Positions 1 to 64,000 of a DNA stretch of 64,000 bases are shown piece after piece; position 1 is the stretch's first letter, and the number at the start of each line of letters is the position of its first letter. The position numbers and the translations under genes were made by a program. The DNA lies in contig NZ_AP023243.1 of NCBI RefSeq assembly GCF_016756495.1, positions 186,001-250,000 of the forward strand. The letters are read 5' to 3'. The notes under the pieces are model-generated. The model saw nothing but the letters and a program-made list of their open reading frames with translations. It made no database searches and was not told the DNA's origin. The stretch comes from Mesorhizobium sp. 113-3-3 (GTDB lineage Bacteria > Pseudomonadota > Alphaproteobacteria > Rhizobiales > Rhizobiaceae).

Positions 1-952
<952 letters not shown>

Positions 953-960
953 GCCGAAAT

Positions 961-978
961 AATACGTACGTACGTATT
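961..978. promoter_or_regulatory. Probable TetR operator, perfect 18-bp palindrome
   Basis: AATACGTACGTACGTATT is identical to its reverse complement. It sits between the divergent TetR gene (start 952) and the FAD oxidoreductase gene (start 1080), just upstream of the TetR start, where a repressor would block transcription. TetR-family operators of this TACGTACGTA type are known. Assignment to this TetR protein is inference from position. Confidence 0.75.
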
Positions 979-1079
979 GATGTCAAGCGCATATTTTTGC
1001 CGTGTCCGATGTTGGCAAGCGACGAACGCGGTGGCACTGCAAGAGCGTCCTCGGCGGACCACCGGATAAAGGAGCGAAC

Positions 1080-2153
1080 ATGGCAGATGCGAAACAAGTG
1101 ATCGTCATCGGCGCCGGCATCATCGGCGCCTCCATCGCCTGGCATCTGACCAAAGCAGGCGCTGAGGTGACGGTCGTTTCCGAAAGCGGCGCGGGCGGCG
1201 TCGCGACGCCCAATTCCTTTGCCTGGATCAACGCCAGCTGGGGCAACCCCAAGGTCTATTTCCGGCTGCGCACCCGCGCCATGGCCGAATGGAAAAGGCT
1301 GGCGAACGAGCTGCCCGGGCTGCCGCTCGCCTGGTGCGGCGGGCTGTGCTGGGACCTGCCGGCCGGCCGGCTCGAGGCCTATGCGGCCGAACATTCTTCA
1401 TGGGGCTACGGCATCGAACGCGTTGACGCCAAGCGGGCGGCGCAAATCGAACCAAACCTCGTCGAGCCTCCTGAATTCGCCGTTTATGTCGCGGAGGAAG
1501 GCGTCGCCGAGCCGGTTGCGACGGCCAGGGCCCTGCTGGCGGATGCCGAGCGGCATGGCGCTCGGGTCGTTGCCAGCACGGTCTCGGCATTGACGCAGAC
1601 CCACGGCAGAGTCACGGGCGTGGACACACCGCATGGGCTGATTGCCGCCGACGAAGTGGTGATCGCGGCTGGCGCCGGCTCGCCCGACATTGCCGCGACG
1701 GCTGGCATCAGGCTGCCTATCGAGACGCCACCTGGGCTGATCGTCCATTCGCGGCCGTACAAAAAGCTGCTCAACGGCCTCGCGCACGCCGAGAGGCTGC
1801 ATATGCGCCAGACGGCCGAGGGCCGCATCATCGCCGGCTCGGATTTCGCCGGCGGCGATCCCGGCCATGACCCCGAAGCCACGGCGCGCGATCTGTTCGC
1901 GGTCACAAAGGCATCATTGCGCGGCGGCGAGGGGCTGGAACTCGATTTCCACACGATCGGCTACCGCCCCAATCCGATCGACGGCTTCCCGATCATCGGC
2001 CGCGCCGAGGGCATGGGCGGCCTCTATATCGCGGTCATGCATTCCGGCATCACTCTGGCGCCGGCCATCGGCCTGTTCGCCACAAGGGAAATCCTTGACG
2101 GCGAGCGTGATCCGCTGCTGGCGCCGTACGGGCTGTCGCGCTTTGCTCAGTAA
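1080..2153 (+). CDS. FAD-dependent oxidoreductase, DAO family
   Basis: A 357-residue protein of the D-amino-acid oxidase/glycine oxidase fold. The dinucleotide-binding motif GAGIIG is at residues 11-16 inside VIVIGAGIIGASIAWHL. The C-terminal GYRPNPIDGFPIIGR and MHSGITLAPAIG segments are typical of the FAD-binding closing region of this family. The ATG at 1080 is chosen because AAAGGAG lies 6-12 bases upstream and the FAD motif then falls at the normal distance from the N-terminus. It probably oxidises an amine or amino acid; the substrate cannot be told from sequence. The 3' end overlaps the convergent amidase gene by 7 bases. Confidence 0.85.
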   Translation: MADAKQVIVIGAGIIGASIAWHLTKAGAEVTVVSESGAGGVATPNSFAWINASWGNPKVYFRLRTRAMAEWKRLANELPGLPLAWCGGLCWDLPAGRLEAYAAEHSSWGYGIERVDAKRAAQIEPNLVEPPEFAVYVAEEGVAEPVATARALLADAERHGARVVASTVSALTQTHGRVTGVDTPHGLIAADEVVIAAGAGSPDIAATAGIRLPIETPPGLIVHSRPYKKLLNGLAHAERLHMRQTAEGRIIAGSDFAGGDPGHDPEATARDLFAVTKASLRGGEGLELDFHTIGYRPNPIDGFPIIGRAEGMGGLYIAVMHSGITLAPAIGLFATREILDGERDPLLAPYGLSRFAQ

Positions 2154-3520
2154 GCCGGTGGGCGGCGAAAGCCGCCGGTGAGCGGCTCGACGGCCGCCGC
2201 GACAGCCAGCAGGTGCGCCTCAGACCAGCGTTTGCCGACCAATTGCAGGCCGATCGGCAAGCCGTCGCGATCCTGTCCGCACGGCATGGAAAGTGCTGGA
2301 TGGCCGCTGTAGTTGAAGACGGCGCCACAGGCCGGCAGCATCCAGTAGTTTTGCTCCTTGCCGTCGACCTTGATCGGCGTCCCCGGCGCGCAATGCGGGA
2401 AGGCCGTGGTCATGGCGACCGGGCAAAGCAGCGCGTCCCATTCGTCGAAGAACCGGTCCCAGGCCAGAATGGATCGGTCGCGACGGGCGAGCGCTTGGAA
2501 CCAGCACGAGACCGGTGTCGGCCGCTCCGGCGGCTGGGGTTGGGCGGCCTCCATCATCATGCCGATCAGCGCGCCGCCCTAGGCGAGATCGTCGCACAGG
2601 TCGAGCCTGGGCAGTTTCGCCGGCTCCACGATGGCCCCAGCCGATTGCAGCTGCCTCGCGAGGTTTTCCACCGCGACGCTGATATCACCGGCCACCGGGA
2701 CGCCGGGGAAGGACGGCGCGAAGGCAATGCGCAGGGTCTTCAGATCGAGCTTCGGCGTGGTCTCGACCGGCACCGGCGGCAGATCGGTGTCGCGCCCGTC
2801 AGGCCCGGCGATGATCCGATAGATCAGGGATAGATCGTCCACGCCGCGCGCCAGCGGCCCGAGGCAGGACATCAGCCGCACGCTGCGCGCGGCATCGCCA
2901 GGATTTGGGAAGGCGCCGGCCAGCGAGACGCGGTGTTCGGTCGGCTTCAGGCCGTAGACGCCGCAGAAGGCGGCCGGCAGCCGGATCGAATCCTGCATGT
3001 CGGTGCCGACATCGAACGGCGTCATGCCACCCGCGACCGCCGCCGCGGCACCGCCGCTGGACCCACCGGCGGTGCGCTCAAGATTCCGGGGATTGCTGGT
3101 GCGGCCGAACAGCGGGTTGTTCGACTGCCAGTCCGACAACATGGTGGCGACATTGGTCTTGGCCATCAGCACACCGCCGGCCGCCTTCAGCCTGGCGACG
3201 ACCGGGCTGTCCTGCTGTGCGACATAATCGGCGAAGGGCGGGAAACCGACCGTGGTTTTCATGCCGGCGGTTTCGTGCGTGTCCTTCAGCGTGAAGGGAA
3301 CGCCGTGCAGCGGTCCGGCCGCCTCACCGCGCTCGAGTGCCGCGTCGGCTTTTTTGGCGCGTTCGTAGGCGCCCTCCCTGTCGAGCGAGATGACGGCGTT
3401 GATCGCGTCGTTGTGGCTGTCGATCTGCGCCAGATGAGCGTCGAGTGCTTCGACGGCGGAGATTTTGCGGTTGCGAATCGCGGCAGCGAGTTCGGTTGTC
3501 GAGGAGAAAGCGATGTCCAT
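2147..3520 (-). pseudogene. Amidase signature family gene interrupted by an in-frame TAG
   Basis: The 458-codon frame encodes an amidase (Lys-cisSer-Ser hydrolase): HGVPFTLKD with catalytic Lys79, GGSSGG at 152-157 with the cis-Ser, and TDMQDSIR with the nucleophile Ser at about 178. Codon 314 (2579-2581) is TAG. The same frame then continues without shift as GGALIGMMMEAAQPQ to a normal C-terminus, including the family ending GLPIGLQLVGKRWSE. A single base change (for example TGG or CAG to TAG) explains the break. Read as written, the product loses about 144 residues and is probably inactive. The start is ATG 3520. The gene could be a real pseudogene, a sequencing error, or an amber-suppressed gene; the first two are more likely. 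Confidence 0.8.
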
Positions 3521-3659
3521 GATCAAAGGCTCCCGACTTGGCCGCACTTGCCTGGAAAATGGTGGGCAGCGGCGCGACTTCAAGCGGAGTTGAGCATTTG
3601 AAGCTCAGTGGTACTTGATCGAAATTGCGCCGACCGTCTGTTGAAGTCGGCGCTCTACG

Positions 3660-3820
3660 GCGCCCCCCTCTGTCCTGCCGGACATCTCCCCCACAAGTGG
3701 GGAGATCGGCAGCTTCGGCGCCTCGCTCAATCCTGCAGCGTTGGAGGTTGGGCGAAAGCGATCGTGACATCCAATCTCCCCCCTCGTGGGGGAGATGTCC
3801 GGCAGGACAGATGGGGGCGC
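3660..3820. repeat. RIME-like palindromic intergenic element
   Basis: The two ends form 33-base inverted arms (3660-3692 and 3788-3820) with one mismatch, each containing CTGTCCTGCCGGACATCTCC or its complement. Internal stems CTCCCCCACAAGTGGGGAG and CTCCCCCCTCGTGGGGGAG lie inside. The organisation resembles rhizobial intergenic mosaic elements. It occupies the gap between the amidase and glutamine amidotransferase genes, and nothing else was recognised in 3521-3846. Confidence 0.8.
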
Positions 3821-3846
3821 TGGCCCGCGGCATTTCAAGAGAAAGA

Positions 3847-4647
3847 TTACCCGACCAGCGCCAGTTTCGCCGGAGCCGGAGCAAATGACCTGATAGCGAT
3901 CCCGTCCCCTGTCATGGTGACGAAGCTCGAGGGCGGGATCGCCTGCCAGTCGCCGCCTTCGCGGTCGAACGGCTCGGAAACGATGCAGCGGCCGCCGCCT
4001 TTACGCAGGATAGAGGTGTAGAGCGTCGGCGCATGCGCGTCGGTGGCGTAGCGCACCGCGTGCAGCGCCTGCCCGTCCGAGAAGGCGGCGGTGAGCTTCA
4101 GTACCGGTTCGAGGCCGGCGCGGCGCGAGGCTTCGAGCACGCGGCTGGTGGCGCGCGAGACGGCGCCTTGCGGGTCACCAGCCAAGCCTTCGTCGATCAT
4201 CAGCAGAAAAAACAGTTCGGAATCGGTGGTGCCCTCGCGCTGGTCGAAGACGGCGTCGGACAGCGAATTCTCCAGCACGCGGCGGATCTTCTCGAAGCCG
4301 CCGATCTGGCCATTGTGCATGAACGACCAGCGGCCGGAGATGAAGGGATGGCAGTTCATTCGGCTGGTGGCGCCGCCGGTCGAGGCCCGCACATGGGCGA
4401 GGAACAGGCCGGATTTGATCTGCCGGCACAGGCTCTTCAGATTGGGATCGGACCAGGCCGGCAGGATGTCGCGGTAGAGGCCAGGCTCCTGCCGGTCGCC
4501 ATACCAGGCGAGGCCGAAACCGTCGCCATTGGTCGGCGACTTGGCTTCCTGGGCGCAATGGCTCTGGGCGATCAGCGAGTGGCAGGGCGCCGTCAGAATG
4601 TCTTCGAGAAAGACCGCTTCACCGAGATAGGCCGCCCACCGGCACAT
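3847..4647 (-). CDS. Class II glutamine amidotransferase (YafJ/Dug3-like)
   Basis: A 266-residue Ntn-hydrolase. The protein begins MCRWAAY, so Cys2 becomes the N-terminal nucleophile after Met removal, which fixes the start. GDGFGLAWYG (about 41-50), the HVRAST segment and CHPFISGRWSFMHNGQI are the conserved glutaminase-domain motifs. There is no synthetase domain, as in YafJ and the yeast Dug3 gamma-glutamyl-peptide hydrolase, so glutamine or gamma-glutamyl compounds are the likely substrates. The next gene on the same strand upstream is a DUF6356 protein, 15 bases away. Confidence 0.88.
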   Translation of the reverse strand: MCRWAAYLGEAVFLEDILTAPCHSLIAQSHCAQEAKSPTNGDGFGLAWYGDRQEPGLYRDILPAWSDPNLKSLCRQIKSGLFLAHVRASTGGATSRMNCHPFISGRWSFMHNGQIGGFEKIRRVLENSLSDAVFDQREGTTDSELFFLLMIDEGLAGDPQGAVSRATSRVLEASRRAGLEPVLKLTAAFSDGQALHAVRYATDAHAPTLYTSILRKGGGRCIVSEPFDREGGDWQAIPPSSFVTMTGDGIAIRSFAPAPAKLALVG

Positions 4648-4662
4648 CGCTTCTGTCGTCCT

Positions 4663-4911
4663 CTAGGCGCGATCCAGAAGAGCCGCCGGCTCCTTGGTCG
4701 CGTGTGTGCCTCTGTTGTGCGTCCGCTCGTAAAGCTCGCGAACGATTCGGCTGGCGGTAGTCTCGAAGAGAAATGGCAAGAAAGCGTGAACGAGGGCGGC
4801 GCCGGCCGCCATCAGCAGGCGCGAGGAGAACCAGGCGGCAAAGGCCATATGGCTGAAATAGGTTTCGCCGACCTTGGCGGGATGAGAAGTGAAGATGCTT
4901 GCGACCGACAT
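4663..4911 (-). CDS. DUF6356 family small membrane protein
   Basis: An 82-residue protein with one hydrophobic segment (MAFAAWFSSRLLMAAGAALVH, about 22-42) followed by a FLFETTASRIV motif. The N-terminal FTSHPAKVGETYFSHM pattern matches the DUF6356 family of short alphaproteobacterial membrane proteins with no known function. It lies just upstream of the glutamine amidotransferase gene on the same strand and is divergent from the Lrp-type regulator gene, so the 114-bp gap between them may carry both promoters. Confidence 0.75.
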   Translation of the reverse strand: MSVASIFTSHPAKVGETYFSHMAFAAWFSSRLLMAAGAALVHAFLPFLFETTASRIVRELYERTHNRGTHATKEPAALLDRA

Positions 4912-5025
4912 TGAGGTCCCCCTTCAGCGCTTGCGTTCCGATATGAGTATCCTGGCACGCTTCGCCGGTTCATCGGTCTCAAAATGTCCTTGTGTTTTGC
5001 CATTTCATGAGACAAACATCCCAAT

Positions 5026-5496
5026 ATGGCACTGGATATTGATGAAATAGACCGAAAACTGCTTGCCGAATTGCAACGCGACGGCACGCTGTCGGTCGAC
5101 CAGCTGTCGGAACGGGTGGCCCTGTCGCGCAATGCCTGCTGGCGGCGCGTCAAACGACTGGAGGAGGACGGCGTCATCACCGGCCGCGTGGCGCTGGTCG
5201 ATGCCGACAAGCTCGGGCTTGGCCTTTCTGTGTTCATCCTGATCCGTACGTCCAACCATGATCCCGACTGGCTGCAAAAATTCCGCGCCGCGGTGACCGG
5301 CCTTCCCGAGATCACCGGCGTTTACCGCATGTCCGGCGACCTCGACTATGTCCTGCGCGCCCGCGTCGCCGACGTGAAAGCCTACGACCGGCTCTACCAG
5401 CGGCTGATCGCCAAAGTGGCGCTGTCCGACGTGTCGGCCTCCTTCGTCATGGAGGAGATCAAGGAGACCACGGTTGTCCCGATGGAAGTGCGCTAA
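5026..5496 (+). CDS. Lrp/AsnC family transcriptional regulator
   Basis: A 156-residue protein of standard Lrp length. The N-terminal winged HTH is at about residues 4-60 (IDRKLLAELQRDGTLS, then LSERVALSRNACWRRVKRLE). The C-terminal RAM/AsnC ligand domain is at about 68-150 (GLPEITGVYRMSGDLDYVLR is a typical effector-loop strand). Members sense amino acids and act locally or globally. The divergent DUF6356/glutamine amidotransferase pair is a possible target, by position only. Confidence 0.92.
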   Translation: MALDIDEIDRKLLAELQRDGTLSVDQLSERVALSRNACWRRVKRLEEDGVITGRVALVDADKLGLGLSVFILIRTSNHDPDWLQKFRAAVTGLPEITGVYRMSGDLDYVLRARVADVKAYDRLYQRLIAKVALSDVSASFVMEEIKETTVVPMEVR

Positions 5497-5592
5497 AGCG
5501 TGCCCAGGCCATAGTGATGCCTGAAAGAAAGACGTTGATAGGCTTGCGGGCGAATTGACCGAATCGGCAATCGCGCCGATAGGATCGATTTT

Positions 5593-6078
5593 ATGCGCGC
5601 AGCCCTCCAAAACTCCTCCGTCATCGGCCCGACTGTCGGCTTCGTCAGATTGCCGCACGCCGAAGGTCTACCCCTCCCCGCCTACGAAAGCGCCGGCGCC
5701 GCCGGCATGGATCTTCGCGCGGCGGTGCCCGACGACCGGCCGCTGCTGATCCTGCCGGGCAAACGCGCCTTGGTGCCGACCGGGCTGATCCTGGAAATCC
5801 CCGAAGGTATGGAAGGCCAGGTGCGGCCGCGCTCCGGCCTGGCTTTCAAGCATGGCCTTACCGTCCTCAATTCCCCTGGAACGGTCGACAGCGACTATCG
5901 CGGCGAGGTGAAGGTGCTGCTGGTCAATCTTGGCGACGAGGATTTTGCGGTGACGCGGGGCATGCGCATCGCCCAGATCGTTTTCGCTGCCGTGACGCAG
6001 GTGACCGTCGAAGAGCGTTCGCTGGCCGGCGGCACGGCGCGTGGCTCGGGCGGGTTCGGATCGACCGGCACAGCCTGA
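5593..6078 (+). CDS. dut: dUTP diphosphatase
   Basis: A 161-residue trimeric dUTPase with all five conserved motifs in order: AAGMDLRAA (motif 1), [10 protein letters not shown] (2), [11 protein letters not shown] (3, catalytic Asp), RIAQIVF (4) and [10 protein letters not shown] (5, the flexible Phe-containing tail that closes the active site). It hydrolyses dUTP to dUMP and PPi, keeping uracil out of DNA and feeding dTMP synthesis. Its TGA overlaps the ATG of the following HAD phosphatase gene by one base (TGATG), so the two are translationally coupled. Confidence 0.96.
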
Positions 6079-6737
6079 TGCCCATACCCAACCTTGTGAT
6101 CTTCGACTGCGACGGGATCCTTGTCGACACCGAAAATCTCGCCAACCGACGCCTTGCCGAATGGCTGAGCGCTGCCGGCTATCCGACGAACTTCGAATAT
6201 TGCCGCAAGAACTTCTCCGGCCGCAGCATGGCGTCGGTGCAGAAGGAGATCGAGGAGACGACCGAGGTTCGACTCGGCGCCGATTTCGTCGAACGCTGGA
6301 ACGCCGGCCTGCCGGACCTGTTTTCCCATGGCGTCGAGGCAATCCCCTATGTGCGGGAGTTCATCGAGGCGGTTCGGGCGGCCGGCATCCCCTATTGCGT
6401 CGCCACCTCGGCCAGGATTTCGAAGATGCACATCACGCTTGGCCAGACCGGGCTGTTGCCGCTGTTCGAACATGCCATGTTTTCCTCGACCATGGTCGGG
6501 CGCGGCAAGCCGTTCCCGGACCTGTTCCTGCATGCGGCCAAGACCATGGGCTTCGCGCCCGCCGACTGCATCGTCATCGAGGACAGCGTCGCCGGCACAC
6601 AGGCCGGGGTCGCCGCCGGCATGCGGGTGTTTTCCTATCACGGCGACCCCTATTCCGACCGCGACGGCCTGATCCAGGCCGGCGGCATCCTGTTCGACGA
6701 CATGCGCGAACTGGCCGGGCTGGTTCCGATCCACTGA
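6078..6737 (+). CDS. HAD family (subfamily IA) phosphatase, beta-PGM/phosphoglycolate-phosphatase-like
   Basis: A 219-residue HAD hydrolase. Motif I, FDCDGILVDTE (8-18), has the nucleophile and acid Asp pair. Motif II is VATSAR, motif III is the GRGKPFPD Lys, and motif IV is VIEDSVAGTQAG. The helical cap sits between motifs I and II, as in phosphoglycolate phosphatase and beta-phosphoglucomutase relatives. The start codon overlaps the dut stop, suggesting an operon. The specific phosphate ester is not predictable. Confidence 0.88.
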   Translation: MPIPNLVIFDCDGILVDTENLANRRLAEWLSAAGYPTNFEYCRKNFSGRSMASVQKEIEETTEVRLGADFVERWNAGLPDLFSHGVEAIPYVREFIEAVRAAGIPYCVATSARISKMHITLGQTGLLPLFEHAMFSSTMVGRGKPFPDLFLHAAKTMGFAPADCIVIEDSVAGTQAGVAAGMRVFSYHGDPYSDRDGLIQAGGILFDDMRELAGLVPIH

Positions 6738-6808
6738 TCCGGTTCCGGCACGGCTGCACGATGCTTGGACCCGTGCTAGCGTGAGTGGCTTGATCCCTGG
6801 GGGCGCTC

Positions 6809-7663
6809 ATGCCAACGAACTTTTTACGCATCATCCTTGCCGTGATGCTGCTGCCGTTCCTGTGGAACGCGGCCGGCGCCCAAGCCGTCAGCTTTCCGGA
6901 TCTGGGCAGCGCCCTGCCCGGCCGCAGCGATGTGACCTATCTTGACCTGGCCAAGATGGTCATCCCGAGCCTCGCCGCGAACGGGGACGGCTTCTACAAG
7001 GGCGGATTGCCGATCGAGATGCGCCACATCGAGGGACCGGATAGCGGCGGTTCACCGCCCGAGACGACAAGCCTGCCCAATGCCGCGGTGCTTCCCATCA
7101 GGGCCGGCGGCAAGGACCGGCTGGCCATTCTTTTCGACCTTGGCGATTCTCCCGACAGCGCCGAGGGCTATGCGGTGCTGGCGCTCTACGACGTCACGGC
7201 CAAGCCGAAACTGCTCGATGCGGCCAATGTCGCGGTCGACCGCAGCACCTATTTCCGCGAACCGAACAAGCTATCGATCGGCGCCGGCGACGACATGCTC
7301 ATCACCATGAGCACGCATTTCAATTCGAGCCAGGGCTACGTGATCACGCCGCTGATCATGGTCCGTGACGACAAATTCGAGCTGATCGACATGATCTACA
7401 CGTTCGACGAAAGGCTCTGCGCCTACAGCCGCAAGCAGGACATGGCTTTCCAGACCATCGCCGACGGCCAGCCCTATGCCGCCGTCAAGGTGACGGTGAC
7501 CGACAGCACGGTGCCGAGCGATGAGAGCTGCGACGACGCGCCACCCGATGCGGCGTCACACGACATTTCCGTCACCTATCACTGGCACAAGAAGACATCG
7601 CGCTACGTGAAGGATTCCGATGCGTTCGAGAAATTGGCAGGAGAGAACGAGAAACGCTTCTGA
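6809..7663 (+). CDS. Secreted protein of unknown function
   Basis: A 284-residue protein with a clear Sec signal peptide: basic start, hydrophobic core IILAVMLLPFLW, and a likely signal peptidase I cut after AGAQA near residue 26. No transmembrane segment follows. The mature part has paired Cys residues (ERLCAYS and ESCDDAP) that could form a periplasmic disulfide. No catalytic motif or known family was recognised. The gene stands alone between the dut/HAD pair and the lyase gene. Confidence 0.7.
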   Translation: MPTNFLRIILAVMLLPFLWNAAGAQAVSFPDLGSALPGRSDVTYLDLAKMVIPSLAANGDGFYKGGLPIEMRHIEGPDSGGSPPETTSLPNAAVLPIRAGGKDRLAILFDLGDSPDSAEGYAVLALYDVTAKPKLLDAANVAVDRSTYFREPNKLSIGAGDDMLITMSTHFNSSQGYVITPLIMVRDDKFELIDMIYTFDERLCAYSRKQDMAFQTIADGQPYAAVKVTVTDSTVPSDESCDDAPPDAASHDISVTYHWHKKTSRYVKDSDAFEKLAGENEKRF

Positions 7664-7737
7664 ACCAACCGCATTCGTTTGCCCGGCCGCAGACAGCGCG
7701 ATAGCATCCGCCCCTACACTCGTGATGGGGAGCATTC

Positions 7738-8541
7738 ATGGACAAGGGCAAGATCTTTCGCGACCTGCATGCCTCGACCTTCGTCATGCCCAATCCCTGG
7801 GATCCGGGCACGACCAAGCTGCTCGGATCCTTCGGCTTCAAGGCGCTGGCGACGACCAGCGCCGGCTTTGCCTTTTCGCGCGGCCTGCCGGACGGCGCCG
7901 TGACCTTCGAGCAGATGATCCACCATTGCCGCGAGGTGACGGCGGCGACCGACCTGCCGGTCTCGGCCGATCTCGAGAAAGGCAAGGGCGACAGCGCCGA
8001 GCGGGCGGCCGAAACCATCTTCGCGGCGGAAGCGGCCGGCCTTGCCGGCTGCTCGATCGAGGACCACACCGGTGACCCGGACAGACCGATCTACGATTTC
8101 TCCCATGCGGTCGAGCGCGTCGCGGCGGCGGTGGAGGCCGCGCGAGCCCTCAAACGCGATTTCGTCTTCACGGCGCGGGCCGAGAATTTCCTGTGGGGCA
8201 AGTCCGATCTGGACGACACCATCAAGCGGCTGCAAGCCTTCGAGAAGGCCGGCGCCGACGTGCTCTACGCGCCCGGTATCGGCGATATCGAGATGGTGCG
8301 CACGCTCTGCTCGGCTGTCAGCAAGCCGGTCAACGTCATGGCGAAACCGGGCTTCACCATCGCCGATCTCTCAATGGCTGGCGTCAAGCGCATTTCGCTC
8401 GGGCCGTGGCTGACCAACTTCGCCTACGGCATGCTGGAGACGGCGGCCCGCGAAATCCAGCAGGACGGCACGTTCGGCTTCACCCGCGCCGCCATGCCGT
8501 TCGGCAAATTGCAAGCGCTGTACGGCAAATCCTCAGCCTAA
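7738..8541 (+). CDS. Isocitrate lyase/PEP mutase superfamily protein
   Basis: A 267-residue TIM-barrel protein. Residues about 14-60 (FVMPNPWDPGTTKLL, then TTSAGFAFSRG) and VSADLEKGKGD, GCSIEDHTG and FTARAENFL correspond to the substrate- and Mg-binding strands of PEP mutase and 2-methylisocitrate-lyase-like enzymes. The isocitrate lyase signature KKCGH is absent, so it is not a glyoxylate-cycle enzyme. It probably cleaves or makes a C-C or C-P bond in a 2-oxo acid; the exact reaction is unknown. GGGGAG precedes the ATG at a good distance. Confidence 0.82.
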   Translation: MDKGKIFRDLHASTFVMPNPWDPGTTKLLGSFGFKALATTSAGFAFSRGLPDGAVTFEQMIHHCREVTAATDLPVSADLEKGKGDSAERAAETIFAAEAAGLAGCSIEDHTGDPDRPIYDFSHAVERVAAAVEAARALKRDFVFTARAENFLWGKSDLDDTIKRLQAFEKAGADVLYAPGIGDIEMVRTLCSAVSKPVNVMAKPGFTIADLSMAGVKRISLGPWLTNFAYGMLETAAREIQQDGTFGFTRAAMPFGKLQALYGKSSA

Positions 8542-8566
8542 AGGGCCGACTGCATGACACTTGCGG

Positions 8567-9265
8567 TCACCGGCGGCTTTCCCGCGCGCTGATCGCCTTG
8601 TGCAGATGGACCATCATGGCGGCGGCGAAGAGCGGCGTCAGCAGATTGAGCAGCGGCACGGCCAGGAAGGCCGCGATGACCAGCCCGGCGAGAAACACCG
8701 TGCCGGCATACTGCCGGCGCAGGGCTCTGGCTTGGTCCTCCGGGCGAAAGCGCATGGCGGCGAATTCGAAGAATTCACGCCCGAGCAGATAGCCGTTGAC
8801 GATGAAGAAGGCGGCGATGTTGATGCCCGGCACCAGCAGCAGCAGAAGCGCCACGATGTTGCCTGCTATAACGACGCCGAAGAATTTGATCGCCAGCACC
8901 AGCGAGCGCAACGCCGGCATGGGGCGCCCGACCGGGTCGCGGGGATAGTCGGTGCGCTCGACCACTTCGGCGACATCGTCGAGGAACAGGCCGGCGATGA
9001 CAGCCGTGACCGGCGCGATGAGCAGCGCCATGCCGAAGGCCAGCGCGATTGCCGCGATGATGCCCCCCAGCCAGCCGGCCCATGACGGTATGCCGGGCAA
9101 CAAGGCCTGGAGCCACGGCAGGGCCAGCCACTCGACAAGGCTGGTCAGGCCGAACCACAAGGCGACCAGCGCCAGCACGGTCAGGCCCAGCGTCTTGAGG
9201 AACACGGCACGAAACGGCGGCGAGAGCAGTTCGAGGACCGCAATGCGGGCAGCGTCGAAAATCAC
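8567..9265 (-). CDS. EI24/CysZ-like integral membrane protein
   Basis: A 232-residue protein with about five long hydrophobic segments (for example LGLTVLALVALWFGLTSLV, IIAAIALAFGMALLIAPVTA and FFGVVIAGNIVALLLLLVPG). The LFLDDVAEVVE loop and the VPGINIAAFFIVNGYLLGREFFE segment match the EI24 family (PF07264), which includes the sulfate transporter CysZ. No sulfate-assimilation gene is nearby, so the transported substrate is open. The start appears to be GTG at 9265. The gene is convergent with the PEP-mutase-like gene. Confidence 0.82.
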   Translation of the reverse strand: MIFDAARIAVLELLSPPFRAVFLKTLGLTVLALVALWFGLTSLVEWLALPWLQALLPGIPSWAGWLGGIIAAIALAFGMALLIAPVTAVIAGLFLDDVAEVVERTDYPRDPVGRPMPALRSLVLAIKFFGVVIAGNIVALLLLLVPGINIAAFFIVNGYLLGREFFEFAAMRFRPEDQARALRRQYAGTVFLAGLVIAAFLAVPLLNLLTPLFAAAMMVHLHKAISARESRR

Positions 9266-9358
9266 CGTGTTTCAACCCCAGGTCAGCGGACGCCGCCGGA
9301 AGGCGGACGCTCCCGAGATAGGCAGCGCGGGTCGCAAACACAAGTAAATCGGGGCGGC

Positions 9359-9462
9359 TAGAGCAATTCCAGGAAATGTGTGAGCGGTTTTCCGTCCGGA
9401 ATTGCGTCAAAACAAAGAGTTAGAGTGGTTCGCCGTTTCCATGAAACGGTGAACCGCTCTAA
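9359..9462. repeat. Intergenic repeat with hairpin overlapping a stop codon
   Basis: The stretch begins TAGAGCAATTCCAGGAAATG and ends in a strong hairpin (arms 9422-9438 and 9444-9460, 15 of 17 paired, ATTAC-like 5-base loop region). The right arm overlaps the TAG stop of the DMT transporter gene. A diverged inverted partial copy lies at 10592-10642, so this is a dispersed repeat. The hairpin may also end transcription of the transporter gene. Confidence 0.7.
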
Positions 9463-10361
9463 CGAGCGAACGCCGGCTTGCGGACCGGAATGGTCATGGC
9501 CGCGACACCGGCAACGACAAAGGCCATCCCAAGCCATGCCGTCGGCCCCAGGCTTTCGCCGAGGAAGACGGCGCCGATGCCGACGCCGATCGGCACGCGC
9601 AGATAGGCCTGCGAGGTCGTACCGACCGATCCCAGCGTGTGGATGAGGCGGAAATAGATGACGAAGGCGAGCGCGGTCGAGAACACCGACAAGCCAAGCA
9701 GGGCGAGGATCGACGCCGTCGACGGCGCGAGCGTCCAGGGCTGGTCGACCACCAGGCTGAGCGGCACCAAAATGACGGCGCCACAGAGCATCGAGCCTGC
9801 CGCCGGCAGCATCGGATCGAGACCCTTGAAGCCACGGCCGAAAATGGCGGCGCCGGCATAGCAGATCGTCGCCGCGACGATGGCGACCTGCGCCCACAAT
9901 TCGTGGCCGATGCCACCCAGCGCCTCGGTGCCGACGATGAGGCAGATGCCGGCTATGCCGGCGCCGACACCGATGAGTTTGCGCACCGTGACCGGCTCGT
10001 GGCGGGTGATGAGCGCGGTGAGCAGGAAGGTGAAGATCGGTGAGGTCGCGTTGAGGATGGTGGCGAGCCCCGCATCGACCGAGCGTTCGGCCGCGGCGAT
10101 CAGCGTGAAAGGTATGACGCTGTTGAGGCAGGCCTGGAAGGCAAAGCGGCGCCAGGTGGCGGCATCGCGCGGCATGGCGAGCCCGCGCCAGCGGATGATG
10201 GCGAACAGGATACCGCCGGCGATCAAGGTGCGGGCGGCGATGAAGGTGACCGGCGGGATCGTCTCGACGCCGATCTTGATGAAGGTGTAGGAGGCGCCCC
10301 ACAGCACAGCCAGCACGCCGAGCAAGGCCAGGTCGGTGGTCGTGTCGTTCTTTGTAGACAT
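9459..10361 (-). CDS. DMT superfamily transporter (EamA domains)
   Basis: A 300-residue protein with about ten transmembrane segments in two EamA repeats (ALLGVLAVLWGASYTFIKIG at the start; the second repeat is around IVAATICYAGAAIFGRGF). The start is taken at ATG 10361 (MSTKND), which places the first helix at the normal position; longer readings would add a non-conserved polar extension. Relatives export amino acids or metabolites. The stop codon lies in the hairpin of the 9359-9462 repeat. Confidence 0.85.
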   Translation of the reverse strand: MSTKNDTTTDLALLGVLAVLWGASYTFIKIGVETIPPVTFIAARTLIAGGILFAIIRWRGLAMPRDAATWRRFAFQACLNSVIPFTLIAAAERSVDAGLATILNATSPIFTFLLTALITRHEPVTVRKLIGVGAGIAGICLIVGTEALGGIGHELWAQVAIVAATICYAGAAIFGRGFKGLDPMLPAAGSMLCGAVILVPLSLVVDQPWTLAPSTASILALLGLSVFSTALAFVIYFRLIHTLGSVGTTSQAYLRVPIGVGIGAVFLGESLGPTAWLGMAFVVAGVAAMTIPVRKPAFAR

Positions 10362-10591
10362 GGGAACTGGCTCGCCCTTGATAGGTGATCGGCAGAGCCA
10401 GCTTGTAAGCGACAGCCAGACGAAATGCTTCGTCCACGGTCGAATTGTCGTAGCGCCTGGCGTGTCGCGCTCCGATGTGTGTTGCAATTCAGGTCCGACC
10501 GGCATCACCTCAATATCAACATGCCCTAGGCAAAGCCGCCGCGAATCGCTAAACCCGCGCCCGGCCAGCGTGGCAAGAAGCCGGCTCTCTC

Positions 10592-10642
10592 TTTGTACGC
10601 AATTCCTGTGGGAAAACCGCTACGCACTTTTCCTGGAATTGC
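10592..10642. repeat. Partial inverted copy of the 9359 repeat, upstream of the PfkB kinase gene
   Basis: Read on the reverse strand, GCAATTCCAGGAAAAGTGCG and the following bases match 9363-9415, with several substitutions and a small deletion. The copy ends 25 bases before the kinase start, so its sequence forms part of that gene's leader or promoter region. The rest of the 10362-10666 gap shows nothing recognisable. Confidence 0.65.
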
Positions 10643-10666
10643 TTTTGGTTTTTGATGGAGACATTG

Positions 10667-11659
10667 ATGCCGGATTATGACGTGCTTTGCATCGGCAATG
10701 CCATTGTCGACATCATCGCCCAGTGCGAGGAGGAATTCCTCGAAACCAACGGCATCATCAAAGGCGCGATGAACCTCATCGACACGCACCGCGCCGAACT
10801 GCTCTACAGCCGCATGGGCCCGGCAATCGAAGCCTCCGGCGGCAGCGCCGGCAACACGGCGGCCGGCGTCGCCTCCTTCGGCGGACGCGCCGCCTTCTTC
10901 GGCAAGGTCTCCAACGATGCGCTGGGCGAAATCTACGCGCACGACATCCATGCGCAGGGCGTCGCCTTCGACACCAAGCCGCTCCAGGGCGAGCCACCGA
11001 CCGCACGCTCGATGATCTTCGTCACGCCCGACGGCGAACGCTCGATGAACACCTATCTCGGCGCCTGCGTCGAGCTCGGGCCGGAAGATGTCGAGGCCGA
11101 CAAGGCATCGGGCGCCAAGGTCACCTATTTCGAGGGCTATCTTTGGGACCCGCCGCGCGCCAAGGAAGCGATCCGGCAGACGGCCAGGCTGGCGCACGCC
11201 GCAGGCCGCGAAGTGTCGATGACGCTGTCGGACTCGTTCTGCGTCGACCGCTACCGCGACGAATTCCTCGACCTGATGCGTTCGGGCACGGTCGACATCG
11301 TCTTTGCCAACAGCCACGAGATCAAGTCGCTCTACCAGACTTCATCCTTCGACGAGGCGCTGGCCAAGATCCGCAAGGACTGCAGAATAGCCGCCGTCAC
11401 GCGCTCGGAAAGAGGCTCGGTCATCGTGCGTGGCGACGAGACCGTGGTCATCCAGGCCACCGCCATCCGGGAGCTGGTCGACACGACGGGCGCCGGCGAT
11501 CTCTACGCCGCCGGTTTCCTGCACGGCTACACGCAAGGCCGCGACCTCAAGACCTGCGGCGACCTCGGCTCACTGGCCGCCGGCCTGGTGATCCAGCAGC
11601 TCGGCCCAAGGCCGAGGCAGAATTTGCGCCGCGAGGCGGAACTGGCCGGATTGCTGTAG
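10667..11659 (+). CDS. PfkB family carbohydrate/nucleoside kinase, adenosine-kinase-like
   Basis: A 330-residue ribokinase-fold kinase. The N-terminal DVLCIGNAIVDIIA and the ASGGSAGNTAAGVASFGG motif (PfkB signature 1) bind the sugar. The C-terminal DTTGAGDLYAAGFLHG (signature 2) holds the catalytic Asp and the anion hole. Alphaproteobacterial orthologues are usually annotated as adenosine kinase. The start is taken at ATG 10667, with GGAGA six bases before it; an in-frame ATG at 10655 and TTG at 10652 lack a Shine-Dalgarno sequence. Substrate assignment rests on family resemblance only. Confidence 0.85.
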   Translation: MPDYDVLCIGNAIVDIIAQCEEEFLETNGIIKGAMNLIDTHRAELLYSRMGPAIEASGGSAGNTAAGVASFGGRAAFFGKVSNDALGEIYAHDIHAQGVAFDTKPLQGEPPTARSMIFVTPDGERSMNTYLGACVELGPEDVEADKASGAKVTYFEGYLWDPPRAKEAIRQTARLAHAAGREVSMTLSDSFCVDRYRDEFLDLMRSGTVDIVFANSHEIKSLYQTSSFDEALAKIRKDCRIAAVTRSERGSVIVRGDETVVIQATAIRELVDTTGAGDLYAAGFLHGYTQGRDLKTCGDLGSLAAGLVIQQLGPRPRQNLRREAELAGLL

Positions 11660-12048
11660 CGCTTTTCCGCCGCCGTTGCGGCAACTGCTGCGAGGCTCCC
11701 CCTCATCCGGCCGCTTCGCGGCCACCTTCTCCCCGTTGGGGGAGAAGAGGAAAGCGCCGGCGCCGGCAGTCTCCTCTCCCCTTGGGGAGAGGTCGCCCGA
11801 AGCGAAGCGGAGGGCGGGTGAGGGTGACTCACCGTCGCGCAGTTGTCACATATCGCTCCTACATGAAATCGAGCGCCTCCCGTGACTGACATTTCGGGAT
11901 GCCCGCAGCCAGATGGGGTGTTGAAAGATGCAAGACAGCAAGCTGTCGGGCGGCGCGACGCGTTGCCGCCATGATTTCCGTTTTCCGCAGTAGACATTCA
12001 GCAATCGGCCGCGGCTGAGGGAGGAGCGCGCAGCCGGAAGACAGATGC
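11660..12048. other. Intergenic stretch with one palindromic repeat
   Basis: There is no gene in these 389 bases. The first half holds the 11697-11825 repeat. The second half (about 11880-12048) has no recognisable feature except the likely leader of the ParS-like gene, with GGAAGA a few bases before its ATG. Confidence 0.6.
11697..11825. repeat. REP/RIME-like palindromic element
   Basis: The left part reads CCCCCTCATCCGGCCGCTTC with internal stem CTTCTCCCCGTTGGGGGAGAAG. The right part has CCTCTCCCCTTGGGGAGAGG followed by GCGAAGCGGAGGGCGGGTGA. The outer arms pair imperfectly (CCCTCAYCCG with CGGGTGAGGG). This is a common class of mosaic repeat in rhizobial genomes and lies immediately 3' of the PfkB kinase gene. 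Confidence 0.75.
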
Positions 12049-12741
12049 ATGAGCAGATTTCAGACAACCGGTCTTGGACAGGACGACTTCGCGGAGATGG
12101 TCGCGGAGGATGTCGAGCGCGCGCTTGCCCATTATGACGAAGCCATAAACCAGTCCACCGTGGTCTCGGTCGGCAAGATCGCCGGCAGCATAGCATCCGC
12201 CGTCACCTTGCTGTCGCCAAAGCACCAACGCGCCATCGACGCCATTCATGCCGACCTTCCCGGTCTTGCCTCGAAATTCGTGCGCGCGCTGGCGGCGGAA
12301 GCCGCGCGCCGCAGCGAAGCCGGCGCCACGGATATGCCGACGGGCTTGCAGCCCGATGAAGCGCTTTCCGCGCCGCCACGGTCCGAGGATCTCGAATCAA
12401 TGCTGATCGAGGACTGGGCCGGTCGGGTCGCCGGCTCGACCTATCTGGAAGAAAACCTGCAGATTGCCCGCTCGACCCTGCACCGCTGGCAAAGGCGCGG
12501 CGATGTCATCGCCTTGCGCAAGGGCGGCCGCAAACATGTCTTTCCGCTGGCGCAATTCGTCGACGGCAGGCCGGTCGCCGGCATAAGCGACGTGCAGTCG
12601 CTGATCGGCAATCCGAGGCTCGCCTGGCTGTGGCTGACGCGCCCGACGGCGCAACTCGACGGCCGCATTCCGATCGATCTGCTGCGGCAGGACCAGATCA
12701 AGGACGTGGTCGAAGCGGCACGGGCGTTCGCACCGGGCTGA
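12049..12741 (+). CDS. Orphan antitoxin Xre/MbcA/ParS-like protein
   Basis: A 230-residue protein. The C-terminal segment GNPRLAWLWLTRPTAQLDGR and the following IPIDLL match the toxin-binding Xre/MbcA/ParS (DUF2384-like) domain. A central HTH-like part (LQIARSTLHRWQRRGDVIAL, about 138-157) resembles a winged-helix DNA reader. The N-terminal 100 residues are not recognised. Such antitoxins normally sit upstream of a RES-domain NAD-degrading toxin gene, but the next gene here is a convergent diguanylate cyclase, so no partner is present. It may be a solitary regulator. Confidence 0.65.
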   Translation: MSRFQTTGLGQDDFAEMVAEDVERALAHYDEAINQSTVVSVGKIAGSIASAVTLLSPKHQRAIDAIHADLPGLASKFVRALAAEAARRSEAGATDMPTGLQPDEALSAPPRSEDLESMLIEDWAGRVAGSTYLEENLQIARSTLHRWQRRGDVIALRKGGRKHVFPLAQFVDGRPVAGISDVQSLIGNPRLAWLWLTRPTAQLDGRIPIDLLRQDQIKDVVEAARAFAPG

Positions 12742-12780
12742 AGCCGGCGCGGTCAACCCTCAGGTTTCGGAGTCGGCGCT

Positions 12781-13866
12781 CTACGCCGTCTTGCGGAGGC
12801 GAGGCCTGGACGAAGGCTGTTGCGGCGCCATTTCCGTGGCAGTGACCAGCCGGTTGCGGCCGCTCTTCTTGCCGATGTACATCAGCCGGTCGGCGAGCGC
12901 GATCAGCGCTTCGGAGTCGGCGGCCTCCGCCGGGTACATGGCCACGCCGACGGTGCAGCCGACCTGGATGGCGCCGTTGGGCGTGGGAACCTTGATCCGC
13001 AACCTTTCCAGGATGCGTTCGGCGACGCGCACGGCCTTCTGCCGCGCCAGTTCGGTGTCGGCCGAGAACAGGAAGGCGAATTCGTCGCCCCCGAGCCGGG
13101 CAACGAAATCGGCGCTGCGCAGGATCGAGCGAAGCTGGCTCGACACGCGCTGCAGCAGCGCATCGCCTGCCTCGTGGCCGAGCGTGTCGTTGACTTCCTT
13201 GAACCGGTCGAGATCGATGAACAAAAGCCCTGCCGCCTCGCCGGTGGCGCCGCAGCGGGCGACGACCGATTTGAGCTCGTTGTGGAAGGCACGCCGGTTG
13301 GGCAGGTCGGTCAAGGCATCGTGGTTGGCCGAATGGTCGCTCTGCTGCTTGGCCTCCTCGATCTCGCGCTTTTGCGCGGACAATTCCTCGTTGGCGGTCT
13401 TCAGATCCAGAAGCAGCTGGGCGTTGAGGTCCTCGACGACCTTGCGGTCGCTGATGTCGACGACGAAACCTTCCAGGAATTCGAGCTCGCCGGCCTCGTC
13501 CCAGACACCGCCACCGATCTCGCGGACCCAGAGGGGCTCGCCGGCCCTCGGCACGATGCGGTAGTCGACGTTCCAGTTGCAGCGCGCCTCGAGCGCGGCG
13601 TCGACGGCGGCATAGACCGATGGCAGGTCATCCGGATGGATGGCCGAGACATAGTCGCGCACCGCGTTGTGAATGAAATCGCTCGGCCGGTAGCCGCTGA
13701 CGGTGAAGATGCCGTCGCTGATATAGAGCATGGTGTAGGACGCGTCGTTGCGGCAGCGGTAGAGATAGCCGTCCATGCGGCCGGTGATGCTGAGCAAGGC
13801 GTCCAGCCGCTCATCGTGGTAGACCGCCGGGCCGACCGCGGACACGGAAACTCCGTCATGCTTCAT
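12781..13866 (-). CDS. Diguanylate cyclase, PAS-GGDEF
   Basis: A 361-residue cytosolic protein. A PAS domain lies at about residues 15-145 (DGIFTVSGYRPSDFI, then the PAC-like WVREIGGGVWDEAGELEFLE). A coiled-coil linker follows (LKTANEELSAQKREIEEAKQ), then a GGDEF domain at about 190-350. The active-site signature RLGGDEFAFLF is intact and is preceded five residues upstream by RSAD, the RxxD inhibitory I-site. It should therefore make c-di-GMP with product feedback. There is no EAL domain. The start is ATG 13866, chosen over an upstream in-frame start because it follows a G-rich Shine-Dalgarno stretch. Confidence 0.92.
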   Translation of the reverse strand: MKHDGVSVSAVGPAVYHDERLDALLSITGRMDGYLYRCRNDASYTMLYISDGIFTVSGYRPSDFIHNAVRDYVSAIHPDDLPSVYAAVDAALEARCNWNVDYRIVPRAGEPLWVREIGGGVWDEAGELEFLEGFVVDISDRKVVEDLNAQLLLDLKTANEELSAQKREIEEAKQQSDHSANHDALTDLPNRRAFHNELKSVVARCGATGEAAGLLFIDLDRFKEVNDTLGHEAGDALLQRVSSQLRSILRSADFVARLGGDEFAFLFSADTELARQKAVRVAERILERLRIKVPTPNGAIQVGCTVGVAMYPAEAADSEALIALADRLMYIGKKSGRNRLVTATEMAPQQPSSRPRLRKTA

Positions 13867-14032
13867 GGCCGCACCCCCATTTAGCGGTCTGAGCGCGCCG
13901 TGGATGCCGTTACGGCATGTCGGCAAGAGCTTCCCTATATCAGCCGAATCTTATCAATGTCTTATGGGGTGGGGCGGCGGCGTTTGAGCGCCGCCGTGTT
14001 GGAACAGCCGGATCGTTGGCTTGCGCCTTCCC

Positions 14033-16312
14033 TCAAGTCCCCGCCGTATAGGCCGCAATCGCCGCCATGTTGACGATGTCGCTATCCTTCGCGTTCAGCG
14101 ACACGATCTGCACCGGCTTGTTCAGCCCGACCAGCAGCGGGCCGATCACCGTCGAGCCGCCGAGTTCCTGCAGCATCTTGGTCGAGATCGAAGCCGAGTG
14201 GAAGGCCGGCATGATCAGCACATTGGCCGGACCGGTGAGGCGGATGAACGGGTACTGCGCCATGGCCCGCGCATTGAGCGCGACGTCGGCGGCCATTTCG
14301 CCGTCATACTCGAAATCGACGCGGCGCTTGTCGAGGATACGCACGGCCTCCTGGACGCGCTCGGAGCGCTCGCCTTGCGGGTGGCCGAAGGTGGAATAGG
14401 CGAGCATGGCGAGCCTGGGCTCATAGCCCATGCGGCGGGCAAAGCCTGCCGCCTCCTCGGCGATGTCGGCGATCTGCTCGGCGTTCGGCATGTCGTGCAC
14501 GGCGGTGTCGGCCACGAGCACCGTCTTGCCCCGCGCCAGCACGATCGAGACGCCGATGACGCGATGGCCGGGCTTGGCGTCGATGACGCGGCGGATATCG
14601 TCGAGCGCGGTGGAATAGTTGCGCGTCACGCCGGTGACGATGCCATCGGCATCGCCCAGCGCCACCATGCAGGCGGCAAAGTGGTTGCGGTCGTTGTTGA
14701 TCAGCCGCTGGCAATCGCGGAACAGGAAGCCTTTGCGCTGCATGCGCTCGTAGAGATAGTCAGTGTAGATGCCGTTGCGGCGCGACAGCCTTGCATTGAT
14801 GATCTCGATGCCTTGCTTGTTGAGGTCGATGCCGGCGTGCTTGGCGTTTTCCTTGATGATGTCGTCGCGGCCGAGCAGGATGGCGGTGCCGAGCTTCTGG
14901 TTCACATAGGAGACGGCGGCGCGCATCACCTGCTCTTCCTCGCCCTCGGCGAAGACGATACGCTTGGGCTGGCGGCGCACACGGTCGTAGATGCGCTGCA
15001 AGGTGGAGGCGATCGGGTCGCGGCGCGCCGACAGTTCCTGCGCATAGCGGTCGAGGTCGAGGATCGGCTTGCGGGCGACGCCGGACTCCATCGCCGCCTT
15101 GGCCACCGCCAGCGGAATGGCCGAGATCAGGCGCGGGTCGAACGGCACCGGGATGATGTAATTGGGGCCGAATTTCGGGCGGTTGCCCTGGTAGGCGGCG
15201 GCGACGTCGTCGGGCACGTCCTGGCGCGCCAGTTCGGCAAGCGCTTTGGCCGCGGCGATCTTCATGTCGTCATTGATGGTGGTGGCACGCACATCAAGCG
15301 CGCCGCGGAAGATGTAGGGGAAGCCCAGCACATTGTTGACCTGGTTCGGATAGTCCGAACGGCCGGTCGCCATGATGGCGTCGGTGCGTATTTCGGCGAC
15401 TTCCTCCGGCGTGATTTCCGGATCGGGATTGGCCATGGCGAAGATGATCGGGTTCTTGGCCATCGACTGCACCATGGCGGTGGTCAGCGCACCCTTGGCC
15501 GAGAGGCCGAGGAAGACATCGGCGCCGTCGAGCGCCTCGGCAAGGCTGCGCGTGTCGGTCTTGACCGCATGCGCCGACTTCCACTGGTTCATGCCTTCGG
15601 TGCGGCCCTGATAGACCACGCCCTTGGTGTCGCACAGGATGATGTTTTCCGGCGCGAAGCCCATCGCTTTCATCAGCTCGATACAGGCGATGCCGGCGGC
15701 ACCGGCGCCGTTGCAGACCATTTTCGTCGTCTTCATGTCGCGGCCGGTGATTTCCAGCGCATTGATCAGGCCGGCGGCCGAGATGATGGCGGTGCCGTGC
15801 TGGTCATCATGGAAGACCGGGATGTCCATCAGTTCGCGCAGGCGCTGCTCGATGATGAAGCATTCCGGCGCCTTGATGTCTTCCAGGTTGATGCCGCCGA
15901 AGGACGGCCCGAGGAAGCGCACGCAGTTGATGAATTCGTCGGCGTCCTCGGTGTCGACCTCGAGATCGATGGAATCGACGTCGGCGAAGCGCTTGAACAG
16001 CACCGCCTTGCCTTCCATCACGGGCTTGGAGGCCAGCGCGCCGAGATTGCCGAGGCCGAGGATGGCGGTGCCGTTTGAGATGACGGCCACCATGTTGCCG
16101 CGCGTCGTATAGTCGAAGGCGCGGCTCGGGTCCTCGGCGATGGCGCGCACCGGCACGGCGACACCTGGCGAATAGGCGAGGCTCAGGTCGCGCTGCGTCG
16201 TCATCGGCTTGGTGGCGACGATCTCCAGCTTGCCGGGCCGGCCCATCGCGTGGAATTCGAGCGCTTCCTGCGCGCTGACGGAGGGACCGTTGTTCTCGGT
16301 TTTCCTGGCCAT
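14033..16312 (-). CDS. maeB: Malic enzyme with phosphotransacetylase-like C-terminus
   Basis: A 759-residue hybrid malic enzyme, the usual alphaproteobacterial length. The N-terminal malic domain includes LAYSPGVAVPV. The NAD(P)-binding domain carries VCNGAGAAGIACIEL. From about residue 430 a phosphate acetyl/butyryltransferase-like domain follows (RIVFAEGEEEQVMRAAV), probably regulatory. The enzyme decarboxylates malate to pyruvate, which in rhizobia supports growth on C4-dicarboxylates. Whether it is the NAD (Dme) or NADP (Tme) isozyme cannot be settled here. The start is ATG 16312, with GAGGAAAT upstream. Confidence 0.93.
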   Translation of the reverse strand: MARKTENNGPSVSAQEALEFHAMGRPGKLEIVATKPMTTQRDLSLAYSPGVAVPVRAIAEDPSRAFDYTTRGNMVAVISNGTAILGLGNLGALASKPVMEGKAVLFKRFADVDSIDLEVDTEDADEFINCVRFLGPSFGGINLEDIKAPECFIIEQRLRELMDIPVFHDDQHGTAIISAAGLINALEITGRDMKTTKMVCNGAGAAGIACIELMKAMGFAPENIILCDTKGVVYQGRTEGMNQWKSAHAVKTDTRSLAEALDGADVFLGLSAKGALTTAMVQSMAKNPIIFAMANPDPEITPEEVAEIRTDAIMATGRSDYPNQVNNVLGFPYIFRGALDVRATTINDDMKIAAAKALAELARQDVPDDVAAAYQGNRPKFGPNYIIPVPFDPRLISAIPLAVAKAAMESGVARKPILDLDRYAQELSARRDPIASTLQRIYDRVRRQPKRIVFAEGEEEQVMRAAVSYVNQKLGTAILLGRDDIIKENAKHAGIDLNKQGIEIINARLSRRNGIYTDYLYERMQRKGFLFRDCQRLINNDRNHFAACMVALGDADGIVTGVTRNYSTALDDIRRVIDAKPGHRVIGVSIVLARGKTVLVADTAVHDMPNAEQIADIAEEAAGFARRMGYEPRLAMLAYSTFGHPQGERSERVQEAVRILDKRRVDFEYDGEMAADVALNARAMAQYPFIRLTGPANVLIMPAFHSASISTKMLQELGGSTVIGPLLVGLNKPVQIVSLNAKDSDIVNMAAIAAYTAGT

Positions 16313-16526
16313 GATGCTTTTGATTTCCTCGCCGATGCAGCACCTCCTTGAGGCGGGGTGCTTTGTTTCGGTCCGAATTAAGACCACGCGCCGCCGCGTG
16401 TAAACCGCCAGCGCGCGGGAATCGCAGGCCGATGGCAATTGCATGCAAACGATCGCCTCGGTCTTCCCCTGCTTTTCGAAGCCCCGGCATTAAATCCGGC
16501 CGCCACATCTGCTAGCGTGCCGCGCC

Positions 16527-19256
16527 ATGAACATGCACATAGCCAACGAGCCCGACGCCCCAGAGGTGATGACGGCGCCGCAGCCCGGCGCTGCTGTGAC
16601 GCCGATGATGGAGCAGTTCATCGAGATCAAGGCGGCGAACCCGGATTCGCTGCTGTTCTACCGCATGGGTGATTTCTACGAGCTGTTCTTCGACGACGCC
16701 GAAAAGGCGAGCCGGGCGCTGGGCATCGTGCTCACCAAGCGTGGCAAGCACCAGGGTCACGACATTCCAATGTGCGGCGTGCCGGTGCACGCGGCCGACG
16801 ACTATCTGCAGAAGCTGATCGGCCAGGGATTCCGCGTCGCCGTCTGCGAGCAGATCGAGGATCCGGCCGAAGCCAAGAAGCGCGGCTCCAAATCGGTGGT
16901 GCGCCGCGACGTGGTGCGGCTGGTGACGCCAGGCACCATCACCGAGGACAAATTGCTGGCGCCGTCGGAATCGAGCTTCCTGATGGCGCTCGGGCGGGTG
17001 AAGGGCGGCAGCGACCACAGCTTCGCGATTGCCTGGATCGACATCTCGACCGGCGCCTTCCGCGTCGCCGAGACCACCGCCGACCGGCTGCTCGCCGACA
17101 TCTTCCGTGTCGATCCGCGCGAGCTGATCGTCGCCGAGCCGGTGTTCCACGATCCCGAACTGAGGCCGGTGTTCGACGTGCTCGGCCGCGTCGCCAACCC
17201 GCAGCCGCCGTCGCTGTTCGATTCGGCGTCGGCCACCGGGCGCATCGCCCGGTTCTTCGAGGTGGCGACGCCGGACAGCTTCGGTACGTTTTCGCGCGCC
17301 GAACTGTCGGCGATCTCGGGCGCCATCGCCTATGTCGAGAAGACGCAAAAGGCCGAGCGGCCGCCTTTGTCGCGGCCCGAGCGCGAGGAGCAGGGCTCGA
17401 CCCTGTTCATCGATCCGGCGACGCGCGGCAATCTCGAACTTTTACGCACGCTGTCCGGCAGCCGCGAGGGTTCGCTGTTCAAGGCGATCGACCGCACGGT
17501 GACCGGCGGTGGCGCCAGGCTGCTTGCCGACCGGCTGATGGCGCCGCTGACCGACCCGGCGGCGATCGGCGCGCGGCTGGACTCGGTGTCCTTCTTCCGC
17601 TCCGAAACCCGGCTGTGCCAGGCGGTGCGGACGAGCCTGAAGAGCGTCGCCGACATGCCGCGTGCGCTGTCGCGGCTGGCGCTCAACCGCGGCGGCCCGC
17701 GCGACCTCGGCGCACTGCGCGCCGGCTTCGAGGCGGCCAGCGCCATCGTTGAAATCTTCGCCGCAACCGCCCTGCCCCAGGAATTGGCGGAAGCAATGGC
17801 CGCCATCCAGGCGCTGCCACAGGCGCTTGCCCGGCATCTGATGCAGGCGCTCGGCGAGGAACTGCCGCTTTTGAAGCGCGACGGCGGTTTCGTCCGCGGC
17901 GGATACCACCCGGAACTCGACGAGATGCGGGCGTTGCGCGACGAATCGCGAAAAGTGATCGCCGGGCTGGAGCGCTCGCTGATCGAGGAGACCGGCATCC
18001 GCTCGCTGAAAATCCGGCACAACAATGTGCTGGGTTACTACATCGAGGTGACCGCCAACCACCACGCGGTCATGACCGGCAGCGATGGCGCCAAGGCGCG
18101 CTTCATCCACCGCCAGACCATGGCCAACGCCATGCGCTTCACCACGACCGAGCTTGCCGAGCTCGAGACCAAGATCGCCAATGCCGCCGACCGGGCGCTC
18201 AGCATCGAACTCGCCGCCTTCGATGCGCTGACGGCGGAAGCGGTCGGCGAGGCGGAAAAGATCCGTGCCGGCGCCGACGCGCTCGCAGCGATCGATGTCT
18301 CGGCGGCGCTGGCGCTGCTTTCGGAAAGCGAAGCCTGGTGCCGGCCGGTGGTGGATTCCAGCCTTGCCTTCGAGATATCAGGCGGCCGGCATCCGGTGGT
18401 CGAGCAGGCGTTGCGCCGCTCCGGCGAAGGGCCGTTCGTCGCCAATGATTGCGACCTGTCGCCGGAAGGAAGCGCCAAGAACGGCGCGATCTGGCTGCTG
18501 ACCGGCCCGAACATGGGCGGTAAATCGACGTTTCTTAGGCAAAACGCGCTGATCGCCATCCTGGCACAGACCGGCTCCTTCGTGCCGGCGGCATCGGCCC
18601 ATATCGGCGTCGTCGACCGGCTGTTCTCGCGCGTCGGCGCCTCGGACGATCTGGCGCGCGGCCGATCGACCTTCATGGTCGAGATGGTCGAGACGGCGGC
18701 GATCCTCAACCAGGCCGGCGAACGGGCGCTGGTGATCCTCGACGAGATCGGCCGCGGCACCGCCACCTTCGACGGCCTGTCGATCGCCTGGGCGGCGGTC
18801 GAATATCTGCATGAGAAGAACCGCTGCCGGGCGATCTTCGCCACCCATTTCCACGAAATGACCTCGCTCGCCGGCAAGCTGGCACGGCTCCACAATGTCA
18901 CCATGCGGGTCAAGGAATGGGAAAGCGACGTCGTCTTCCTGCACGAGGTCGGCAAGGGTGCCGCCGACCGCTCCTATGGCGTCCAGGTGGCGCGGCTGGC
19001 CGGCCTGCCGGAAGCAGTGGTCGACCGCGCCAAGCAGGTGCTGCACCAGCTGGAGGAAGGCGAGGTTTCCGGCAAGACCAACCGGCTGGTCGACGACCTG
19101 CCGCTGTTTTCCGTTGCGGTGAAGCGGGAGGCTGCGAAGCCGGTGAAGAGCGACGCGCTGGGCGCCGCCCTTGGCGACATCAACCCGGACGAGATGACGC
19201 CACGGGAAGCGCTGGAAGCGCTCTACCGGCTGAAGGGGCTAATCGGCAGCCAATGA
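16527..19256 (+). CDS. mutS: DNA mismatch repair protein MutS
   Basis: A 909-residue MutS. The mismatch-contacting Phe-x-Glu motif is in [12 protein letters not shown] near the N-terminus. The connector, core and clamp domains follow, then the ATPase domain with Walker [10 protein letters not shown] (about 660) and Walker [15 protein letters not shown] (about 740). It recognises mismatches and recruits MutL. The C-terminus, [10 protein letters not shown], is followed about 470 bases later by a second copy of the last codons (19694-19709), as if an insertion had replaced the original gene end. Confidence 0.97.
19223..19238 (+). repeat. Direct repeat, left copy (mutS 3' end)
   Basis: CTACCGGCTGAAGGGG inside the last codons of mutS is repeated exactly at 19694-19709. 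The pair brackets 455 bp of AT-richer DNA and has the arrangement of attachment sites left by integration into a gene 3' end. Confidence 0.7.
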
Positions 19257-19291
19257 GAAAAAGTCTCAGACCAAAGGGATTTAAGGCGCCG

Positions 19292-19537
19292 TCAGTCTTG
19301 ATAGTTTAGTATTTCTTCACAAGAGATCATAATCTCTTTCACGTTCTTTACCGACAAAATGTGAGTCCTGCTTACTTCATCTGCCATATACATGAAAAGG
19401 ATGCGACCCTCTCCATCCATTTCGTTTACGACACTTATCGATGCATAATTCGTGTTTCCTATGTCGTATAGGTTTTCTGTTTTTAAAAAATTGTACCCGT
19501 ATTTTTTGAAGACAGACCTGATAATGCGTTTCAGCAC
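19292..19537 (-). CDS. Small protein of unknown function in an AT-rich insertion
   Basis: An 81-residue soluble protein, rich in Lys, Ile and Asn and encoded by AT-rich codons unlike its neighbours. A GTG start at 19537 is preferred because CAGGAG lies 7 bases upstream; a TTG at 19594 would give 100 residues without such a site. It has a basic N-terminus (KRIIRSVFKKYGYNF) and an acidic, beta-strand-like middle. No family was recognised. It lies entirely between the two copies of the mutS 3'-end repeat and is probably acquired cargo. Confidence 0.5.
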   Translation of the reverse strand: MLKRIIRSVFKKYGYNFLKTENLYDIGNTNYASISVVNEMDGEGRILFMYMADEVSRTHILSVKNVKEIMISCEEILNYQD

Positions 19538-19693
19538 AGCAGCGCTCCTGACAGATAGGCAGGCAGATTTAGCCTTCAGCCGAGCAGTGGACAAGAACCC
19601 TCGACGAGAGGCGACAAAATCATATCACGCTATTCGACTTGACGCAGAAGCGAGGTCGCCGGCTTCCTTAAGCGCAAATGGGCGCGAGTTCGA

Positions 19694-19709
19694 CTACCGG
19701 CTGAAGGGG
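19694..19709 (+). repeat. Direct repeat, right copy (displaced mutS end)
   Basis: The 16 bases are identical to 19223-19238, followed by a diverged tail. Read in frame, this copy encodes YRLKGLVGK and a stop, which looks like the ancestral MutS C-terminus now separated from the gene. Confidence 0.7.
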
Positions 19710-19754
19710 TTGGTCGGGAAATAATTTTTAACATCCGCGCGCCGGCGCCGAAAC

Positions 19755-19792
19755 CGCCAATCCCCCCCCTCGTGGGGGAGATTGGCAGCTTC
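19755..19792. terminator. Hairpin related to the RIME-like repeats, 3' of the aldo/keto reductase gene
   Basis: GCCAATCCCCC and GGGGGAGATTGGC form a near-perfect stem around CCCTCGT. The sequence matches one internal stem of the 3660-3820 element. It is positioned to terminate the aldo/keto reductase transcript; there is no long T tract, so its function is uncertain. Confidence 0.45.
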
Positions 19793-19799
19793 ATCGCTG

Positions 19800-20645
19800 T
19801 CAGATCATCTCCAGGCCGCGCTTGCGTGTCGGCGGCGGAAAGGCGTGGTCGAGGTCGGCGACGTCCTGCGGCGTAAGCTCGATGTCGAGTGCGGCGACAT
19901 TCTGACGGACGTGTTCCTGGCTGCTGGCCTTTGGGATGGCGATGATGCCGTCCTGGTGCATCACCCAGGCCAAGGCGATTTGCGCAGGGGTGGCATTGTG
20001 GCGGGCGGCGACGGCATTGAGCCTGGCATTGCGCGCCAGCGCGCCCTGCTCGACCGGCGAATAGGCCATCAGCGGGATGCCGCGCTTGCGGCTCCAGGGC
20101 GCCAGATCGAATTCGAGGCCGCGCCTGACCAGATTGTAGAGCACCTGATTGGTCTGGACGTTGCCGCCATCTGGCAAGCCGGCCAGGTCTTCCATCTCGT
20201 CGGTGTCGAAATTGCTGACGCCCCAATGGCGGATCTTGCCGGCCTTCTTCAAGGCTTCGAAGGCTTCGACCGTCTCCACCAGAGGCACGCTGCCGGGCCA
20301 ATGCAAGAGATAGAGGTCGATGCGGTCGGTGCGCAGGCGCTTGAGGCTGTTCTCGCAGGCGCGTTGCACACCCGCGCGCGACGCGTTCGATGGCAGCACT
20401 TTCGAGACCAAGAAGGTCTCGGCGCGGCGGCCGGCAATGGCTTGCGCCACCACCTCCTCGGCGCCGCCGCTGGCATACATTTCAGCGGTGTCGATCAACG
20501 TGATGCCAAGGTCGAGGCCGAGCTTCAGGGCGTTGACCTCATCGGCACGGCGGCGCGAATCCTCGCCCATCTTCCAGGTGCCCTGACCGAGCACCTGAAC
20601 GGCTTCGCCGGAGGGCAGTCTGGTGGTTCTTATCGTTGATGGCAT
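19800..20645 (-). CDS. Aldo/keto reductase
   Basis: A 281-residue TIM-barrel NADPH-dependent reductase. It has the catalytic tetrad Asp/Tyr ([14 protein letters not shown]), Lys (VSKVLP) and His (LYLLHWPGS). The NADP-binding C-terminal segment is [14 protein letters not shown]. It reduces aldehydes or ketones; the substrate is unknown. The start lies 77 bases downstream of the DUF305 gene stop on the same strand, so it might be read through from the copper operon. Confidence 0.9.
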
Positions 20646-20722
20646 GAGACAATCCCGGCGCGGTCAAGACGCATCGCAACACAATCGCCGGGAGAAATCC
20701 AGATCGAAGCCGCCAGGGGCGA

Positions 20723-21115
20723 TCACTTCACCGGATGCGCGGCGAGCCAGTCCTGCATCTGTTTGATTTCGGCTTCCTGCGCGGCGATGACGCCTTCGGC
20801 GAGCTTGCGGATTTCCGGGTCCTTGCCGTTGGCAAGCTCGACCTTGGCCATGTCGATGGCGCCCTGATGGTGCGGGATCATGCCCCTGACAAAATCGACA
20901 TCGGCATTGCCGGTGTATTGCGACGCCATCATGTCGGCATGCATCTTGTCCATCGCCGCCTTGTAGCCCTCGGTCGAGGGGCTGGTCGCATCCATCGACA
21001 TGCCAGACATGTCGTGTTTCATCTCTTCGCTCTGCGCCGGAACGCTTTCGAGGAAGACGGCGAGCAGCATTCCGGCCGCCATCAGCAAAAGCACGAGTTT
21101 CTTGGCCAAGGTCAT
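20723..21115 (-). CDS. DUF305 (CopM-like) periplasmic copper-binding protein
   Basis: A 130-residue exported protein with an N-terminal signal sequence (KKLVLLLMAAGMLLAVFL) cleaved near residues 27-30. The mature part is Met/His rich (MKHDMSGMSMD at the start, then MIPHHQGAIDMAK), the DUF305/CopM signature for binding Cu or Ag. It starts 43 bases after the copper ATPase stop on the same strand, so it probably belongs to the CueR-controlled operon and scavenges periplasmic copper. Confidence 0.85.
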   Translation of the reverse strand: MTLAKKLVLLLMAAGMLLAVFLESVPAQSEEMKHDMSGMSMDATSPSTEGYKAAMDKMHADMMASQYTGNADVDFVRGMIPHHQGAIDMAKVELANGKDPEIRKLAEGVIAAQEAEIKQMQDWLAAHPVK

Positions 21116-21158
21116 TCATGGTCTCCTGTTGGTTGGGTTTCGTATTTGGGGGTTTGGA

Positions 21159-23678
<2,520 letters not shown>

Positions 23679-23712
23679 GTCAAAAATGCCTTTATGCCTC
23701 TGCCTGGTTGCG

Positions 23713-23743
23713 GAGGTAGTGCTTCCAGTAACTGGAAGGTCAA
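23713..23743 (-). promoter_or_regulatory. CueR/MerR-type promoter of the copper operon
   Basis: On the minus strand, TTGACC (-35, 23738-23743) is followed by the palindrome CTTCCAGTTACTGGAAG (23722-23738) and then a CTACCT/TACCTC -10-like hexamer after an over-long 18-19-bp spacer. This is the classic architecture of MerR-family copper promoters, where CueR twists the DNA on Cu(I) binding. The ATPase ATG is at 23678. The rest of 23679-24010 holds no recognised feature. Confidence 0.8.
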
Positions 23744-24010
23744 GGGCTGTTCCGATTTTTTCGTTTTCAGCCCGCAACTGGCAGTTCGCCCGCACAACTG
23801 GCGGCCACATCGGGCGTAATGTCACGGCAATCCCGGGAAGTCAGGCCGGTTTTAAAAGCCTGGCTCTCTGTTGGCTCTCCCAGCGCGGCATGATATCCAC
23901 GCCGGAAAGATCAACAAACCATAGCATCACCTGTGCTAGAGGGCTCCCGCAGTGCTTGGCGGCTCCCGCCGGTTCCGTGGAAGCAAGGTTTCGAACAAAT
24001 AGCTCGCGAA

Positions 24011-24808
24011 ATGAAGCGTCTGGTCATCAACCTCGATCGATCTCCCGATCGGCTTGCCCACATGTCGAAGGAATTCGCCCGGATGGGCATCGGGTTCGAG
24101 CGGGTCGCGGGGATCGATGGCAAGGAACATCCCGAGTTGATGCTGCAGCCGCAGCACGCGATACATGCCAACCGGCCGCTCGCCGGCAGCGAAATCGCCT
24201 GCCTGCACAGTCATCGAGCCTGCTGGACGATCATTGCGCAGGACGAGGCCCCATACGGCGCTGTGTTTGAGGACGACATGGTCTTCTCCAGCAAGGCCGG
24301 GGCATTGCTGAGCGATACGAGCTGGGTGCCGGCGGACGCCGATGTCGTGAAGCTCGAGACGTTCTTCTCCTCAACCGTGATCCAGAGGAGAAGGACCTCT
24401 GCCGGACATGGCTTTTCCATGGTCCGCCTCCGCAAGGGCCATCCGGGGGCCGGCGGTTATCTGCTCTCGCGGCAAACGGCGCGCGACTTTCTGGAGGCAA
24501 CGGCGCAGGTCAACATTGCCACCGATGATCTCATCTTCAATCCCGTCCTGTCGGCCGGCAAGACCATCTACCAACTTGTTCCGGCGCTTTGCGCACAGGA
24601 TCAGTTCGTCGGCGGAAAGCTGCCAAGCCTGCTTGACCAAGAACGCGATGCGGCGCGGACCGCGAGCGGGCTTATGGGAAGGCAGAGGAAGCCGATGGCC
24701 GTGAGAATCAGCAGAGAGGCCGGGCGAACCGTACGGTGGATCGCCGATTTCTGCAGATTCCGGCAACGGATCGTCGTTCCCCTCGATCCGATCGAGGCAA
24801 CGGACTAG
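24011..24808 (+). CDS. Glycosyltransferase family 25 protein
   Basis: A 265-residue cytosolic enzyme. VINLDRSPDRLAHM (5-18) is the nucleotide-sugar-binding start of GT25 lipooligosaccharide galactosyltransferases. FERVAGIDG, SEIACLHSHRACW and VFEDDMVF (the EDD metal/donor motif) follow in the right order, and GAGGYLLSRQTAR is the conserved late motif. It probably adds a hexose to LPS or another surface glycan. The start is ATG 24011; the longer frame adds unconserved residues. It is isolated from other polysaccharide genes. Confidence 0.85.
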   Translation: MKRLVINLDRSPDRLAHMSKEFARMGIGFERVAGIDGKEHPELMLQPQHAIHANRPLAGSEIACLHSHRACWTIIAQDEAPYGAVFEDDMVFSSKAGALLSDTSWVPADADVVKLETFFSSTVIQRRRTSAGHGFSMVRLRKGHPGAGGYLLSRQTARDFLEATAQVNIATDDLIFNPVLSAGKTIYQLVPALCAQDQFVGGKLPSLLDQERDAARTASGLMGRQRKPMAVRISREAGRTVRWIADFCRFRQRIVVPLDPIEATD

Positions 24809-24898
24809 CCCGCCTGCCGCGCCACCAGCGAGCCCCATACCCAGCGCCGCGAAAACACGCTATAGACGCCGCCCAAATGGCAAGGCCGACTGGTACCT

Positions 24899-27700
24899 AT
24901 GGCGAAAATCTCCCTGAAGCTCGATGAACTGATCGACGGCGAAGCCTTGCGCCGCGAGATGACCGCGCTGACGGCGGCCACGGCGGGCGACGGTTCGGGA
25001 GCAGCAGCCCGCACCGGCGTGCTGCAGCTTCTCAAGGCCCGGCTCGCCGAAGGCCGGAAGATTGCCGAGGCCATGCTGAAGGAGGATGGCGGCGGCAATG
25101 CCTGCGCCGAGCGGCTGTCGCATCTGATGGATGAGCTGATCCGGGCGCTTTACGATTTCGCGGCGACTCATGTCTACCGGGTGAAGAACCGTTCGTCGGC
25201 CGAACGCATGGCGGTCGTGGCGGTCGGCGGCTATGGCCGCGGGACGCTGGCGCCGGGATCCGACATCGATCTTCTGTTCCTGCTGCCCTACAAGCAGACG
25301 CCATGGGGCGAACAGACCGTCGAATACATGCTCTACATGCTGTGGGATCTGGGCCTGAAGGTCGGCCACGCCACCCGCAACATCGATGAGTGCCTGCGGC
25401 TGTCGCGCACCGACATCACCATCCGCACCTCGATCCTGGAAGCGCGCTTCCTGTGGGGCGAACGCAAGCTCTATGACGAGCTGATGCTGCGCTTCGACCA
25501 CGAGGTGGTGCGCACGACCGGCCCGGAATATGTCCAGGCCAAGCTCGCCGAGCGCGACGAGCGCCACGCCAAGGCCGGCGAGAGCCGCTATCTGGTCGAA
25601 CCCAACGTCAAGGACGGCAAGGGCGGCCTGCGCGACCTGCAGACGCTGTTCTGGATCGGCAAATATTTCTACCGGGTGCGCACCGGCGAGGAACTGGTCG
25701 AAAAAGGCGTCTTCACCGAGGCCGAGTACCGCGAGTTCCAGAAGGCCGAGGACTTCCTGTGGGCGGTGCGCTGCCACATGCATTTCCTCACCGGCAAGGC
25801 CGAGGAGCGCCTGCATTTCGACATCCAGCGCGAGATCGCCGAGCGGCTCGGCTACACCACCCATCCCGGCCTGTCGGCGGTCGAGCGCTTCATGAAGCAC
25901 TACTTCCTCGTCGCCAAGGATGTCGGCGACCTGACCCGCATCTTCTGCGCGGCGCTCGAGGAGGAGCAAGCCAAGCACGTACCCGGCTTCAACCGCATCT
26001 TCCTCACCTTCCAGCGCCGCAAGCGCAAGCTTGCCGGCACGTCCGATTTCATCGTCGACAACCACCGCATCAACATCGCCGACGACCAGGTATTCGAGCG
26101 CGATCCGGTCAATCTGCTCAGGCTGTTCTGGTTCGCCGACAAGCACGGGCTGGAATTCCACCCCGATGCGCTGAAGCTGCTCACCCGCTCGCTTGGCCTG
26201 GTCAACAAATCGCTGCGGCGCGACGAGGAGGCCAACCGGCTGTTCCTCGACATCTTGACCTCGGACCGCAATGCCGAACTCAATCTGCGGCGCATGAACG
26301 AGGCCGGGCTGCTCGGGCGGCTGATACCCGACTTCGGCAAGATCGTCGCCATGATGCAGTTCTCGATGTATCACCACTATACGGTCGACGAGCACCTGAT
26401 CCGCTGCATCGGCGTGCTGGCCGAGATCGAGCGCGGCGATGGCGAGAAGGTGCATCCCCTGTCGCATTCGCTGATGCCCGGCCTGAAGAAGAGCCGCGAG
26501 GCGCTCTATGTCGCCGTCTTGCTGCACGACATCGCCAAGGGCAGGCCGGAAGACCATTCCGAGGCCGGCGCCCGCATCGCACGGCGCATCTGCCCGCATA
26601 TGGGACTGTCGGCGGCCGACACGGAAACCGTCGCCTGGCTGGTCGAGAACCACCTCGTCATGTCGATGACGGCGCAGACCCGCGACCTCAACGACCGCAA
26701 GACCATCGAGGATTTCGCCTCGATCGTGCAGTCGGTCGAGCGGCTGAAGCTGCTGTTGATCCTCACCGTCTGCGACATCAGGGGCGTCGGACCGGGTGTG
26801 TGGAACGGCTGGAAGGGCCAGTTGCTGCGCACGCTCTATTACGAGACCGAACTGCTCTTGACCGGCGGTTTCTCGGAGGTGTCGCGCGCCCAGCGCACGG
26901 CGGCGGCGCGCGAACGTCTGGCCGAGGCGCTCGCCGGCTGGCCCGACAAGGAGCGCAAGCGGTATGTCGGGCTGCATTACGAGAACTATTTGCTGACCGT
27001 CGACCTGCCGGATCAGTTGCGCCACGCCGAATTCGTCCGCGAGGCCGACGCGGCCGGCAAGAAGCTCGCCACCATGGTCAAGACCCACCAATTCGAGGCG
27101 GTGACCGAAATAACCGTTCTGGCGCAGGACCATCCCCGTCTTCTCTCCGTCATTGCCGGGGCATGCGTCGGTGCCGGCGGCAATATCGTCGACGCGCAGA
27201 TCTTCACCACCGCCGACGGCCGCGCGCTCGACACCATCCTGATTTCGCGGGAGTTCGACCGTGACGAGGACGAACGCCGGCGCGCCGAGCGCGTCGGCCG
27301 GCTGATCGAGGACGTGCTGTCGGGCAAGAGCTGGCTGCCGGAGATGATTGAGAAGCGCACCAAGCCGCGACGCGGCGCCAAGGTGTTCAAGATCCCGCCG
27401 CGCGCCGAAATCCGCAACACGCTGTCGAACCGGTTCTCGGTCATCGAGGTCGAAGGGCTCGACCGCCCGGGCCTGCTGTCGGAGATCACCGGCACGCTGT
27501 CCGACCTGTCGCTCGACATCGCTTCGGCGCACATCACCACTTTCGGCGAGAAGGTCATCGACACCTTCTATGTCACGGACCTCACCGGCCAGAAGATCGA
27601 CAACCCGGCCCGCGTCGCCACCATCCGCAACCGGCTGATGGCAACGCTCGAAGGCATCGCGCCCGAACGCGGCGGCAAGGCCAAGGCGGCCGCCGAGTGA
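24899..27700 (+). CDS. glnD: Bifunctional PII uridylyltransferase/uridylyl-removing enzyme
   Basis: A 933-residue protein with the full GlnD architecture. The nucleotidyltransferase domain has [15 protein letters not shown] (about 105-119). The GlnD-type linker follows, then an HD domain with LLHDIAKG (about 540) that removes UMP, and two C-terminal ACT domains ([17 protein letters not shown] and [17 protein letters not shown]) that bind glutamine. It modifies PII proteins according to the glutamine level and so controls nitrogen assimilation. The glnD-murJ-trpS order is common in Hyphomicrobiales. Confidence 0.97.
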
Positions 27701-27746
27701 CTGCCATCCTCACCTTGTCCCAATCCCACAGGCAGTCCTCGAACGC

Positions 27747-29354
27747 ATGAGCCTCGTCAAGAAATTCGCCACCGTCGCTTCCGGCACGCTGATGAGCCGC
27801 GCGCTCGGATTCGGCCGCGAGATGCTGATGGCTGCAGCGCTCGGCACCGGACCGGTGGCCGACGCCTTCAACGCCGCTTTCCAGTTCCCCAACACCTTTC
27901 GCCGGCTGTTCGCCGAAGGCGCCTTCAACGCCGCCTTCGTGCCGCTGTTCGCCAAGGAGATCGAGACGCACGGCACCGACGGCGCCAAGCGCTTTTCCGA
28001 GGAAGTGTTCGGCGTGCTGTTCTCGGCGCTGCTGGCGCTGACCATCGTCATGGAACTGGCGATGCCGCTGATCGTGCGCTACCTGGTGGCGCCGGGCTTT
28101 GCCGACACGCCGGGCAAGTTCGAGACGACCGTCCTGCTGGCGACGATCATGTTCCCCTATCTCATCTGCATGTCGCTCGCGGCCATGATGGCGGGCATGC
28201 TGAATTCGCTGCGCCGCTATTTCGCGGCGGCGATCGCACCCGCCTTCCTCAACATCATCCTGATCAGCGTGCTTGGCTATGCCTGGTATCACGGGCTGGA
28301 TGCGCATGCCGTCGGCTTCAGCCTGTCCTGGGGCGTGCTGGCGGCGGGGCTCGTGCAACTCGCCATCGTCTGGGTGGCGGTGCGCAATGCCGGCATTTCG
28401 ATCGGCTTTCGCAGGCCGAAAATGACGCCGAACGTCAAGCGCCTGCTGATCCTGGCCCTGCCGGCGGCGATCACCGGCGGCATCACCCAGATCAACCAGC
28501 TGATCGGCACCGCGATCGCGTCGGCGCAGGACAGCGCGGTGTCCTCGCTCGCCTATGCCGACCGCGTCTATCAGCTGCCGCTCGGCGTCGTCGGCGTGGC
28601 GGTGGCGATCGTGCTGTTGCCGGAACTGTCGCGGGCGCTGAAGTCGGGCAACCTCATCGAGGCCGCCAATCTGCAGAACCGCTCCGTCGAGTTCACCTTG
28701 TTCATGACCTTGCCGGCGGCGGCGGCACTCTGGGTCATGTCGGAGCCGATCGTGCGGCTGGTCTATGAGCGCGGCGCATTCGCCGCCAACCATTCGACCC
28801 CGACGGTGGCGGCGATCCTGGCGATCTTCGGCCTTGGCCTGCCGGCCTTCGTGCTGATCAAGGCTTTCACCCCGGGCTATTTCGCGCGCGAGGACACGCG
28901 CACGCCGATGATCTTCGCCGCCATCTCGGTGGCGGTGAACGTCGCCACCGCGCTGACGCTGTTTCCCAGGATGGGCGCGCCCGGCATTGCCGTCGCCTCG
29001 GCCGTGGCCGGCTGGGTCAACGCGCTGATGCTGCTGGCCGTGCTGATCCGGCGCGGCCATTGGGGCCGCGACGTGCCGCTCCTGAAGCGCATTCCCCGGC
29101 TTGTTCTGTCGGCCGCGGTGATGGCGGTGGCGCTGTATTTCGCCGAGCATTGGCTGGCCGTCCGGCTCGGTCCGGGCTCGCCGCTGGTGGTCAAGGCGAC
29201 GACGCTGCTGGCGCTGGTGGCCGGCGGAGCGCTGCTCTATTTCGTCACCGCCTTTGCCACCGGCGGCGCCGATTTCGGCATGATCCGGCGCAATGTCAAA
29301 CGCGGATCGGGCAAGGCAGGACCACCGGCGGCAAAGACCGGCCTGGACGAATAG
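27747..29354 (+). CDS. murJ: Lipid II flippase MurJ (MviN)
   Basis: A 535-residue integral membrane protein of the MVF/MOP superfamily with about 14 transmembrane helices. The N-terminus has the conserved SLVKKFATVASGTLMSRALG and a helix with GREMLMAAALGTGPVADAF. The central cavity helices carry conserved Arg (RRLFAEGAF). It flips the peptidoglycan precursor lipid II across the inner membrane. It begins 46 bases after glnD on the same strand. Confidence 0.95.
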   Translation: MSLVKKFATVASGTLMSRALGFGREMLMAAALGTGPVADAFNAAFQFPNTFRRLFAEGAFNAAFVPLFAKEIETHGTDGAKRFSEEVFGVLFSALLALTIVMELAMPLIVRYLVAPGFADTPGKFETTVLLATIMFPYLICMSLAAMMAGMLNSLRRYFAAAIAPAFLNIILISVLGYAWYHGLDAHAVGFSLSWGVLAAGLVQLAIVWVAVRNAGISIGFRRPKMTPNVKRLLILALPAAITGGITQINQLIGTAIASAQDSAVSSLAYADRVYQLPLGVVGVAVAIVLLPELSRALKSGNLIEAANLQNRSVEFTLFMTLPAAAALWVMSEPIVRLVYERGAFAANHSTPTVAAILAIFGLGLPAFVLIKAFTPGYFAREDTRTPMIFAAISVAVNVATALTLFPRMGAPGIAVASAVAGWVNALMLLAVLIRRGHWGRDVPLLKRIPRLVLSAAVMAVALYFAEHWLAVRLGPGSPLVVKATTLLALVAGGALLYFVTAFATGGADFGMIRRNVKRGSGKAGPPAAKTGLDE

Positions 29355-29471
29355 CCGGGGCAAGCCGACCGCAACAGCGGTCTTGATCGTAAAGCCGTGT
29401 TCGTTCATAAGCGCGCCGTCGAAAGACTTTCGCCGCGCGCGAAACGGCCCTCCACAAGCCATGAGGAAACC

Positions 29472-30539
29472 ATGTCCGCCTTCAAGCCACTCGTCTTCTC
29501 CGGCGTCCAGCCGACCGGCAATCTGCATCTCGGCAACTATCTCGGCGCCATCAAGAAATTTGTTGCCCTGCAGGACACGTCCGACTGCATCTATTGCGTC
29601 GTCGACCTGCATTCGCTGACCGCGCAGCTCGTTTATGACGACCTGGCCGACCAGACGCGTTCGATCACCGCCGCCTTCCTTGCCTCCGGCATCGACCCGA
29701 AGAAGCATATCGTCTTCAACCAGTCGCGGGTGATGCAGCATGCAGAGCTCGCCTGGATCTTCAATTGCGTCGCGCGCATCGGCTGGATGAACAAGATGAC
29801 GCAATTCAAGGACAAGGCCGGCAAGGACCGCGAGAATGCTTCTCTGGGCCTGCTCGCCTATCCCTCCTTGATGGCGGCCGACATCCTGCTCTACCGCGCC
29901 ACGCATGTGCCCGTGGGTGAGGACCAGAAGCAGCATCTGGAGCTGACCCGCGACATCGCCCAGAAATTCAACAATGATTTTTCCGACCGCATCGCCAGGC
30001 TTGGCGTCGGCGTCGAGATGCAGGTCGGCGAGGAGACGGTGAACGGCTTCTTCCCGATCACGGAACCGGTGATCGGCGGCCCGGCGGCGCGCATCATGAG
30101 CCTGCGCGACGGTTCGAAGAAGATGTCGAAATCGGACCCGTCGGACCTGTCGCGCATCAACCTGACCGACGATGCCGACACCATCTCGAAGAAGATCCGC
30201 AAGGCCAAAACCGATCCGGAGGCCTTGCCGGGCGAAGTCGACGGGCTGGAAGGCCGGCCCGAGGCGGAAAACCTGGTCGGCATCTATGCCGGGCTGGCCG
30301 AGATGTCGAAGGCCGACGTGTTGAAGGAATTCGGCGGCCAGCAGTTTTCGGTGTTCAAGCCGGCGCTGGCCGACCTTGCGGTGGAGAAACTGGCGCCGAT
30401 CGCCGGCGAGATGCGCCGCATCGAGGGCGACCGCGCCTATGTCGACGCGGTGCTCAGGGACGGCGGCGAACGCGCCGGCGTGCTCGCCGAAAAGACGATG
30501 AAGACGGTGCGCGATATTATCGGGCTGCTGCAGGGCTGA
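29472..30539 (+). CDS. trpS: Tryptophanyl-tRNA synthetase
   Basis: A 355-residue class I synthetase. The HIGH-equivalent motif is in [13 protein letters not shown] near residue 20 and the KMSKS loop in [28 protein letters not shown] is the conserved Trp-binding region. It charges tRNA-Trp with tryptophan. The ATG at 29472 follows GAGGAAAC; upstream in-frame codons extend into the intergenic region and are not conserved. Confidence 0.96.
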
Positions 30540-30623
30540 TCCCTGTCGTCAGTGCACCGCAGCACCGTACTGGCTTCAATGCATCTGGCCCGAGGATATC
30601 TTGCCCAAGAGATACCGGCCCAG

Positions 30624-30647
30624 GGACCGGCGGCTTGCCGCCGGTCC
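30624..30647. terminator. Strong GC stem-loop 3' of trpS
   Basis: GGACCGGCGG and CCGCCGGTCC form a perfect 10-bp stem around CTTG, 85 bases after the trpS stop. There is no T run, so it is either a Rho-region or RNA-stability hairpin or an atypical terminator. Confidence 0.45.
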
Positions 30648-30678
30648 GCTGCGGTGGCAGATTGCGGCCGCAATAGCA

Positions 30679-30753
30679 CTCGTGTCTCTGATTTTGAAAT
30701 TCGCTAGAGTTGGATATCAAGGGTAATGCGAATTTCAAAATCAGGGACACGAG
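30679..30753. repeat. Palindromic element A
   Basis: 26-base inverted arms (30679-30704 and 30728-30753) pair at 25 of 26 positions around a 23-base centre. The arm contains CTGATTTTGAAATTCGC. It is related to element B next to it. Confidence 0.75.
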
Positions 30754-30767
30754 CAAACTATTGATTT

Positions 30768-30844
30768 CTAGTGTCGCTTTTGATTTCGAAGTTCGCTCGG
30801 AGCGAGATATCGAAAGCAGGCGAACTTCGAAATCACGACACTAG
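30768..30844. repeat. Palindromic element B
   Basis: The arms CTAGTGTCG...GATTTCGAAGTTCGC and their complement (30820-30844) pair fully except for a 4-base insertion in the left arm. The pattern (GTGTC, GATTT, GAA-TTCGC) matches element A, so the two are diverged copies of one mobile or structural repeat. It ends 10 bases before the usp start. Confidence 0.75.
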
Positions 30845-30854
30845 GTAGATTGAC

Positions 30855-31346
30855 ATGGTCTCCAAACGCCTTAGCCGCGAAGCCGGTCATCGCAGGAAAT
30901 TCCTGACGATCATCGACGATACGCCGGAGTGCGAACGCGCCGTCGCCTACGCCTCTAAGCGGGCGCAAAGCACCAGCGGCACGCTGGTGCTGCTCTATGT
31001 CATCGTACCGGACGATTTCCAGCATTGGCTGGGCGTCGAGAAGATCATGCGCGAGGAGGCGACCGCCACGGCGCGCGCGGCTCTCGATGGCTACGCCAAC
31101 AAGGTGCGCCAGAAGCTCGGCATCGAGCCGGAGATGGTGGTGCGCGAAGGCAAGCCGACGGAAGAGATCCACAAGCTGATCGAGGAAGACCAGGACATCG
31201 CCATCCTGGTGCTGGCGGCCGGCGCCGGCAAGGAAGGTCCTGGGCCGCTGGTCGGCGCCGTGGCCGGCAAGGGCGCCGCCTTCCCCATTCCGGTCACGGT
31301 GGTGCCACAGAATCTGTCCGACGAGGAGATCGACAGCCTCGCTTGA
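30855..31346 (+). CDS. Universal stress protein (UspA family)
   Basis: A 163-residue single Usp domain. FLTIIDDTPECERAVAYA forms the first strand and helix, LVLLYVI the second strand, and EGKPTEEIHKLIEED plus ILVLAAGAG the later nucleotide-site region. The classic ATP-binding G-2x-G-9x-G(S/T) motif is not complete, so ATP binding is uncertain. No strong Shine-Dalgarno is visible before the ATG, which directly follows palindromic element B. The 31345-31488 repeat overlaps the stop codon. Confidence 0.85.
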   Translation: MVSKRLSREAGHRRKFLTIIDDTPECERAVAYASKRAQSTSGTLVLLYVIVPDDFQHWLGVEKIMREEATATARAALDGYANKVRQKLGIEPEMVVREGKPTEEIHKLIEEDQDIAILVLAAGAGKEGPGPLVGAVAGKGAAFPIPVTVVPQNLSDEEIDSLA

Positions 31347-31488
31347 GATGTGTTGATATTCAGGTGATGCCGGTCTGCAAATGGCTGACACCTGCGCTTC
31401 CAGTGCTCACGTACTTCAAGTACGCTCCGCTCCGGTTCTCGGCATCAGCCATTTTCGACTCGGCCTGACCTGAATCTCAGCACATCTC
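31345..31488. repeat. 144-bp element with 21-base terminal inverted repeats
   Basis: GAGATGTGTTGATATTCAGGT at 31345-31365 pairs with 31468-31488 at 19 of 21 positions. Inside are further stems (AATGGCTGA with TCAGCCATT; GTACTT with AAGTAC). It has no coding capacity and looks like a small palindromic or MITE-like repeat. The left end overlaps the usp TGA. The remaining gap to 31623 shows nothing else. Confidence 0.6.
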
Positions 31489-31623
31489 CACCTGAGTGCA
31501 GGGTCTGCAAAAACATTCCGCCAGCCAGCCGTTCGGGCGATGCGTTTCGCTTGAATGTCCAGCCGATAAAGCCTATTTAGAACTATTCCAAACTATCTGC
31601 CCAAAACGGGCACGGAGACGGCC

Positions 31624-32193
31624 ATGTTCATCCAGACCGAATCGACGCCCAATCCGGCGACGCTGAAATTCCTGCCCGGCAAGGAAGTGCTGCTGGAAGG
31701 CACCGCCGATTTCCGTGATGCCGACAGCGCGGCGACGGCCTCGCCGCTGGCCGGCCGGCTGTTCGAAATCCCCGGCGTCACTGGCGTCTTCTTCGGCTAC
31801 GATTTCATCACCGTGACCAAGGACGGGCCCGACTGGCAGCACCTGAAGCCGGCGATCCTCGGCGCCATCATGGAGCATTTCATGTCCGGCGCGCCTGTCA
31901 TGGCGAAAAGCGGCCCGGCCGCGGAGACCAGCCAGACCGGCGAATTCTACGACAAGGCGGACGAGGAACTCGTCATCACCATCAAGGAACTGCTCGACAC
32001 CAGGGTGCGCCCGGCGGTGGCCCAGGACGGCGGCGACATCACCTTCCGCGGCTTCGAGAACGGCACGGTGTTCCTGCACATGAAGGGCGCCTGCGCCGGC
32101 TGTCCGTCATCGACGGCTACGCTGAAGCACGGCATCCAGAACCTGCTTCGGCATTTCGTGCCGGAAGTGCAGCAGGTCGAACAGGTCTCCTGA
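31624..32193 (+). CDS. NifU family Fe-S scaffold/carrier protein (Nfu type)
   Basis: A 189-residue protein with an N-terminal Nfu_N domain (MFIQTESTPNPATLKFLPG, residues 1-19 onward) and a C-terminal NifU domain whose CAGC motif (Cys157 and Cys160) ligates a cluster between two subunits. It delivers 4Fe-4S clusters to target proteins. This is the housekeeping mitochondrial/alphaproteobacterial Nfu1 layout, not the nitrogen-fixation NifU scaffold. An intrinsic terminator follows. Confidence 0.93.
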   Translation: MFIQTESTPNPATLKFLPGKEVLLEGTADFRDADSAATASPLAGRLFEIPGVTGVFFGYDFITVTKDGPDWQHLKPAILGAIMEHFMSGAPVMAKSGPAAETSQTGEFYDKADEELVITIKELLDTRVRPAVAQDGGDITFRGFENGTVFLHMKGACAGCPSSTATLKHGIQNLLRHFVPEVQQVEQVS

Positions 32194-32233
32194 CCACTGC
32201 CGCTGCCGGCACGATCTCAATTGCAAACAACAA

Positions 32234-32259
32234 AAAACCGGGCCGAATTGCCCGGTTTT
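32234..32259. terminator. Rho-independent terminator after the nfu gene
   Basis: AAAACCGGGC and GCCCGGTTTT form a perfect 10-bp stem around CGAATT. A runs on one side and TTTTC on the other make it usable in both directions, for the nfu gene and for the convergent L,D-transpeptidase gene. Confidence 0.85.
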
Positions 32260-32347
32260 CTGTTTGGGACGTCCGTTGTTGCCTAGACGGTCCGCGTACG
32301 AAACTTGTCTTCTCGTTTGACCATGATCCCGCGAGGGATCCTGGTCC

Positions 32348-32965
32348 TTACATCACGATGACCTTTGCGCCGACCGAGGCGCGGTCATAAAGATCGATGA
32401 TGTCCTGGTTCATCAGCCGGATGCAGCCGGACGACATCGCCTTGCCGATCGAATTCCATTCCGGGCTGCCATGCAGGCGGTAGCCCATGTCGCCGCCCTT
32501 GTTGAATAGATACATGGCTCGCGCGCCGAGCGGGTTCTTCAGGCCCGGCTCCATGCCATCGGCGAACTTCGCCAGTTCCGGCTGGCGCCTGATCATTTCG
32601 CGGGGCGGCGTCCAGGTCGGCCATTCGCGCTTCAGCGCGATGTGGGCGGTACCGTGCCACTCGAAGCCTTCGCGACCAACGCCGATGCCGTAGCGGATCG
32701 CGCGGCCGTCGCCCTCGACGAAGTAGAGGAACTTGTTCTGCGTGTCGACGATGATGGTGCCCGGCTTTTCCTTGGTATCGTAGTTCACTTCCTGCCGGTG
32801 ATACTGCCTCGGCACCTTTTCGATCGGGATGCGCGGCAGTTGGTAGCCAGCATCGGTCACTGCGCCGTAGTCGTTGGAGAAGATCTGCCCGCCGATGGTG
32901 CTGCAGCCGGCGATGGCCGTGGACAGCGCCAATGCGGCAATTATTGCAAGCGACTTCATGCGCAT
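32348..32965 (-). CDS. L,D-transpeptidase lipoprotein (YkuD domain)
   Basis: A 205-residue protein. The N-terminus has a lipoprotein signal ending in IAGC, so the mature Cys (about residue 21) is lipidated. The YkuD domain follows, with the active-site pattern LHGSPEWNSIGKAMSSGCIR: catalytic Cys in SSGCIRL and the conserved His upstream. It forms meso-DAP to meso-DAP cross-links or attaches proteins to peptidoglycan in the periplasm. An alternative ATG six bases downstream (32959) is possible. Confidence 0.92.
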   Translation of the reverse strand: MRMKSLAIIAALALSTAIAGCSTIGGQIFSNDYGAVTDAGYQLPRIPIEKVPRQYHRQEVNYDTKEKPGTIIVDTQNKFLYFVEGDGRAIRYGIGVGREGFEWHGTAHIALKREWPTWTPPREMIRRQPELAKFADGMEPGLKNPLGARAMYLFNKGGDMGYRLHGSPEWNSIGKAMSSGCIRLMNQDIIDLYDRASVGAKVIVM

Positions 32966-33192
32966 GTGGTGATCCGGAGCCCCGCCCAAATGTCAGCGGC
33001 ACGAGTCGGCCGCTTTGTTACCATCATTCATGCTGGCAATTGCTTTGCTTGCCAAGCGCACGATGCCTATATGCGTGGCCATACATGCTGGTAAGCGTAT
33101 CACTATGGCATTTCAGCAACAGCCCTCACCGGATTGTGGAGGAAATTCAATGGGGGCGACATCAAACGGTTACCTGGAATCGAGGATCAGTC

Positions 33193-33615
33193 ATGAATGT
33201 CGGTGATGCAGCCCAGCGGTCCGGTCTGCCGGCCAAGACCATCCGCTACTACGAGGAGATCGGTCTGATCGCGCCTGCGCGCGCCGCCAACGGCTACCGC
33301 GACTATTCCGGTGACGACATCCACCGGCTGACCTTCCTGCGCCGCGCGCGCAACCTCGGCTTTTCAATCGACGATTGCCGCCAGCTGATGGCGCTCTACC
33401 AGGATCGCGGCCGCGCCAGCGCCGACGTGCGCGAGATCGCCGCCGCCCATGTCACGGCGATCGAGGAGAAGGTGCGCGAGCTGCAGTCGATGCGCTCGAC
33501 CCTGCAGAAACTGATCCACGCCTGCCATGGCGATGAGCGGCCCGATTGCCCGATCCTGGATGACATGGCAGGGGCTGCGGCGCCTGGCGACAGGACTGTT
33601 TCGCAGTCCGCTTGA
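33193..33615 (+). CDS. cueR: Copper-responsive MerR family regulator CueR
   Basis: A 140-residue MerR protein. The winged HTH is at 1-70 (GLPAKTIRYYEEIGLIAPAR is the MerR signature), then a dimerisation helix. CHGDERPDCP holds two Cys (111 and 119) with the seven-residue spacing typical of Cu(I)/Ag(I)-sensing CueR. It should activate the copper ATPase promoter at 23713-23743, about 9.5 kb away, since no copper gene is adjacent. The start is ATG 33193, the normal MerR N-terminus, with GAGGAT upstream. Confidence 0.88.
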   Translation: MNVGDAAQRSGLPAKTIRYYEEIGLIAPARAANGYRDYSGDDIHRLTFLRRARNLGFSIDDCRQLMALYQDRGRASADVREIAAAHVTAIEEKVRELQSMRSTLQKLIHACHGDERPDCPILDDMAGAAAPGDRTVSQSA

Positions 33616-33707
33616 CTGCGAGGCGCAGGCGCCGATCACGGGAACGTGAACGTGACGACGCCATCGGCTTCTGATCATTAGATGCCTCCCATCGATGGAG
33701 GTTCGCC

Positions 33708-34040
33708 GTGCCTGCTTATGCCATTCTTGCCCTGGCCATCATCGCCGAAGTCATCGCAACGAGCGCGATGAAGGCCTCGGAAGGTTTCACCAGGTTGGGT
33801 CCCTCGGCAGTGGTGCTGCTCGGTTACGGGGCGGCGTTCTTCTTCCTCGCGCAGGTGTTGGACCGGATACCGATCGGCATCGCCTACGCTGTATGGGCCG
33901 GCGGTGGCATCGTCCTTGTCGCGCTGGTCGCCTGGATTGTCCATGGGCAAAAGCCGGATGCCGCGGGCCTCATTGGCATGGGCCTGATCCTGGCTGGTGT
34001 GCTGGTCCTAAACCTGTTGTCCAGGACCAGCGCCCATTGA
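33708..34040 (+). CDS. Small multidrug resistance (SMR) family transporter
   Basis: A 110-residue four-helix membrane protein. The essential membrane Glu is in [12 protein letters not shown] (about residue 13), and [14 protein letters not shown] and [14 protein letters not shown] are the conserved third and fourth helices. Members such as EmrE and QacE work as dual-topology dimers exporting cationic biocides in exchange for protons. The start is GTG 33708, set by GGAGG six bases upstream. Confidence 0.93.
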
Positions 34041-34912
34041 TCTAGACCATCTGTCAAACATAGGTCGCCTCGACCATCCGGGATGCGGGCAATCGGCCTG
34101 TCGAACCGCAGGCCCGATGCGGCAAGCTCCGATCGAACCAGGGACTTCAGTCTTATTTGCGCGATTGCTAATATACATATAGGTTGATCAACGCGGGACA
34201 ATCACACCCAAAAGCCCAAACCCGCAATGGCCGGTGCAGTCCCCCTATAGACCCAAGGCCAAACTGCGCCGGCCATTCCGCAAGGCATATTCCCTAGCGT
34301 CATCCTTTATATGCCGACTAACTAAAGTAATGGAACGTCCAATGGACATTTGTGGAACCTAAAAGGTCCCTCAGACCTTCGCACACCGGCACGCAAGACT
34401 TTAGTCCTGCCGCTCTCTAGTGAAGAACCGAAGTTGATCGCCTCGACATAGAGCCGTTCCGCAGGGATGGATACCAGACCGCCCTCAGCCCGATATTGCG
34501 CGATCGCGGGAGGCTCGCTCGGGCCGGACCGGAGTTTGCCAACCCTGTAATCGGCCGGCATGAAGCGATTGTCTGTTAGACCGACCCGTTGCTCCGTAAG
34601 CAATCGCGCCTTGGATGCACCGCTTGCCACGCACCTGTAGAAACGACCCGGCACGCTCGCAGTCGGGGGGACATGGGGTCGTGCCGGGTCGTTGCGGGTC
34701 AGGCTTTGGGATCGTCTCCGCACTGCCTAAGCTATATGCATATTAGCTACAGCTCAATTGAGACTGAAGTCCCGTCCACGGACAGGCCGGGTGTTGAGGG
34801 TAGAACCTGTCCTGCTGTTTCCAGCGTATGCATATTTGACCGAGCAGATACACCCAAAAGAAGTCGGGATCGGTTCTTGAAGGCTTGATTTGAAGGGCAT
34901 ACCCTCGGCCCA
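34041..34912. other. Gene-poor stretch, about 870 bases
   Basis: No convincing gene was found. A minus-strand frame from ATG 34561 to 34322 (about 80 residues) exists but has no recognised family or Shine-Dalgarno sequence. A 12-base perfect inverted repeat (34643-34654 with 34681-34692, ACGACCCGGCAC) could form a hairpin. TATGCATATT occurs at 34735 and 34826, 91 bases apart, and TATACATATA near 34171. Base composition is lower in GC than the flanks, consistent with decayed or acquired DNA. Confidence 0.5.
34643..34692. repeat. 12-base perfect inverted repeat
   Basis: ACGACCCGGCAC at 34643-34654 is complementary to GTGCCGGGTCGT at 34681-34692 with a 26-base loop. There is no T tract and no neighbouring gene end, so its role is unknown. 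Confidence 0.5.
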
Positions 34913-34930
34913 ATGGGGTTGGGTGATGCA

Positions 34931-35098
34931 ATGTTGAACGATGGAAAAGACGAGCCGTTTTGGGTTTTGGACCTTGACGCTCTGCGCAGGGCTTTCGAAA
35001 CGTATGTTCAAGAGCACAAGACAACGGCTGCGGAGTGGGGGGAACACGCCAAGCGGTTCCTCGAAAAACAGCGCGTTCGTCAGCGCGAATCGAACTGA
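34931..35098 (+). CDS. Small hypothetical protein, 55 residues
   Basis: MLNDGKDEPFWVLDLDALRR starts a short acidic-then-basic, mostly helical protein ending FLEKQRVRQRESN. An in-frame ATG at 34913 would add six residues. It has no signal peptide, no membrane segment and no recognised family. The DGKDEPFWVLDLDALR pattern is protein-like rather than a random frame. Function unknown. Confidence 0.45.
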   Translation: MLNDGKDEPFWVLDLDALRRAFETYVQEHKTTAAEWGEHAKRFLEKQRVRQRESN

Positions 35099-35284
35099 TT
35101 CAGAGCCGCACCAGTCCACTGGATCGACTCGACTTTCCTCCTGCCGAACTCCTGCGGGTCTGCATCGGTCATAGGTCTGCCCGAATATGCAATCGCCCCG
35201 CGCAAGGCGATTATCTGGTTTACAAACCTAGAAGTGAAATAGGTATTTGCCCTTGACGGGCCGGAAACCGGAGGCAGGCCGCCA

Positions 35285-35476
35285 TCATTCTTTAATATAT
35301 AACTCGAAAAAGGATACAACTATCCCAATAATGACGGCTACATGAAGCGTCAAATAAACGTACAGAAGGGACCTTCTCTCGGTTTTTCGCCAGTGAATTG
35401 CTTTTATATCAAAAATACTGAAATATATAAATATAACGACTGGCGTCACCGCGAGAAGAAACGCTGGAAGTGGCAC
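35285..35476 (-). CDS. Small two-helix membrane protein, hypothetical
   Basis: A GTG start at 35476 with GAGG six bases before it gives 63 residues with two clear hydrophobic segments (FLLAVTPVVIFIYFSIF, then LLYVYLTLHVAVIIGIVVSF) joined by a basic loop HWRKTERR. The positive-inside rule places the loop in the cytoplasm. Codons are AT-rich compared with neighbours, suggesting transfer. No family was recognised. The frame is open further upstream, but that part lacks protein character. The remaining bases around it (35099-35621) show nothing else. Confidence 0.4.
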   Translation of the reverse strand: MPLPAFLLAVTPVVIFIYFSIFDIKAIHWRKTERRSLLYVYLTLHVAVIIGIVVSFFELYIKE

Positions 35477-35621
35477 AGGACGCCTCAAAGACCCTACGGA
35501 ATTCGAAACGTACCGTGCGCAGCTTCCGAAAGCTACCACCCATGGGGAAGACGGGAATACTTCAGATCGCCCTCTGCAAAAAGGGTTCAAACCGTGAACA
35601 AAATCTGGCATGGTGCCTGCC

Positions 35622-36122
35622 ATGCCGATCATTTCCCCTATCGCAATCAACCCGCTCATCGACGGTCGCCAGTCCGAACGCGCCATGCTGGTGCGGCGGG
35701 GCGTGCAGCGGCTGCTGATGGCAATGGGCGCGCATGTGCTGCCTGAGCTTTCGCTGGCGACCGGCCGCCGCGCCGACCTTGTGGCGCTGACCAGGCAGGG
35801 CGACATCTGGATCATCGAGATCAAATCCTCGATCGAGGATTTCCGGGTCGACCGCAAATGGCCTGATTACCGGCTGCATTCCGACCGCTTCTTCTTCGCC
35901 ACCCATCCCGGCGTGCCGGCGGAAATCTTCCCCGAAGAGTGCGGCTTCATCCTCTCCGACGGCTACGGCGCCGAGATTCTGCGCGATGCGCCGGAGCACC
36001 GCATGGCGGCGGCGACGCGCAAGGCGCTGATGCTGCGGATCGCGCGCGCCGGTGCGGCGCGGCTGCTGGCGGCGGAGCTGGCCGGCGTCTCGGTGCCGGC
36101 GCTGGAGGGGGAGAGCGAGTAG
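35622..36122 (+). CDS. mmcB: MmcB family DNA repair protein
   Basis: A 166-residue protein of PF06319. Residues from about 40 (PELSLATGRRADLVALTRQG, then IWIIEIKSSIEDF) show the D...ExK pattern of a PD-(D/E)xK nuclease-like fold. RVDRKWPDYRLHSDRFFFAT and CGFILSDGYGAEILRDAP complete the family. The Caulobacter homologue is mitomycin-C-inducible and part of the SOS response. The ATG at 35622 matches the family start; an ATG at 35610 is an alternative. Neither has a strong ribosome-binding site. Confidence 0.85.
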   Translation: MPIISPIAINPLIDGRQSERAMLVRRGVQRLLMAMGAHVLPELSLATGRRADLVALTRQGDIWIIEIKSSIEDFRVDRKWPDYRLHSDRFFFATHPGVPAEIFPEECGFILSDGYGAEILRDAPEHRMAAATRKALMLRIARAGAARLLAAELAGVSVPALEGESE

Positions 36123-36151
36123 CTCGCAGAACCCAGGTTCGTTGACCGCCC

Positions 36152-37348
36152 CTACTCCGTCTCCTCTTCAGTCCCACCTGCCGCCGGTGCCATCAGCAGA
36201 ATGGCGGCGCCAAGAATGGCGGCGATGAAGGAGCCGGCGAGGATGCCGACCTTGACCGCATCCTGCAGGGCGACATCGCTGGCGAAGGCGAGCAGACCGA
36301 TGAACAGGCTCATGGTGAAGCCGATGCCGCAGAGCAGCGAGATGCCGATCATGTGCGACCATCCGGCATGCGCGGGTAGGTCGGCGAGGCCAAGCCTGAT
36401 GGCAAGCGCCGAGGAACCGAACACCCCGACCAGCTTGCCGACCACGAGGCCGGCGGCGACGCCCAGCGTCAGCGGCTCGATCAGCGCGCCGAAACTGAGG
36501 CCGGCGAGCGAAACGCCGGCATTGGCGAAGCCGAAGATCGGGATGACGAAAAAGGGTACGATCCTGTGCAAGCCATGCTCGAGCCGGTGCAGCGGCGAAT
36601 GGTCAAGGTCGTGGCCGATCCCGGCGGAGCGTTCGAGCGGAATGGTCAGCGCCAGCGCAACGCCGGCAAGCGTGGCATGGACGCCCGATTTCAGCACCAG
36701 CACCCACAGGATTGCGCCGAGCACGAGATAGGGCACCAGCGTCATCACCCGCATGCGGTTGAGCACGACAAGCGCCGCAATGACGGCGAAGGCGGCACCG
36801 AGATAGGCGAGCGACAGGCCGCTCGTATAGAAGATGGCGATGATGATGACGGCGCCGAGGTCGTCGATGATGGCAAGCGCGGTCAGGAAGACCTTCAGCG
36901 AGGCCGGCACGCGGCTGCCGAGCAGCGACAAAACGCCGAGCGCGAAGGCGATGTCGGTGGCGGTCGGGATCGCCCAACCGGAGAGTGCCGCCGAATTGTC
37001 GCGGTTGACCAGGACATAGACCAGCGCCGGAACCACCATGCCGCCGGCCGCGGCAATGCCGGGCAGGACGCGACGCGGCCAGGTCGACAGCTGGCCGTCC
37101 AGCATCTCGCGCTTGATCTCCAGCCCGACGAGCAGGAAGAACACCGCCATCAGCCCGTCATTGACCCAGTGCGACACGCTGAGCGGGCCTAGATAGGCAT
37201 GCAGAACGGAGAAATAGGTCTCGGCGAACGGCGAGTTGGCGACGATCAGCGCCAGGGCGGCCGCGATCATCAGGATGATGCCGCCGGCCGCCTCGCTGTC
37301 GAGGAATTCGCGGAAGACGGAAACCGGCCGCTGCTTCAAACCCTGCAT
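36152..37348 (-). CDS. nhaA: Na+/H+ antiporter NhaA
   Basis: A 398-residue antiporter with about 12 transmembrane helices. The N-terminal [25 protein letters not shown] helix, [20 protein letters not shown] (helix II) and the paired-Asp helix [20 protein letters not shown] with the sodium/proton site DD are all present. [20 protein letters not shown] is the unwound helix IV. It exports Na+ in exchange for protons and matters for salt and alkaline tolerance. Confidence 0.95.
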
Positions 37349-37400
37349 GTCGCCTCCGTTATGCCGCCTGTTCGGCAGGCTTCATTGTCCAAATGCCGGT

Positions 37401-37577
37401 GCCGCCCCTCACCTGCCTGCCGGCATCCTCTCCCCGTATAGTGACGGGGAGAGGGGCGCTGTCATCGCCGGTTTCGCCAATCGCCAACGTTGCAAGAAGG
37501 GCGCCGACATCCGGGCCAGCCACTTCTCCCCGTCTCTATACGGGGAGAAGTGCCCGGCAGGGCGATGAGGGGCAGCG
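37401..37577. repeat. RIME-like palindromic element
   Basis: Outer arms GCCGCCCCTCACCTGCCTGC... (37401-37440) and its approximate complement (37538-37577) enclose two inner stems, CTCTCCCCGTATAGTGACGG and CTTCTCCCCGTCTCTATACG, each pairing with the following bases. It belongs to the same class as 3660-3820 and fills most of the 37349-37652 gap between the nhaA and actR genes. Confidence 0.78.
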
Positions 37578-37652
37578 CTGACTTCGATAATGTATGGCCT
37601 CCACCGCGAATTCGAATCGGCCCAAGGCAATTGCCCTTGCGTGTCCTGGATT

Positions 37653-38216
37653 CTAGCGCGGCGCGCGCTTGGCCAGTATGCGCTGCAGCGTGCGGCGGTG
37701 CATGTTGAGCCGGCGCGCTGTCTCGGAAACGTTGCGCTCGCACATCTCGTAGACGCGCTGGATATGCTCCCAACGCACACGGTCGGCCGACATCGGGTTT
37801 TCCGGCGGCGCGGCGCGCTCGCCCGAGGTGCGGGTGAGCGCGGCGAAGATGTCGTCGGCGTCGGCGGGCTTCGACAGATAATCGACAGCGCCAAGCTTCA
37901 CCGCGGTCACCGCGGTGGCGATGTTGCCGTAGCCGGTCAGGATGATGGTGCGGGAATCCTCGCGCTTCTCGCGGATGGCCGCGACGACGTCGAGGCCGTT
38001 GCCGTCGCCGAGCCGCATGTCGACCACGGCGTAGGCCGGCGGGTTGGCGCGAGCCTTGCCCACCGCCTCCTCGACGCTCTCGGCGGTCTCGACCACAAAA
38101 CCCCTGGTTTCCATGGCGCGGGCGAGACGCGTGAGGAACGGCTTGTCGTCATCGACGATCAGAAGCGAGGTGTCCTCGCCTTCAACCATTGCGCCAATAT
38201 TTTCATCGCCTGTCAT
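37653..38216 (-). CDS. actR: Response regulator ActR/RegA
   Basis: A 187-residue response regulator. The receiver domain runs to about residue 130, with LLIVDDD, the phosphorylated Asp66 in VVDMRLGDG and LSKPADADD. A Pro-containing linker leads to a short Fis-type HTH (NVSETARRLNMHRRTLQRIL) that is nearly invariant in RegA/PrrA/ActR proteins. It activates redox- and acid-responsive genes. The start is ATG 38216. It lies 64 bases downstream of the actS kinase gene on the same strand. Confidence 0.93.
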   Translation of the reverse strand: MTGDENIGAMVEGEDTSLLIVDDDKPFLTRLARAMETRGFVVETAESVEEAVGKARANPPAYAVVDMRLGDGNGLDVVAAIREKREDSRTIILTGYGNIATAVTAVKLGAVDYLSKPADADDIFAALTRTSGERAAPPENPMSADRVRWEHIQRVYEMCERNVSETARRLNMHRRTLQRILAKRAPR

Positions 38217-38280
38217 CGTCGTGAGAATTCCTGCTGCCTTAATTTTACGCAGATATAGTTTTGCGCCGCTATTGTCCAAT

Positions 38281-39606
38281 TTACGCAGTGTCAAACATGG
38301 TGGCCGGGGCCGTTTCCGGGTTCAGGAAGACTGTTCTCGGCCACGAAATCTGTACCACGGCGCCCTCGCCCAGGCCGCTCGAATTGCGGAAGTCGAGTGT
38401 GGCGCCCGAGCGTTCGAGCAGGGTCTTGGCGATGAACAGGCCGAGCCCCAGGCCGCCGCCGGCCTCGGTGCCCTGGCGCGTCGACATATAGGGCTCGCCG
38501 ATACGGTCGATGATTTCGGGCGGGAAACCAGGCCCGTCGTCGATGATCGAGAAGGTGACGGCGGCCTCGTCCCAGCTCCAGCGCACGGTGACGCTCTTGC
38601 GGGCGAAATCGACGGCGTTCTCGACCAGATTGCCGAGGCCGTAGATGACGCCCGGATTACGGCGCCCGACCGGCTCCGGCCCGGTGCGTTCACCCGGGCG
38701 AAGCTTGATCGAGATACCGAAGTCGCGATGCGGCGCGGTGACCTCCTCGACCAGCGAGGTCAGCGGCAAGCGGGACAGATGCGCCTCGCCCTCCGACGAC
38801 AGGCTGGTCAGGCGCTTGAGAATCTCGCGGCAGCGTTCGCTCTGCGAGCGCAGCAGCTTGACGTCTTCGCCGTACTTTGGATCGCTGCCGAGCGCCTTTT
38901 CCATCTCCTTGGCGACGAGCGTGATGGTGGCGAGCGGCGTGCCGAGCTCATGCGCGGCCGCCGCCGCCAGGCCGTCGAGCGCCGAAAGGTGCTGTTCGCG
39001 CTGCAGCACCAGTTCGGTGGCGGCGAGCGCATTGGCCAGAAGCCGCGCTTCGGCGGCCACCCGGAAGGCATAGATGGCGGTGAAGGCGATCGAGGACAGC
39101 ACCGCCATCCACATGCCGGCGACATAGATGAAGGGCATGGCCAGCGGCGCGCCTTCATACCAGGGCAACGGCAGATGGATGAACACCAGCAAGGTTGCGG
39201 CCAGCATCACCAGCCCGCCGAGGATGGCGGTGAGGCGCAGGGGCAGCGACGTCGCCGAAATGACGACAGGCACGGTCATCAGCAGCGAGAACGGATTAGT
39301 CAGGCCGCCGGTCATATAGAGCAGGCCGGCAAGCTGCAGGCTGTCGAAGATCAGGATGCCGAAGGCGGCAAACGGGGTGAGCCGGTGCGCCGCCGGAAAC
39401 CGGAAGGCCAGGAACAGGTTCATCCAGGCCGAACAGGCGATCAGGGCAAAACACAGGCTGACCGGGAGCGGGAATTTCAACCCATAGGCGACGACGAGCA
39501 CCGCGACGCTCTGGCCGACAATGGCCAGCCAGCGCAGCCGGATCAGCGTGTTGAGGCGCAGCCGCTGGCTCTGCTGGAAATCGGGCGCGTTCAGGATGTT
39601 GATCAT
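38281..39606 (-). CDS. actS: Redox sensor histidine kinase ActS/RegB
   Basis: A 441-residue kinase with six N-terminal transmembrane helices. GGLTNPF (100-106) is the RegB quinone-sensing heptapeptide. The phospho-acceptor His219 is in AAAHELGTPLATI. SERCREIL carries Cys259, equivalent to the redox-active RegB cysteine. The ATP-binding N, G1 and G2 boxes follow (NLVENAVDFA, IDDGPGFP, GGGLGLGLFIAK). It phosphorylates ActR when the quinone pool and oxygen state change. The start is ATG 39606; TTG 39612 is possible. Confidence 0.94.
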   Translation of the reverse strand: MINILNAPDFQQSQRLRLNTLIRLRWLAIVGQSVAVLVVAYGLKFPLPVSLCFALIACSAWMNLFLAFRFPAAHRLTPFAAFGILIFDSLQLAGLLYMTGGLTNPFSLLMTVPVVISATSLPLRLTAILGGLVMLAATLLVFIHLPLPWYEGAPLAMPFIYVAGMWMAVLSSIAFTAIYAFRVAAEARLLANALAATELVLQREQHLSALDGLAAAAAHELGTPLATITLVAKEMEKALGSDPKYGEDVKLLRSQSERCREILKRLTSLSSEGEAHLSRLPLTSLVEEVTAPHRDFGISIKLRPGERTGPEPVGRRNPGVIYGLGNLVENAVDFARKSVTVRWSWDEAAVTFSIIDDGPGFPPEIIDRIGEPYMSTRQGTEAGGGLGLGLFIAKTLLERSGATLDFRNSSGLGEGAVVQISWPRTVFLNPETAPATMFDTA

Positions 39607-39638
39607 GGCCAAGGATTATAGCCGGGAAAGGAGGAGCG

Positions 39639-42233
39639 CTAGGTCCCGCGTGGCTTGGCACGGGCGGTAGCGGCGGCGAGCAGCGGATTTTCCGGCCAGA
39701 CATGCTTGGGATAGCGGCCGCGCATGTCGGCGCGCACGTCGGCCCAGGAGCCGCGCCAGAAACCGGGCAGGTCGCGTGTCGTCTGGATCGGCCTATGTGC
39801 TGGCGACAGCAGCTCAAGTGTCAGCGGCACCGTGCCGTTGGCAATCGAGGGGTGGCGGTCGAGGCCGAACAGTTCCTGCACGCGTACCGCCAGCACCGGC
39901 CATTCGCCGTCATAGCGGATCGGCACATGGCTGCCGGACGGGGCGTCGAAATGCGTTGGCGCCAGCGCATCGACCTTGCGCTGCAGCTCATGCGGCACAA
40001 GCGAGGTCAGGCCGGCCGAGACGACGCCGGGATCGATGGCGGCAAAGGAGGCCGCCCCCGACAGGAAGGGCAGCAGCCAGTCGTCGAGGCGCTCGATCAG
40101 CGCTTCATCCGACATGTCGGGCCAGGGTGCGCCAAGGCCACGATGCAGCCAGGACAAGCGCTGGCGCAGCGTCTCGGCTTCCTTGCTCCAGCTCAACAGC
40201 GACAGGCCGTGTTCGCGCAAGGCGTCAAGGATCGCGCGGTCGGCATCGGCGCCTGAAGGCGCCGGCAGCATGCGCTCGGCGAGCGTGATGGCGCCGAGAC
40301 GCACGGTTTCTCGCACGCGCACGGCGCGGCGCTCGCGGTCGAAGCTCGCTTGCCGGCGCGTTTCGATCCGGTCGCCAAGCGCGGCGCGGATGTCGTCCTC
40401 GCCGACCGCCGCCGCCGCCGTGATGCGCGCATTCTGCGCCTTGCCCTGCAGGTCGGCGACGACCAGAAACGGCTCGCCCGCCAGCGGGTCGGCCGCATCC
40501 AGCATGGCGCCGGAGCCATTGGCCAGCACGAAGCGCCCGCGCTCGCCACGCGCCTTGGCGACGCGATCCGGCCAGGCGTTGATGAGGAGGGAACCGACCT
40601 TACCCTCCCCCTCGAGGGGAGGGTCGATCCGCGCAGCGGATCGGGGTGGGGTCGCCGGTGGCGTGCTCGACGATGGCGTGCCCGAACCGACCCCACCCCG
40701 TCTCCCTCGCGTCGCTTCGCTCTGCTCACTCGCCGACCCTTCCCTCATGGGGGAGGGTAAGGCCTGCCTGGCCAGCCTTTCAGCCAGTTGCCGTGCGGCG
40801 GTGGCGCGGGGCGATCTTTCCCCACGAAAGCGCATCAGCCGCCGTTCGAGATCGGCGCCATCGCCGCCAAGGCCGCGTTCGGTGAGCAGCACCGCCAGAA
40901 TGGCCGCCTCACCGGCATGGCCACTGCTGGCTGCCTCGGCGACCATATGCGCCAGCCGCACGGGCAGAGCGAGCTTGCGCATCGAAGCGCCCGCTTCCGT
41001 CAGGCGCCCCGCCTCGTCGATGGCATGGAGGGCGCGCAGCAGCACCCTTGCCTCGTTGAGCGCCGGCGCCGGCGGCGGATCGAGGAAGGCGAGGCCGGTC
41101 GGATCGGCGACGCCGAAGGCGGCGCAGTCGAGCAACAGGCCCGAAAGGTCGGCTTCCAGGATTTCCGGCGGCGTGAAGGCGGGAAGTGCCGCCGTCTGTT
41201 CGGCGCGCCACAGCCGGATGGCGACGCCGGCTTGTGTGCGTCCGGCTCGGCCGGCGCGCTGGTCGGCGGATGCCTTGCTGACGCGAACCGTCTCCAGCCG
41301 CGTCAGGCCGCTGGCCGGCTCATAGCGCGGCAGCCGCGACAGGCCGGAATCGATGACGACGCGCACACCGTCAATGGTGATGGAGGTCTCGGCAATCGAC
41401 GTCGCCAGCACCACCTTGCGGCGGCCGGCCGGCGCCGGCTTGATCGCGGCGTCCTGCGCCTTGCCGTCGAGTTGGCCATAGAGCGGGACAATGTCGGTGT
41501 CGGCGCCGACCTTGCCGGCCAGCCGTTCGGCGGTGCGCTCGATCTCGCGCTGGCCGGGCAGGAAGGCAAGCACGCTGCCGCTCTCGCCGGCAAGGGCGGC
41601 GCGGATCGCCCTGGCCATGGCGTCCTCGATCGGGACGCCGGCCGGCCGTTCGTCGTAGCTTATGTCGACGGGGAAGGCGCGGCCTTCGCTTTCGATCACC
41701 GGCGCGCCCGACAGGAGTTTCGCGACACGGGCGCCATCCAGCGTCGCCGACATCACCAGCAGACGCAGGTCCGGCCGCAGTGCGCCCTGCACGTCGAGCG
41801 CCAGCGCCAGACCGAAATCGCCGTCGAGCGAGCGCTCGTGGAATTCGTCGAAGATGACTGCCGAGACGCCGGGCAGTTCGGGATCGTCGAGGATCATGCG
41901 CGCCAGCACGCCCTCGGTGACGACCAATATGCGGGTCCTGGCCGAGGTGCGGTTTTCCATGCGCATCGCGTAGCCGACCGTGCCGCCCGGCTCCTCATCA
42001 AGCAATTGCGCCATGCGGCGGGCCGCGGCGCGGGCGGCGAGCCGGCGCGGCTCGAGCAGCACGATCTTGCCCGCACCCAGCCACGGCGCATCGAGCAGCG
42101 CCAACGGCACCAGCGTCGTCTTGCCGGCGCCGGGCGGCGCCACCAGCACGGCGCTGTTGCCAGCGCCAAGCGCTTCGCTGAGCGCCGGGAGCACGGCGGA
42201 TACCGGAAGCTCCGGCAGGGATCTTTTCGTCAT
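39639..42233 (-). CDS. hrpB: ATP-dependent RNA helicase HrpB
   Basis: An 864-residue DEAH-box helicase with Walker A APPGAGKTTLVPLALL, DEFH box IFDEFHERSLDGD, motif III VMSATLDG, motif VI RAGRAGR and the C-terminal HrpB domain (SGSHVPIRYDGEWPVLAVRV). The biological role in bacteria is not settled. Residues about 491-545 are encoded by a 165-bp palindromic repeat inserted in frame and are low-complexity (Gly, Ser, Pro, Arg); normal homologues pass directly from the helical domain to the C-terminal part. The reading frame stays open, so the protein may still be made. Confidence 0.93.
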   Translation of the reverse strand: MTKRSLPELPVSAVLPALSEALGAGNSAVLVAPPGAGKTTLVPLALLDAPWLGAGKIVLLEPRRLAARAAARRMAQLLDEEPGGTVGYAMRMENRTSARTRILVVTEGVLARMILDDPELPGVSAVIFDEFHERSLDGDFGLALALDVQGALRPDLRLLVMSATLDGARVAKLLSGAPVIESEGRAFPVDISYDERPAGVPIEDAMARAIRAALAGESGSVLAFLPGQREIERTAERLAGKVGADTDIVPLYGQLDGKAQDAAIKPAPAGRRKVVLATSIAETSITIDGVRVVIDSGLSRLPRYEPASGLTRLETVRVSKASADQRAGRAGRTQAGVAIRLWRAEQTAALPAFTPPEILEADLSGLLLDCAAFGVADPTGLAFLDPPPAPALNEARVLLRALHAIDEAGRLTEAGASMRKLALPVRLAHMVAEAASSGHAGEAAILAVLLTERGLGGDGADLERRLMRFRGERSPRATAARQLAERLARQALPSPMREGSASEQSEATRGRRGGVGSGTPSSSTPPATPPRSAARIDPPLEGEGKVGSLLINAWPDRVAKARGERGRFVLANGSGAMLDAADPLAGEPFLVVADLQGKAQNARITAAAAVGEDDIRAALGDRIETRRQASFDRERRAVRVRETVRLGAITLAERMLPAPSGADADRAILDALREHGLSLLSWSKEAETLRQRLSWLHRGLGAPWPDMSDEALIERLDDWLLPFLSGAASFAAIDPGVVSAGLTSLVPHELQRKVDALAPTHFDAPSGSHVPIRYDGEWPVLAVRVQELFGLDRHPSIANGTVPLTLELLSPAHRPIQTTRDLPGFWRGSWADVRADMRGRYPKHVWPENPLLAAATARAKPRGT
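40598..40762. repeat. RIME-like element inside hrpB
   Basis: CCTTACCCTCCCCC at 40598-40611 pairs exactly with 40749-40762. Inner stems (CCCCTCGAGGGG, GATCCGCGCAGCGGATC, GGGGTGGGGTCG with CGACCCCACCCC) show the mosaic structure of the intergenic repeats. Its length of 165 bp equals 55 codons, so the hrpB frame is kept. Confidence 0.82.
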
Positions 42234-42280
42234 CGCGTCCGCATATCAGCGGTCACGGTCGCCGTGCAACCGGCGCCGGC

Positions 42281-43177
42281 TCAAAGCCGGGTGCGCGCAA
42301 ACGGGTTCCAGCGCACGGTGCCCAGCCGCACCTCCTCGCGCACCATGGTCAGCAGGCCGGAACCGCCGACCACCGCAAGGCCGACCAGCGTCAGCCAGTC
42401 GGGGTATTCCTGGAAAAACAGCGCGCCGAGGATGACCGCCCAGACGATCTGCGAATAATGCGTCGGCGCGATCCGGTTGGCGGGAGCGTATTTGGCCGCG
42501 AGCAGTTGCATGAATTGCCCGCCGGCGGTGAAGGCGCCCGCCATCGCCAGCCAGACGAACTGCATGGCGTTCGGAAGAGTGAACGACGCAGCGGCGCCGG
42601 CCCCGTTGAACAGCAGGCCATAGCCGACAAGCACGCCAAGCATCGAGGTGCGCTTCTCCTGCTGGGCGAGCGAGCGCAGCAGGATGACGCTGGTCGCGGC
42701 GAGGAAGGCGTTCACGAAGGCGGCCAGATGGCCGAGGTTCAATTCGCGAAAACCCGGCCGCACCACCAGCATCACCCCGGCAAAGCCGGCGACGACGGCC
42801 AGCCACCGCCACGGACCGACCTTTTCCTTCAGGATGACGGTGGACAGGATGGTGACCAGCAAGGGCGCCAGGAAGATCAGCGCGTAGACCTCGGCCAGCG
42901 GAATGTGGGTGAAGGCATAGACGCTGAGCACGCCGGACGCGATGCCGGCCCAGGCGCGCGCCTGCACCGCCCATGGCCGCTTCATGCGCCAGAAATCGCG
43001 CCAGCGTTCACCCGCCGGGCGGGTGAAGAACAGGAAAAAGCCGGCAAACAAGGTAACGAAGAAGCCGATCTCGAAGACGGTGAACTGTCCGCCCAGGCTC
43101 TTGATAACGGCATCGCTGCCCGAATAGCTTGCATAGGCGATCAGGGCGAGCAGGATTCCGTTCGGCACGTTTTTCAT
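42281..43177 (-). CDS. DMT superfamily transporter (EamA domains)
   Basis: A 298-residue protein with ten predicted helices in two EamA repeats (ILLALIAYASYSGSDAVIKS starts the first; GYGLLFNGAGAAASFTL lies in the second). It resembles S-adenosylmethionine/metabolite uptake or drug/metabolite exporters; the substrate is unknown. It is convergent with hrpB's flank on the same strand and divergent from the PIG-L deacetylase gene, with only 17 bases between starts, so the promoters must overlap the coding regions. Confidence 0.83.
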   Translation of the reverse strand: MKNVPNGILLALIAYASYSGSDAVIKSLGGQFTVFEIGFFVTLFAGFFLFFTRPAGERWRDFWRMKRPWAVQARAWAGIASGVLSVYAFTHIPLAEVYALIFLAPLLVTILSTVILKEKVGPWRWLAVVAGFAGVMLVVRPGFRELNLGHLAAFVNAFLAATSVILLRSLAQQEKRTSMLGVLVGYGLLFNGAGAAASFTLPNAMQFVWLAMAGAFTAGGQFMQLLAAKYAPANRIAPTHYSQIVWAVILGALFFQEYPDWLTLVGLAVVGGSGLLTMVREEVRLGTVRWNPFARTRL

Positions 43178-43194
43178 TTCCGGGAGAGAGTGGT

Positions 43195-43893
43195 TTGAAA
43201 ATATTGGCGCTCGGTGCGCATCCGGACGACATCGAGATCTTCATGTTCGGTACGATGGCCGCCTATGCGGCGCAAGGCGCAGAGCTGACTTTTGCCGTGG
43301 CCACGGATGGGGCCAAGGGCGGCAAGAGCGATGCCACGGTCCTCGCCGGCGTCCGTCGCGAGGAAGCGACAGCCGCGGCCGCCCTGCTTGGTGCCGCGCC
43401 GCGCTTCCTCGACTTTCCCGATGGCGCGCTGGTGGCCGATGCCGCGCTGATCGGCGCGCTGAAAACGCTGATCCGCGAGACCGGGCCGGAGCTGGTGATC
43501 ACGCACGCCCCCAACGACTATCACGCCGACCACCGCGCCCTGTCGGACGGCGTGCGCATCGCGGCGTCGTTCGCGGTTCCGGTGCTGCATGCCGACACGA
43601 TGGGCGGCACCGGATTCTCGCCGACGCACTATGTCGACATATCCGCCTACCGGGACATCAAGACACAGGCGATCCGCATGCACCGGTCACAGCGGCCGGA
43701 GCAATATGTCGAGAGGGCGCGCATCCAGAATGAATTTCGCGCCGGCCAATGCAACGCCGTCCCCGGTTCTCTGGCCGAGGCTTTTCGCTTCGAGCCGACA
43801 TTTCCCTTCGCCGACATACGCGCTTTGCTGCCGCCGTCACCGCCCGTGCGGCCGGTGACGCCACAGACGAACGTCGTCGGCGAGGCCGGCTGA
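43195..43893 (+). CDS. PIG-L/LmbE family deacetylase
   Basis: A 232-residue protein. GAHPDDIE (residues 7-14) gives the zinc-binding His and Asp-Asp pair, and THAPNDYHADHR the second zinc His region of the LmbE fold. Members remove N-acetyl groups from GlcNAc-type sugars, as in MshB or BshB. A TTG start at 43195, with GGGAGAG upstream, places the motif at the family position; longer readings overlap the divergent transporter gene. The substrate is unknown. Confidence 0.82.
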   Translation: MKILALGAHPDDIEIFMFGTMAAYAAQGAELTFAVATDGAKGGKSDATVLAGVRREEATAAAALLGAAPRFLDFPDGALVADAALIGALKTLIRETGPELVITHAPNDYHADHRALSDGVRIAASFAVPVLHADTMGGTGFSPTHYVDISAYRDIKTQAIRMHRSQRPEQYVERARIQNEFRAGQCNAVPGSLAEAFRFEPTFPFADIRALLPPSPPVRPVTPQTNVVGEAG

Positions 43894-43985
43894 GAGGCAG
43901 CCGGAGAAACATCCGGCGGTCATTTCCCAACGATTTCAATCATCCGTTTCGTCATGCTGCGACGCAGCAACGAATTCGCTTGCGT

Positions 43986-44025
43986 TGTTTAGTAAAAATT
44001 GCATCACTAAACAAATTACTAAACA
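43986..44025. promoter_or_regulatory. Cluster of TGTTTAGT half-sites upstream of the ABC/Dha operon
   Basis: TGTTTAGT (43986-43993) is followed by two inverted copies ACTAAACA (44006-44013 and 44018-44025). The first two form a perfect 8-base inverted repeat and the last two a direct repeat with 12-base period. The cluster lies 100-140 bases before the substrate-binding-protein gene in an AT-rich pocket, the place expected for an operator. The cognate regulator is unknown; the HTH-like protein encoded at 54511 is one candidate. Confidence 0.6.
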
Positions 44026-44125
44026 TCTGCCGCGCTCCGGCGCCGCCATGTTTGGGCCTCTGAGGAGAGAGGTTGAGGGCTCTTGAAACCGTCATCCGGG
44101 CGTGTTTCGCAAATGGGAGGAAGGC

Positions 44126-45457
44126 ATGAAATCGAGCTTGAAACTGGCGTTGGGACTGACCTCGGCGATTGCAGCGTCGACAGCCGTCTCGAACGCCGCG
44201 CACGCTGAAGACCTGACGCTTTGCTGGGCCGCCTGGGACCCGGCCAACGCGCTTGTCGAACTGTCCAAGGATTTTACCAAGGAAACCGGCATCGGCATGA
44301 AATTCGAATTCGTGCCATGGACCAACTATGCCGACCGCTTCCTCAACGAGCTGAACTCGCACGGCAAACTGTGCGACCTGATCATCGGCGACAGCCAGTG
44401 GATCGGCGGCGCGGCCGAGAACGGCCACTACGTCAAGCTGAACGACTTCTTCGACAAGGAGAAGATCAGCATGGACGACTTCGTGCCGGCGACCGTCGTC
44501 GGTTATTCCGAATGGCCGAAGAACACGCCGAACTACTGGGCGCTGCCGGCCATGGGCGACGTCGTCGGCTGGACCTACCGCAAGGACTGGTTCTCCAAGC
44601 CCGAACTGCAGAAGGAATTCAAGGAGAAGTATGGCTGGGATCTCGGCCCGCCGGCCACTTTCGACCAGCTGAAGCAGATCGCCGAGTTCTTCCAGAAGCG
44701 GCAGATCGACGGCAAGACCGTCTATGGCGCCTCGATCTACACCGAGCGTGGCTCTGAAGGCATCACCATGGGCGCCATGGATGTGCTCTACAGCTACGGC
44801 TTCCAGTATGAGAATCCGAAGAAGCCCTATGAGATGGAAGGCTTCGTCAATTCCGAGAAATCGGTGAAGGGGCTGGAATTCTACAAGGCGCTCTACGATT
44901 GCTGCACGCCGCCCGGCGCCTCCAACAGCTATATGGGCGAAGGCGTCGACGCCTTCAAATCCGGCCAGGTGGCCATGCACATGAACTTCGCCTTCACCTG
45001 GCCCGGCTTGCAGAAGGACGAGAATGTCGGCGGCGACAAGATCGGCTACTTCGTCAACCCGAAGGGTCCCGACGGCGACCAGTTCGCCCAGCTCGGCGGC
45101 CAGGGCATCTCGGTGGTGTCCTATTCCGACAAGCAGGAATCGGCGCTGAAATACATCAAGTGGTTCGCCAACAAGGACGTGCAGGCCAAGTGGTGGTCGC
45201 TCGGCGGCTATTCCTGCCTGAACGCCGTGGTGAAGGACCCGAAATTCCCGGCCAGCCAGCCCTACGCGCAGACCTTCCTCGACTCGATGGCGATCGTGAA
45301 GGACTTCTGGGCCGAGCCGAGCTACGCGCCGCTGCTGCAGGCCTCGCAGAAGCGCTTCCATGACTATGTCGTCGCCGGCCAGGGTTCGGCCAAGGATGCG
45401 CTCGACGGCCTGGTCAAGGACTGGACCCAGGTGTTCCAGGACGACGGCAAGATGTAA
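44126..45457 (+). CDS. ABC transporter substrate-binding protein (family 1)
   Basis: A 443-residue periplasmic binding protein with an N-terminal signal peptide (KSSLKLALGLTSAIAASTAV, cleaved after AHA). The mature start EDLTLCWAAWDPANALVEL and the domain order match carbohydrate/polyol binding proteins of the MalE-like cluster. The ATG at 44126 follows GGGAGGAAGG. As the first gene of the operon it should capture the substrate for the two permeases and two ATPases downstream. Linkage to dihydroxyacetone-kinase genes suggests a triose, tetrose or polyol ligand such as glycerol, dihydroxyacetone or erythrulose (inference). Confidence 0.9.
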   Translation: MKSSLKLALGLTSAIAASTAVSNAAHAEDLTLCWAAWDPANALVELSKDFTKETGIGMKFEFVPWTNYADRFLNELNSHGKLCDLIIGDSQWIGGAAENGHYVKLNDFFDKEKISMDDFVPATVVGYSEWPKNTPNYWALPAMGDVVGWTYRKDWFSKPELQKEFKEKYGWDLGPPATFDQLKQIAEFFQKRQIDGKTVYGASIYTERGSEGITMGAMDVLYSYGFQYENPKKPYEMEGFVNSEKSVKGLEFYKALYDCCTPPGASNSYMGEGVDAFKSGQVAMHMNFAFTWPGLQKDENVGGDKIGYFVNPKGPDGDQFAQLGGQGISVVSYSDKQESALKYIKWFANKDVQAKWWSLGGYSCLNAVVKDPKFPASQPYAQTFLDSMAIVKDFWAEPSYAPLLQASQKRFHDYVVAGQGSAKDALDGLVKDWTQVFQDDGKM

Positions 45458-45568
45458 CCGGCTCCTCCCGAGCTAGGACCGAAGCGTCCCGTGCCACCCT
45501 TGGCACGGGACGCAGTTCAGATAAATTCCATCACAGAGACGACCCAAGTGACCGAAGCAGGACTGACC

Positions 45569-46516
45569 ATGCTCAATCGGACCGCGGAGAACGTTGCCCG
45601 GGCGACCCCGGAACCGTTGGCCCGCAAGGTCCGGGGCATTAGCGACAAGGGCCTCGCCTGGCTGTTCATCTCGCCGACGATCCTGTTGCTGCTGGCCATC
45701 AACATCTTCCCGCTGTTCTGGGCGATCTATCTGTCCTTCACCAACTACCGCGCCAACCGACCGAACGAGGTGGTGAAGAATCTCGGGCTCGCCAACTACC
45801 AGCGCATCCTTGGCGACCAGGACATCTGGATCGCGATGCAGACGACGGCGCATTTCGTGTTCTGGACCATCATGTTGCAGACGCTGATCGGCTTCACGCT
45901 GGCCTGGCTGATCGACCGGAAGTTCCGCGGCCACGCCTTCTGGACGACGCTGATCCTGGTGCCGATGATGCTGTCGCCGGCGGTGGTCGGCAATTTCTGG
46001 CGCTTCCTCTACGAGCCGCAGATCGGCCTGTTCTCCTATGTCATCTCCTTTGTCAGCGGCATTCCGCCGACAAGCATCCAGATGCTCTCCAACGTGTCGC
46101 TGGCGCCGTGGTCGATCATCATCGTCGACACCTGGATGTGGACGCCCTACGTGATGCTGATCTGCCTCGCCGGGCTGCGCTCCATCCCCGAATACATCTA
46201 TGAGGCGGCCGAGGTCGACCGCGCCTCCAACTGGCGGCAATTCTGGTCGATCACCCTGCCGATGGCGCTGCCCTTCATCATGCTGGCGGTGCTGTTTCGC
46301 GGCATCGAGAACTTCAAGATGTTCGACATGGTCAATCTGCTCACCGGCGGCGGGCCTGGCTCGACCACCGAGGTCGCCTCGATCACGCTGAAGCGGCAGG
46401 CTTTCGAGAGCTGGCGCACCGGCTATTCCTCGGCCTTCGCCATCATCCTCTTCGTGGCGGTATTCGGTCTCGCCAACATCTACGTCAAGGCGCTCAACAA
46501 GGTGAAGCAGAGATGA
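45569..46516 (+). CDS. ABC transporter permease (first of pair)
   Basis: A 315-residue inner-membrane permease with six helices. The EAA loop that docks the ATPase is EAAEVDRASNWRQFWSITLP near residues 210-230. It is the MalF-like member of the pair. The start may be ATG 45569 or GTG 45548; the ATG with AGGA eight bases before it is preferred. Its stop overlaps the start of the second permease gene (ATGA). Confidence 0.9.
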   Translation: MLNRTAENVARATPEPLARKVRGISDKGLAWLFISPTILLLLAINIFPLFWAIYLSFTNYRANRPNEVVKNLGLANYQRILGDQDIWIAMQTTAHFVFWTIMLQTLIGFTLAWLIDRKFRGHAFWTTLILVPMMLSPAVVGNFWRFLYEPQIGLFSYVISFVSGIPPTSIQMLSNVSLAPWSIIIVDTWMWTPYVMLICLAGLRSIPEYIYEAAEVDRASNWRQFWSITLPMALPFIMLAVLFRGIENFKMFDMVNLLTGGGPGSTTEVASITLKRQAFESWRTGYSSAFAIILFVAVFGLANIYVKALNKVKQR

Positions 46517-47463
46517 GCCTGACCACTGCCCATTCGGTCGTCGCCCCTTCGGCCAACTCGAAGCGCATCGCCGGTGCGATCATCATCGCCTACGCGCTGA
46601 TCTCGATCGTGCCGCTCTTGTGGATCTTCGCCACCAGCTTCAAGACGCCGCCGGACTCGATCGCCTATCCGCCCAAGATCGTGTTCCAGCCGAGCATCGA
46701 GGGCTATTGCAATCTGTTCACGACACGGACGCGGCAGACGCCGGAATATATCAACTCGCTGGGGCCGGCGACCGGCTTCTGCGACGAGACCGTGCGCAAG
46801 CGCAACATGGTGATCGCCGGCCCTTCCAACTTCCTGCCGCGCTTCGTCAATTCGCTGATCATCGCCTTCGGCTCGACCTTCTGCGCGGTCTTTCTCGGCA
46901 CGCTGTCGGCCTACGGGTTCTCGCGCTTCAAGGTGCCGCTCGCCGACGATCTTCTGTTCTTCATCCTGTCGACGCGCTTCATGCCGCCGATCGCGGTCGC
47001 TATCCCGATCTACCTGATGTACCGCGAGCTCGGCCTGTCGGACACCGCACTTGGCATGATCCTGCTCTACACGGCGGTCAACGTGTCGCTGGCGGTGTGG
47101 CTCTTGAAAGGCTTCATCGACGAGATCCCGCGCGAATATGAAGAAGCGGCGATGATCGACGGCTACACCAGGCTGCAGGCCTTCTGGCGCACCGTGTTGC
47201 CACAGGCGACCACCGGCATCGCCGCGACCGCCATCTTCTGCCTGATCTTCGCTTGGAACGAATATGCCTTCGCCGCGCTGCTGACGTCAGGCTCGGCGCA
47301 GACCGCGCCGCCCTTCATCCCGACCATCATCGGCGAAGGCGGCCAGGACTGGCCGGCGGTGGCGGCCGGCACGACGATTTTCCTGGTGCCGATCCTGGTC
47401 TTCACCATCCTGCTTCGCAAGCAATTGCTGCGCGGCATCACCTTCGGTGCGGTGCGCAAATGA
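46513..47463 (+). CDS. ABC transporter permease (second of pair)
   Basis: A 316-residue MalG-like permease with six helices. The EAA loop is EEAAMIDGYTRLQAFWRTVL near residues 216-235. A longer than usual first periplasmic loop contains two Cys (EGYCNLF and TGFCDE) that may form a disulfide. It overlaps both the previous gene and the next small gene by ATGA junctions, so translation of the three is coupled. Confidence 0.92.
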   Translation: MSLTTAHSVVAPSANSKRIAGAIIIAYALISIVPLLWIFATSFKTPPDSIAYPPKIVFQPSIEGYCNLFTTRTRQTPEYINSLGPATGFCDETVRKRNMVIAGPSNFLPRFVNSLIIAFGSTFCAVFLGTLSAYGFSRFKVPLADDLLFFILSTRFMPPIAVAIPIYLMYRELGLSDTALGMILLYTAVNVSLAVWLLKGFIDEIPREYEEAAMIDGYTRLQAFWRTVLPQATTGIAATAIFCLIFAWNEYAFAALLTSGSAQTAPPFIPTIIGEGGQDWPAVAAGTTIFLVPILVFTILLRKQLLRGITFGAVRK

Positions 47464-47666
47464 GCATGACCAATCCCGTTAAACGCAAATCGCGCTGGCC
47501 GGTCTGGGCCCGGCGCGGCCTGATGGAAAACATCGCGACGGCACTGATCGCCATCGGCTTCCTGATGCTGTTCCAGCCCTTCGCGCTGTCGCTCTACACC
47601 TATTCCTTCATCACCATGCTCGCCGGCACCGTGATGTTCATCGTCGTCTCGAAATTCCCGGAATAA
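47460..47666 (+). CDS. Small membrane protein of the ABC transporter operon
   Basis: A 68-residue protein that starts with MSMTNPVKRKSRWPVWARR and has two hydrophobic segments (ATALIAIGFLMLF and FITMLAGTVMFIVVS). It overlaps the permease stop by four bases and ends two bases before the ATPase gene, so it is clearly part of the operon. A small unassigned membrane gene (glpU) also occurs in rhizobial glycerol ABC operons, but this one does not obviously share its family. It may be an accessory subunit of the importer. Confidence 0.75.
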   Translation: MSMTNPVKRKSRWPVWARRGLMENIATALIAIGFLMLFQPFALSLYTYSFITMLAGTVMFIVVSKFPE

Positions 47667-47668
47667 TC

Positions 47669-48781
47669 ATGGCCGAGATCCGTGTTCAGCACCTGAGAAA
47701 GGCCTTCGGCGATTTCGTCGCCGTGCAGGATTCCAACTTCGTCGTCGAGGATGGTGAGTTCTTCGTCATGCTCGGACCATCCGGCTGCGGCAAGACGACG
47801 ACACTGCGCATGATCGCCGGGCTCGAGCTGCCGACGGGCGGCGAGATCCTGCTCGGCGGCGAGGACGTCACCATGTTGCGGGCACGCGAGCGCGACATCG
47901 CCTTCGTCTTCCAGCTGTTCGCGCTCTATCCGCACATGAATGTGCGCAAGAACATCGGCTTTCCCTTGCTGGCGCAAGGCATGCCGTCGGCCGAGATCCG
48001 CACCCGCGTCGAGGAGACGGCGAAACTGCTGCGCATCGACCATCTGCTCAACAAATCCGTCTCCGGCTTTGCCGGCGGCGACCGCCAGCGCGTGGCGCTC
48101 GGCCGCGCCATCGTACGGCGGCCGAAGTGCTTCCTGATGGACGAGCCGCTCGGCACGCTCGATACCGAATTCCGCGACCTCATGGTCCACGAGCTGCGCG
48201 AGCTGCACAACCGCATCCACGCGACCACCGTCTACGTCACGCACGACCAGATGGAAGCGATGTCGATGGCCGACAAGATCGCCGTCATGAACCACGGCGT
48301 CATCGAACAGTTCGGAAGCCCACGCGAAATCTACGACCGTCCGGCGACCATGTTCGTTGCCGACTTCATCGGCTCGCCGCCGATGAATTTTCTGGGCTTT
48401 GGCGGCGGGCTCGCCAAGGGCGCGAAGGAGGTCGTCGTCCAGGGCGCGAAGGTCGCGGTGCCGGAGGTGCGCGAGGATGTAGCACCGAGCGACATGGCGC
48501 TTGGGATCCGGCCCGAACACATCCGCTTCGACGATGCCTCGAAGCTGCGCGGCGCCATCTATGGAACGGAATATCTCGGCACCACGCAGATCGTCGCCGT
48601 GGAGACGGCGGACGGCATCATCAAGGCGCGGGTGCCGGCCGAAATCCGGCTCAATGCCGGCGATCATGTCGGTCTCGCGCTGAACAGCGCGCGGCTGTCG
48701 CTGTTCGACAAGGGATCGGGCCGCGCGGTGAGAACCGCGGTCCACGACACCGCCTCTCAAGGGAGAGCGCAGCATGGCTGA
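47669..48781 (+). CDS. ABC transporter ATP-binding protein with degenerate signature
   Basis: A 370-residue MalK-type ATPase: Walker A GPSGCGKTT, Q-loop VFQLFALYPHM, Walker B CFLMDEPLG, switch His VTHDQMEAM, and a C-terminal TOBE-like domain. The signature motif reads SGFAGGDRQR where LSGGQ(Q/E)QR is expected, and the D-loop is GTLDTEF instead of SNLDAKL. It is paired with a second, normal ATPase, so the heterodimer may have one weak catalytic site. It overlaps the next gene by eight bases. Confidence 0.92.
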   Translation: MAEIRVQHLRKAFGDFVAVQDSNFVVEDGEFFVMLGPSGCGKTTTLRMIAGLELPTGGEILLGGEDVTMLRARERDIAFVFQLFALYPHMNVRKNIGFPLLAQGMPSAEIRTRVEETAKLLRIDHLLNKSVSGFAGGDRQRVALGRAIVRRPKCFLMDEPLGTLDTEFRDLMVHELRELHNRIHATTVYVTHDQMEAMSMADKIAVMNHGVIEQFGSPREIYDRPATMFVADFIGSPPMNFLGFGGGLAKGAKEVVVQGAKVAVPEVREDVAPSDMALGIRPEHIRFDDASKLRGAIYGTEYLGTTQIVAVETADGIIKARVPAEIRLNAGDHVGLALNSARLSLFDKGSGRAVRTAVHDTASQGRAQHG

Positions 48782-49787
48782 CGTGCACATCAAGAACGTG
48801 ACCAAGAGCTTTGGCGAGAACGTCGCTGTCGACGGTCTCGACCTGCATATCGCCGACGGCGAATTCGTCGTGCTGCTCGGGCCGACAGGCGCCGGCAAGA
48901 CGACGACGCTGCGGCTGATTGCCGGGCTGGAACGGCCGGACAGCGGCACGATCGAAATAGGCGGCCACAACGCCACAATGCTGTCGCCGGCCGAGCGCGA
49001 CACGGCCTTCGTGTTCCAGCAATACTCGCTCTATCCGCATCTGTCGGTCTACGACAACCTCGCCTTCCCGCTGCGCTCGCCGGCGCGGAAAATCCCGGAG
49101 GACCAGATCCGCCGGCGGGTCGAAGAGGTGGCGAAGATGGTGCGCATCCATCACAAGCTCGCCAACCGCTCCACCAAGCTGTCCGGCGGCGAAATGCAGC
49201 GCGTCGCCATCGGCCGGGCTCTGGTGCGCAAGCCCGCCATCTATCTGATGGACGAGCCGCTGTCGTCGCTCGACGCCAAGCTGCGGGCGGATTTGCGGCT
49301 GGAGTTGAAGCGCATCCAGTCCGAACTCGGAGCCACCATGCTCTATGTCACGCACGACCAGATCGAGGCGATGACCATGGCCGACCGCATCGGCATCCTC
49401 GCCGAGGGCGTGCTGGTGCAGATCGGTTCACCGAGAACCATTTACTCGGAGCCGGCAAACCTGCATGTCGCGGCAAGGCTCGGCCAGCCGGCAATCAATC
49501 TTCTGCCGACCGGCCTTCTGCCCGATGGGGGCGCGCCGGCCGGGACGAAGACGATCGGCGCGCGCACCGAACATCTGTCGATCGAGAAGGCCGCCAATGC
49601 CCACGCCGACGGTGTCGTCGATTGGGTCGAGCATCTCGGCGACCAGAACCACCTGCATGTGACGGTGGGGCCGAAGAAGCTGGTGACGCTGACCGACCCC
49701 GACACCGATCTCGCACAGGGCGACAAAGTGGTGATCCGCTACCGCTCGCCGCTCTATTTCGGCGCCGAGGGACAAAGATTGATGTGA
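48774..49787 (+). CDS. ABC transporter ATP-binding protein (canonical)
   Basis: A 337-residue MalK-type ATPase with Walker A GPTGAGKTT, Q-loop FVFQQYSLYPHL, signature LSGGEMQRVAIGRA, Walker B YLMDEPLSSLDAKLRAD and switch His VTHDQIEAM, then a TOBE domain. All catalytic motifs are normal, unlike its partner. The pair resembles the two-ATPase (GlpS/GlpT-like) rhizobial glycerol importer. It lies 70 bases before the kinase genes. Confidence 0.93.
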   Translation: MADVHIKNVTKSFGENVAVDGLDLHIADGEFVVLLGPTGAGKTTTLRLIAGLERPDSGTIEIGGHNATMLSPAERDTAFVFQQYSLYPHLSVYDNLAFPLRSPARKIPEDQIRRRVEEVAKMVRIHHKLANRSTKLSGGEMQRVAIGRALVRKPAIYLMDEPLSSLDAKLRADLRLELKRIQSELGATMLYVTHDQIEAMTMADRIGILAEGVLVQIGSPRTIYSEPANLHVAARLGQPAINLLPTGLLPDGGAPAGTKTIGARTEHLSIEKAANAHADGVVDWVEHLGDQNHLHVTVGPKKLVTLTDPDTDLAQGDKVVIRYRSPLYFGAEGQRLM

Positions 49788-49857
49788 ACGGGTTTCGGCG
49801 TTTCCCGCCAAGGGTACGCCGCTTGTGATTGACGATCGCGAATACGGGACGAATTCG

Positions 49858-51498
49858 ATGAAGCACTTTTTCAACCGCAGGGAAACGATCGTCACCGAGG
49901 CGCTGGACGGCCTGTTGCGCACCATCGGCTCGGGTGACCTCGCGCGCCTCGACGGCTATCCCGAGATCAAGGTCGTGCTGCGCGCCGACTGGGACAAGAC
50001 GAAGGTCAGCGTCGTCTCCGGCGGCGGCGCCGGGCATGAGCCTTCGCATGCCGGCTTTGTCGGCAAGGGCATGCTGACGGCGGCGGTCTCCGGCGAGATC
50101 TTCGCCTCGCCGAGCGTCGAAGCGGTGCTTGCGGCGATCCGCGCGGTCACCGGTCCGGCCGGCTGCCTGCTGATCGTCAAGAATTATACGGGCGACCGCC
50201 TCAATTTCGGCCTGGCGGCCGAGAAGGCCCGCGCCGAGGGCTTTCGCGTCGAGATGGTAATCGTCGCCGACGACATAGCTTTGCCTGATATCAACCAGCC
50301 ACGCGGTGTCGCCGGCACCTTGTTCGTGCACAAGATTTCAGGCCATCTGTCCGAGGCCGGCCACGACCTGGCCGATATCGCGGCGGCGGCGCGGGCGGCG
50401 GCGAAGGACATCGTTTCGCTCGGCATGTCACTGTCGTCGTGTTCGATCCCCGGCCAGCCGCATGAAGACCGGTTCGGCGAAAATGATGGCGAGCTTGGCC
50501 TTGGCATCCATGGCGAGCCCGGCGTCGAGCGCATCGCGGTGCAAAGCGCCGACCGCCTGGTGGCGATCATGGCTGAGCGCCTGGCGCGGCTCGATCCCCA
50601 GGCCAGCCATGCCTTGCTGATCAACAATCTCGGCGCGGTGCCGCCGCTCGAAATGTCGCTGATTGCCAATGCGGTGCTGGCCTCGCCGCTGGCCAGGACC
50701 GTCAAGCTGACGATCGGTCCAGGCCCGCTGATGACGGCGCTCAACATGAACGGCTTCTCGCTGTCGCTGATCCGGCTCGACGCGGCGCGCGAGGCCGCCT
50801 TGCTGGCGCCGGTCGGCCCGCATGCCTGGATGCCGGCCAAGCCGGTCGCGGCGCCTGTCATCGTGCCGATGGCGAAAGCCGTCGGACCAAGTGCGGCGCA
50901 CAGGGCCAGCCAGGATGCCGGCACCAGGCGCCTGATCGTCACGGTCTGCGAAAGACTGATCTCGCTCGAAGCGACATTGAACGGGCTCGACGCCAAGGCC
51001 GGCGACGGCGACACCGGCTCGACGGTGGCGACCGGCGCGCGCAGCGTCCTCGAACGGCTCGACACGCTGCCGCTGGCCAACCCGGCGGCAACCCTGGGCG
51101 CGATCGGCGACATACTCAGCGCATCGATGGGCGGCTCCAGCGGCGTTCTGCTGTCGATCTTCTTCACCGCCGCGGCGCAGGCCCTCGGCAGCGGCGCCAG
51201 CTTGTCCAAGGCACTGCTTGCCGGGCTTGAGCGGATGACTTTCTACGGCGGCGCAAAGCCTGGCGATCGCACCATGGTCGATGCGCTGGAGCCAGCCCTG
51301 AAGGCGCTCGACGCCGACGGTCTGGAAGAGGCAGCGGCGGCCGCCCGGCGCGGCGCCGAGGCCACGGCCGCCATGGAGAAGGCCAAGGCCGGACGATCCG
51401 CCTATGTCGGCACCAAATTGCAGGGCGTGGTCGACCCCGGCGCCCATGCGGTGGCCGAGGTGTTCGCGGCCGCCGCCACGCTGCTTGTTTCGGCCTGA
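49858..51498 (+). CDS. Fused DhaK-DhaL dihydroxyacetone-type kinase
   Basis: A 546-residue single-chain kinase. The DhaK domain at about 1-325 has SGGGAGHEPSHAGFVG and GIHGEPG, with His218 that forms the hemiaminal with the ketose. The DhaL domain at about 345-545 has AKAGDGDTGSTVATGA for Mg-ATP and MGGSSGVLLSIFF. This layout is that of ATP-dependent DHA kinases and of related erythrulose kinases. The start ATG 49858 is preferred over 49825 because MKHFFN aligns with the family start. It shares its operon with a separate PTS-type DhaK/DhaL/DhaM set, which is unusual. Confidence 0.9.
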   Translation: MKHFFNRRETIVTEALDGLLRTIGSGDLARLDGYPEIKVVLRADWDKTKVSVVSGGGAGHEPSHAGFVGKGMLTAAVSGEIFASPSVEAVLAAIRAVTGPAGCLLIVKNYTGDRLNFGLAAEKARAEGFRVEMVIVADDIALPDINQPRGVAGTLFVHKISGHLSEAGHDLADIAAAARAAAKDIVSLGMSLSSCSIPGQPHEDRFGENDGELGLGIHGEPGVERIAVQSADRLVAIMAERLARLDPQASHALLINNLGAVPPLEMSLIANAVLASPLARTVKLTIGPGPLMTALNMNGFSLSLIRLDAAREAALLAPVGPHAWMPAKPVAAPVIVPMAKAVGPSAAHRASQDAGTRRLIVTVCERLISLEATLNGLDAKAGDGDTGSTVATGARSVLERLDTLPLANPAATLGAIGDILSASMGGSSGVLLSIFFTAAAQALGSGASLSKALLAGLERMTFYGGAKPGDRTMVDALEPALKALDADGLEEAAAAARRGAEATAAMEKAKAGRSAYVGTKLQGVVDPGAHAVAEVFAAAATLLVSA

Positions 51499-51570
51499 CG
51501 CATGCACCAGTTGTCGAATGACCGTTCTTTCGCTACTGCCGGCAGACTGGAAACTAGGATTTTGGGCGAC

Positions 51571-52173
51571 ATGGCGGCGTTGAACCTTGCCAGGCTGATC
51601 GCGGTGGCCGCCGATACGATTGCCGCGCACGCCGGGGAATTGACGGCGCTCGACCAGGCGATCGGCGACGGCGACCATGGGCTGAACATGAAGCGCGGCT
51701 TCGAGGCCGTGCGGGCCGAGGCTGATGCGTTCGCGGCAAAGCCGCTGCCCGACGCCCTGAAGGCGATCGGCACCAAACTGGTGATGACGGTGGGCGGCGC
51801 GTCCGGCCCGCTCTTCGGCACGCTGTTCATGGCGCTAGGCAAGGAGATCACGACGGATCCCGATCGCGCCGGCCTGACGGCTGCCTTCGGCAAGGCGATC
51901 GACGCGGTGGCCGCGCGCGGCAAGTCGCAGGTTGGCCAAAAAACCATGCTCGATGTGCTGCAGCCGGTGCGTGACGCCTTGGCCGGCGGCAAGACGGCGG
52001 CGGAGATCGCCGACATCGCCGATGCCGCCGCCGAGGCGACCGTGCCGATGAAGGCGCTGCGCGGCCGCGCCTCCTTCCTCGGCGAGCGCTCGATCGGCCA
52101 TATGGATGCCGGCGCCCGCTCGACCGCGCTGCTGGTGCGCTCGGTGGGGCAAGCGATCGGGGAAAGCGCATGA
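51571..52173 (+). CDS. dhaL: Dihydroxyacetone kinase subunit DhaL
   Basis: A 200-residue DhaL. ALDQAIGDGDHGLNM (27-40) supplies the three Asp that hold ADP-Mg, and VGGASGPLFGTLFM and GARSTALLVRSVGQAIG follow as in the Escherichia coli subunit. In PTS-dependent kinases, the bound ADP is a cofactor rephosphorylated by DhaM. The start at 51571 gives the usual length; ATG 51502 would add 23 atypical residues. Its stop overlaps the dhaM start (ATGA). Confidence 0.9.
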   Translation: MAALNLARLIAVAADTIAAHAGELTALDQAIGDGDHGLNMKRGFEAVRAEADAFAAKPLPDALKAIGTKLVMTVGGASGPLFGTLFMALGKEITTDPDRAGLTAAFGKAIDAVAARGKSQVGQKTMLDVLQPVRDALAGGKTAAEIADIADAAAEATVPMKALRGRASFLGERSIGHMDAGARSTALLVRSVGQAIGESA

Positions 52174-52559
52174 GCAATGTCGGGATCGTGATCGTGTCGC
52201 ATTCACCGCTGGTCGCGGAGGGCACGGCCGACATGGTACGCCAGATGGTGGGCGACGAAGTGCCGCTTGCATGGTGCGGCGGAAACGGTCATGGCGGGCT
52301 CGGCACCAGTGTCGAGGCGATCATGGGCGCAATCGACAAGGCCTGGTCGGAAGCCGGCGTCGCCATCCTCGTCGATCTCGGCGGCGCCGAGACCAACTCG
52401 GAAATGGCGGTGGAGATGATCGGCGAGCCGCGTGCGCAGAAGATCATCGTCTGCAACGCGCCGATCGTCGAGGGCGCGGTGATGGCCGCGACCGAGTCCT
52501 CCGGCGGCGCCACGCTGAAGGAAGTGGTGGCGACGGCGCATGAATTGTCGCCGTCGTGA
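52170..52559 (+). CDS. dhaM: PTS-dependent dihydroxyacetone kinase phosphotransferase subunit DhaM (EIIA domain only)
   Basis: A 129-residue EIIA-mannose-like domain. VIVSHSPLVAEG has the phospho-accepting His11, and VAILVDLGGAETNSE is the conserved second motif. In E. coli DhaM this domain is fused to HPr and a partial Enzyme I; here those partners are separate downstream genes. It passes phosphate from HPr to the ADP bound on DhaL. Confidence 0.9.
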   Translation: MSNVGIVIVSHSPLVAEGTADMVRQMVGDEVPLAWCGGNGHGGLGTSVEAIMGAIDKAWSEAGVAILVDLGGAETNSEMAVEMIGEPRAQKIIVCNAPIVEGAVMAATESSGGATLKEVVATAHELSPS

Positions 52560-52580
52560 GTGAACGGGATTTCTGAAAAA

Positions 52581-52883
52581 ATGTCCGCAGCCGCCGAAGC
52601 GACCGTCCTGATCACCCACGATGTGGGCCTGCATGCGCGTCCGTCGGTGAAGTTCACCAAGCTGGCCAAGACGTTTGCCGCCGATGTGGAAATTGCGCTT
52701 GCCGCCAACGGGCCGTGGTTCGACGCCAAGAGCATCGTCAAGGTGATGGCGGCCAAGGCGCCGAAGGGCACGGTGCTGCATATCAGGGCCAGCGGCGCTG
52801 GCGCCGAGGATGCGGTCCGCGCGCTGATCGACCTGGTGCAGCGCGATTTCGACGAGGACGCCGGTCATGTCCGCTCGGCGTGA
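52581..52883 (+). CDS. HPr-type phosphocarrier of the Dha system
   Basis: A 100-residue HPr. The active-site His18 is in HDVGLHARPSVKF, and the regulatory-serine region FDAKSIVKVMAAKAPKG is present, with Ser in the position of Ser46. It carries phosphate from Enzyme I to DhaM. The start may be ATG 52581 or GTG 52560, which directly follows the dhaM stop. No HPr kinase gene is in the window. Confidence 0.9.
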   Translation: MSAAAEATVLITHDVGLHARPSVKFTKLAKTFAADVEIALAANGPWFDAKSIVKVMAAKAPKGTVLHIRASGAGAEDAVRALIDLVQRDFDEDAGHVRSA

Positions 52884-52924
52884 GGCTGGCGCGCGGCTTC
52901 GTCGGCCCACAGGGAATGCGAGCC

Positions 52925-54499
52925 ATGCGGATTGAGGGTGTTCCGGCCTCGGCCGGCTATGCCGAGGGGCCGCTGTTCGACCTCGACCGGCCGCCGGCCG
53001 TCTACGCAGGCAAAGCCACATCCGCGGAGGAGAAGACATCGCTGCAAGCCGCCATCGGCAAGGCGGTAAAGCGGCTTTCAGCAATGGTCGACACTGTCGA
53101 CAGCGACGCCGCCGGCATACTCGAATTCCACATCGCCATGCTGGAAGACGACGCGCTGAGCGGGCCGGCCTTCGCATCGATCGCTTCGGGGCGGACCGCC
53201 GACATGGCCTGGCGAGAGGCGCTCGATGCCGAGATTGCCGGCTACGAGGCCTCCGACCAGGATTATTTCCGCGCCCGTGCCACGGACCTGCGCGATATCA
53301 GGGACCAGGTGCTGCGTGCTCTGACCGAGGACGGCGACAACACAGCGCCGTCCGGTGCCATCCTGTGTGGTGAGGATATCGCGCCGACGCGCTTTCTCGA
53401 AACCGATTGGAGCCATGGCGGCGGCATCGCATTGAAGGCGGGCAGCACGGCCAGCCACGTCGCCATGCTGGCACGCTCGCGTGGCGTGCCGATGGTGGTG
53501 GGGCTGCGCCAACCGCTTGCCGATCTCGCCGGCGTGGCGCTGCTTGACGCCGAGCACGGCAGCATCGTGCTGGCGCCCTCGCCGGCCGAGATAGGTTCGT
53601 TCCGGCAGTCGTCGTCTTCCTTCGCGACCCGCCAGGGCAAGGCGCAAAGGTTTCTGGCGCGGCCGGCGGTGACCAAGGCCGGCACGGCGGTGCGCGTGCA
53701 GGTCAACATCGCCGACCCGTCCGATGTCGACGGCATCGACATCGCGACCTGCGACGGGGTCGGCCTGATGCGCACCGAATTCCTGTTCGGCAAGACATTG
53801 CCCGATGAAGAGACGCAGTATCGCGCCTATCGCAAGGTGCTGGAATGGGCCGGGGAAAAACCGGTGACGATCCGCACCGTGGATGCCGGCGGCGACAAGC
53901 CGGTGCCTGGCTTCACCATCGAGGAAGGCAATCCGTTCCTCGGGCTGCGCGGCATCAGGCTGTCGCTGGCCCGGCTCGACATTTTTCGCGTACAGATCAG
54001 GGCATTGCTGCGCGCCGCGCCACACGGCAATCTCAGGGTGATGTTTCCAATGATCGCCGTGGCCGAGGAGTATGAACGCGCAGCCGCCCTGTTCGGCGAG
54101 GAACAGGCGGCCCTTGCCGCACGCGGCGTCGCGCACAAAATGCCGCCGCTCGGCATCATGGTCGAGGTGCCTTCAGTCGCCATCGCGCCGGAGGCGTTCG
54201 CCGGCGTCGCCTTCTTCTCGATCGGTTCCAACGATTTGACGCAATATGTGATGGCGGCCGCGCGGGACAACGCTGCCGTGGCCCACCTCAATTCGGTCCG
54301 CCATCCGGCGGTGCTGCGGCTGATCGGCTCGGTCACCGCCTTTGGACGGGAAAACAACATTCCCGTCAGCCTGTGCGGCGATGCCGGCGGTGATCCGGCC
54401 GCGATCCCTTCGCTGCTCGAGGCCAGCCTGCGCGACCTGTCCGTCGCGCCGGCGCAACTCGCCATGGCCAAGGCGGCCATATCTGATGTTTCGGTCTAG
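52925..54499 (+). CDS. ptsI: PTS Enzyme I (phosphoenolpyruvate-protein phosphotransferase), dedicated copy
   Basis: A 524-residue Enzyme I, slightly shorter than the 575-residue E. coli enzyme. The start PASAGYAEGPLF is typical. The phospho-His domain has KAGSTASHVAMLARSRG with His178. The PEP-binding barrel has GLMRTEFLFG, GIMVEVPS, FFSIGSNDLTQY and the catalytic Cys in SLCGDAGGD. There is no GAF domain, so this is not the nitrogen-type EINtr. It phosphorylates the HPr encoded just upstream. ATG 52916 is an alternative start. Confidence 0.92.
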   Translation: MRIEGVPASAGYAEGPLFDLDRPPAVYAGKATSAEEKTSLQAAIGKAVKRLSAMVDTVDSDAAGILEFHIAMLEDDALSGPAFASIASGRTADMAWREALDAEIAGYEASDQDYFRARATDLRDIRDQVLRALTEDGDNTAPSGAILCGEDIAPTRFLETDWSHGGGIALKAGSTASHVAMLARSRGVPMVVGLRQPLADLAGVALLDAEHGSIVLAPSPAEIGSFRQSSSSFATRQGKAQRFLARPAVTKAGTAVRVQVNIADPSDVDGIDIATCDGVGLMRTEFLFGKTLPDEETQYRAYRKVLEWAGEKPVTIRTVDAGGDKPVPGFTIEEGNPFLGLRGIRLSLARLDIFRVQIRALLRAAPHGNLRVMFPMIAVAEEYERAAALFGEEQAALAARGVAHKMPPLGIMVEVPSVAIAPEAFAGVAFFSIGSNDLTQYVMAAARDNAAVAHLNSVRHPAVLRLIGSVTAFGRENNIPVSLCGDAGGDPAAIPSLLEASLRDLSVAPAQLAMAKAAISDVSV

Positions 54500-54510
54500 G
54501 CGCGGCCGGC

Positions 54511-54936
54511 ATGGTTGACATCAAACCCGAACCCGGCTCCGAAGAGGCGATCCGCGCCTACAAGACGATCCTGTCGCAGGTCATCGATCAGCGCCCGTCC
54601 GGCATGCGCCAGCGCCTGGCCGACGCGCTCGGCAAGCACCGCAGCTTCGTGACGCAGATTTCAAGCCCGGCCTATACGGTTCCGATACCGTCAAAGCATT
54701 TGCCGGCCATTTTTTCCGTCTGCCATTTCAGCCCGGCCGAACGGGATCAGTTCCTCGCCGCCTACCATCAGGCGCATCCGGGGAAAATGTCGATCGCCGC
54801 GGGCATGCGCAAGACGCGGCATGTGTCGCTGGTCGTGCCGGATTTCGGCGACGACAAGCAGAATGCGGCGCTCGACCGGGCGATCAACGAATTCATCCAG
54901 AAGATCACCAGCATCGCCGGCAAGGGTGGCAGCTGA
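54511..54936 (+). CDS. Conserved hypothetical protein with HTH-like segment
   Basis: A 141-residue soluble protein. RQRLADALGKHRSFVTQISS (about 34-53) has the spacing of a Cro/XRE-type helix-turn-helix, and the next part (SKHLPAIFSVCHFSPAERDQ) looks like the following helices. The C-terminal third is helical and ends in a basic tail. No enzymatic motif was recognised. Sandwiched between ptsI (11-base gap) and dhaK (30-base gap), it may be the local transcriptional regulator; this is inference. Confidence 0.6.
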   Translation: MVDIKPEPGSEEAIRAYKTILSQVIDQRPSGMRQRLADALGKHRSFVTQISSPAYTVPIPSKHLPAIFSVCHFSPAERDQFLAAYHQAHPGKMSIAAGMRKTRHVSLVVPDFGDDKQNAALDRAINEFIQKITSIAGKGGS

Positions 54937-54966
54937 CCATCTTGCCGGGCTGTTTGGGAGGACGCC

Positions 54967-55953
54967 ATGAAGAAATTTATGAACGCGGTGGACACGGTGC
55001 TGACCGAGAGCCTCGACGGTTTCGTGGCAGCCCACGCCGATATCCTCGCGCTTGGCGACGAGCACAAATTCGTCCGCCGCAGGACACTGCGGCCGGGCAA
55101 GGTGGCGCTGATCTCCGGCGGCGGCTCGGGCCACGAGCCGCTGCATGCCGGCTTTGTCGGCCACGGCATGCTGGATGCCGCCTGCCCCGGCCAGGTGTTC
55201 ACCTCGCCGACACCGGACCAGATGCTGGCGGCGGCGCAGGCCGTCGACAGCGGTGCCGGCTGCCTGTTCATCGTCAAGAACTACGAGGGCGATGTGATGA
55301 ACTTCGACATGGCGGCCGAGATGTCGGAAGGCGTGCTGCAGGTGGTGACCAATGACGATGTCGCCGTCGAGAATTCGTCCTACACGACCGGCCGGCGCGG
55401 CGTCGCCGGCACGCTGGTGGTGGAAAAGATCGTCGGCGCGGCGGCCGAGCATGGCCTGGCGCTGCCCGTCCTGAAGACGCTGGGCGAGCGCGTCAACGCC
55501 GCCACCCGCTCCATGGGCGTGGCGCTGACCAGCGGCACCGTGCCGGCCGCCGGCAAACCGACCTTCGACATAAGCGACGGCGAGATGGAATTCGGCGTCG
55601 GCATCCATGGCGAGCCCGGCCGCCGGCGCGACACGTTGAAAAGCGCCGACGCGATCGCCGAGGAGATCTGCACCGCCATTCTGGGCGATCTCGGCGACAA
55701 GGCGAAAGGCCCGGCGCTGCTGTTCGTCAACGGCTTCGGCGGCACGCCGCTGATGGAGCTCTACCTGATGTACAACAGCGCGCGCAAAATCTTCGAGAAG
55801 CGCGGCGTGACGATAAGCCGGTCGCTGGTCGGCAGCTATGTCACCTCGCTCGACATGGCCGGCTGCTCGATCACGCTCACCATGCTCGACGACGAGACGA
55901 CCGGCTGGTGGGACGCGCCTGTCCACACGGCGGCGCTGCGCTGGGGCATGTAG
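54967..55953 (+). CDS. dhaK: Dihydroxyacetone kinase subunit DhaK (stand-alone)
   Basis: A 328-residue single-domain DhaK. ISGGGSGHEPLHAGFVGHG (49-67) and the FGVGIHGEPG motif with His214 form the ketose-binding site, and FVNGFGGTPLMELYLMY is a conserved dimer or lid motif. It matches the PTS-dependent subunit that works with DhaL and DhaM, not the fused kinase. GGGAGG is eight bases before the ATG. It is the last gene of the operon. No terminator hairpin was seen after it. Confidence 0.93.
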   Translation: MKKFMNAVDTVLTESLDGFVAAHADILALGDEHKFVRRRTLRPGKVALISGGGSGHEPLHAGFVGHGMLDAACPGQVFTSPTPDQMLAAAQAVDSGAGCLFIVKNYEGDVMNFDMAAEMSEGVLQVVTNDDVAVENSSYTTGRRGVAGTLVVEKIVGAAAEHGLALPVLKTLGERVNAATRSMGVALTSGTVPAAGKPTFDISDGEMEFGVGIHGEPGRRRDTLKSADAIAEEICTAILGDLGDKAKGPALLFVNGFGGTPLMELYLMYNSARKIFEKRGVTISRSLVGSYVTSLDMAGCSITLTMLDDETTGWWDAPVHTAALRWGM

Positions 55954-56167
55954 CCGTTCGAGTGCAAGGCGATTTCCCTGGAAAGAGCCATAGGGCTTTC
56001 GTTGAGATTGTGCACGGCGATCGATGCACCATCACCCGCTCCCAACCGAGATCACCCCAGAAATAGTCGTCACCATAAGGCCTCCGGCAAGCGCGTCGAC
56101 CCGCCGGGCCGTTGCTTTTCTTCCCCTAAGTAAGGTAAGGACTCCCGGGGTTTTGGGGAGATAGCGT

Positions 56168-56284
56168 ATGCGTTACAACTGGGAGCGGGCTCCGACGACT
56201 TTCGAACGTCATCGGAAAGCCCTGGCGGCGGCCATTTTGATCTTCGGTGGCGTAGGCCTCATGCTTGTGGCCCTGCCGATCTAG
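56168..56284 (+). CDS. 38-residue single-helix membrane peptide
   Basis: MRYNWERAPTTFERHRKALA begins a short protein whose second half is one hydrophobic helix (AAAILIFGGVGLMLVALPI). GGGGAG lies 7-12 bases before the ATG. The basic N-terminus and hydrophobic C-terminus give a tail-anchored topology with the N-terminus inside. No family was recognised. Flanking gaps on both sides (55954-56167, 56285-56341) contain nothing else recognisable. Confidence 0.5.
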   Translation: MRYNWERAPTTFERHRKALAAAILIFGGVGLMLVALPI

Positions 56285-56341
56285 TGCGGTCGACATTTCG
56301 TCCAATGAATACCGTTTGTTAGACGGCTATCGGCCAGTCTC

Positions 56342-57173
56342 TCAGCGAGGCTGACCGGTCACGGCGATGAAGCGTCGGTCGCGTCCTTCAAAGCCCTGGC
56401 TGAAGCGCTGCACCAGCACGACGATCACCGCCGGCTTGCCGGACGGCGTGTATTCATAGGCTTCCGACAGGCTGTAGGAGGTCGGGGCAGTTTCTCGAGC
56501 CCGGCACGGCCTTGTCCTCGTGCAGTGTCTTGAACGGCTTGCCGTCCTGTCCCTGCAGCGTCAAGCGGAAGCCGAGCGCCTTGCCCGTCCTGTCCCCTTG
56601 AAGGGCCTTGTCACCTTGCTGGCTGTCTTCGAAACTCGGCGAACAATCGGTCGTACTATTGGCCAGGATTTCGTCGAGCTGAATGGTCGAAATCCCGGTC
56701 TCATCATAGAGCGGCGAAAGCCACTTTTGCGACACCTGTTCGAGGCGGGAAATGTCGGCATAGGCGACCATCTCGCCCGGGAAAGTGAACTTGTCGGAGG
56801 CCGTCTGCTTGCCGCGCGGGGCGATGGCATATTTGGCGAGGATGGGTTTTGCCCTGGCGGTCGCTTGCGCCCTCGCCTGGTCGAGGGTCAGCGTCGCCTC
56901 CTCGGATTCGTCGACGACCAGGATCGGCTTGCCGCCGACGAACTCATCGGTGCGCGTGTCGATGATGTCGATCTCGGAATAACCGGACGCCGAGGCGCCC
57001 GCATCGAGCTCACCATATTGCTCGAAGGCGAAATAGGCGCCATCGGGCGAGAAGCCGATTATGCGCCTGGCCGCGGCGTCTCCGGCCAGGGCGGAAGCGG
57101 TGGAGATCGCGAGCAGCGCACCGATCGCCAGCGCAAACACCGGTTTTGCCGTGATCGACGCTGGATGGCGCAC
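56342..57173 (-). pseudogene. DUF2259 secreted protein gene with a one-base frameshift
   Basis: The 5' part encodes a signal peptide (VFALAIGALLAISTASALAG) and a DUF2259 domain (IIGFSPDGAYFAFEQYG). The frame as written ends early at 56454 after GSRNCPDLLQPVGSL. If one C is removed from the CCCC run (GGGG at 56484-56487 on the given strand), the frame continues CPTSYSLSEAYEYTPSG and ends naturally at 56342, giving 276 residues. The 832-base span is one more than a multiple of three. It is either a real frameshift in a homopolymer or a sequencing error. Function of the family is unknown. Confidence 0.75.
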
Positions 57174-57329
57174 TGCTCAGACCCTCCCCCGAGAAGACCT
57201 CACTTCACGATACGGTGCGCCAAGGGTCAAGCCGTGACGGGTTCATACGAAAATCAGGGAAGACAGCGCCGGAAAAAACAGCATAGGCTGTTGGCAAAGA
57301 CGGCAAATGGTTTCCTGGGGAGGTTACGG

Positions 57330-59237
57330 ATGGCTTCACGCTATCACGAGGTCTATGACGGCTGGAAACGCGACCCGGAACAATTCTGGGCGGACGCGGC
57401 CGGCGCCATCGACTGGTATTCGCCCTGGGACAAGGTGTTCGATGCCAGCGCCGGCGTCTATGGCCGCTGGTTTACGGGTGCCACCTGCAACACCTGCTAC
57501 AACGCCATCGACCGGCATGTCGCCGGCGGGCGCGCCGACCAGATCGCGCTGATTTATGACAGCGCCATCACCGGGACGGTCAAAAAATTCACCTATGCCG
57601 AGCTCAAGCGCGAGGTGGTGGCGCTGACCTCGGTGCTGAAGAACCAGGGCATCGCTAAGGGCGACCGTGTCATCATCTACATGCCGATGGTGGCGGAGGC
57701 GGCCATCGCCATGCTCGCCTGTTCCCGCATCGGCGCCGTGCATTCGGTCGTCTTCGGCGGCTTTGCCTCGCATGAACTGGCCACCCGCATCGATGATGCC
57801 AAACCGAAGCTGATCATTTCGGCCTCCTGCGGCCTGGAACCGGGCCGGGTCGTTGCCTACAAGCCGCTGCTCGACAAGGCGATCGAGATGTCGGGCCACA
57901 AGCCGGACGCCTGCCTGATCCTGCAGCGCGACCAGCTGCGCTGCGAACTGAAGGAGCATTTCGACATCGACTATGCCGACGCCGTCGCGCGCGAGCGGGC
58001 TGCCGGCGCCAATGTCGACTGCGTGCCGGTGCTGGCCACCGATCCGCTCTACATCATCTACACGTCGGGCACGACCGGCCAGCCCAAGGGCATCGTGCGC
58101 GACAATGGTGGCCACATGGTCGCGCTGAAATGGACGATGGAAAACGAGTTCGGCGTCAAGCCGGGCGAAGTGTTCTGGGCGGCATCCGATGTCGGCTGGG
58201 TGGTCGGCCATTCCTACATCGTCTACGGACCGCTGCTGCATGGCTGCACCAGCATCCTGTTCGAGGGCAAGCCGATCGGCACGCCCGACGCCGGCACCTA
58301 CTGGCGGGTGATCTCGGACCATGGCGTGGTCGCGCTGTTCACCGCGCCGACGGCGTTCCGGGCGATCAAGGGGCAGGATCCCAAGGGCGAATTCGTAGCC
58401 AAATACGATCTGTCGAAATTCCGCACGCTGTTCCTGGCGGGCGAGCGCGCAGACCCCGAAACCATCAAATGGGCGGAGCAGAAGCTCAGCGTGCCGGTGG
58501 TCGACCATTGGTGGCAGACCGAGACCGGTTCTCCGATGACCATCAATCCGGCGGGGCTCGGCCTGCTGCCGGTGAAATACGGTTCGCCTGGCGTGCCGAT
58601 GCCCGGCTACGACATCCGCGTGCTCGACGATGCCGGCCACGAAGTGCCGCGAGGGACGCTCGGCAATGTCGTGGTCAAACTGCCGCTGCCGGCGGGCTGC
58701 CTGCCGACGCTGTGGAACGCCGACCAGCGCTTCCGCCAGGCCTATCTCGACGAGTTCCCCGGCTTCTACAAGACGGCCGACGCCGGCATGATCGACGAGG
58801 ACGGCTATCTCTATGTGATGGCCCGCACCGACGACATCATCAATGTCGCCGGCCACCGGCTGTCGACCGGCGCCATGGAAGAGGTGCTGGCCGCCCATCC
58901 CGATGTCGCCGAATGCGCCGTCGTCGGCATCGCCGATGCGATGAAGGGGCAAATTCCGCTCGGCTTCGTGGTGCTGAACGCCGGTGCCGCGCGCGAGGGC
59001 GACGCCATCGAAAAGGAGGTCGTGGCGCTGGTGCGCGAGCGCATCGGCCCGGTCGCCGCCTTCAAGACCGTGGTGACGATCAAGCGCCTGCCCAAGACGC
59101 GGTCGGGCAAGATCCTGCGCGGCACCATGCAGAAGATCGCCGACAAGGAGGAATGGACGATGCCGGCGACCATCGACGACCCGGCCATCCTCGACGAGAT
59201 CACCGCTGCCATGAAGGCGCGCGGGATCGGAGTCTGA
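57330..59237 (+). CDS. prpE: Propionyl-CoA synthetase, PrpE type
   Basis: A 635-residue acyl-CoA synthetase. RYHEVYDGWKRDPEQFWADA at the start is typical of PrpE/ACSS3 proteins. The AMP-binding signature YTSGTTGQPKGIVRD, the WWQTETGSP acyl-AMP motif, GDGYLY-like DEDGYLYVMARTDD hinge and the catalytic Lys in PKTRSGKILRG are intact. It activates propionate (and less well acetate) to the CoA ester. GGGGAGG precedes the ATG. No methylcitrate-cycle gene is adjacent. Confidence 0.9.
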   Translation: MASRYHEVYDGWKRDPEQFWADAAGAIDWYSPWDKVFDASAGVYGRWFTGATCNTCYNAIDRHVAGGRADQIALIYDSAITGTVKKFTYAELKREVVALTSVLKNQGIAKGDRVIIYMPMVAEAAIAMLACSRIGAVHSVVFGGFASHELATRIDDAKPKLIISASCGLEPGRVVAYKPLLDKAIEMSGHKPDACLILQRDQLRCELKEHFDIDYADAVARERAAGANVDCVPVLATDPLYIIYTSGTTGQPKGIVRDNGGHMVALKWTMENEFGVKPGEVFWAASDVGWVVGHSYIVYGPLLHGCTSILFEGKPIGTPDAGTYWRVISDHGVVALFTAPTAFRAIKGQDPKGEFVAKYDLSKFRTLFLAGERADPETIKWAEQKLSVPVVDHWWQTETGSPMTINPAGLGLLPVKYGSPGVPMPGYDIRVLDDAGHEVPRGTLGNVVVKLPLPAGCLPTLWNADQRFRQAYLDEFPGFYKTADAGMIDEDGYLYVMARTDDIINVAGHRLSTGAMEEVLAAHPDVAECAVVGIADAMKGQIPLGFVVLNAGAAREGDAIEKEVVALVRERIGPVAAFKTVVTIKRLPKTRSGKILRGTMQKIADKEEWTMPATIDDPAILDEITAAMKARGIGV

Positions 59238-59384
59238 CAGGCATGCGGGGCGCCCGCGGCGCGCCGCCATTCGCGTATGTTGCGGCGCGGCGACGTTTGT
59301 GATCGCCGCATTGCTTGATCGTTTGTTGTGCGGCGCAGCATGACACCCTACACTTGACGCGGGGGGCCATCCGATCGGGATCGC

Positions 59385-60467
59385 ATGGCTCAGCAAAAGA
59401 TTTCATTCGGCGGTGTGGACATATTGCGATTCCTCGCTGCCGTGCTCGTCATGGTCTACCATTACGGATTCTGGGTCTGGGCCTATCCGGACGGCATCTC
59501 GGCACAGGCCACGGGCGGCGTGCCGGCGCAGCCCGTTATAGGCGCCTGGGTCGGGTCCGGCTGGGTCGGCGTCGAGATCTTCTTCGTCATCAGCGGCTTT
59601 GTCATCGCCTTCAGCGCCGAGAAATCGACGCCGCTGCGGTTTTTCGAGGCCAGGTTCAAACGGCTGGCACCGGCTGTCTGGATCTGCGCGCCGGTGACCG
59701 CCGTGCTGCTTCTTGCCATCGGCCTGAGCTGGCCGACCGACGCGGTGGTCCGGCTGGTCCGTACCGGCCTGTTCGCACCCTATGGTCCCTGGGTGGACAG
59801 CGTCTACTGGACACTCGGCATCGAGATCGCCTTCTACGCCGTCGTCTGGGCCTTGCTGCGGCTCGGCCGTTTCCATCTGATGGAGGCGGTCGCCATCGTC
59901 ATCGGCCTGATCAGCACGCTGTTCTGGTGCCTCTATTATCCGCTCGGCTGGGCGGACTTCGCCGAGACGCGGCTGCTGCAGCTCACTTTGGTGCATCACG
60001 GCTGCTTCTTCGCCGTCGGCGTGCTGCTCTGGCTGATGCGGTTCAAGGCACTGACGGCGCCTCGCCTTGGCTTCTGCCTGCTGTTCCTTGGCGGCGGCGT
60101 ACTTCAGATCGCCAGTTCGGTCGACGTCCACAGCATCAAGGTCAATACCGTGATGCCCTATGCGCCGCCGATCCTGATCTTCCTCTTCGCCATCGCGCTG
60201 ATGGCATGGTCGCTCCGGCTTGACCTCAGCTGGAGCGGCTGGCGCCGGATCGGCCTGATGACCTACCCGCTCTACCTGATCCACGACGTCGTCGGCGCGG
60301 CAATGCTCGGAGCGATGGTGCGTGCCGGAGTGCCTTATCTCCTGTCGATGGCAGTGGTCGCCGCGACCATGATCGCGGCAAGCTGGCTGGTGGCCGCCGA
60401 AGCCGAACCGCGCATCCGGCTGCTGCTCGACCACACCGTCTTCCGCTACCGGCTCAAAGCGGCGTAG
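59385..60467 (+). CDS. Acyltransferase family 3 membrane protein (OafA/NodX-like)
   Basis: A 360-residue integral membrane protein with about ten helices. FGGVDILRFLAAVLVMVYHY (8-27) has the family's Arg and His motif, followed by VGVEIFFVISGFVIAFSA, which is diagnostic of the acyltransferase 3 family. YPLYLIHDVVG is the late conserved motif. Such proteins transfer acetyl or other acyl groups to surface polysaccharides, LPS or Nod factors. The acceptor is unknown. Confidence 0.88.
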   Translation: MAQQKISFGGVDILRFLAAVLVMVYHYGFWVWAYPDGISAQATGGVPAQPVIGAWVGSGWVGVEIFFVISGFVIAFSAEKSTPLRFFEARFKRLAPAVWICAPVTAVLLLAIGLSWPTDAVVRLVRTGLFAPYGPWVDSVYWTLGIEIAFYAVVWALLRLGRFHLMEAVAIVIGLISTLFWCLYYPLGWADFAETRLLQLTLVHHGCFFAVGVLLWLMRFKALTAPRLGFCLLFLGGGVLQIASSVDVHSIKVNTVMPYAPPILIFLFAIALMAWSLRLDLSWSGWRRIGLMTYPLYLIHDVVGAAMLGAMVRAGVPYLLSMAVVAATMIAASWLVAAEAEPRIRLLLDHTVFRYRLKAA

Positions 60468-60687
60468 GCGTCTGGACATCGCCTGCGGCGCGATCAATGG
60501 CGTCGGTCAGCCGTTTCCGCTCCTTGTTGATCCACTGGCCTTCCAAGTAGTTTTGGAGAAACGCCTCGGCGAACCCGACAGGGTCCTGCCCGACGATCGC
60601 GCGGACCGGGGTTCCGTTCGCCGCGCTCTGGTCGCAAATATCCGCGAGATTCTCCAGCCGTGGCAGCCTCACCGCCACCCTTCTCAT
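60454..60687 (-). pseudogene. N-terminally truncated DUF1048 gene remnant
   Basis: A 77-residue frame whose residues 11-77 (LENLADICDQSAANGTPVRA, then DPVGFAEAFLQNYLEGQW) match the C-terminal two thirds of DUF1048 proteins, usually about 110 residues and paired with a PadR regulator. The first ten residues (MRRVAVRLPR) do not fit the family, and the normal N-terminal half is absent. The break lies on the side of the AvcD-like locus, so the gene was probably cut when that DNA arrived. It overlaps the acyltransferase gene end by 14 bases. Confidence 0.6.
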
Positions 60688-60769
60688 GATGTGTGCGGAT
60701 GTGATTGGCGTCCGGCAGGCCAGCTTGGAAACTTAAAGCGCAATAACGGCTACCGAGTTGACCACCAAT

Positions 60770-60973
60770 TTACCGTTTTCCGGCGGGAGTCCGAAAGATG
60801 CCAGAGCGAGCAACTCGCTCGACAGCCTCTCGGCGAATGGAAAGCGTTGCGGCATCCAAAAGTCGCACGACATTTCCAGCCTTGCCTGAGGCAACGCCGG
60901 TCCTTTGGCCGTTGCCGTTCCAGACGAATTCCAATTGATCGGAACGACCCGAGACATCCTTGCGCTTCGACAT
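60770..60973 (-). CDS. Small basic protein coupled to the dCTP-deaminase gene
   Basis: A 67-residue basic, soluble protein (MSKRKDVSGRSDQLEFVWNG...). AAAGGGG lies seven bases before the ATG, and only one base separates the upstream deaminase stop from this start, so the two are translationally coupled. No family was recognised. A helix-rich centre (VVRLLDAATLSIRREAVERV) could be a protein- or nucleic-acid-binding surface. It might be an accessory or regulatory component of the defence locus; this is inference from position. Confidence 0.6.
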   Translation of the reverse strand: MSKRKDVSGRSDQLEFVWNGNGQRTGVASGKAGNVVRLLDAATLSIRREAVERVARSGIFRTPAGKR

Positions 60974-60974
60974 G

Positions 60975-62567
60975 TCACGCCCCTTTGCCAATTGGTGTCT
61001 TTTCCTTATCGGTGAGATCGGCAATCACTTTAGACTCATATTCGGCTGGCGAATCAAGCGCCATTCGAAAGACAGGCACAGCCTTCATATGATCCACTGA
61101 CACCACGTGTCCGCCCTTCTTTCTCTCCCCAGCTTGCTGGAAAAGCCTGAGATAATTTCTAGGCGCCACCCCATCGAACTGACTAAAAATCACTTTTCCC
61201 TTTTGGTCGGGGTCTTCAGTGATGGCGTCCGAGTGGAGTACGGTTGCTAAGCTCTTTCGATATGGCTGGATATACACAACCGATTGGATTCCGGCGGCCA
61301 CTATGTGACGAGCGCAATTGTGGCACGGATAGGTGTTCGTATAAAGGGTTGATCCAACCAGTGAGTGCTTCCCCTCTCTCGCAACCCCAAGTATTGCATC
61401 CATCTCAGCGTGGATTGACCTAGAGAATTCTATTAAATCATCAATTCCGGTACCGTCGAGTATCTCTTCTGCCTTCTTCCTTTTCACGCCATCCTTGACT
61501 ATCACCGATTTTAGGATGCGGTCGACAATTGTGTCCTTGATAGCATTGCGCCGGATCTCGTTGTGGCAAATCTTTTGCTGCCACTTAAAGCATCGGTGAT
61601 CACTGTCCTCTATCCGATGCTTATCTTGACTCCAAACTGACTGATCGTCCTCGCGATACAAGCCGCCCCCGAACTTTGGAACGTCATTCCAGCCGACCGA
61701 TATTAATTCACCGTTTTTCGCAACGATTGCCGCTCCAACCTGCCGAGACATGCACGCTGAGTTCGACGCAGCTGAAGTAGCCTCATACATGGCGGACTCA
61801 GCACGAGTGGGCGTTCTAATCCTAGTACCGAATATAATATCGAGAAGTCGTTCTACGCTTGAATGCAGTTCCTCAGGCTTTTTATCATTACAGATAAAGA
61901 AATCTGCTTCAACGAATACCTTTCGCGTTTTCTGCCCAAACGTAGGATATTCATTCTGATCTCTATCAAGTATGGCATCAACTTCCTGGTGGCCCGCACC
62001 ATCGTCTAGCAACCGTTGCCTCCGCAAATTGTCCGGAGCAAACACGCCAAATAGGCAAAGGGTCTCGCCATATATCTGCTTCAGCAGAATAGACTCTTCG
62101 GGATTCTTGATAGAATCTATAATGTATGCCCGTCGGCCAGGAAGCGGCAGGCCTTCAGCCGTATACCCCTTCCTCTGCTTACGGAAGAGCACAATCTGCT
62201 CGACGGCTTTTTCGGCCAGATAATCACTTCCAAACTCTGAGCGAAGTTTATTTCCAATATCTTGCATTGCGGTAATGTACGCACCCAGTGGTTGCTTATC
62301 AGTAGGCGCTCTTCCTACTCTATACGCTTCGGCTTTAATAATTGTACTTGGCTTGATCGTCTGACAGACATCGTACCCGTATTTCTGAGAAAGGAGGTCC
62401 GATAGAAATTTTGCTGTAGTCGAGACGCCCGAAGCCACCGGGCCGACCAATGCTATGACAAGCTCTTGCGAAAGCCTATCGCCGATGGTTGTGGCAATTT
62501 TCTCGGGCTCGCTGTTGTCTTGCTTTAATACTGTGGCCGATTGGCTCACGATAATATCCCCCACCAT
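60975..62567 (-). CDS. Antiphage dCTP deaminase, AvcD-like (P-loop + cytidine deaminase)
   Basis: A 530-residue two-domain protein. Residues about 35-250 are a P-loop NTPase/kinase-like domain with Walker A-like GPVASGVST (42-50). Residues about 255-500 are a deoxycytidylate-deaminase domain with an ACMSRQVGAAIVAKNGELIS strand, catalytic HAEMDAI (His386, Glu388) and zinc ligands in PCHNC (414-418). This layout is that of AvcD and related antiphage dCTP deaminases, which deplete dCTP/dCMP on phage infection. Codons are AT-rich against the flanks. The ATG at 62567 has AGGGGA upstream. An ordinary dCMP deaminase would be about 150-180 residues. Confidence 0.85.
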   Translation of the reverse strand: MVGDIIVSQSATVLKQDNSEPEKIATTIGDRLSQELVIALVGPVASGVSTTAKFLSDLLSQKYGYDVCQTIKPSTIIKAEAYRVGRAPTDKQPLGAYITAMQDIGNKLRSEFGSDYLAEKAVEQIVLFRKQRKGYTAEGLPLPGRRAYIIDSIKNPEESILLKQIYGETLCLFGVFAPDNLRRQRLLDDGAGHQEVDAILDRDQNEYPTFGQKTRKVFVEADFFICNDKKPEELHSSVERLLDIIFGTRIRTPTRAESAMYEATSAASNSACMSRQVGAAIVAKNGELISVGWNDVPKFGGGLYREDDQSVWSQDKHRIEDSDHRCFKWQQKICHNEIRRNAIKDTIVDRILKSVIVKDGVKRKKAEEILDGTGIDDLIEFSRSIHAEMDAILGVAREGKHSLVGSTLYTNTYPCHNCARHIVAAGIQSVVYIQPYRKSLATVLHSDAITEDPDQKGKVIFSQFDGVAPRNYLRLFQQAGERKKGGHVVSVDHMKAVPVFRMALDSPAEYESKVIADLTDKEKTPIGKGA

Positions 62568-62901
62568 GTCCCCTGAGGTTACATAGCATAAGGCTTCTAA
62601 GCTGTTAACCGGCTCTGCATTTTCATGGTTTGAAAATCTTCAATTGGATTTTCAGACATCAGGTATGGCAAATCTCGCAGAACACTCGGAACCGCAAGGC
62701 CATTGGCGACGGTGTAAAGAGGTGAAGACGAGTCAAAATGGATGGTGGACAAAGCACGAGGGACCCGCTGAGGTCACCTTGTTGACGGCATTAGAATTTT
62801 CGCGGTCAAGCGGCGCCTCAATTTCCTGACCGGCGACCTGACACTGATCAGAACCGCCGACAGGCATGGAGATTGAAGCTGCTTGGGCAGCGGCCTACCG
62901 C
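62568..62901. other. Gene-free region upstream of the AvcD-like gene, with AT-rich hairpins
   Basis: No convincing gene lies here; a 61-codon plus-strand frame from 62644 lacks a ribosome-binding site and family. TGAAAATC (62631-62638) and GATTTTCA (62647-62654) form a perfect 8-bp stem, and an overlapping stem TTTTCA/TGAAAA lies at about 62620-62636. They are 55-90 bases upstream of the avcD-like start on the same strand. In Vibrio, the AvcI inhibitory RNA is encoded directly upstream of avcD, so a small RNA here is possible but unproven. Confidence 0.4.
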
Positions 62902-64000
62902 CTAGACCGTCGCCTTGCTGCGCACTTCGGACTTGTCGAGATAGTAGCTCGAATATTTGTCGAAGAATTTCTCCGACGCGCCGAACGATCCGTATTTGGC
63001 GAGCTTCTTCAGGTCGACCTTGTTCAGCACCGCGCCGACGATCTTGTTGGCGACATAGGGTTCGGATTCCAGCATCGACCGCACCATGGCGCGCGGCGTG
63101 CGGCCCCATTCGGTGACGAGCACGAAACCGTCGACCAACGGCGCGAAGGCCTTGGCGTCGACCACCGGACCGAGCGGCGGCAGGTCGACGACGATATACT
63201 CGAACGTCTCCTTGGCGTTCTCGATGAAGCGCCGCATTCCCGCCGAGGACAACAGTTCGCTGGTGTGCGAGAAGTTGCCGCGCAGCACGGCGGGGATGAT
63301 GGCGAGCTTGGTCTGCCGGTCGATCTTGCCGACGGATTGCCAGGTCTGGCCGTTGACCACGGCCTCCATCAGGCCTTGCTCGGCCTCCATGCCGAGGCTG
63401 CGGCTGAGGCCCGGATTGCGCAAGTCACCGTCGATGAGCAGCGTCCTGGCGCCGTTGGCGGCCAGCAGCCCGGCGAGATTGGCCGCGACCGTCGACTTGC
63501 CTTCGCCGGGAAGCACCGAGATGACGCCGACGACGCGGCTGCCCTGTCCTTCCATGACGACATCAAAGGCGATCTTGGCGCTGCGCAGCGTCTCGGAGAA
63601 CATCGACGCCGGCGCGTCGATGCTGACCCGCATGCGCGCCCGTCTTTCGATGGCCGCCGGCGACCTGGCTTTCTTGGCATCCGGCAGAGCCTCTGCCTGC
63701 TTGTCCTCCTTGGCGGGCCTGCTGCCGACGGTCGGCAAATAGCCGAGGAATTTGAGGCCGACGCGGTCGCGGACCTCCTCGCCGGTCCGGAAGAACCGCT
63801 CGTTGAACTCGTTGAGGCCGCCGAAGCCGGCGCCCATCAGCACGCCGAGCACGAGCGACAGGCCGAGCACGATGACGGTGCGCGGGCTCGAGGCGGAGAG
63901 CGGCGTCGAGGCGTCCGAGATGATACGGATCTTGCCGACCGGGAAGGATTGCTGCTGCGCGGCTTCCTCATAGCGGCCGAGGAAGGTCTGATAGAGCGTG
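62902..64000 (-). CDS. ExoP/Wzc-type polysaccharide co-polymerase with tyrosine autokinase domain (5' end outside window)
   Basis: The visible 365 C-terminal residues begin in the periplasmic domain (TLYQTFLGRYEEAAQQQSFP), run through the second transmembrane helix (TVIVLGLSLVLGVLMGAGFG), and end in a cytosolic BY-kinase domain with Walker A VLPGEGKSTVAANL, Walker A' LLIDGDLRNPG and a Tyr-containing tail (KYSSYYLDKSEVRSKATV). The ISDASTPLSASSP stretch before the helix is the usual Pro-rich segment. These proteins control chain length and export of exopolysaccharide such as succinoglycan. The frame is open to the window edge. Confidence 0.9.
   Translation of the reverse strand, partial: TLYQTFLGRYEEAAQQQSFPVGKIRIISDASTPLSASSPRTVIVLGLSLVLGVLMGAGFGGLNEFNERFFRTGEEVRDRVGLKFLGYLPTVGSRPAKEDKQAEALPDAKKARSPAAIERRARMRVSIDAPASMFSETLRSAKIAFDVVMEGQGSRVVGVISVLPGEGKSTVAANLAGLLAANGARTLLIDGDLRNPGLSRSLGMEAEQGLMEAVVNGQTWQSVGKIDRQTKLAIIPAVLRGNFSHTSELLSSAGMRRFIENAKETFEYIVVDLPPLGPVVDAKAFAPLVDGFVLVTEWGRTPRAMVRSMLESEPYVANKIVGAVLNKVDLKKLAKYGSFGASEKFFDKYSSYYLDKSEVRSKATV

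Follow-up and report, generated by a model that had tools for sequence, protein, structure and literature searches.

Organization of the avcD locus in Mesorhizobium

The window, a 64,000-nt stretch of Mesorhizobium DNA, carries on its reverse strand an avcD-like gene for a 530-aa protein and, directly behind it, an open reading frame (ORF) of 67 residues. Both frames had been reported in a first-pass annotation, and their coordinates agree with our reading. The features considered here are:

60975..62567, reverse strand: avcD-like anti-phage dCTP deaminase, 530 aa (NF041025, PADLOC dCTPase, PF00383)
60770..60973, reverse strand: type-A partner protein, 67 aa (ORF, family alignment, protein-level selection, adjacency to AvcD)
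60920..60937, reverse strand: the six QLEFVW codons (partner Q13-W18), where relatives have the clamp-type hexapeptide (alignment, motif statistics, sequence)
60656..62628, reverse strand: two-gene cassette, the stretch common with Mesorhizobium norvegicum (blastn, 77% identity)

The avcD stop codon occupies 60977-60975 and the partner ATG 60973-60971, leaving a gap of 1 base, and the sequence AAAGGGG sits just 5' of this ATG. The gene pair is flanked by a same-strand gene for a ParA/AAA_31-type ATPase, Wzc-like in our reading, and by a convergent acyltransferase gene. The AT-rich character ascribed to this patch from the outset is evident in 1-kb blocks, with GC contents of 48.6% (61001-62000) and 50.5% (62001-63000), compared with 55.8-71.3% in the remaining blocks of the window. 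A truncated gene had also been placed next to the pair: a 77-aa ORF at 60454-60687 (reverse strand) aligns with DUF1048 in its second half only (model positions 50-101, full length 102) with 24.9 bits, under the cut-off of 29.6, in line with this assignment, and is likely a gene remnant adjoining the cassette. An Rfam scan of 60400-63000 returned nothing over threshold, promoter and terminator scans at the locus gave results at chance level, and the 3' region did not fold better than shuffled sequences (z 1.11).

The large protein is assigned to the AvcD-type anti-phage dCTP deaminases

The 530-aa protein matches the NCBIfam model NF041025, “anti-phage dCTP deaminase”, from end to end (model positions 1-437 of 437) with 453.4 bits, above the equivalog cut-off of 400, and the PADLOC dCTPase model with an E value of 8.6e-166, both of which support the AvcD type originally assigned to it. 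Its zinc-site motifs HAEMDAI and PCHNC can be read directly in the C-terminal deaminase domain (Pfam PF00383, 3.6e-18), so that the complete deaminase site previously noted is confirmed. The P-loop postulated alongside it fared differently: GPVASGVST (window 62418-62444) is indeed present near the N-terminus, in a region of predicted kinase-like fold, but lacks the lysine of the Walker A consensus GxxxxGK[ST], and “P-loop” hence denotes fold and position rather than a complete motif. By eye, no lysine was seen at the canonical place in the displayed relatives either (every second row). A Foldseek search with the structure model of L005, a relative sharing about 56% identity, retrieved dCMP deaminases with a best E value of 5.3e-08 and the adenylate-kinase-related structure 3lw7 with 1.5e-06. 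From these comparisons, the predicted domain layout is an N-terminal nucleotide-kinase-like domain devoid of the Walker A lysine, followed by a C-terminal zinc cytidine/dCMP-deaminase-like domain. A sequence search of the PDB brought up no housekeeping enzyme sharing the long N-terminus, as the five matching chains cover the deaminase domain only and leave the N-terminus uncovered. Deamination of dCTP/dCMP and protection against phages would be expected of this AvcD from its family.

avcD and its partner gene form a cassette in different surroundings

DNA similarity between the window and M. norvegicum (L001) is confined to 60656-62628 (blastn, 77% identity) and comprises both genes together with about 61 nt before avcD and about 114 nt after the partner gene; the surroundings of the cassette in M. 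norvegicum differ from those in the window. We also inspected 16 congeneric loci fetched by means of the flanking ATPase gene. In eight of these, both flanking genes lie 328 to 1090 nt apart and no match to the cassette is found, compared with a distance of about 2430 nt in the window. Thus, avcD and its partner constitute a cassette of ~2 kb that occurs in more than one genomic setting. Its low GC content, the other surroundings in M. norvegicum, and the eight congeneric loci devoid of it agree with the initial view of a recently acquired module. Two AvcD genes were further encountered on contigs filed as viral, namely L077 (an IMG/VR contig) and L070 (MT839973.1); the former bears a type-A pair, suggesting carriage by prophages. 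In L077, AvcD and the small protein are not fused, as a stop codon separates both ORFs.

The small downstream gene is conserved next to avcD

Related AvcD genes were collected from 17 genome loci, 16 of which are readable past the end of the deaminase (L014 ends too early). In 15 of the 16, a downstream ORF of 61-93 aa begins with a start codon located within about 30 nt of the avcD stop; the exception, L017, is the most distant locus, and the partner of L016 is counted but much diverged. Residues Q13, R47, I59, and F60 are invariant in 16 aligned partners (L016 left out). The proteins, hereafter type A, share a layout of a basic N-terminus, a hexapeptide, a variable linker, and a conserved C-terminal element, V.[FL].D..T...RR.A..RV...GIF. 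Comparison of the window and L001 genes over 66 codons yielded 14, 8, and 35 differences at codon positions 1, 2, and 3, respectively, and of the codon changes, 24 are synonymous and 17 non-synonymous; this bias towards third positions indicates that the partner evolves as a protein. The avcD match in L009 (Bosea lathyri) contains one in-frame stop, being either a pseudogene or a sequencing error, and the small ORF downstream of it is open.

Searching 385 alphaproteobacterial genomes with a profile of the small protein returned two places, one in the window and one elsewhere, each adjacent to AvcD; at most 15 candidates per genome were scored, making absence elsewhere a weak result. AvcD itself is found in 17 of these genomes at an E value of 1e-20 or lower. 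Among database proteins, 32 match the partner at E 1.4e-7 or better. The partner has no match in Pfam or PADLOC and reaches E 0.072 in NCBIfam, below cut-off. Its shortness and the outcome of these family searches would suit a chance or non-functional ORF, a reading that is already refuted by the counts of relatives together with protein-level selection (the frame and its conserved residues recur in 15 of 16 readable loci, besides the 32 database proteins) and to which we assign practically no weight. As judged from conservation and position, the 67-aa ORF is a real gene and probably a dedicated partner of avcD. The first-pass annotation was therefore right on the enzyme, on the coupling of both genes, and on the interest of the small one, and the neighborhood survey it had suggested finds the partner together with AvcD at 15 of 16 readable loci and at both places of the profile search. 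The clamp-type motif and the second partner family described below go beyond it.

Most type-A partners carry a clamp-type hexapeptide

Peptides that bind the beta-sliding clamp (DnaN) are described as QL[S/D]LF or QxxLF, with QLSLPL as a tight E. coli form, in excerpts of PMC12309361. According to parts of PMC3836487, Caulobacter HdaA requires its N-terminal QFKLPL for binding to DnaN and for localization to the replisome, and N-terminal HdaA segments of 10-50 residues that contain the motif are insufficient to bring YFP to the replisome. The hexapeptide of type-A partners appears to take this form, a canonical example being QLSLEF of the Sphingorhabdus-type partner. The pattern Q[LMIFY].[LMF].[FLIM] occurs within residues 1-30 of 42 out of 45 distinct type-A proteins, which are related rather than independent, whereas shuffled sequences yielded a mean of 0.16 and a maximum of 3 matches (2000 shuffles). 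L016, with an AvcD match in two pieces and a diverged partner without the motif, was left out of set A2 and of the 45. Clustering at 60% identity resulted in 16 clusters, with the motif in 15. In control sets from the window and 22 loci, 15 of 628 ATG-initiated ORFs of 50-110 aa matched, 11 of which are type-A partners, and none did among 225 ORFs with at least 200 aa. The strict motif was likewise not found at the ends of AvcD (0 of 61 examined).

All 8 A-like partners of more distant AvcD proteins match the relaxed form Q..[LMF].[FLIMY], and 5 of the 8 match the strict one; some of their starts and frames were picked by eye. Partner starts in L020, L050, L051, and L066 were set by eye at an inner start codon. 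In L079, a motif-bearing ORF 63 nt past avcD was preferred to a competing frame at -1, and L066 offered two frames, of which one was taken; both choices lean towards the motif. Rows without a stop before the sequence end (L014, L033, L064, L088) were dropped. The sole cluster devoid of the motif is that of the window, which reads QLEFVW, with QLEFDC in L001 and P0003, the two closest to it. As these three proteins miss the strict pattern, clamp binding is least certain for the window itself, and the case for it is weaker there than for the family.

An unrelated partner family follows a separate AvcD clade

A separate AvcD clade comprises 11 rows (SH-aLRT 96), and a second kind of partner gene, type B, lies downstream of avcD at loci L024, L052-L055, L057, L059, L072, L075, L082, and L083, with database hits P0037-P0045. 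Type-B genes overlap or adjoin the 3' end of avcD and encode proteins of 153-202 aa, longer in L055, where the gene continues into a TIR domain (PF13676, 1.7e-21). In the type-B model, the N-terminus (residues 1-44) is predicted to be disordered and is followed by an alpha/beta domain, for which the PDB search gave no convincing match (best E 2.5e-3). A profile comparison of type A with type B detected no relation (probability 0.4%). The partner type follows the AvcD tree, from which L009 (internal stop) and L013, L016, L032, L063, and L086 (under 450 aa) were excluded.

The combined clamp pattern is present within the first 75 residues of 10 of 11 type-B proteins, compared with a mean of 2.44 and a maximum of 7 in 5000 shuffles; L086, close to L083, was left out of this count. 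The strict pentapeptide occurs in 2 of the 11. Among the database hits, 6 of 9 contain QL[SD]LF and 7 of 9 the wider form QL[SDE]LF (shuffle mean 0.004), which was extended by E after the sequences had been seen and whose seven matches all belong to one cluster. That two unrelated partners share a clamp-type peptide argues for its binding to something outside AvcD, and constitutes our best argument; going by the peptides, the sliding clamp is the obvious candidate for this target.

A third kind of small partner, of 53-60 aa, was observed downstream of avcD in L056, L061, L062, and L076. It is characterized by W-[PS]-x-W-[MK], and no clamp motif was found in it by eye.

A clade devoid of downstream partners and the question of AvcI

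AvcI is described as a non-coding RNA that is labile and lost once transcription stops, so that AvcID is released at phage-induced shutoff (sections of PMC10511110; further background on AvcI in part from PMC12409362). A ten-row AvcD clade (L065, L067-L070, L073, L074, L078, L080, and L081; support 95) has hosts including E. coli, Klebsiella, Vibrio, and Photobacterium, besides a phage record, and no downstream ORF with the motif was seen there by eye. We take this clade for the published AvcID type on account of its hosts and upstream ORFs, with no published sequence placed in it by name. An upstream ORF of 40 aa or more is present at 10 of 10 loci, chance ORFs being found at this place in other clades too. 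In five of six annotated plasmid records of the clade, the annotation places a CDS of about 57-62 codons upstream, and tryptophan is the last residue in 6 of 7 aligned products; the combined motif is found in none of the ten upstream ORFs. AvcI as published is a non-coding RNA; the upstream region of this clade may also be translated, and deserves attention.

Upstream of avcD, blastn detected nothing shared by the window and L001 beyond about 61-67 nt. The short common leader suggests that AvcI is missing in the clade of the window. About 180 nt upstream of avcD are shared by the near-copies L010 and L011, and the same blastn applied to the ten-row clade revealed shared upstream DNA in one pair only (L069/L074), which makes this a weak test of the absence of AvcI.

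A proposed coupling of AvcD to the replication clamp

We tentatively propose, at somewhat less than an even chance, that the partner couples AvcD to the replication clamp and ties it to replication-fork status, the pair being a two-gene variant of AvcD. The avcD product would act as the effector and, as expected from its family, deplete dCTP during infection. The C-terminal element of the partner may bind AvcD, and its disordered N-terminus would, in most of the family, bind DnaN via the short peptide. AvcD would be held at, or inhibited through, host DNA-loaded clamps and be released by a phage that displaces or destroys the host replisome; partner and clamp together would fill the role of the labile AvcI RNA in AvcID. 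Such a gate is favored here over a recruiting function, the data being compatible with inhibition, recruitment, or sensing. With a little more reserve, we consider it possible that a whole AvcD branch is clamp-wired and has recruited at least two unrelated partner families, with the clamp, and through it replisome takeover by a phage, as the trigger or as the place where dCTP is destroyed, instead of the shutoff of transcription that triggers AvcID.

In a model of AvcD and partner fused into a single chain, residues 524-564, corresponding to the partner N-terminus including the motif, have pLDDT values under 50, and the blocks containing the partner helix (565-580) have mean pLDDT values of 53 and 68. 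The model fits the proposed architecture and shows neither docking nor its absence; the hexapeptide could also dock on AvcD instead of the clamp. This would apply if the partner were an ordinary protein inhibitor that replaces the AvcI RNA and binds AvcD with both ends, its resemblance to clamp ligands being coincidental. The tight coupling behind an effector gene, the common leader of only about 61-67 nt in the window and L001, and the Mesorhizobium forms that are devoid of a canonical motif yet retain the C-terminal element would all be in agreement with such an inhibitor. However, docking on AvcD alone hardly accounts for clamp-type peptides in 10 of 11 members of the unrelated type-B family, some with exact QL[SD]LF, nor is it favored by the predicted disorder of both type-A and type-B N-termini; we rate a plain inhibitor as rather unlikely, though worth serious consideration.

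Alternatively, the partner may be a positive factor that recruits active AvcD to the fork for local destruction of dCTP, with control exerted by some other signal, and the clamp-type motif would serve this purpose. We regard this as distinctly unlikely: local depletion would gain little, as dCTP is diffusible, and small proteins coupled to toxic effectors often act as their inhibitors. Parts of PMC3836487 do lend the idea a precedent in the proposal that contact with the DNA-loaded clamp might promote HdaA activity. Finally, the partner could itself be the effector and block replication by occupying the clamp, with AvcD as a second hit, similar to SocB, which inhibits replication elongation via a clamp-binding motif (as described in PMC9690074, in part), and to the toxin RipA, which targets the sliding clamp (PMC12795458, in part). 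No further recurring small gene that might encode an antitoxin was seen alongside by eye, and a plain blocker of the clamp cleft leaves the conserved C-terminal element unexplained, so that this option appears very improbable.

Comparison with known systems

A literature search retrieved no paper joining dCTP deaminase, defence, and sliding clamp; the founding AvcD papers lay outside its scope, and an earlier mention of the small gene is possible. A clamp-docking partner, if true, would directly answer how AvcD homologues that lack an evident AvcI are silenced and what they sense, and replisome takeover would join the events to which defence systems respond.

AvcID and single-gene anti-phage dCTP deaminases belong to the same enzyme family, with depletion of dCTP/dCMP expected. 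Unlike AvcID, the system in the window has a conserved downstream protein partner, and AvcI is not evident in its short shared leader, by the weak test given above.

Hda/HdaA, acting in regulatory inactivation of DnaA, addresses the clamp by an N-terminal hexapeptide, QLSLPL in E. coli and QFKLPL in Caulobacter (excerpts of PMC3836487). HdaA belongs to the AAA+ proteins and has DnaA as its target; it is set beside the partner by motif and description. Searching the genome of the window with Bac_DnaA, with HdaA as yardstick, gave four places, three of them weak and identical; in our judgement, these represent one DnaA and three mobile-element ATPases, and no HdaA was identified in this genome by the search.

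SocB of Caulobacter and RipA of Streptococcus pneumoniae are toxin-antitoxin proteins that target DnaN, as described in parts of PMC9690074 and PMC12795458. Compared with them by description, the roles would be distributed differently in the system proposed here, with the deaminase as effector and the clamp-motif protein as its partner. Transposases with a convergent QLxLF provide a precedent for independent gain of such a motif in unrelated proteins of mobile elements; according to sections of PMC4549789, their motif is mostly C-terminal, whereas that of the AvcD partners lies at the N-terminus.
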